Shown one piece after another: positions 1 through 24,652 of a stretch of 24,652 nucleotides of DNA. The DNA comes from a virus, in IMG/VR virus record IMGVR_UViG_3300008266_013090, positions 1 through 24,652 of that record; one strand, given 5' to 3'. The position numbers and the translations under genes are program-made. The stretch's first letter is position 1, and every line of letters begins with the position of its first letter. Under the pieces are notes generated by a model. That model made no database searches. It saw only the letters and a program-made list of their open reading frames with translations, and was not told the origin of the DNA.

Positions 1-565
1 AGATGGTTTTGTAAGAGATGAAGCATTGCTTCGTAAAATTCAACAGTCAAACGAATTTTGGAACTCAGGTTATTATTGGTGGAATGGATGGTGGAATACT
101 CCAGCCTCTACTTTACGCCATCAGTTGATTGAATATATTTGGCGCAATCATTGTCCTTTAGCTGAATCTATTTATTTAGATGGCTTTGAACATTGGGTAG
201 GTGTTTATAATGCTAATGAAACTGTTTCTAATGTTGGTGGTGAGTTTTCACTTATTTCCCATTTTGATAAAGATGAAAAATTATGGAATGAAACAGGTAA
301 AGTAGTTACTCCTAAATTAGGTACTATTTTTTATCCTGATCCGTGTAATGATGAAATGGAAGGTGGTTATCTTAAAGTATGGAAAACTCATAATACTGAT
401 TTTAACGCTCCCTATGAACTTATTGAAGCGAAATACAATCGCTTAATTATATTTGACGCTAGTCAATTACATGCTGTTACTCCTGTTACTAAAGGAACAA
501 GAAAAGCAATCGCTATTAATTTATGGGATGAATCCCCAAGCGATGCTCCAAACATGCTATTCTAA
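1..565 (+). CDS. 2OG-Fe(II) oxygenase, 5'-partial
   Basis: The reading frame is open from the first bases of the window, so the N-terminus lies upstream; the TTG at 26 is not a convincing start. The protein resembles phage 2-oxoglutarate/Fe(II) dioxygenases of the prolyl-hydroxylase-like superfamily. Visible motifs are the HxD iron pair (His codon 260-262, Asp codon 266-268), a distal iron-binding His (470-472) and a likely 2OG-binding Arg (500-502) ten residues later, in a context typical of the final beta strands (AVTPVTKGTRKAIAINLW). Such enzymes hydroxylate proteins or small substrates using 2OG, O2 and Fe(II). The substrate cannot be deduced. A 36-nt gap separates it from the clamp-loader gene. 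Family assignment is good; biological role unknown. Confidence 0.8.
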   Translation, partial: DGFVRDEALLRKIQQSNEFWNSGYYWWNGWWNTPASTLRHQLIEYIWRNHCPLAESIYLDGFEHWVGVYNANETVSNVGGEFSLISHFDKDEKLWNETGKVVTPKLGTIFYPDPCNDEMEGGYLKVWKTHNTDFNAPYELIEAKYNRLIIFDASQLHAVTPVTKGTRKAIAINLWDESPSDAPNMLF

Positions 566-601
566 TTTGGTTATTTAAATAAAAGTTTGTATATTCAATG
601 T

Positions 602-1480
602 ATGAATAAACATACATTATTTGTTGAAAAATATAGACCTGATACACTTGAAGGTTATATTGGTAACGAGCAGTTTACTACTGATTTACAAAAGTGGATT
701 ACTGAAGGAAATTTACCTAATTTATTATTACATGGTTCACCAGGTACTGGTAAAACCACAGCCGCTAAACTAATTGTTAAAAACATTCAGTGCGACTTTA
801 TCTATATTAATTGTAGTGATGAAAATGGTATTGATACAATTAGAGATAATGTTAAGCAGTTTGCATCAGCAGCATCGTTCCAACCAATTAAGGTTGTTAT
901 ATTGGATGAAGCTGATTTCTTGACTATTAATGCCCAAGCAGCACTTAGAAACATTATTGAGTCGTTTAGTGGCAATACTCGTTTTATCTTTACTTGTAAT
1001 TTCGTAGAACGCATTATTGAGCCGTTACAATCACGTCTTACAATATATGAATTAAGTTCTCCCCCAATCAAACAAATGGCTAAGCATTTAGCTAGTATTT
1101 TAGATAAAGAAAGTATTGAATTTGATACTAAAGATTTATCTATTATAGTTAAAAAAACATACCCAGATATTAGACGTGCTTTAAACACAATCCAAGGTTC
1201 AATTCGTAATAAAACTTTAGTTGTGGATAGATTAGGAGAAGTAAATTATCCTCAACAAATTATAGAAGCATTAGACAAAAAAGATGCATTTGCTACTGTT
1301 AGACAAATTGTAGCAGATAATAATATAAAAGATTTTAATAATTTATATAGGATGTTATTTGAAAAATATAGTGATCCTGAAATTATTATTACCATAGCTG
1401 AATACCAATTTCAATCTGTAACAGCCCCAGATAAAGAAATTAATTTTATGGGCTGCATTGCTAAACTAACAACAATTTAA
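602..1480 (+). CDS. 44: Clamp-loader ATPase subunit, T4 gp44-like
   Basis: AAA+ ATPase of 292 residues, near the usual gp44 length (about 320). It would load the sliding clamp onto primer-template DNA with the small subunit encoded at 1718. Visible are the N-terminal VEKYRPDTL signature of RFC/gp44 proteins, Walker A GSPGTGKTT (45-53), Walker B VVILDEAD (98-105), sensor 1 TCN (131-133) and an SRL variant of the SRC arginine-finger motif (144-146). I chose ATG 602 over a TTG at 587 because homologous proteins begin a few residues before FVEKYRP. A TATTTAA sequence at 572-578 resembles the motif found upstream of several other genes here. The next gene starts one base after the stop. Confidence 0.93.
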   Translation: MNKHTLFVEKYRPDTLEGYIGNEQFTTDLQKWITEGNLPNLLLHGSPGTGKTTAAKLIVKNIQCDFIYINCSDENGIDTIRDNVKQFASAASFQPIKVVILDEADFLTINAQAALRNIIESFSGNTRFIFTCNFVERIIEPLQSRLTIYELSSPPIKQMAKHLASILDKESIEFDTKDLSIIVKKTYPDIRRALNTIQGSIRNKTLVVDRLGEVNYPQQIIEALDKKDAFATVRQIVADNNIKDFNNLYRMLFEKYSDPEIIITIAEYQFQSVTAPDKEINFMGCIAKLTTI

Positions 1481-1481
1481 A

Positions 1482-1718
1482 ATGTCACAAGAAAGAGTTC
1501 AATTAAACATTTCATTAGACAAAACCACAGCACTTATTTGTGATGGGTGTGGTAGTCAAACATTTCAAGAGGGAGTTGTATTGCGTAAAGCATCTAAATT
1601 CCTTACAGGTACAACTCAAGATGGTATTATTCCTATTCCTACTTTTTATTGTGTAAAATGTGGACACGTTAATGAGGAATTTTTACCTGCTGATTTGAGA
1701 GCACCTAAAGCTGAATAA
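1482..1718 (+). CDS. Small zinc-ribbon protein within the clamp-loader operon
   Basis: A 78-residue protein with two CxxC knuckles (C20/C23 and C57/C60, the latter in FYCVKCGHVNEEF), forming a probable structural zinc ribbon. The first 15 residues look like a beta strand region. It lies between the two clamp-loader subunit genes, starting one base after gp44's stop and sharing one base (TAATG) with the gp62-like start, so it is almost certainly co-translated with them. I recognise no specific family. The position suggests a replisome or transcription accessory role, but that is inference from context only. Confidence 0.75.
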   Translation: MSQERVQLNISLDKTTALICDGCGSQTFQEGVVLRKASKFLTGTTQDGIIPIPTFYCVKCGHVNEEFLPADLRAPKAE

Positions 1719-2179
1719 TGACAATTTTTGATTGGTTAAACGAAATTACAGGCGCAAAGCGTCCTTGGAATGGATTTACTGATGATGCTAAGGAATCATT
1801 TAATTCTTATATGATTAGTAGATTCATTTCAATGAAACGCGACTATATTGATGTAGTTAATATTGCACAGAAATATACATTACCTAAAGGTAAATTGTAT
1901 GAATTCTATTGTGCACTGCTTCCTAAAAGCAAATCATTTTTTCGTTATGTAAAATCAACCAAATCAATTAATCAGGATCAGGTAAACGCATTAGCAAAGT
2001 ACTATATGTGTAGTACACGTGAAATTATTGATGTACTTCCTCTTTTGGAGGAGCAAGAAATAGAGCGTACCTTTAATGAAACTCAAGGCTATGTTAGTGC
2101 CCAAAAAACGAAAAAACGGAAAACAAATAGCAAAACAAATGTTACAAGTGATAAAAAGAGTAGAAAGACCAAAGGATGA
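1718..2179 (+). CDS. 62: Clamp-loader small subunit, T4 gp62-like
   Basis: A 153-residue protein whose first ~110 residues match the style of cyanophage-type gp62: a start like FDWLNEIT..KRPW, then SFNSYMISRFISM and a middle KLYEFYCALLPKSK segment. gp62 has no ATPase site and completes the pentameric gp44(4):gp62(1) loader. The last ~35 residues are a Lys/Thr/Ser-rich, probably disordered tail, which may contact DNA. It starts on the TAATG overlap with the zinc-ribbon gene, and its tail overlaps the next reading frame. Assignment rests on sequence style plus adjacency to gp44; the family is very divergent, so moderate confidence. Confidence 0.75.
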   Translation: MTIFDWLNEITGAKRPWNGFTDDAKESFNSYMISRFISMKRDYIDVVNIAQKYTLPKGKLYEFYCALLPKSKSFFRYVKSTKSINQDQVNALAKYYMCSTREIIDVLPLLEEQEIERTFNETQGYVSAQKTKKRKTNSKTNVTSDKKSRKTKG

Positions 2180-2420
2180 TATTACTTGGGAGGTAATGGA
2201 AGATTTAACTGAACGTGCTAAACGAGGGTTAAATAAATACGATACTACCTTAGCCGAGAATAATCATCAAAACATGCTTCAACATGCCTATGAAGAAGCA
2301 CTTGATTTAGCTCAATACCTAAAAAAAGAAATTACTACATTAAATACAATTCAAGATTTAGTTAAACAATATCCAAACGATGCTGAATTGGGACGTGAGA
2401 TAAGAAAAATATATGGCTAA
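2139..2420 (+). CDS. MazG-like all-alpha nucleotide pyrophosphohydrolase-type protein
   Basis: Small all-helical protein (93 residues from ATG 2139) with the pattern WEVMEDLTERAKRGLNKY followed by NMLQHAYEEALDLAQYLKK. The EExxD-like metal-binding helix (E-E-A-L-D) is typical of phage dATP/dGTP pyrophosphohydrolase or MazG-like proteins, which would hydrolyse (d)NTPs to monophosphates. The start is uncertain: the frame is open from 2076, ATG 2139 and GTG 2148 retain the VERPKDDITW segment, and ATG 2196 is preceded by a GGGAGG stretch but would cut into that segment. Any start before 2180 overlaps the basic tail of the gp62-like gene. Its end overlaps the nuclease start by 8 nt. Confidence 0.65.
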   Translation: MLQVIKRVERPKDDITWEVMEDLTERAKRGLNKYDTTLAENNHQNMLQHAYEEALDLAQYLKKEITTLNTIQDLVKQYPNDAELGREIRKIYG

Positions 2421-3375
2421 GAAAAAACTAACTGATATTGAGAAATTAATTAAGGAAACTAAGTTACCTGAATTAAATTATGGAACACAAAATAGTGTAT
2501 CATACTCTCAGTATTCCGTATACAGAAGATGTCCCCATCAATGGTATTTACAATATATTAAGAATTTAGCCCCTTATCAAGCATCAATTCATACTGTATT
2601 TGGAACAGCAATGCATGAAACACTCCAGCATTATTTTGAAATAATGTATAATCAAAGCGGTGCCGCTGCTGATAGAGTTGAAATAGTAGAATACTTTAAA
2701 GAGCGTTTTAGAACTATATATAAAGAAGAATATAACAAAGTTAAAACACATTTTTCATCTCCTGAAGAAATGAAGGAATTTTATGAAGATGGAGTTACAA
2801 TTATTGATTGGTTTAAGAAAAACAGAAATAAGTATTTTTCATCACGTAATATGAGGTTATTAGGTATTGAGATGCCTCTAATGGTTGGTCTAACTAAAAA
2901 TATATACTTGAAAGGTTATATTGATTTAGTTTTATATGATGAAACTTTAGATAAAGTAATCATTTATGATATCAAAACATCTCGTAGTGGATGGAATGAT
3001 AAAAAGAAAAAAGACGAATCAGTAATATCTCAAATACTATTGTATAAAGAATTTTTTGCTAAACAATATAAGTTGGATGTTGATAAGATTGATGTTCAAT
3101 ATTTTATTGTTAAACGTAAAGTATGGGAAAACGAGGATTATGTTATTCCTAGAATTCAAATTTGGGCCCCTGCTAGTGGTAAAATTAAACGTAAACAAAT
3201 AATGACTCACTTTGAAGAATTTTTAAGTGAAGCATTCCATGAAGATGGAGTTTATAGGACTCATGAGCAAATGAAAAATGTAAGTAAAGATAATTGCACA
3301 TGGTGTCCGTTTAATAATAAACCAGATTTGTGTGATAAAAATATTCCTCAAAAGAAATTTTTTGAAGTAGCATAG
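2413..3375 (+). CDS. PD-(D/E)XK nuclease, RecB/Cas4-like, probable Fe-S cluster
   Basis: A 320-residue PDDEXK_1-type nuclease. An N-terminal SYSQYSVYRRCPHQWYLQY signature is followed by H68 in FGTAMHETL, D171 in LKGYIDLV, the D186-x-K188 pair in IIYDIKTS, and a QxxxY motif (Q207/Y211), the usual order of active-site elements in RecB-family nucleases. One Cys (C40) precedes the nuclease core and three follow it (C295, C298, C307), the arrangement used by Cas4 and AddB nucleases to bind a 4Fe-4S cluster. The gene overlaps its upstream neighbour by 8 nt in the replication block, suggesting a role in recombination or end processing. No helicase domain is fused. Confidence 0.88.
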   Translation: MAKKKLTDIEKLIKETKLPELNYGTQNSVSYSQYSVYRRCPHQWYLQYIKNLAPYQASIHTVFGTAMHETLQHYFEIMYNQSGAAADRVEIVEYFKERFRTIYKEEYNKVKTHFSSPEEMKEFYEDGVTIIDWFKKNRNKYFSSRNMRLLGIEMPLMVGLTKNIYLKGYIDLVLYDETLDKVIIYDIKTSRSGWNDKKKKDESVISQILLYKEFFAKQYKLDVDKIDVQYFIVKRKVWENEDYVIPRIQIWAPASGKIKRKQIMTHFEEFLSEAFHEDGVYRTHEQMKNVSKDNCTWCPFNNKPDLCDKNIPQKKFFEVA

Positions 3376-3413
3376 TTTTCGTATTGATGTATATATTTAT
3401 ATCAAAATCGGCT

Positions 3414-3626
3414 ATGGAAAAAAATAAGTTACAGCTTACAAGTGTTAAAGTACATGGGCACTTGTTCGACGAATTTAAAGTTATGTGTGTACGCACTAAA
3501 TTCTCACTTCAAAAATTAACAGACAGAGCAATGCATTTGTATCTTACAGACGAAGAATTTAGAAAGCAAGTACATAATCATAATAATTTAGGCCTAGAAA
3601 AAAAGGCTACCACTATTAGTGAATAA
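3414..3626 (+). CDS. Ribbon-helix-helix-like small DNA-binding protein
   Basis: A 70-residue protein with the length and pattern of an Arc/ParG-type ribbon-helix-helix: a short strand (LTSVKVHGHL) then two helices (FDEFKVMCVRTKF and SLQKLTDRAMHLYL). Such proteins bind DNA as dimers and often act as repressors. I used ATG 3414 rather than the upstream frame extension because a TATTTAT motif lies at 3394-3400 in what would otherwise be coding sequence. It stands alone between the nuclease and the glycan cluster, with short non-coding gaps on both sides. The call rests on pattern alone. Confidence 0.6.
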   Translation: MEKNKLQLTSVKVHGHLFDEFKVMCVRTKFSLQKLTDRAMHLYLTDEEFRKQVHNHNNLGLEKKATTISE

Positions 3627-3652
3627 TTAAAAAAACAACTAAAATTAGGTTA

Positions 3653-5089
3653 ATGAAAGAAGGTTACATTCCCCAAGAACAAAGGAAAAAGATCTTATTT
3701 CTTTGCGATGATATCAGAATGCACTCTGGTATTGCTACAATGGCAAGAGAAATTGTAATTGGAACATCTCACAGATATCAGTGGTTTAATGTTGGTGCTG
3801 CTATCAAACACCCAGAACAAGGTAAAATTATTGATGTAGCAGAAGACACAAACAATCATGCAGGTATAACAGATTCATGGGTAAAAATACTCCCTATTGA
3901 TGGATATGGTACTCCTGATTTAATTAGAGATCTAATCAAACATGAAAAACCAGATGCTATATTTTTCTTTACAGATCCAAGATATTGGATTTGGTTGTTT
4001 CAAGTTGAAAATGAATTTAGAAAAAAATTACCATTTATTTACTTGAATATTTGGGATGACTTACCTGCTCCACTCTACAATGAGCCCTACTATGAGTCAT
4101 GTGATGCTTTATTAGCAATTAGTAAGCAAACAGAAAATATTAATAAATTAGTATTAGGTGATAAAGCAAAAGATAAAGTTATTGCTTATGTACCTCATGG
4201 TATTAATGAAAAAATATTTTTCCCCGTTAATATAAATCATAGTGAACACTCTAAGTTACAAGAAATTAAAAAAGTACTTTTTGGAGATAAAGAGTATGAG
4301 TATGTTATTTTTTATAACGCTCGTAATATTAGAAGAAAGTGTGTATCTGATTTAATTGTAGCTTATCAAACATTTATAGATGGACTTACAGATGAACAAG
4401 CTAGTAAATGTGCTTTAGTACTACATACTCAACCTGTTGATGAACATGGTACTGATTTAATTGCTGTTAAAGATTTGATATGTAATGAAAAAGCAAACAT
4501 ATTTTTCTCTAATAACAGAATATCATCTCAAGAACTTAATTTAATATATAATTTAGCAGATGTATGTGTTTTACCATCATCTAATGAAGGATGGGGATTA
4601 AGTATTACTGAAGCAATGATGGCTGGTAAAATGATTATTGCTAATGTAACTGGTGGGATGCAAGATCAAATGCGTTTTGAAGATGAAAATGGTGAATGGA
4701 TTAAATTTGATAAAAATTTCTGTTCAAATCATTTTGGAACATATAAAAAATGTGGTGAGTGGGCTATACCAGTATTTCCAAGTAATAGTTCACTTGTTGG
4801 TTCTCCTCCGACCCCCTATATTTGGGATGATAGATTAGATTTCAGAGACTTAGCTAAAGCACTTAAAGAATGTTTTGATTTAGGTAAAGAGGAAAGATCA
4901 AAACGTGGAATGTCAGGACATAATTGGGCTGTAAGTGATGAATCAATGATGTCAGCAAGATGGATGTGTAAAAATGTTATTAAATATATTGACCAAACAC
5001 TTGAAAATTGGAAACCAAGAAAATCATTTGAATTAATCAAAATAGAAAAATATCCAAAGAAAAAATTACGTCACAAATTAGTATATTAA
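3653..5089 (+). CDS. GT4-like (GT-B fold) glycosyltransferase
   Basis: A 478-residue glycosyltransferase of the GT-B fold, GT4-like. The N-terminal Rossmann half starts with KKILFLCDDIRMHSGIATMA, the glycine/serine-rich acceptor-side loop. The C-terminal half carries the E-x7-E nucleotide-sugar motif EGWGLSITE (E312 and E320), followed by AMMAGK. Such enzymes transfer a sugar from an NDP-sugar to a growing glycan. It opens the glycan cluster, with an A-rich leader (3627-3652) and 3 nt between its stop and the next gene. Donor and acceptor are not predictable. The C-terminal ~40 residues are basic and could associate with membrane or partner proteins. Confidence 0.88.
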   Translation: MKEGYIPQEQRKKILFLCDDIRMHSGIATMAREIVIGTSHRYQWFNVGAAIKHPEQGKIIDVAEDTNNHAGITDSWVKILPIDGYGTPDLIRDLIKHEKPDAIFFFTDPRYWIWLFQVENEFRKKLPFIYLNIWDDLPAPLYNEPYYESCDALLAISKQTENINKLVLGDKAKDKVIAYVPHGINEKIFFPVNINHSEHSKLQEIKKVLFGDKEYEYVIFYNARNIRRKCVSDLIVAYQTFIDGLTDEQASKCALVLHTQPVDEHGTDLIAVKDLICNEKANIFFSNNRISSQELNLIYNLADVCVLPSSNEGWGLSITEAMMAGKMIIANVTGGMQDQMRFEDENGEWIKFDKNFCSNHFGTYKKCGEWAIPVFPSNSSLVGSPPTPYIWDDRLDFRDLAKALKECFDLGKEERSKRGMSGHNWAVSDESMMSARWMCKNVIKYIDQTLENWKPRKSFELIKIEKYPKKKLRHKLVY

Positions 5090-5092
5090 GTT

Positions 5093-6385
5093 ATGTCAAA
5101 ACCATTAGTTGTAGTTAGTTGCCCCATTGATACATTCAGTGGATACGGAGCACGTTCAAGAGATATAGTTAAAGCATTATTTAAAATAGGCAAATATGAT
5201 GTCAAAGTATTACCTCAAAGATGGGGAAGTACTCCATATGGTGCTTTAGATGAAAATGATCCTGAAGAAAAACAAATATTAGATAATTATTATCCTACTC
5301 CTCAATTACAATCCCAACCAGATGTTTGGATACAAATTACAGTACCAAATGAATTTCAACCATTAGGGAAATACAATATTGGTATTACTGCTGGTATTGA
5401 AACTACATTATGTAATCCTACCTGGTTAGAAGGTGTTAATAGAATGAATTTAACACTAGTGTCATCTAATCATGCCAAAAAGGTATTTGAAGAATCTAAA
5501 TTTGAAAAAAGAAATAAACAAACAAATGCTTTAGAAGGTAAACTAGAATTAGAAAAACCTATTCAGGTATTGTTTGAGGGAGCAGATTTAAATAAGTATT
5601 TCCCCATTGAAGATAACGATTTGCCAGATGATGAATTAGTTCTCGAATTAGATGAAATAAAAGAAGATTTTAATTTTCTATTTGTTGGACATTGGTTACC
5701 TGGTGGGTTTGGAGAAGATAGAAAAAATGTAGGATTAATGATTAGAGTATTTTTGGAAACTTTCAAAAATAAAAAAGATGCTCCTGGATTAATATTAAAA
5801 GCAAATCATGGTCCTTGTTCTGTAATGGATAGAGAAGAGGTATTGAAAAAAATAGATGCTATTAGAGAGCAAGTTAAAGCAAACACTTTACCTAACATTT
5901 ACTTACTACATGGTGAGCTAGAGGATGAACAAATGAATTATTTATATAACCATCCTAAAGTAAAAGCAATGATTTCATTTACTAAAGGTGAAGGATTTGG
6001 TCGCCCATTACTTGAATTTACATTAACTAAAAAACCATTGTTAGCATCTGGATGGTCTGGTCATTTAGATTTCTTAGATATTGAATTTGCTAATTTAATT
6101 CCTGGTGAAGTTAGACAGGTAGAAAAAAGTGCTGTTAATGATTTTATTTTAGAACAATCAGGATGGTTTAATATTGATCAAGGACATGCTTCTAAATCAA
6201 TGGAAGATATGTTTAAAAATTATAAAAACTATCTTGATAAAGCTAAGCAATTAGCCTTTAGAAATAAAAATAATTTTTCATTAGAAAAAATGACTGATAA
6301 ATTAGAAACAATATTTGAAGCATTTGTTCCTAAAAAAGTCGAATTAATATTACCTAAAATAGATAAAATTGAATTACCAAAATAA
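5093..6385 (+). CDS. Second GT-B type glycosyltransferase
   Basis: A 430-residue GT-B glycosyltransferase. The N-terminus (PLVVVSCPIDTFSGYGARSR) carries the SGYG loop expected near the acceptor site. The C-terminal domain holds FLFVGHWLPGGFGEDRKN, a typical start of the donor domain, and the E-x7-E motif EGFGRPLLE (E300, E308) followed by GWSGHLDFL. It differs clearly from the preceding GT4 enzyme, so it is not a simple duplicate. The two genes are separated by 3 nt. After its stop there is a 54-nt gap containing a weak inverted repeat (AGGTGGA / TTCACCT, around 6389-6408). Confidence 0.85.
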   Translation: MSKPLVVVSCPIDTFSGYGARSRDIVKALFKIGKYDVKVLPQRWGSTPYGALDENDPEEKQILDNYYPTPQLQSQPDVWIQITVPNEFQPLGKYNIGITAGIETTLCNPTWLEGVNRMNLTLVSSNHAKKVFEESKFEKRNKQTNALEGKLELEKPIQVLFEGADLNKYFPIEDNDLPDDELVLELDEIKEDFNFLFVGHWLPGGFGEDRKNVGLMIRVFLETFKNKKDAPGLILKANHGPCSVMDREEVLKKIDAIREQVKANTLPNIYLLHGELEDEQMNYLYNHPKVKAMISFTKGEGFGRPLLEFTLTKKPLLASGWSGHLDFLDIEFANLIPGEVRQVEKSAVNDFILEQSGWFNIDQGHASKSMEDMFKNYKNYLDKAKQLAFRNKNNFSLEKMTDKLETIFEAFVPKKVELILPKIDKIELPK

Positions 6386-6439
6386 TACAGGTGGAGTAGT
6401 ATTCACCTATTCAAATAACACTTATAACGTAAATATTGT

Positions 6440-6901
6440 ATGGAAGACAATTTAGTAATATGTCCTAAATGTGGTAGCGATGCTTGCTACAAAACACCCA
6501 TAAACGAATTTCATTCAAATTATGCTTGTTTTGGATGTGGTTTTCAAACTTCAGATTTAATTAGACAAGGTGAATTTAATTTTGAAGAATATGACCAATC
6601 ATTACCTTATCTTTATGTTGATATAAAACATACTGATAATGAAGGTCGCGTTTGGTATCCTCAATCAGTTAATATTGAAAACCAAGGTACAGTTTTTGCT
6701 TATGGTAAAAACAAAGATGAATGGAAATGGGCAGCAGTAGTAATGACTGAAGTTAAAGAAGAAGAAAAACATAAATTTAAAAAACCAGGCACAGACGAGT
6801 ATTATACTCATAAAACAGATATGAAATCACTTAAACTATTTGAACGAAACAATTTTATGGATGCCCTTGAATTTATTGGGGTATTCAACAATCAAAATTA
6901 A
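6440..6901 (+). CDS. Zinc-ribbon phage protein of unknown function
   Basis: A 153-residue protein with an N-terminal zinc ribbon (CPKC at 8-11, then C30 and C33 in ACFGCGFQTSDL; C16 is an extra Cys). The rest is a beta-rich domain with several Trp and Tyr residues (RVWYPQSV, EWKWAAVVM) and an acidic/basic linker. It resembles conserved unknown proteins of T4-like marine phages, but I cannot name a family. It lies between glycosyltransferase genes, and the following gene begins 5 nt after its stop. Its role could be structural or nucleic-acid related; nothing links it directly to glycans. Confidence 0.7.
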   Translation: MEDNLVICPKCGSDACYKTPINEFHSNYACFGCGFQTSDLIRQGEFNFEEYDQSLPYLYVDIKHTDNEGRVWYPQSVNIENQGTVFAYGKNKDEWKWAAVVMTEVKEEEKHKFKKPGTDEYYTHKTDMKSLKLFERNNFMDALEFIGVFNNQN

Positions 6902-6905
6902 CATT

Positions 6906-7538
6906 ATGGCTAGCATTTCATTTGCTATTACAGCATGTAACGAACACGTAGAGTTAAAACGCCTATTAGATCAAATTGTATCTATAATTAAACCTGAAGA
7001 CGAAATAATGGTTCAGTTAGATACAAATGCTACAGATGAAGTAAAAAAATTAATAGATTCTTATAACGTTGGAACACCATATGAATTTCATAGAATATAT
7101 TTTGGGTTAAATGGTGATTTTGCTTCATTTAAAAACAATCTTAAGAAACATTGTACACGTGATTGGATTTTCTTTATTGATGCTGATGAAACCTTAAATT
7201 ATTATTTCGCTAAGAATATTCATGAGTTTTTGGAATTAAACAAAAATATAGTTGATGTAATATCAATTCCAAGAGTTAATAAAGTAAATGGTTTAACTGA
7301 AGAACACATTTACAAATGGAGATGGTTTGTTGATGATAGAGGATGGGTTAATTGGCCTGATTATCAAACACGTATATGTGCCAATAAAAAAGATATTTGG
7401 TGGGTTAATAAAGTACATGAGCGCTTAAATGGATTTAAAACATCAGCTCAACTTCCAGCACTAGAAGAATGGTCTTTAACTCACATCAAGGATATTAATC
7501 GTCAAGAAAAACAGAATAAGTTTTATGAAAATCTATAG
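6906..7538 (+). CDS. GT2-like (GT-A fold) glycosyltransferase
   Basis: A 210-residue GT-A glycosyltransferase. It starts with ISFAITACNEHVELKRLL, the usual GT2 nucleotide-binding start, and has the metal-binding DxD as DADE (D92/D94) after DWIFFI. A later WWVNKVHERL segment resembles the conserved C-terminal part of WaaE/KdtX-type GT2 enzymes, which add sugars to LPS core. The true start is ATG 6906; an upstream in-frame extension overlaps the zinc-ribbon gene and lacks domain content. The 3' end overlaps the GT10-like gene by 14 nt. The donor is unknown. Confidence 0.82.
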   Translation: MASISFAITACNEHVELKRLLDQIVSIIKPEDEIMVQLDTNATDEVKKLIDSYNVGTPYEFHRIYFGLNGDFASFKNNLKKHCTRDWIFFIDADETLNYYFAKNIHEFLELNKNIVDVISIPRVNKVNGLTEEHIYKWRWFVDDRGWVNWPDYQTRICANKKDIWWVNKVHERLNGFKTSAQLPALEEWSLTHIKDINRQEKQNKFYENL

Positions 7539-8406
7539 TAGTTATTTACCTATAGAACGTTATGAACGTGAAATTAGTTCTATCGAACGTTTTAAGGATA
7601 AACCCATTACAATATTTAATGATTTTATTCCTCGTGAAACTGGTCATCTTAGTGAAATTAATTTACTTATACTAAATGAACCTAATGAGTTATTTGGGTT
7701 ACATACTTTTGCTAAAAATAACTACCAAGCATTTTCTGCTATAATGAGTTGGGATGAAGAAATGTTAGGTGACTTACCTAATTATGTTTTATTCCCTCAT
7801 GGTGAAACTAATCTAGATATTGAATATATAAATACTTTTGAAACTAATCCTGAACGTGAGTTTGGAGTTACTTTTTTGAGTGGCATCCTTGAAATGTTAG
7901 AAGGACATAAGTTACGTCAGCGCATATTAGCTAAAGGAAATGAAATAAAAATATCTAATAATTGGTGGAAAACACTTGATGATTTTGATCATGAAAAAGG
8001 ACAACGCCCTGGATATTTTGAAACTAAAATAGGTCCAAATGGTAATCCAATTGAGGGTGATGGTAAAAAACAAGTATGGAATACCAATAAAATGTTCCAT
8101 GTTGCTGTAGAAAACTCAAAACATAAACATTATTATACAGATAAAATATTAGATTGTTTTGGAACTAAGACATTACCAATTTATTGGGGTGCTCCAAATA
8201 TGAGTGATTGGTATGATGAACGTGGTGTTATCTATTTTAATGATGAAAATGAGTTAGTAGAAATTATTAATAAACTTACTCCTGATGACTATTATAGTAG
8301 ATTGCCTTATATAGAAACCAACTATAACTTAGTTAAAGAGCAAGGATTCTTTTTTAAACGAGTAGAAAATTATTTGGATAAGTTAATTTTCTATAATAAA
8401 TTGTAA
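7525..8406 (+). CDS. GT10 alpha-1,3-fucosyltransferase-like enzyme
   Basis: A 293-residue protein whose C-terminal half carries the GT10 donor-site signature: FHVAVENS (E196, N197, S198), then a Y-x-D-K element (YYTDKILDCF), then LPIYWGAPN (P218 to N225). This corresponds to the ENS...YxTEK...PIYxGxPN pattern of alpha-1,3/1,4-fucosyltransferases that use GDP-fucose. The N-terminal half (acceptor side) is divergent. A GDP-fucose-synthase-like reductase is encoded 3.3 kb downstream in the same array, which supports fucose as donor. It overlaps the upstream GT2 gene by 14 nt. Confidence 0.85.
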   Translation: MKIYSSYLPIERYEREISSIERFKDKPITIFNDFIPRETGHLSEINLLILNEPNELFGLHTFAKNNYQAFSAIMSWDEEMLGDLPNYVLFPHGETNLDIEYINTFETNPEREFGVTFLSGILEMLEGHKLRQRILAKGNEIKISNNWWKTLDDFDHEKGQRPGYFETKIGPNGNPIEGDGKKQVWNTNKMFHVAVENSKHKHYYTDKILDCFGTKTLPIYWGAPNMSDWYDERGVIYFNDENELVEIINKLTPDDYYSRLPYIETNYNLVKEQGFFFKRVENYLDKLIFYNKL

Positions 8407-8408
8407 AC

Positions 8409-8810
8409 ATGGAAAGAAAATATTTACCCACATTATCAGAACTAGTAGACAGATTATCTATTAGTCAACTTAAAGAGGTATTCATTGCTGATCATAAAGA
8501 TGAATACGCTCAAGAAATTAAAGATATAACTCATGACATTCAGTTATTGTTGAATGAACAAGAGGGAAAAGTAACAGCTGAAACAATCAGAGCGATTGTA
8601 GTATTAGCTCAAATGAACTTACATATTTGGCACAATGAGTCCAATTATCGTAAGGGAATTAAAGATGGTAATAACCTAGAGTTAACTCATGGTTTAAATG
8701 GAATTAGAAATACTGCTAAAAACAAAATACAAGAAGTAGTTGGTGGTAGAAAAGATTATAAAATTGACTGCTTAGCAGCAGATTTTAAAGACTGGGAAAT
8801 TAGTTGGTAA
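8409..8810 (+). CDS. Conserved T4-like phage protein of unknown function
   Basis: A 133-residue, mainly helical soluble protein. Highly regular blocks (LPTLSELVDRLSISQLKEVF, IRAIVVLAQMNLHIWHNES, GLNGIRNTAKNKI) look like a strongly conserved domain and resemble a protein I associate with T4-like cyanophage surface-glycan clusters. No catalytic motif is evident, although His/Glu/Asn residues in the central helix (HIWHNES) could form a site. It lies 2 nt after the fucosyltransferase-like gene and 1 nt before the sugar kinase, so it is probably part of the same pathway operon. Confidence 0.75.
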   Translation: MERKYLPTLSELVDRLSISQLKEVFIADHKDEYAQEIKDITHDIQLLLNEQEGKVTAETIRAIVVLAQMNLHIWHNESNYRKGIKDGNNLELTHGLNGIRNTAKNKIQEVVGGRKDYKIDCLAADFKDWEISW

Positions 8811-8811
8811 T

Positions 8812-9567
8812 ATGAAGAAACCTAAGATATTAGTAGTTGGAGATAGTTGTATGGATGTTTACGTTTATGGTAAATGTCTTAGAATGTGCCCTGATGCTCC
8901 TGTACCAGTAATGGTACCACAAGAAACAATTACATATTCTGGTATGGCAGGTAATGTAGTTAGAAACATTGAGGCTTTAGGAGCTAAAGTAGATACTCTA
9001 ACTAATAAAGAACAAATATATAAAACTAGATACGTTGATTCTAAAACAAACCATATGTTTATTAGAGTTGATACTGGTGAAGAACATATCGCTCGAGTTA
9101 GAGATTTAGAAAAAATTAATTTTAAAGCATATGATGCCGTTGTTATAAGTGATTATTGTAAAGGCTTCCTTGAAGAAGATGATATTGCTTATATAGCTGA
9201 AAATTCATATCGTACATTTTTAGATACTAAAAAAGTTATTAATAATATATTTGTTGATAATGTTAGTTTTATTAAAATTAATGAAGGTGAATTTGCCAAA
9301 TGTAGAGGACATATTTCACAAAAAGTATTAGATAAAACTATTGTTACTATAGGAGGATTAGGATGTATCTATAAAGGTGAAGTATTTCCTGTACAAAAAG
9401 TAGACGTTAAGGATAATACAGGTGCTGGTGATACATTTTTATCTGGCTTAGTAGTTAAATTCTGCCAAACAGGTGATATGAAAAAAGCAATTGAATATGC
9501 TAATAAATGTGCTACTTATGTAGTACAAAGAAAAGGAACAACAATCGTTAACCCAAATGAAATATAA
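8812..9567 (+). CDS. hldE: HldE N-domain-like heptose-7-phosphate kinase (PfkB family), shortened
   Basis: A 251-residue PfkB-family sugar kinase closest in style to the N-terminal domain of HldE/RfaE. It has VVGDSCMDVYVYG, the CPDAPVPVM equivalent of RfaE's SPEAPVPV, a GMAGNVVRNIEALGA glycine block, VISDYCKG and the catalytic anion hole NTGAGDTF. HldE phosphorylates D-glycero-D-manno-heptose-7-phosphate at C1 on the route to ADP-heptose. The usual domain is about 315 residues; roughly 35-40 are missing between the NIEALGA helix and the KTRYVD strand, and other loops are short. The matching nucleotidyltransferase is a separate gene at 13429. Fold is certain; substrate probable only. Confidence 0.8.
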   Translation: MKKPKILVVGDSCMDVYVYGKCLRMCPDAPVPVMVPQETITYSGMAGNVVRNIEALGAKVDTLTNKEQIYKTRYVDSKTNHMFIRVDTGEEHIARVRDLEKINFKAYDAVVISDYCKGFLEEDDIAYIAENSYRTFLDTKKVINNIFVDNVSFIKINEGEFAKCRGHISQKVLDKTIVTIGGLGCIYKGEVFPVQKVDVKDNTGAGDTFLSGLVVKFCQTGDMKKAIEYANKCATYVVQRKGTTIVNPNEI

Positions 9568-10136
9568 TGGAATACAAATTTAGTAATGTAATTACAGACG
9601 TAGCTATTATTGACCCCTTCAAACACTATGATTACAGGGGTGAATATATAGAAACATACAACAAAAAGTTTTATGAAGTTTTTCACTATAATGCTAAAGC
9701 ACCTACTGAATGGGTACAAGATGATGTTAGTACATCAGTTAGAGGCACATTAAGAGGACTTCATGGTGATAGTAAAACATGGAAACTAGTTCAATGTTTA
9801 TATGGTAGTATGCTTGCTACTATTGTCGATATGAGACATGATTCACCTAGCTATTTAAAATGGATTCAGATACCCATTAATGATAAAAATAGAACTCAAA
9901 TATTAATACCTGCTGGATGTGCTAATGGACATTTAGTAATGAGTGAATTTGGTATTTTTAGCTATAAACAATCTGAATATTATTCAGGTGCTGAAAACCA
10001 ATTTACTGTTAGATGGGATGATCCAGCATTAAACATAACTTGGCCTATTCAAAACCCAATTTTATCTGAAAGAGATAAATCAGCAAGATATTTAGAATTT
10101 AAAGACACTTACCATTTATTTTTACCCAATGTATAA
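9567..10136 (+). CDS. RmlC-like dTDP-4-dehydrorhamnose 3,5-epimerase family protein
   Basis: A 189-residue cupin of the RmlC family, near full length (about 180). Family markers are YDYRGEYIETYN, VRGTLRGLH (H66, equivalent to the catalytic His), LIPAGCANGHLVMSE (H122), FSYKQSEYYSGAE with the catalytic-Tyr region, VRWDDPALNI and ILSERDKSA (D170). These enzymes epimerise C3/C5 of NDP-4-keto sugars during rhamnose or related 6-deoxysugar synthesis. Rhamnose pathway partners RmlA, RmlB and RmlD are not clearly present, so the substrate may be another keto-sugar. It shares one base with the kinase stop and overlaps the next SDR by 8 nt. Confidence 0.85.
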   Translation: MEYKFSNVITDVAIIDPFKHYDYRGEYIETYNKKFYEVFHYNAKAPTEWVQDDVSTSVRGTLRGLHGDSKTWKLVQCLYGSMLATIVDMRHDSPSYLKWIQIPINDKNRTQILIPAGCANGHLVMSEFGIFSYKQSEYYSGAENQFTVRWDDPALNITWPIQNPILSERDKSARYLEFKDTYHLFLPNV

Positions 10137-11070
10137 AGTATTAGTAACCGGTGGAGCAGGTTATATTGGCTCCGTATTAGTAGAAGCTTTATTAAACAGA
10201 AAATACGACGTTACTGTTGTTGATAGTTTAATGTATAAGCAAACATCATTGACTCAATATTGTCATTTACCTAACTTTAAGTTTGTTAAGGGAGATGTTC
10301 GTAATTGGGATATGATGAAACCATTAGTTGATGAAGCTGATGTAATTATTCCTCTTGCTTGTATAGTAGGAATGCCCGCTTGTAAAAAGTATCCTGAATT
10401 AACTTTAGATACAAATCAGGTAGCAATTGAATGGTTAGCTCGTAATACTAGAGATGATCAAAAAGTTATTTTTCCAACGACAAATAGTGGATATGGTATT
10501 GGTCAAGATGGTATTCATTGTACTGAAGAAACTCCATTAAAACCAATTTCATTGTATGGAGTTACTAAGGTTAAAGCTGAAGAGGCATTATTACAAAGAG
10601 GTAATGCTATAACATTTAGATTAGCTACTGTGTTTGGTATGTCTCCAAGAATGAGATTAGATTTATTAGTAAATGACTTTACTTACAAAGCATTCAAAGA
10701 TAAATACATTGTATTATTTGAATCACATTTCAAACGTAACTTTATTCATATTAGAGACGTTATCAAAGCATTTTTATTTGCTATTGATAGATTTGATCAA
10801 ATGAAAGGCAAAGCATATAATGTTGGTTTAAGTACAGCTAATATCAGTAAAAAAGAATTATGTGAAGCGATTAAACAATTTGTTCCTGATTTTCACATAG
10901 CTGAATCCGAAATCAATGAAGATCCAGATAAACGCAATTATATTGTTTCTAATGCGAAATTAGAAGCATTAGGATGGCAACCATCCCATTCATTAGAGAG
11001 TGGAATTGAAGAATTACTTAAGGCATACCCAATAATTGATGCATCAAATAATAATTTTACAAACTTATAA
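10129..11070 (+). CDS. NAD-dependent epimerase/dehydratase (extended SDR)
   Basis: A 313-residue extended short-chain dehydrogenase/reductase that modifies a nucleotide sugar. The Rossmann motif is GGAGYIGS (8-15), with VVDS at the end of beta 2 suggesting NAD(H). The catalytic elements are TTNS (117-120) and Y143-x3-K147 (YGVTK). RNFIHIRDV corresponds to the nucleotide-sugar binding region. It overlaps the RmlC-like gene by 8 nt and precedes the methyltransferase by 2 nt. The reaction (4-epimerase, 4,6-dehydratase or reductase) cannot be chosen from sequence alone; the lone TNSGYG replaces the TSS seen in many epimerases. Confidence 0.85.
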   Translation: MYKVLVTGGAGYIGSVLVEALLNRKYDVTVVDSLMYKQTSLTQYCHLPNFKFVKGDVRNWDMMKPLVDEADVIIPLACIVGMPACKKYPELTLDTNQVAIEWLARNTRDDQKVIFPTTNSGYGIGQDGIHCTEETPLKPISLYGVTKVKAEEALLQRGNAITFRLATVFGMSPRMRLDLLVNDFTYKAFKDKYIVLFESHFKRNFIHIRDVIKAFLFAIDRFDQMKGKAYNVGLSTANISKKELCEAIKQFVPDFHIAESEINEDPDKRNYIVSNAKLEALGWQPSHSLESGIEELLKAYPIIDASNNNFTNL

Positions 11071-11072
11071 AC

Positions 11073-11702
11073 ATGTTAGAAACATTAAAAGGCCTCTTTG
11101 AGGAAAAGAAAAATAGAAAAGGAAGTGATATTGCTGGTCATTTACCTTTGCTTCTTGAATTAGTAGAAGCAAAAAAACCAAAAATAATTATCCATGCTGG
11201 TATTAGGGATGGACATTCAGGAGCAGCTTTTGCTCTTGGAGCTTATAATGTAGGAGCTACATTAATAGATGTTGATATGAATGATTATCAAAATCTAGAC
11301 GACTCAAAATACAATTTTCAAGATTTAAGATCAAAGTTACCTTTTTGGTCATTTACTCAGGGTAGTACTGAAGAAGTATTTCCTAAATTAATTAATTTGA
11401 AAGGTCAAGTTGATATTTTCTTTACTGATACTTCTCACAACTATGAAGATACAAGATTTGAACTATGGAACTACATGCAACTATTATCACCAACAGGAAT
11501 TATTGTAATGCATGATATGGACCCTTGGGCTCATTTTGCTGATCAAGCAAGAGCAACAGATGAATGGTTAAAAGCTTGCTCAGAATGGAAAGTTAAAGTA
11601 CAAAAAGGAAATAATGGTATGGCTGTATTTTATCGCGATGAAGCACATTTGTGTGGAGTAATTTGTGATAATCAGTTACCTATTGGATCTCATACAGTAT
11701 AA
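11073..11702 (+). CDS. Class I SAM-dependent methyltransferase (Methyltransf_24-like)
   Basis: A 209-residue Rossmann-fold methyltransferase. The SAM-binding loop is HAGIRDGHSG (41-50), with His replacing the acidic residue usual before the glycine motif. LIDVDM (65-70) is the acidic end of beta 2. FFTDTSHNYEDTRFELW followed by LLSPTGIIVMHD matches the D-x-x-H-x-Y...HD pattern of the Methyltransf_24/cephalosporin-hydroxylase-like group often found in polysaccharide clusters. It probably O-methylates a sugar. It ends on a shared base with the next SDR gene. Confidence 0.8.
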   Translation: MLETLKGLFEEKKNRKGSDIAGHLPLLLELVEAKKPKIIIHAGIRDGHSGAAFALGAYNVGATLIDVDMNDYQNLDDSKYNFQDLRSKLPFWSFTQGSTEEVFPKLINLKGQVDIFFTDTSHNYEDTRFELWNYMQLLSPTGIIVMHDMDPWAHFADQARATDEWLKACSEWKVKVQKGNNGMAVFYRDEAHLCGVICDNQLPIGSHTV

Positions 11703-12583
11703 TGAAACGAATATTAATCACAGGAGGAACTGGGTTTGTAGGTAAAGCATTAGTACCTGCTTTAAAAACTGAATATGAAGTGGAAGTGGCTGATAGCCAT
11801 AACATGAAAGGAAAATTATTTGATTGTAGTAGAGAATATGATTATATTATTCATATGGCTGTTAAAACAGCCGCAGGTGGATATTGTCAAAATCATAGTG
11901 GTGAGCAATTCTTAATAAACACAGACATCAATAATGCTTTTTTTCAAGGATGGAAAAATTGTTTTCCTAGTGCTAAAGTAGTTACTTTTGGTTCATCTTG
12001 TGGTTACGATGCTAATGTTGAAAAAACAGAATCCAACTATCTAAAGGGGGAAGCTGAACCTGGATATGAAGTGTATGGTAATATCAAACGTCATTTACTT
12101 GTTGGATGTCAAGCAATGAATAAGGAATATGGTATGCAATTTAGTTATCTTATTCCTTCTACGTTGTATGGTCCAAATTATGAGTTAAACGATAGACACT
12201 TTATATTTGACTTAATTAGAAAAATAGTAGATGCTAAACAGAATGGGAGTGAGGTTGTTTTATGGGGTGACGGATACCAACGACGTGAGTTAATTTATAT
12301 TGATGACGCTGTTAAAATAATAAAACAAGCATTAACTTGGAATTTACAAGTATGTAATTTATCCTCAGGGCAGGATTACTCAATTAGAGAGTATGCCCAA
12401 ACAATTTGTAATATAGTTGGATATGACTTTAATACTATTAAGTTTGATACTAATCAGTTTGTGGGTTCGTTATCGAAGAAAATGATTAACACCCATTTAA
12501 CAGATTTTCAGTTTACCTCTTTAGAGGAAGGATTAAGAAAAACAATTGAATATTATGTCAGTAGGAGCAGTAGTAGTAAATAG
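11702..12583 (+). CDS. GDP-L-fucose synthase-like SDR
   Basis: A 293-residue extended SDR with GDP-fucose synthase (GMER/Fcl/WcaG) signatures. It has GGTGFVG (8-14), GSSCGY with the catalytic Cys (C100), Y125-x3-K129 in YGNIKR, LIPSTLYGPNYELNDRHF with the conserved catalytic His (H166), and WGDGYQRRELIYIDDA. GMER converts GDP-4-keto-6-deoxymannose to GDP-L-fucose using NADPH. The enzyme's partner, GDP-mannose 4,6-dehydratase, is not seen in the window and may be supplied by the host or elsewhere in the phage. It fits the GT10-like fucosyltransferase at 7525. Its 3' end overlaps the next gene by 29 nt. Confidence 0.82.
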   Translation: MKRILITGGTGFVGKALVPALKTEYEVEVADSHNMKGKLFDCSREYDYIIHMAVKTAAGGYCQNHSGEQFLINTDINNAFFQGWKNCFPSAKVVTFGSSCGYDANVEKTESNYLKGEAEPGYEVYGNIKRHLLVGCQAMNKEYGMQFSYLIPSTLYGPNYELNDRHFIFDLIRKIVDAKQNGSEVVLWGDGYQRRELIYIDDAVKIIKQALTWNLQVCNLSSGQDYSIREYAQTICNIVGYDFNTIKFDTNQFVGSLSKKMINTHLTDFQFTSLEEGLRKTIEYYVSRSSSSK

Positions 12584-13442
12584 AAATGATGGATATAAAG
12601 ACTTTGAACGTGGTATTATCCATTTCAAATCGATGTTAGATACATTCGATGAAGTATTTTATATTGATTGGAACTCACCTTCAGGCTCATTTTTTTGGGA
12701 AATCAAAGATCAATTACCTAAAACAGGTAAATTAAAACATATTGTTATTCAACCTCATATCGCTAATATTTTAACGCAGGGTGATCCTCGAGCACAACAA
12801 TGTAACGAAGCAATAAGTAGAAATATTGGTATCAGACGTTTATCAACTGATTTTATAGTGTCAACTAATATTGATATAATTGCTCCTAAACGAGAAGATT
12901 TAGATAGATTAATTCAATCAATGGGTAGTGAATCATTTGTTACTGTTTCAAGACGTGAGGCACCCAAGGATGTAGTTTACAAATATGGTAAAGATAATTG
13001 GCGTGAATTAAGAGAAGAATTATGTAATACAATTCCAGAACGTCATTTCCCAGCTCAAGTAACACCTAACGACGTTTATTCAATGATTAATTGCTGTGGT
13101 GACTTTCAAATAGCACATTCTAAAGTATGGCATTGGATTAGAGGATTCGAAGAATCAATGTTATATCAATGTTTTTGTGATACTAATGTTCAAAAGAAAG
13201 CATCAATAAATAACTTTACATTAGCTACTGCTTATGAACCTGCTTTATTTCATATGGAACACGGAGCATATTTTACTAAGGAAGATGGAACACGTGTTGC
13301 TGATCCTGAAAATAAAGGTGCATTTAAGGGTGAAACCAAAGCATATAATGATGCTTGGAAGTATGTAGAATTTTTTAACGAAACTGATAACACCGAATAT
13401 TGGGGTTTAGGTGCAACTGAAATTGAATATGAAATCTACTAG
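12555..13442 (+). CDS. GT-A type glycosyltransferase-like protein
   Basis: A 295-residue protein resembling a glycosyltransferase-A or nucleotide-diphospho-sugar transferase domain. It begins SVGAVVVNRNDGYKDFERGI, followed by EVFYIDWNSPSGS (the sugar-nucleotide loop), a NIDI element (105-108) at the place of DxD, and a later CCGDFQIAHSKVWHWIRGFEE block like the C-terminal acceptor part of galactosyltransferase-type GT-A enzymes. Start ATG 12555 lies inside the end of the preceding SDR gene (29-nt overlap). The DxD is not canonical (NxD), so metal use is uncertain. Donor unknown. Confidence 0.7.
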   Translation: MSVGAVVVNRNDGYKDFERGIIHFKSMLDTFDEVFYIDWNSPSGSFFWEIKDQLPKTGKLKHIVIQPHIANILTQGDPRAQQCNEAISRNIGIRRLSTDFIVSTNIDIIAPKREDLDRLIQSMGSESFVTVSRREAPKDVVYKYGKDNWRELREELCNTIPERHFPAQVTPNDVYSMINCCGDFQIAHSKVWHWIRGFEESMLYQCFCDTNVQKKASINNFTLATAYEPALFHMEHGAYFTKEDGTRVADPENKGAFKGETKAYNDAWKYVEFFNETDNTEYWGLGATEIEYEIY

Positions 13443-13839
13443 AGTATTTGTTAATGGAACATTTGATGTTCTACATTATGGGCATTTTAGATTACTAGAA
13501 GCAGCTGCTGAATTAGGTAATAAATTATATGTTGCTATTGATACCGATGAGCGTATTAAAGAAAAGAAAGGTGAACACAGACCATTTCATAACATAATGG
13601 AGCGTAAAGAAATGCTTGAATCAATCAAATGGGTTGACAATGTATTTGCTTTTGGTTCAGATAATGAATTAATAACATTAATCAGAGCAATTGACCCAGA
13701 CATTTATGTTATTGGAAGCGATTATAAAAATAAACCAATAGTAGGAAGTGAATATCTTAGAAATATAGTATTCATCCCCCGTATAGAAAAATTTAGTACA
13801 ACAAAAATAATGAATTATGAAGCAACCACTAGTATTTAA
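13429..13839 (+). CDS. hldE: HldE C-domain-like cytidylyl/adenylyltransferase
   Basis: A 136-residue HxGH nucleotidyltransferase. Motifs are GTFDVLHYGH (H16-x-x-H19), the HRPFHNIMERKEML block characteristic of RfaE domain II and TagD-like proteins, YVIGSDYKNKPIVGSE, and FSTTKI near the C-terminus. RfaE2-type domains adenylylate heptose-1-phosphate to ADP-heptose; TagD makes CDP-glycerol. The YVIGSDY-KP-VGS region matches RfaE2 better. With the kinase at 8812 it would complete a split HldE. ATG 13429 is chosen over an upstream GTG frame extension; it overlaps the previous stop by 14 nt, and its own 3' end overlaps the cupin gene by 23 nt. Confidence 0.82.
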   Translation: MKSTRVFVNGTFDVLHYGHFRLLEAAAELGNKLYVAIDTDERIKEKKGEHRPFHNIMERKEMLESIKWVDNVFAFGSDNELITLIRAIDPDIYVIGSDYKNKPIVGSEYLRNIVFIPRIEKFSTTKIMNYEATTSI

Positions 13840-14206
13840 TGCTAAAGAATGTAAAGAATGTAATGTACCCAAAGGATGGGGACACGAAATCGTATTTGAA
13901 AATAATGAATTGTACTGCGGTAAATTACTTTGCTTTAAAGCAGGGGCTAAATTCAGTATGCATTACCATATGATTAAAGATGAAACGTGGTATGTTAAAG
14001 AAGGTGAATTTATATACAGATATATTAACACCGAAACCGCTGAAGTAGTTGAAAAACATTTACGTGAAGGTGATAGTGTAAGACAATTACCTGGCCAACC
14101 ACATCAATTAGAAGCACTTACTGATGGTATAGTATTTGAAGTATCAACTGAACATTTCGATAGCGATTCATACCGCGTATGGAAAGGCGATTCTCAAGTA
14201 TCTTAA
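13817..14206 (+). CDS. Cupin, mannose-6-phosphate isomerase type II-like
   Basis: A 129-residue single-domain cupin. The two cupin boxes are visible: motif 1 AGAKFSMHYHMIKDETWYV (H49, H51, E56) with an acidic GEF strand, and motif 2 around REGDSVRQLPGQPHQLEA (H96). PGQPHQ and the KGWGHEIVFENN start resemble the C-terminal domain of ManC-type phosphomannose isomerases and related sugar isomerases. A manno-sugar isomerase would fit a GDP-fucose route, but stand-alone cupins of this size have many functions. It closes the glycan cluster; 25 nt of non-coding sequence with a TATTTAT motif follow. Confidence 0.75.
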   Translation: MKQPLVFNAKECKECNVPKGWGHEIVFENNELYCGKLLCFKAGAKFSMHYHMIKDETWYVKEGEFIYRYINTETAEVVEKHLREGDSVRQLPGQPHQLEALTDGIVFEVSTEHFDSDSYRVWKGDSQVS

Positions 14207-14207
14207 A

Positions 14208-14214
14208 TATTTAT
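14208..14214 (+). promoter_or_regulatory. TATTTAT motif upstream of the 14232 gene
   Basis: Exact TATTTAT in a 25-nt gap, 17 nt before ATG 14232. The same heptamer occurs in four other short intergenic gaps of this window. It may be a phage late or middle promoter element; the element type is inferred. Confidence 0.4.
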
Positions 14215-14231
14215 TACAAATAATAATATCA

Positions 14232-14630
14232 ATGGGAAAATATAGTTTAAAAGAATTTTTTGTAAATGAGGATGAAACAGATGCTAATGATGAAGCTATG
14301 TATGACCCTATTCAAGAAGATCTTCAATACAACGCTAAATTAGGTGATCAACAATTTAAGGTAACTTTTGATGTTAATAGAAATGAAACTAAGAAAGGTA
14401 TCAAAATTAAATTTTTCCCATTAGAAAATGGTAAACCTAGAGAGTTTATTACTCCTGAGGAGTTAGATAAAATTTCAAATGATTTAGCAGTTAAATTAAC
14501 TCCTAAATTTGTTAAATACAAACTTGAGTTAGATAGAGATGAAGATGCTCCTGAAAAAAATGCAGCTGCATTTATGATACCTCTAGATTCATTTGTAGCA
14601 TTCCTACAAGAATTTGTATTAAAAGCATGA
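14232..14630 (+). CDS. Acidic phage protein of unknown function
   Basis: A 132-residue soluble protein with an acidic N-terminal tail (VNEDETDANDEAMYD), a beta-rich centre (QFKVTFDVN, GIKIKFFPLENGKP) and a helical end (SFVAFLQEFVLKA). I recognise no family. The start ATG 14232 follows the glycan cluster after a non-coding gap with a TATTTAT motif, so it may head a new transcription unit of four overlapping genes. Its stop overlaps the next start by 4 nt (ATGA). The length, acidity and context are typical of small T4-like phage accessory proteins; function unknown. Confidence 0.65.
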   Translation: MGKYSLKEFFVNEDETDANDEAMYDPIQEDLQYNAKLGDQQFKVTFDVNRNETKKGIKIKFFPLENGKPREFITPEELDKISNDLAVKLTPKFVKYKLELDRDEDAPEKNAAAFMIPLDSFVAFLQEFVLKA

Positions 14631-14980
14631 TAACAAAAAAACAAAATAGATCAGTACCTAAAATGATGGTTGATATGAGTCAAATATCATCAACCGACTT
14701 AGTTGAATCACTTCAATTTCAGGAATCTGTATTTATTGAAACATATAATAGTATTAAAAGTGCTATAGATAATAAAAAAGCAGAAGCTCACATTTGCGAA
14801 ATTAATACATCTGGCACTTTAATCACTATTGAAAAATCTAATTGGGGTCCTGCCCTACAATCAGTAATAGATTACTATGCTGATAAAGATGATTTTGAAA
14901 AATGTATTGAAGTAAAAGAGTTACAAAATAAGTTATATGAGTCAACCAGACAGAAACGAAGAATTAAAGCGAGCGTTTGA
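14627..14980 (+). CDS. Small phage protein, paralogue of the 18482 gene
   Basis: A 117-residue protein. From Y40 on it aligns by eye with the product encoded at 18482: a YnsI helix, a short beta hairpin, then W73-x2-A76-L77 and, twenty residues after the Trp, C93-I94 in a helix. The N-terminal ~35 residues differ. The function is unknown to me; the W..AL......CI pattern recurs in small T4-like phage proteins. It starts on an ATGA overlap with the previous gene, and its C-terminal basic tail is overlapped by 44 nt of the next gene. Confidence 0.65.
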   Translation: MITKKQNRSVPKMMVDMSQISSTDLVESLQFQESVFIETYNSIKSAIDNKKAEAHICEINTSGTLITIEKSNWGPALQSVIDYYADKDDFEKCIEVKELQNKLYESTRQKRRIKASV

Positions 14981-15350
14981 TGCGTTGCTCAACACCTCAA
15001 CTTCTTTAAAACGCAAAAAGAAAAATACAGCTGATAGAAAACGTGAAATGTTTCTACAGATAGTTACTTTATGTGAAGCAGTAATTACACGTGAGGTATT
15101 ATTAGCTGCTGATTTTAAATTACAATTAGATAATTACAACGAGGATTTTTATCAAATTATAGATTCATTATTATTGCTTTATTTAGGTAAAAATGGATTT
15201 GAATTAGTATCATTTTATCTATATGATAGAATCAATCCAGATGGTACTATTAATTATCTATTAGATGAGAACCAAAATGAAGTTAAATTGGAAACAGCAG
15301 AAGATTTATTTAACTTACTTTGTAAAATAAACCCATTGTTGTTTGATTAA
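14937..15350 (+). CDS. Conserved phage protein of unknown function
   Basis: A 137-residue protein with a basic Lys-rich stretch near the N-terminus (LKRKKKNTADRKRE), a helical core and a C-terminal block with regular spacing (GFELVSFYLYDRINPDGTI then LETAEDLFNLLCKI). The latter looks conserved and reminds me of uncharacterised proteins of T4-like cyanophages, but I cannot assign a role. It overlaps the upstream gene by 44 nt and shares one base with the next start (TAATG), so translation is probably coupled across this block. Confidence 0.65.
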   Translation: MSQPDRNEELKRAFDALLNTSTSLKRKKKNTADRKREMFLQIVTLCEAVITREVLLAADFKLQLDNYNEDFYQIIDSLLLLYLGKNGFELVSFYLYDRINPDGTINYLLDENQNEVKLETAEDLFNLLCKINPLLFD

Positions 15351-15982
15351 TGTTACCTAAACCACTCAGCAAAGAAGATATATTACGAGCAATGCGCGTT
15401 ACAAAAAGTAATCGCTCAGCGGCTCGTTATTTAAATTGCTCATATCAACACTATAAAAAGTTTGCTAAAATATTAGTTGATGAAGCAAGTGGTAAGTCGT
15501 TATTTGAATTACATAAAAACCAAGCAGGTAGAGGTATTAATAAATTTATGTCCAATAAGGGTAAAGAACCAGCATTGGAAAAAATACTATCAGGTGAGTT
15601 GTACATTGAATCTTATAGTGTAAATAAACTTAAGAGTCGATTAATACAAGAAGCTATACTACCCGAAGCATGTTGTAAATGTGAATTTAACGAGCAACGT
15701 GTAACTGATTATAGAGTACCATTATTATTGAATTATAAAGATGGGAATAAGAAAAATTGGAAATTAGAAAACTTAGAATTACTTTGTTATAATTGTTATT
15801 TTCTATTTATTGGAGATGTTTATAGCAATAAACAAATATTATCAATTGAAGACTATGTTGATCAACCCAAAACAGCTCAGGTTGATTGGGAGTTAGATGA
15901 ATATACTAAAGAACATCTCAAACAACTAGGATTAATGGATGATGAAAAAACAAACGGAGAAGAATTTATAAATTACTTATAG
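15350..15982 (+). CDS. HTH plus degenerate HNH-like zinc protein
   Basis: A 210-residue protein. The N-terminus (KSNRSAARYLNCSYQHYKKFAK) has a helix-turn-helix pattern. A central region keeps HNH zinc ligands C108-x2-C111 and C146-x2-C149 and the DGN...LENLELLC scaffold. The catalytic HH pair expected before DG is replaced by N128-Y129, and the final His of the NCH motif by Y150, so nuclease activity is doubtful. It may instead be a sequence-specific DNA-binding protein, possibly a transcription regulator. It shares one base with the upstream gene and is followed after 1 nt by the sulfotransferase. Confidence 0.7.
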   Translation: MLPKPLSKEDILRAMRVTKSNRSAARYLNCSYQHYKKFAKILVDEASGKSLFELHKNQAGRGINKFMSNKGKEPALEKILSGELYIESYSVNKLKSRLIQEAILPEACCKCEFNEQRVTDYRVPLLLNYKDGNKKNWKLENLELLCYNCYFLFIGDVYSNKQILSIEDYVDQPKTAQVDWELDEYTKEHLKQLGLMDDEKTNGEEFINYL

Positions 15983-15983
15983 T

Positions 15984-16988
15984 ATGATATTACCACAGCT
16001 TAAAATAATGTTTGTAGATATACCTAAAACGGGTTCTAGTTCTATTAAACAATTTTTGTTTGAAAGTCTCGGGAAAAATTTTACAATTACAGGAGCTTCT
16101 AGTCCTTTATGGTTAAATAAATTTTGCCCCGAGTATGTTACTCCTATTTCTAAATTAAATGAAAAAGGAATTACAGTTCCAGCAAATAGACATGAACCTC
16201 TATCTTCACGATATAATAATATACATTATATTAATGACTACTTTATATTTTCAATTGTTAGAGATCCTTTTACTCGCTTTAAATCAGCGTTTATGGAATT
16301 TATGGTTAATATATACTATGATTTAAAAGGAAATTCAATGGATCATGGAAATGTATTAACAAATAAATTTCATTTTCCTGATACTTGGATAACACTTCGT
16401 GATGGGGATAATGATGTTTTAGATTTTCTTTATAAAAAACAATCATCATTAATTTTTAACAAATTAAGAATAATACATGCTAAGGGGGGATTTGAACTAA
16501 ATAATGCTTGTACTGTTCCTTTACATTTATGGCCTCAATATTATTTTACTAATTTAGTAATTCCAAATCCAGTTAATATTTTGCTTTTATCTTTTGAAAA
16601 TTTAAATAATGATTTTTCTAACTTAAAATCAGAAATATCTCGTTTTTCAGGAATAGATGTTGAAAAATATGAATTACCTAATGTTAATCCTTTATCAACC
16701 CAAGTATTCTCTTGCTTAAATCCTTCAGCCTTTAATACTATAGCTCCTGGAATGCCTATGGAATCTATAGAATTTGGTCCACAACCTAAAGCAAACGAAA
16801 AGTTTATTAAAGCATATCCTACATATCAAGATTTTCTTCCTGATTTTAACAAACAAGTAAAAGAATTAGAAAATCAATTTCTACCAGTAATTGAAGAACA
16901 TCGTTGGTTAATAGAACAATTGTACGCTGAGGATTATAGGAGATTTGGTTATGCACAACAGAATATAAAAGATTTACCTATTTTATAA
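15984..16988 (+). CDS. Sulfotransferase family protein (first)
   Basis: A 334-residue PAPS-dependent sulfotransferase-like protein. The 5'-phosphosulfate loop is FVDIPKTGSSSIKQF (from residue 10, with PKTGSSS at 14-20) and the 3'-phosphate-binding block is FIFSIVRDPFTRFKSAF (R93, S101), with the usual spacing of about 75 residues. Similar proteins sulfate carbohydrates. It follows the HNH-like gene by 1 nt and ends the operon: a 29-nt palindrome and a strong promoter follow. The sulfo donor could be made by the APS kinase at 20369. The long insert between the two motifs is divergent and the acceptor is unknown. Confidence 0.82.
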   Translation: MILPQLKIMFVDIPKTGSSSIKQFLFESLGKNFTITGASSPLWLNKFCPEYVTPISKLNEKGITVPANRHEPLSSRYNNIHYINDYFIFSIVRDPFTRFKSAFMEFMVNIYYDLKGNSMDHGNVLTNKFHFPDTWITLRDGDNDVLDFLYKKQSSLIFNKLRIIHAKGGFELNNACTVPLHLWPQYYFTNLVIPNPVNILLLSFENLNNDFSNLKSEISRFSGIDVEKYELPNVNPLSTQVFSCLNPSAFNTIAPGMPMESIEFGPQPKANEKFIKAYPTYQDFLPDFNKQVKELENQFLPVIEEHRWLIEQLYAEDYRRFGYAQQNIKDLPIL

Positions 16989-16990
16989 TG

Positions 16991-17019
16991 TATAGCGCGT
17001 TAATTACTAACGCTCTATA
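16991..17019. repeat. 29-nt palindrome, isolated copy
   Basis: A 29-nt inverted repeat three bases after the sulfotransferase stop codon: left arm TATAGCGCGTTA, right arm TAACGCTCTATA, five-base centre. The arms pair over 12 positions with one mismatch at position 6. The same unit, with the same length and mostly the same mismatch, occurs four times at 24437-24563. No T-run follows here. It could be an RNA hairpin ending or protecting the upstream transcript, or a protein-binding site before the promoter at 17048. Confidence 0.8.
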
Positions 17020-17031
17020 AAAGTCTTAGAA

Positions 17032-17066
17032 AGCGCTCGAGGGAAGCTTGGCTACCTCAGAGTGCT
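17032..17066 (+). other. Inverted repeat overlapping promoter P1
   Basis: AGCGCTCGAGG (17032-17042) pairs with CCTC-A-GAGTGCT (17055-17066) through 11 base pairs with one bulged A and one G.T pair, leaving a 12-base loop. The loop includes the TTGGCTA part of the upstream promoter element. It could be an operator-like palindrome or a terminator-like hairpin of the upstream transcript; no T-run follows. The sister promoters at 22113 and 24603 lack it. Confidence 0.5.
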
Positions 17067-17080
17067 GTCGTAGTTTTACG
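17048..17080 (+). promoter_or_regulatory. Promoter P1 (three-copy phage/Bacteroidota-like promoter) for the DUF932 gene
   Basis: TTGGCTACCT (17048-17057) and CGTAGTTTTACG (17069-17080) are repeated at 22113 and 24603 with identical spacing (23 nt from the start of the first box to TAG). TTG plus TAnnTTT at this distance resembles the Bacteroidota sigma-ABfr promoter (TTTG...TAnnTTTG). An A/T-rich leader beginning TGTTAAAAAATTAA and ATG 17116 follow. The fully conserved spacing supports a true promoter. Confidence 0.75.
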
Positions 17081-17115
17081 CCTGTTAAAAAATTAATAAT
17101 TAAAAATTAAATGTT

Positions 17116-17928
17116 ATGAACAACAGAAATCAAACAGCGAAGATGAATCTTCAAGGAATGACACGTGATGAAATTAAACATTACTGTCCAGTAGCGTTTC
17201 AGACCAAAGCGTCAAACGCAGTATCAGAAAATTACACGTTTATCCCTACGTCCAATATCATTGATGATATGGATAAGTTAGGTTGGAAAGTGGGTCAAGC
17301 GACCTCCGTGCGTAGCCGTAAAAATGCTGGTTACCAAAAACACCTTATCAAGTTTTTTAATCCAAGTATCGAAATTAATGGTGATGATGGATTAATGTAT
17401 CCTCAAATATTGCTTACAAATAGCCACGATGGTAAATCATCGTTTAAGTTTGAAGCTGGTATTTTCCGTTTAGTATGTTCTAATGGTTTAGTAATCAAAT
17501 CTCATGACTTTGGTTCGTTTAACATTCGTCATATGGGATATTCATTTAATGAATTACAAACTAACATTAAAGAGTTTGTTGATGGTTTGCCTGCCATTGT
17601 TGCTCGTATGAATTTGTTCATTACTAAAGTAATGAGTGAAAACGAAATGAAAGCATTTGCTCAACAAGCAATTGATGCTCGTTTCGGTGGTGCTCAAGTT
17701 ACAGGTATTGAACTTGAAGCGTTACTTGCTATTGAGCGTAACGAAGATGATGGTAATACGTTATGGAAAGTATTTAACCGCGTTCAAGAAAAACTTGTAC
17801 AAGGTTCATTTACATATGTTAATGCTGATGGTAGATTGCGTAAAGCAAGACCAATCAAGAATTTCCAACAAGATATGGCCCTGAATGGTCAATTGTGGGA
17901 AATAGCTGAGCAGTTCGTAGCGGCTTAA
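17116..17928 (+). CDS. DUF932 (phage/plasmid-like) protein
   Basis: A 270-residue protein of the DUF932 type common in phages and plasmids. Typical features are a structured N-terminal half with SENYTFIPTSNIIDDMDKLGW, the strand pair HLIKFFNP and PQILLTNSHDGKSSFKF, and EAGIFRLVCSNGLVIKS, where the CSNGL motif is characteristic. A helical C-terminal region follows. Its role is unknown; members are often early-expressed accessory proteins. It has its own strong promoter (17048) and an A-rich leader, and is followed by a GC-rich hairpin, so it is probably an early monocistronic gene. Confidence 0.85.
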   Translation: MNNRNQTAKMNLQGMTRDEIKHYCPVAFQTKASNAVSENYTFIPTSNIIDDMDKLGWKVGQATSVRSRKNAGYQKHLIKFFNPSIEINGDDGLMYPQILLTNSHDGKSSFKFEAGIFRLVCSNGLVIKSHDFGSFNIRHMGYSFNELQTNIKEFVDGLPAIVARMNLFITKVMSENEMKAFAQQAIDARFGGAQVTGIELEALLAIERNEDDGNTLWKVFNRVQEKLVQGSFTYVNADGRLRKARPIKNFQQDMALNGQLWEIAEQFVAA

Positions 17929-17940
17929 TTCAACATAAAT

Positions 17941-17975
17941 TGAAAGAAGGGGTTGGTTATCCAACCCCACTTTCA
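17941..17975 (+). terminator. Hairpin after the DUF932 gene, terminator-like
   Basis: GGGGTTGG (17949-17956), loop TTAT, CCAACCCC (17961-17968) form a perfect 8-bp GC-rich stem. Outer arms TGAAAG (17941-17946) and CTTTCA (17970-17975) extend it. No clear T-run follows, so it may be a weak terminator or a 3'-end stabilising structure rather than a classical intrinsic terminator. Confidence 0.55.
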
Positions 17976-18004
17976 TATCTTCATATAAATTAAAACTAAA
18001 GGTT

Positions 18005-18466
18005 ATGATAATTGCACACAGCTTCCAAGTACCCGTTTTGTTCGATTCAGTAGTAGAACCAGATAAAAGATATCTGATATGTGATGGACAATGGAGAGAA
18101 GTACCTAAAGACACTAAGTATTCAGATGTTAAATGGTTTAAAAAATTTGATAGGCAAACACCTAATCCTGCTTTTGAACGTCATTTAGAATGGGAAGTAG
18201 ATGGTAGTAAGGGTAAAAAATATCTTGTTGAACTAAAAGGCAAACAATGGTCTTGTCAATGCCATGCTTTTGGTTGGTCAGGTGGTAAACGCACTTGTAA
18301 ACACGTTGAAGCTAAAAAGGCTGAACTTCAAGCACAAACTGATTACAATAACAACTTGCTTAAAAAAGATATTAGTGATGAAAAATTGAAGCAAGCGTTA
18401 AAAAATAATTGGCAAAAGAAACAACGTATATACAAAAGTTTGATACACGTAAATCCTTTTGAGTAA
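18005..18466 (+). CDS. SWIM zinc-finger protein
   Basis: A 153-residue protein with a SWIM-type zinc motif CxCx(n)CxH: C84, C86, C98 and H100 within KQWSCQCHAFGWSGGKRTCKHV. SWIM domains bind DNA or mediate protein contacts and occur in transposase-like and Shu/Sws1 recombination proteins. The preceding ~70 residues are beta-rich (YLICDGQWREVP, FERHLEWEVDG) and the C-terminal ~50 are basic and helical. It follows the DUF932 gene after a 76-nt gap with a hairpin. A phage-encoded stand-alone SWIM protein of this size is probably nucleic-acid binding; exact role unknown. Confidence 0.8.
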   Translation: MIIAHSFQVPVLFDSVVEPDKRYLICDGQWREVPKDTKYSDVKWFKKFDRQTPNPAFERHLEWEVDGSKGKKYLVELKGKQWSCQCHAFGWSGGKRTCKHVEAKKAELQAQTDYNNNLLKKDISDEKLKQALKNNWQKKQRIYKSLIHVNPFE

Positions 18467-18473
18467 TATTTAT
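18467..18473 (+). promoter_or_regulatory. TATTTAT motif upstream of the 18482 gene
   Basis: Exact TATTTAT (followed by A), beginning just after the SWIM gene's stop and ending 8 nt before ATG 18482. Same heptamer as upstream of 3414, 14232, 19240 and 19703. Promoter function is inferred. Confidence 0.35.
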
Positions 18474-18481
18474 ACCAAACT

Positions 18482-18829
18482 ATGGATATGAAGATATTTG
18501 AAGGTCATAGTTTTAGTGAATTTCGTGAGCGAGTCGAAGGTAAAGATTTTGAAGTAGCATCAGCTATTTATGAGGCAATAGCCAAAGGTTATAATCGTAA
18601 GGTAAAACAGGTTACAGCGTTTAATTTTAAGCAAAAGGGAAGTGATGATATATACGGATTCTCATTGAGTCGTGAGCAATGGCCCTTAGCACTAAATACT
18701 TGTTTAGAAATATATGCTGAACAAGAGTTATATGAGGAATGTATTAAAATTAAAAATATCATAAATGAGTTGAGTTATGAAGATGGGAAAACAGGATATA
18801 ACAAGAAAAAACGCACTAAAAATATTTGA
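18482..18829 (+). CDS. Small phage protein, paralogue of the 14627 gene
   Basis: A 115-residue protein. From Y30 it aligns with the 14627 product: Y30-E-A-I helix, beta segment with a 4-residue longer loop, W67-x2-A70-L71, then C87-I88 twenty residues after the Trp. The N-terminus (MKIFEGHSFSEFRERV) is amphipathic, and the C-terminal ~20 residues are Lys-rich. Function unknown. A second ATG at 18488 is an alternative start. Its last 53 nt overlap the HExxH gene. Confidence 0.65.
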   Translation: MDMKIFEGHSFSEFRERVEGKDFEVASAIYEAIAKGYNRKVKQVTAFNFKQKGSDDIYGFSLSREQWPLALNTCLEIYAEQELYEECIKIKNIINELSYEDGKTGYNKKKRTKNI

Positions 18830-19175
18830 GTGGTGTAAAAAAACATTTGGAGTTAGTCCAATAAATGGTCCTTACCCTAAATTAGTGTTTCATGAAAAAG
18901 CTCAATATGCTGGATTGTATGATCCTTGGAAAAATGAAATACATGTTTGTAAAAAATACCACAGAACAATTTTAGGTTTTATATCAACTATTATTCATGA
19001 ATTTGTTCATTATAGATATCATAGTATTAAAAAGCAATATCAAAAATTAGATAAAATATATACTTACAAATCACACCCAATGGAACGTGAAGCAAGTAAG
19101 TTAGAAAGAAAATATAAATGGGTTTGTTACTACGATTGTTTCTCACCCAATGAGTTGTTTCAAGACAACAAATAA
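18777..19175 (+). CDS. HExxH zinc-metalloprotease-like protein
   Basis: A 132-residue protein with a zinc-protease helix IIHEFVHYR (H74, E75, H78) and a downstream acidic helix MEREASKLE (E103/E105), the HExxH...E layout of small gluzincin-type domains such as SprT-like or ImmA/IrrE-like proteins. LYDPWKNEIHVCKKY looks like the preceding edge strand with a bulk-solvent-facing helix after it. The protein is shorter than SprT and has no CxxC knuckle. The substrate is unknown. An alternative start is ATG 18783. It overlaps the upstream gene by 53 nt and is followed by a hairpin at 19202. Confidence 0.7.
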   Translation: MKMGKQDITRKNALKIFEWCKKTFGVSPINGPYPKLVFHEKAQYAGLYDPWKNEIHVCKKYHRTILGFISTIIHEFVHYRYHSIKKQYQKLDKIYTYKSHPMEREASKLERKYKWVCYYDCFSPNELFQDNK

Positions 19176-19201
19176 AGATTGTTCATACCTTTAATTTTTA
19201 A

Positions 19202-19233
19202 ATGCCTGGTGTTTCTACACTGGGCATATTTAT
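19202..19233 (+). terminator. Hairpin overlapping a TATTTAT motif
   Basis: ATGCCTGGTGT (19202-19212), loop TTCT, ACACTGGGCAT (19217-19227) form an 11-bp stem with two adjacent G.T pairs. It is followed by ATTTATTTG, a weak T-rich tail. It lies 26 nt after the HExxH gene's stop. The end of the right arm overlaps a TATTTAT motif (19227-19233) that precedes ATG 19240 by 6 nt, so the site may end one transcript and start another. Confidence 0.55.
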
Positions 19234-19239
19234 TTGTAT

Positions 19240-19464
19240 ATGACAATCACACCCGAAATAGAAGAAGTAATATATCAAATGGTAGATAGATGGGTTCCTG
19301 ATACTCAGGATAAATTTCTTCATATTAACCCTAATTCATATATGAAAGAAGTTGTAGTTAAGTTGATTGAAAATAATACTTTACCACCTAAACTATTTAC
19401 TGTCCAAGCAGTAATTAAAAATTGGAGATTTTTTCTATATAAAAGATTTGGTACTTTAAATTAG
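19240..19464 (+). CDS. Small phage protein of unknown function
   Basis: A 74-residue helical protein (MTITPEIEEVIYQMVDRWVP, then SYMKEVVVKLIENN and AVIKNWRFFLYKRFG). ATG 19240 follows a hairpin and TATTTAT motif; a frame extension to TTG 19234 would start inside that regulatory sequence. No recognised domain. A gap of 18 nt separates it from the next small gene. Confidence 0.55.
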   Translation: MTITPEIEEVIYQMVDRWVPDTQDKFLHINPNSYMKEVVVKLIENNTLPPKLFTVQAVIKNWRFFLYKRFGTLN

Positions 19465-19482
19465 TGTTAGTATCTTCAGGCC

Positions 19483-19665
19483 ATGAGAAGAAGCGCTTAT
19501 GGCTATGTTGAATTAAAGCCTAAACCAAAACCAAAACGACTTACAAGACGAAGTCGTGTTGATGAATTTGAAGATATTCGTGAAATAAAAGAAGCATATG
19601 GTCCAAAGTTTTTTAGTCCTGCTATGCAGCGTTTAATTGATTTAAGATCTTATAAGAAAACATAG
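19483..19665 (+). CDS. Small basic protein of unknown function
   Basis: A 60-residue basic protein: a Pro/Lys-rich stretch (ELKPKPKPKRLTRRSR), then a mixed helix (DEFEDIREIKEAYGPKF) and a basic end. Basic Pro-rich peptides of this size may bind nucleic acids, but no family is recognisable. It is included because it lies in register with the compact same-strand array, and a TATTTAT motif follows immediately. Existence is moderately certain. Confidence 0.5.
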   Translation: MRRSAYGYVELKPKPKPKRLTRRSRVDEFEDIREIKEAYGPKFFSPAMQRLIDLRSYKKT

Positions 19666-19674
19666 TTATATACA

Positions 19675-19681
19675 TATTTAT
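19675..19681 (+). promoter_or_regulatory. TATTTAT motif upstream of the 19703 gene
   Basis: Exact TATTTAT in a 37-nt gap, 21 nt before ATG 19703, followed by an A-rich leader (CCACAAAAATTAAACATTT). This leader style, without a Shine-Dalgarno sequence, matches Bacteroidota translation starts. Promoter role inferred from recurrence. Confidence 0.4.
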
Positions 19682-19702
19682 TACCACAAAAATTAAACAT
19701 TT

Positions 19703-19978
19703 ATGTTACTTACAATTTTATTCGTTATTGCTCTTGCTGCTGGTATCTTTGTTATAGTTAATGGTGTTCAAAAAGCTAAAGCAGAAAAAAGAGGTATTTA
19801 TGCTGATGAAGCTAAATGTCCTTATCATGACATTAAAGATGAAGAATCAGTAGTTGGTTATGAAACAGCTGCTCCTTCTCCTGCTATTGTAGAAAAACCT
19901 AAGAAAAAAGCAGCTAAAAAAGCACCTGCTAAGAAAACGGCTACTAAAAAAGCTAATTCTTCACAAAAGAAAAAATAA
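19703..19978 (+). CDS. Membrane-anchored protein with histone H1-like Lys/Ala tail
   Basis: A 91-residue protein. Residues 2-21 (LLTILFVIALAAGIFVIVNG) form one transmembrane helix or uncleaved signal anchor. A charged linker (22-60) with one Cys follows. The C-terminal 27 residues are almost only Lys, Ala, Pro and Thr (EKPKKKAAKKAPAKKTATKK), like eukaryotic H1 or bacterial HctA/AlgP tails that bind DNA. With an N-in or N-out anchor the tail would face cytoplasm (DNA) or periplasm respectively; a run of basic residues just after the helix favours a cytoplasmic tail. Function unknown. Confidence 0.7.
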   Translation: MLLTILFVIALAAGIFVIVNGVQKAKAEKRGIYADEAKCPYHDIKDEESVVGYETAAPSPAIVEKPKKKAAKKAPAKKTATKKANSSQKKK

Positions 19979-20360
19979 ATGAGTTGGGGTATTGAACCAC
20001 ATAAACGATATAACAAAGAAAATCTTTGATAAGCTTGACAAGTCAGACAAGCTGAAGGGGAAAAACTTTGATGTATCTTATTTAGATGCTGTTTTTGGGA
20101 AGGATTTAGACATAAAAGAATTACGTAAGAAAGAAATAACAGATTTATTAGAATCTCTCCAACCATGTTTGTTGGAAGAATATAAGTTCAATATTCAGAG
20201 TAATCGCCCCCGCCAAGTATTAGACCAAATGGATAATCACATTCGTTACATTAAGCAATGTATGAAATGGATGGAAGATGGAGGTACCAATTATAAAAAA
20301 GTAGATATTTCTTATCTTAAAGAGGTAAGTAAAAGATTTAATTGTAAACGACTTAAATAA
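19979..20360 (+). CDS. Phage protein of unknown function, probably frameshifted at its start
   Basis: The main frame is 122 residues from TTG 19992 to 20360. It is a helical soluble protein (ITKKIFDKLDKSDKLKGK, then SYLDAVFGKDLDIKELRKKE and HIRYIKQCMKWMEDG), with no known family. No ATG occurs in this frame until deep in the gene. An ATG at 19979, directly after the previous stop, opens a different frame that ends after 16 codons at 20029. Removing one G from the run GGGG at 19986-19989 joins the two: Met-Ser-Trp-Val-Leu-Asn-His and on into the main frame. I therefore annotate from 19979 as a probable one-base insertion, either an assembly error or a real mutation. Confidence 0.6.
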
Positions 20361-20368
20361 TTAAGTTT

Positions 20369-20848
20369 ATGATATATTGGTTCACAGGACAACCAGGACA
20401 TGGTAAAACAACATTAGGTAAAGAATTATATGATTACCTAAAAACTCATGGTGAAAAAACCATAATTATAGATGGTGACCAATTAAGAGATATTTTCAAA
20501 AATGTTAATTACGGAAAGGAAGGTAGAATTGAAAATATTAAGCGTGCTCAAACTATAGCTAAATTCCTCCACTATCAGGGTTATTACGTGATAGTTGCTC
20601 TTGTAGCTCCGTATAAAGATGTTAGAGATGAATTTAAAGTTGAAATGCAAAACAACCTGGTTGAAGTATATGTTCACACTAGTGTGGAACGAGGACGTGA
20701 AAGTTACTTTGTATCTGATTACGAACCTCCTGTTTCTAATTACATTGATGTGGATACTACTGAATCATTAACTGATTGTTTTTATAAATTAGTAAACCAA
20801 TTAACGAGTTATGGCAATTTTCCACGCTACAGCAGATCCAAAGCTTAA
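20369..20848 (+). CDS. cysC: Adenylylsulfate (APS) kinase, CysC-like
   Basis: A 159-residue P-loop kinase of the APS kinase family that phosphorylates adenylyl-sulfate to PAPS, the donor for sulfotransferases. Walker A is FTGQPGHGKTTLGKEL (GQPGHGKTT at 7-15). IIDGDQLRDIF (D35-G-D37, R40) is the usual DGDxxR site. GRIENIKRAQTIAKFLHYQGYYVIVALVAPYK matches the APS-binding ENIRR block and lid-side strand, and SDYEPP the conserved YEPP near the C-terminus. It is shorter than E. coli CysC (about 200) because the region before YEPP is reduced. It overlaps the next gene by 38 nt. Confidence 0.88.
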   Translation: MIYWFTGQPGHGKTTLGKELYDYLKTHGEKTIIIDGDQLRDIFKNVNYGKEGRIENIKRAQTIAKFLHYQGYYVIVALVAPYKDVRDEFKVEMQNNLVEVYVHTSVERGRESYFVSDYEPPVSNYIDVDTTESLTDCFYKLVNQLTSYGNFPRYSRSKA

Positions 20849-21209
20849 GATAGAAGGTAAGCAGTATTCAATGTTTATTGGTCGTTGGCAACCATGGCAT
20901 GCAGGTCATCGTTGGCTAATAGATCAAAGACTAAACGAAGATAAAAACGTATTAATTTGTATCCGTGATATCAAACCGGATGAAAAGAACCCGTTTACTG
21001 CTCAAGAAGTAGAAGCAAATATTAAGAAAGAATTATGGGAATTAGTAGGCAAAGAACGAGTTAAAGTATTAGTTATTCCTGATATTGAATCAGTTAATTT
21101 TGGACGTGGAGTGGGTTATGACATTATTGAACATGAACCACCTACTGAAGTAAAAGAAATCTCAGCTACCAAAATTAGAGAACAAATGAGATTAGAAGGT
21201 AAGTTATAA
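20811..21209 (+). CDS. HxGH nucleotidyltransferase-like protein
   Basis: A 132-residue nucleotidyltransferase of the HxGH class. Motifs are FIGRWQPWHAGHRWLID (H30, H33) and the C-terminal ISATKIR (117-123), which binds the triphosphate. Similar small proteins include NMN adenylyltransferases and other cytidylyl/adenylyl transferases. It overlaps the APS kinase by 38 nt and precedes the DUF2061 gene, so a role in the sulfate-activation or nucleotide-sugar route is possible, for example substituting for a missing adenylylation step. That is inference: ATP sulfurylase also uses an HxxH fold, but this protein is far smaller. NAD metabolism is an alternative. Confidence 0.75.
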   Translation: MAIFHATADPKLKIEGKQYSMFIGRWQPWHAGHRWLIDQRLNEDKNVLICIRDIKPDEKNPFTAQEVEANIKKELWELVGKERVKVLVIPDIESVNFGRGVGYDIIEHEPPTEVKEISATKIREQMRLEGKL

Positions 21210-21210
21210 T

Positions 21211-21426
21211 ATGCATGTAGAAAAAAAACGACATATAGCCAAAACTATTAGTTATAGAGTAGTTAGTACATTAATTGGTTTTGGAATAATGTGGGCCGTA
21301 AGTGGTTCAGTTAAAGTAGGAGCAGCATTTGGTATTGCTGAATTAGTTTATAAGCCACTCCAGTATTATGTACATGAACGTATTTGGTACCGTTATATTA
21401 AATACGGTTTAAAAAAAGATAAATGA
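21211..21426 (+). CDS. DUF2061 small membrane protein
   Basis: A 71-residue protein with two hydrophobic helices (TISYRVVSTLIGFGIMWAVSG and VGAAFGIAELVYKPLQYYVHERIWYRY), fitting DUF2061: KRHIAKTISYRVVSTL at the start and ELVYKPLQYYVHERIWYR at the end are its usual conserved blocks. DUF2061 proteins are uncharacterised. Here the gene is in one overlapping run with APS kinase and the second sulfotransferase (1-nt gap upstream, 4-nt ATGA overlap downstream), so a membrane role in sulfation or sulfate handling is a reasonable guess. Confidence 0.8.
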   Translation: MHVEKKRHIAKTISYRVVSTLIGFGIMWAVSGSVKVGAAFGIAELVYKPLQYYVHERIWYRYIKYGLKKDK

Positions 21427-22124
21427 GATTCAAACACTGTTATGTAATTGCAATCGCAATCCCCAAAAATGCCTCTGAATCAATTCATGAGGCATTAGCT
21501 TTTGTTTATCCAAATGGTGAACAAAATAGAATACATGAACATTATCCTTTATTTCAAGTATTAGCAGATGGAAGAGAAAATGTATCTAAATACTTTTGTT
21601 TTGCCACTGTTAGGGATCCAGTAGAACGTTTTGTTTCAGCATGGTGGTTTTTACAATGGAATACAGGAGTATTTGAGCGCCAAGCTTGGAATCCAGAAGA
21701 AAAAAGACCAGGCACACATCAATTTTTAAGCGATATAGAAACAACTATTCAGTTGTTAGAAAAACAAATTCAACCTAATGCTGATTCTGATTATGGAACG
21801 TATTGGTGTCAAGTAAGTCAAATAGATTATGTACTACATCCTCAATGGATATATTGTGTTGATGTAGATGGACTTATTCCTGAATGGATGAATATTTTTA
21901 GTTTAGATGAATTAATAAAACAATGGCCTGAACTAACTGAAAAATATTTTACATGGGGCAATTGGAAAGCACTTCCCTTACCTAAAATAAATTCAACACC
22001 ACCCGATTTAAAAAAATCAGTGGAAGAAACACTTACACATGACCAAATTCAACGTGTCAGGGCGGTATATGAAAAAGATTATAGACTTTTTTCAAAGTAT
22101 TTTGAGAAAAATTTGGTTACCTAA
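21423..22124 (+). CDS. Sulfotransferase family protein (second)
   Basis: A 233-residue sulfotransferase-like protein. The phosphosulfate loop is AIPKNASESIHEAL (PKNASES at 14-20) and the 3'-phosphate block is FCFATVRDPVERFVSAWW (R64-D-P, S72). The first sulfotransferase (15984) is 100 residues longer and only distantly similar, so the two may have different acceptors. It is the last gene of the APS-kinase run (ATGA overlap upstream). Its final codons and stop contain the upstream half of promoter P2, which fires towards the next gene. Confidence 0.82.
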   Translation: MRFKHCYVIAIAIPKNASESIHEALAFVYPNGEQNRIHEHYPLFQVLADGRENVSKYFCFATVRDPVERFVSAWWFLQWNTGVFERQAWNPEEKRPGTHQFLSDIETTIQLLEKQIQPNADSDYGTYWCQVSQIDYVLHPQWIYCVDVDGLIPEWMNIFSLDELIKQWPELTEKYFTWGNWKALPLPKINSTPPDLKKSVEETLTHDQIQRVRAVYEKDYRLFSKYFEKNLVT

Positions 22125-22144
22125 AAATGCTAGCGTAGATTTAC
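22113..22144 (+). promoter_or_regulatory. Promoter P2 for the HTH gene
   Basis: TTGGTTACCT (22113-22122) and CGTAGATTTAC (22134-22144) match the promoters at 17048 and 24603 with identical spacing. The first element lies within the last codons of the sulfotransferase gene. The leader has TGTTAAAAAATTAA, as after P1, before ATG 22179. Confidence 0.75.
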
Positions 22145-22178
22145 TCTTGTTAAAAAATTAAATAACAAAAAATTAGTT

Positions 22179-22424
22179 ATGAGTTATCAAACAAAGGTTC
22201 GCGCGAATTACCTTAATCGCACTGCAAAATTGTCATTCTTCAAAAATCGTCAGCGCAATGGTGACGTAGCAAGAATTGCTGAAACGACTGGTTACAGTGA
22301 GCGTATGATTTATTACGTTCTAGCTGGTGAGCGTCGTGTTAACCAAATCATTGCTAATGCAATGTATAACCTTACAAGACGTCGTTTGAAAAACACCGTT
22401 TTTCTAGGTTTTGAAGCAGCTTAA
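22179..22424 (+). CDS. Small HTH DNA-binding regulator
   Basis: An 81-residue basic protein with a helix-turn-helix pattern: GDVARIAETTGYSERMIYYVLAGERRVNQIIANA, where the second and third helices (VARIAETTGYS, ERMIYYVLAG) resemble Cro/C1-type HTH and the RRV turn precedes a final helix. The sequence before it is Arg/Lys-rich (NYLNRTAKLSFFKNRQRNG). It is its own transcription unit, with promoter P2 23-66 nt upstream and a perfect intrinsic terminator at 22448. This strongly regulated, isolated, probably early gene may be a phage transcriptional regulator. Confidence 0.75.
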   Translation: MSYQTKVRANYLNRTAKLSFFKNRQRNGDVARIAETTGYSERMIYYVLAGERRVNQIIANAMYNLTRRRLKNTVFLGFEAA

Positions 22425-22447
22425 TTAGTTGCATTTTACTCTGCCAT

Positions 22448-22477
22448 GGGTCCTGCATAAGCAGGACCCTTTTTTTG
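22448..22477 (+). terminator. Intrinsic terminator after the HTH gene
   Basis: GGGTCCTGC (22448-22456), loop ATAA, GCAGGACCC (22461-22469), then an eight-T run (22470-22477). Perfect 9-bp GC-rich stem; a textbook rho-independent terminator 24 nt after the stop. Confidence 0.93.
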
Positions 22478-22510
22478 GTTGGGTGAAAATAAGGTTGTAG
22501 ATTTATTTCA

Positions 22511-23005
22511 ATGTATAAGATAAAGCAATTCTTTAAACGTATTAAAAATCTAATTCGCTGGTTTCCTATTATATGGAAGGACCAAGATTGGGATCATTCT
22601 TTCATTTACGAAATACTTAAATTTAAATTAAAGAACCAAGCTGAATATATTGGTTATCATGACAGACATATGTCTGCTAAACGTGATGCTGAAGTGATGA
22701 TGTTATGCGTTCGTTTAATTGAAAAGGTACAAGATGAATGGTATGGACATGAATACTTTGATTACCACAAATCAGAACTTAAATTTATAGATAGTATAAG
22801 CCATCCAGGTTCATATGAAATGGAAATAGAACATATTTCAGATAATTATGAAGATTACTTTAAAAAATATTCTCGCATTTATAAACAAGTGAAGTGTGAT
22901 GATAAACATAAAACAGCATTTAACATAGCCAAGACAAACGAAGAACGAGCACATAAATTGTTATTCAAAATACTAGAACAAAACATTAGAAGATGGTGGG
23001 ACTAA
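22511..23005 (+). CDS. Conserved phage protein of unknown function
   Basis: A 164-residue helical protein, starting with a basic segment (MYKIKQFFKRIKNLIRWFPI) and then WKDQDWDHSFIYEILKFKLKNQ, a block that looks strongly conserved in T4-like phages of diverse hosts. RHMSAKRDAEVMMLCVRLIEK follows, and the C-terminus ends LEQNIRRWWD. No catalytic motif is evident. The N-terminal amphipathic, aromatic stretch might touch membrane. A GATTTAT variant of the TATTTAT motif lies at 22500-22506, directly before ATG 22511. Its 3' end overlaps the next small gene by 13 nt. Confidence 0.75.
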   Translation: MYKIKQFFKRIKNLIRWFPIIWKDQDWDHSFIYEILKFKLKNQAEYIGYHDRHMSAKRDAEVMMLCVRLIEKVQDEWYGHEYFDYHKSELKFIDSISHPGSYEMEIEHISDNYEDYFKKYSRIYKQVKCDDKHKTAFNIAKTNEERAHKLLFKILEQNIRRWWD

Positions 23006-23142
23006 TTATTACATTGATTATAGTAATCCCTATAGCTATCCTTTGGGTAAGGGGAATTGATAATATGAAAAAAAACCATCCTGATTATAAGGGAGATGAT
23101 TTCCTTAGTTGGGATGAAAAAGACCATAATGATATTTTTTAA
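22993..23142 (+). CDS. Small single-pass membrane protein
   Basis: A 49-residue ORF starting at ATG 22993, overlapping the previous gene's end by 13 nt. Residues 3-19 (GLIITLIIVIPIAILWV) form one transmembrane helix. An acidic cytoplasmic or periplasmic tail follows (DYKGDDFLSWDEKDHNDIF). The overlap spacing, the hydrophobic/polar order and the direct continuation to a 24-nt A-rich leader support a real gene, although it is short. It precedes the SPFH gene; the two may act together at the membrane. Confidence 0.7.
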   Translation: MVGLIITLIIVIPIAILWVRGIDNMKKNHPDYKGDDFLSWDEKDHNDIF

Positions 23143-23166
23143 TTTAAAACAATAAAACAAACAATT

Positions 23167-24111
23167 ATGATTGGAATTATTACATTTATTATTTCCGCTT
23201 TAGTGTTGGGAGTAGTATTCGGTGTATTTAAAAAAGATACTTACGCCAGTGAACCTGATAAGTATGGTGATGTTCGCCTTAAGACATTCGGTATTGTTAA
23301 ATTAGTATTAACTTTATTGATTGCCCTTATTATTGGAGCATTTATTCCTTATGGAGTAGAAAGAGTTGATTCAGGTAAAGTAGCTATCTTAGTAGACAAC
23401 GTTGGTGATAGCAGAGGTATGGCTAAGGTAGAATATAAACGTGGTTGGGTTCTCTACAACACATTCTCTCAGCAATACTATGAGTTTCCAGTTTACCAAC
23501 AACACATTGATTATGAAGAAAACACTATTATTACTAAGGGTGGTTTCCAAGTAACAATCAAACCTAGTTTTAACTATTCACTTAACCCAACCGCTGTAGA
23601 TCAGATGTTCCAAAATCTACGTGTTGATATTAAATCAGTAGAACAAGGTTGGTTACGAAATGCTATTGTATCATCAGTTAATGACGTAGCAAACTTATTC
23701 ACTGTAGATAGTATTTTCAATCACAGAGCTGAATTTGAAGCAAGTATCATTGCTGAATGTAATAAGAGAGTAGGCAAATGGTTTACAGTTAGTCAGTTAA
23801 GAACTAATATTGCTCCACCACCTGCTATTACTAAAGCAATTGAAGAAAAAACTAAAGCAGTTCAGGAAGCACAAGCTGCGATGCAACGTAAAGCAGTAGC
23901 TGAAGCAGAAGCATTTGAAAAAATTGCTCGTGCTAAAGGTGATAGTGCTCAGGCTGTAATTGCCGCTTCAGGTAGAGCAGAAGCAGTTAAAAAAGAACAA
24001 CAATTCTTAACTCCACTTTATATTGAATATTTGAAAGTACAAAAATGGAAAGGTGAAGTACCAAGTACAGTACTAGGTTCAAATGGAAGTGTACTTTTAA
24101 ATTTAAAATAA
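23167..24111 (+). CDS. SPFH/band 7 (prohibitin-like) membrane protein
   Basis: A 314-residue SPFH (stomatin/prohibitin/flotillin/HflK-C) protein. Two hydrophobic segments open it (residues 2-20 and 41-61), then GVERVDSGKVAILVDNVG and a beta-rich band 7 domain with GWVLYNTFSQQYYEFPVYQQHIDYEEN. A long Ala/Glu-rich coiled coil follows (EEKTKAVQEAQAAMQRKAVAEAEAFEKIARAKGDSAQ, about 226-262), the usual oligomerisation region. Such proteins form large rings that scaffold membrane microdomains and regulate proteases. In a phage it might modulate lysis or host membrane. It lies between two small membrane-protein genes. Confidence 0.88.
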   Translation: MIGIITFIISALVLGVVFGVFKKDTYASEPDKYGDVRLKTFGIVKLVLTLLIALIIGAFIPYGVERVDSGKVAILVDNVGDSRGMAKVEYKRGWVLYNTFSQQYYEFPVYQQHIDYEENTIITKGGFQVTIKPSFNYSLNPTAVDQMFQNLRVDIKSVEQGWLRNAIVSSVNDVANLFTVDSIFNHRAEFEASIIAECNKRVGKWFTVSQLRTNIAPPPAITKAIEEKTKAVQEAQAAMQRKAVAEAEAFEKIARAKGDSAQAVIAASGRAEAVKKEQQFLTPLYIEYLKVQKWKGEVPSTVLGSNGSVLLNLK

Positions 24112-24118
24112 TATCAAG

Positions 24119-24436
24119 ATGATTAAATGGCTTATATCTAATCAAAAATATTTAATAAACGGGGCTGCCTTATCTTTACTTATAGTTTGTTATTTTCAAC
24201 AAAGACAATTAGCTAAATTGAGACAAGAACCCAAAATTGAAGTATATACTGGAGGTGACATTGCTAAAGGACATAACATTGATTCACTTCAGAATTTAGT
24301 TGATTCATTACACGCAGAAAATTTTCCGTGTCAAGTAGAATTAGGTCGTTATCAAGTTGCATACGAAATTTTTATGGAACGTAATCCTAAAGCGGCGCAA
24401 CAATACGGCACAATAATATCGGAAGAAACCGAATAA
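24119..24436 (+). CDS. Single-pass membrane protein of unknown function
   Basis: A 105-residue protein with an N-terminal hydrophobic segment (residues 10-27, QKYLINGAALSLLIVCYF), a short helix (QQRQLAKLRQE) and a soluble C-terminal domain ending in an acidic tail. One Cys (in NFPCQVE). It is 7 nt after the SPFH gene, so probably co-expressed. The size and layout (anchor, coil, soluble end) resemble inner-membrane spanin or accessory proteins, but no overlapping outer-membrane spanin gene is present, so spanin identity is not supported. Followed directly by the palindrome array. Confidence 0.65.
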   Translation: MIKWLISNQKYLINGAALSLLIVCYFQQRQLAKLRQEPKIEVYTGGDIAKGHNIDSLQNLVDSLHAENFPCQVELGRYQVAYEIFMERNPKAAQQYGTIISEETE

Positions 24437-24515
24437 TATAGCGCGTTAGTTACTAATGTACTATAACGCGTTAATTTCGCGCGCTCTATAGCGCGTTGAT
24501 TATTAACGCTCTATA
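24437..24515. repeat. Three overlapping 29-nt palindromes in tandem
   Basis: Copies at 24437-24465, 24462-24490 and 24487-24515 share TATA at their joints, giving a 25-nt period. Copy 1 pairs TATAGCGCGTTAG with CTAATGTACTATA; copy 3 pairs TATAGCGCGTTGA with TTAACGCTCTATA; copy 2 is weaker (two or more mismatches). Copies 1 and 3 share a mismatch at position 6, as does the copy at 16991. The family identity of length and ends suggests a conserved element. Confidence 0.8.
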
Positions 24516-24534
24516 TATATGCGCACTTTTAATG

Positions 24535-24571
24535 TATAGCTCGTTGATTTTCAACGGGCTATATGTTTTTT
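24535..24571 (+). terminator. Fourth 29-nt palindrome forming an intrinsic terminator
   Basis: TATAGCTCGTTGA (24535-24547), loop TTT, TCAACGGGCTATA (24551-24563): a 13-bp stem with one G.T pair and no mismatch. It is followed by TG and six T (24566-24571). Same 29-nt family as the copies at 24437 and 16991, but this one has a T-run and probably terminates the 22511-24436 transcript. Confidence 0.8.
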
Positions 24572-24602
24572 CGCATATTTTACAAGATTTCTGCACAATT
24601 AT

Positions 24603-24635
24603 GTGGTTACCTGAAGGGCGCGTCGTAGATTTACG
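24603..24635 (+). promoter_or_regulatory. Promoter P3 for a gene leaving the window
   Basis: GTGGTTACCT (24603-24612) and CGTAGATTTACG (24624-24635) match the promoters at 17048 and 22113 with the same 23-nt spacing. An A-rich leader and a candidate ATG at 24649 follow; the gene itself lies beyond the window. Confidence 0.7.
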
Positions 24636-24652
24636 GAAATTAAAAATTATGA

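Follow-up and report, generated by a model that had tools for sequence, protein, structure and literature searches.

Does a virus that carries an APS-kinase homologue next to a sulfotransferase activate sulfate for sulfation, and if so, which of its proteins would make the APS? This question is raised by positions 20369-22124 of the window, by which we mean the whole stretch of DNA analyzed here, a 24,652-base IMG/VR virus fragment whose clamp loader is about 40% identical to a T4-like cyanophage clamp loader. Four same-strand genes lie there in the order CYSC, HXGH, DUF2061 and ST1, and the window holds two further features of relevance:

20369..20848, + strand: CYSC, lid-less APS-kinase homologue (PF01583, 2e-23; AF2 model TM 0.85 to APS kinases; motifs)
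20811..21209, + strand: HXGH, small HxGH nucleotidyltransferase, proposed non-canonical ATP sulfurylase (invariant motifs; partners in relatives)
21211..21426, + strand: DUF2061, small predicted membrane protein (PF09834, 2e-16; cysH/cysD or cysC/cysQ neighbours in Bacteroidota)
21423..22124, + strand: ST1, sulfotransferase (PF03567, 6e-11; PKNASES and RDPxxRFxS PAPS-binding motifs)
15984..16988, + strand: ST2, second sulfotransferase (PF03567, 4e-12; PKTGSSS and RDPxxRFxS motifs)
3653..13839, + strand: block of glycosyltransferase and sugar-nucleotide genes, probable source of the acceptor glycan (family matches)

The gene content that a sequence-only reading had assigned to this locus (APS kinase, HxGH enzyme, DUF2061 and sulfotransferase) is borne out by the open reading frames and by Pfam, which confirmed APS_kinase, DUF2061 and Sulfotransfer_2 on CYSC, DUF2061, ST1 and ST2 and left HXGH below cut-off. 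The four genes had been described as overlapping, and this is correct for two of the three junctions (38 nt for CYSC/HXGH, 4 nt for DUF2061/ST1); between HXGH and DUF2061 there is a gap of 1 nt. The second sulfotransferase predicted at 15984 is present as ST2, and both ST1 (43 bits) and ST2 (47 bits) score well over the PF03567 cut-off of 22 and contain PAPS-binding motifs. The glycan genes also noted in that reading are real by family matches, and comprise Glycos_transf_1, Glycos_transf_2, GT10, PfkB, dTDP_sugar_isom, two epimerases and an HldE-like nucleotidyltransferase. Within this block the PfkB-type sugar kinase (8812-9567) and the HldE-like nucleotidyltransferase (13411-13839, phrog_7878) are separate genes, resembling a split HldE.

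We propose, with a probability of roughly 0.7, that the cassette synthesizes PAPS and consumes it in sulfation, with HXGH as a minimal ATP sulfurylase and CYSC as the APS kinase; the proposal is based on the gene presence, motifs, predicted folds, co-occurrence, neighbourhoods and absences documented below. In the inferred scheme the NMNAT-like HXGH would convert ATP and sulfate to APS and PPi, and CYSC would phosphorylate APS at the 3'-hydroxyl to give PAPS, pulling the unfavourable sulfurylase step. ST1 and ST2 would then move the sulfuryl group from PAPS onto a carbohydrate, whose most likely makers are the glycosyltransferases and sugar-nucleotide enzymes of the window. DUF2061 may be accessory to sulfate activation, in a mode that we leave unspecified. 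HXGH and CYSC would thus form a minimal PAPS synthase that feeds exchangeable sulfotransferases. A comparable arrangement is that of the PAPS synthases (human PAPSS; bacterial Sat-CysC and CysND-CysC), in which sulfurylase and APS kinase are one functional unit, fused in some members, and supply PAPS to sulfotransferases, as we infer for the cassette. Unlike these, the cassette has a small NMNAT-like HxGH protein rather than a PF01747 Sat or CysND, and the viral kinase lacks the lid.

The identity of the kinase is supported by fold and residues. A CysC homologue without kinase residues would have refuted the sequence-only reading; in our alignment the kinase and APS-site residues of CYSC line up with those of canonical APS kinases, and the P-loop, the Asp of the DGD motif and the APS-site Arg, Asn and aromatic residues are invariant or nearly so in 66 sequences. 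Structure prediction with AF2 likewise gave an APS-kinase fold (pLDDT 93; TM 0.85 to APS kinases 5cb8 and 7yq1). None of the 164 viral kinases has the canonical lid (KGLYKKA and the FTG segment), about 18 residues being absent, and in M. tuberculosis CysC the missing segment holds Lys562 and Phe576. The lack of the lid bearing these two residues argues against a PAPS synthase, and PAPS formation by the lid-less viral CYSC remains an inference, as no activity was measured. Cells, too, have lid-less kinases (L187, L194, SAR11), and these are partnered by the same HXGH family as the canonical kinases.

Sequence and fold do not identify HXGH, to which the sequence-only reading gave no specific function, as a sulfurylase. 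No family model matched above its cut-off: weak matches were to cytidylyltransferase, NMN adenylyltransferase and ATP-sulfurylase models, with PF01467 at 0.0013 and PF01747 at 0.074. Archaeal NMNAT was matched by the AF2 model (pLDDT 89), along some 81 columns, and came up again when the PDB was searched with a profile; neither search matched a solved ATP sulfurylase, so direct similarity to these enzymes was rejected. The protein most like HXGH in sequence and fold is archaeal NMN adenylyltransferase. With NadM (1m8j) HXGH has the HxGH fold and the GRxQPxHxGH motif in common, the latter among 15 columns invariant in 57 sequences that also include Arg R52 in IRD, GRxxGY and TxxR. The match to the NadM family is partial (41 bits, cut-off 127): the similarity ends at about residue 94, and on our reading of the sequences the next 21 or so NMNAT residues have no counterpart in HXGH. 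HXGH further differs from NadM in its sulfur-metabolism neighbours and its fusions to APS kinase. Support for sulfurylase activity, which is inferred, comes from genomic context only.

IMG/VR was scanned twice, once for each protein (CYSC and HXGH), yielding 160 loci. The absence of co-occurrence in relatives had been named as another refuting outcome; in 164 of 166 viral loci CYSC and HXGH are both present, their genes overlapping, neighbouring or in some cases fused, and they are a near-obligate pair in viruses. Of the two exceptions, L138 is truncated by the end of its contig, and the second is L115. Stenotrophomonas phage DLP6 and three Casjensviridae phages encode a single fused CYSC-HXGH protein. 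The only result of a PHROGs search was an uninformative 'kinase' family, phrog_10255 (Stenotrophomonas and Xanthomonas phages), whose proteins contain the same two domains in one chain but, unlike in the window, have no assigned function and neither DUF2061 nor a Pfam sulfotransferase adjoining. After dereplication at 90% identity (76 viral pairs), DUF2061 was found nearby in 43. In a second viral context (L016, L017, L040, L060 and similar loci) the pair, here without DUF2061, has a short conserved protein on one side and a DNA methyltransferase-like gene on the other, an arrangement that sulfation does not account for. A contig binned as Chitinophagaceae (L199, 4461-6953) carries the pair, DUF2061 and a protein resembling that at 15350-15982 of the window; the contig is probably of phage origin, which hints that the host belongs to the Bacteroidota.

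Synteny in related phages is retained for the CYSC/HXGH pair and not beyond near relatives for ST1 and ST2. Orthologues of ST1 and ST2 were found only in the window, in a contig identical at these genes (L006/L086) and in L087; their orthology was dropped as a co-occurrence test, as it covers near relatives only and other sulfotransferase families substitute. Sulfotransferase genes are exchanged between phages, not conserved. Pfam matches in 39 full virus records place PF03567, PF13469 and PF00685 sulfotransferases in several viral lineages, often directly upstream of CYSC (at 10 nt in G015, about 200 nt in G005 and G026, and 514 nt in G019). A sulfotransferase lies within 3.5 kb of the pair in seven of nine lineages, a number reached by none of 200,000 random placements. 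This test used one record for each of the nine sulfotransferase-bearing lineages, which we grouped ourselves, and Pfam matches only, and part of the result could stem from a tendency of glycan genes to cluster. Some phages (Casjensviridae; the methyltransferase context) have no Pfam-supported sulfotransferase near the pair. Home-made sulfotransferase profiles gave further candidates; the test was limited to Pfam matches because the candidates that we checked individually, members of three of these profile groups, had no Pfam sulfotransferase match. The same is true of the protein beside the cellular fusion L206, for which no sulfotransferase is claimed. Small proteins with sulfotransferase-like motifs occur near the pair in L118, L119, L141, L149, L162 and other viral loci; the checked members lack a Pfam match, and they may represent further, undescribed sulfotransferase families.

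The same records bear on the use to which PAPS would be put. Neither canonical Sat (PF01747) nor PAPS reductase (PF01507) was found above cut-off in any of the 39, although records may be fragments; sub-cut-off PF01747 matches (16 bits) in four relatives sit at the position of HXGH itself. The adjoining sulfotransferases of several families and the lack of PAPS reductase and Sat in these records favour sulfation over reduction, as the sequence-only reading had argued. The sulfated target, also an inference, is probably a phage-made or host glycan, since a carbohydrate acceptor is what the sulfotransferase family (PF03567) and the glycan genes nearby would suggest.

Prokaryote genomes were scanned as well, and HXGH turned up in Marinimicrobia, Bacteroidota, marine group III archaea, Omnitrophota, Acidobacteria, a haloarchaeon, Nitrospiraceae, SAR11 and others, though a few of the contigs may be viral. 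An APS kinase accompanies HXGH in 45 of 80 cellular loci (fused in 18, adjacent in 27), and 21 of these 45 kinases have the canonical lid motif. HXGH-APS kinase fusions are known from phages, bacteria and an archaeon. Those of L206, L216 and L254 score above the NCBIfam apsK cut-off; in L216 a Pfam sulfotransferase lies two genes upstream, and L254 has a homologue of that sulfotransferase. Another 27 of the 80 loci, all from SAR11, lack an adjacent kinase but have aprA close by, as in L220 (7959-11556), where HXGH is followed by a membrane protein weakly similar to QmoC, aprB and aprA. Two Nitrospiraceae (L201, L207) have HXGH after the gene for an assimilatory APS reductase and a sulfite/nitrite-reductase-like gene. 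No sugar genes are present in the aprBA or APS reductase contexts. APS kinase, AprBA and APS reductase, the partners of HXGH, have one metabolite in common, APS.

A canonical sulfurylase is missing from most of these genomes: among 48 that bear HXGH, five have Sat, one other has CysD, and 42 have neither above cut-off, including all 19 with aprA above cut-off. Many of the genomes and contigs are incomplete, which limits the weight of single cases, but the pattern is consistent. 'Ca. Pelagibacter ubique' was reported to have aprBA and cysC and to lack cysDN and sat (PMC5069961). Together, this gap and the absence of Sat and CysD from most HXGH genomes make HXGH a natural candidate for the ATP sulfurylase. 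We consider it probable that HXGH represents an unrecognized class of ATP sulfurylases, derived from NMNATs and about 110-130 residues long, that serves the PAPS supply of sulfation in phages as well as bacteria and archaea, and AprBA-dependent sulfite oxidation in SAR11. Against this stand the presence of Sat in five HXGH genomes and, as described above, the closer resemblance to NMNAT than to any solved ATP sulfurylase.

DUF2061 is tied to sulfate activation independently of the viral loci. PF09834 was found in 15 of 148 genomes, all from one phylum (that of a Bacteroidota genome). Within short flanks of the Bacteroidota copies (L266-L276), nine neighbour a cysH-like gene, in most cases together with cysD, and two neighbour cysC, with cysQ as well at one of these; family models confirmed four of the loci. 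These neighbours suggest a role of the membrane family in sulfate activation. Our search of open-licence papers on DUF2061 function, viral PAPS synthesis and alternative sulfurylases found nothing on the HXGH family, though prior work may exist.

Could the pair do something else? CYSC might take APS from the host and make PAPS for the sulfotransferases, with HXGH a separate nucleotidyltransferase, for instance for a sugar or lipid phosphate. The lack of above-cut-off similarity between HXGH and ATP sulfurylases and the other glycan nucleotidyltransferase genes of the window would fit such a division of labour, but it leaves the recurrent fusions to APS kinase, the aprBA and APS reductase contexts free of sugar genes, and the lack of another sulfurylase in most HXGH genomes without explanation, and we regard it as unlikely. 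The similarity to NMNATs, the best sequence and fold matches of HXGH, and an NADAR gene that adjoins the pair in a Casjensviridae phage raised the possibility of a unit for NAD salvage or counter-defence, in which CYSC would be a nucleoside kinase and HXGH an NMN adenylyltransferase. This was set aside on genomic context, as the contexts of HXGH are those of sulfur metabolism; moreover, the protein with which it is paired is, in sequence and in fold, an APS kinase, which in many cells has a complete canonical lid, and the NMNAT similarity breaks off before a segment that HXGH lacks. We judge it very unlikely.

The usual proposal for viral cysC is assimilatory sulfate reduction, as put forward for Challenger Deep viruses in the accessible part of the report (PMC9529941). 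The genes described there are, as here, short APS-kinase homologues distinct from cellular CysC, and that part of the report mentions neither an HxGH partner nor sulfotransferases. With sulfotransferases as neighbours instead, and no PAPS reductase above cut-off in the 39 records, we give this explanation very little credence for the present cassette. The last possibility follows from the loss of the lid, by which the substrate specificity of CYSC could have shifted: it might phosphorylate another nucleotide, and the cassette make a different surface modification. A precedent is the cytidine diphosphoramidate kinase of Campylobacter, reported to phosphorylate another nucleotide. Since lid-less and canonical kinases replace one another as partners of a single HXGH family, and sulfotransferases recur as neighbours, we see hardly any room for it.

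Viral cysC, filed under sulfate reduction (PMC9529941), and phage sulfotransferases, left unexplained and called unclear in function (PMC10580990), are already known; a description of HXGH as a sulfurylase was not found in the searchable open-licence literature. A self-contained cassette for PAPS synthesis and sulfotransfer would make glycan sulfation a testable phage strategy. If confirmed, HXGH would be a new enzyme family, and one with relatives in abundant ocean bacteria (SAR11). As a sulfurylase, it would change the annotation of sulfur pathways in several uncultured phyla and could allow SAR11 with AprBA and without Sat to complete sulfite oxidation, closing the gap noted for these organisms (PMC5069961).
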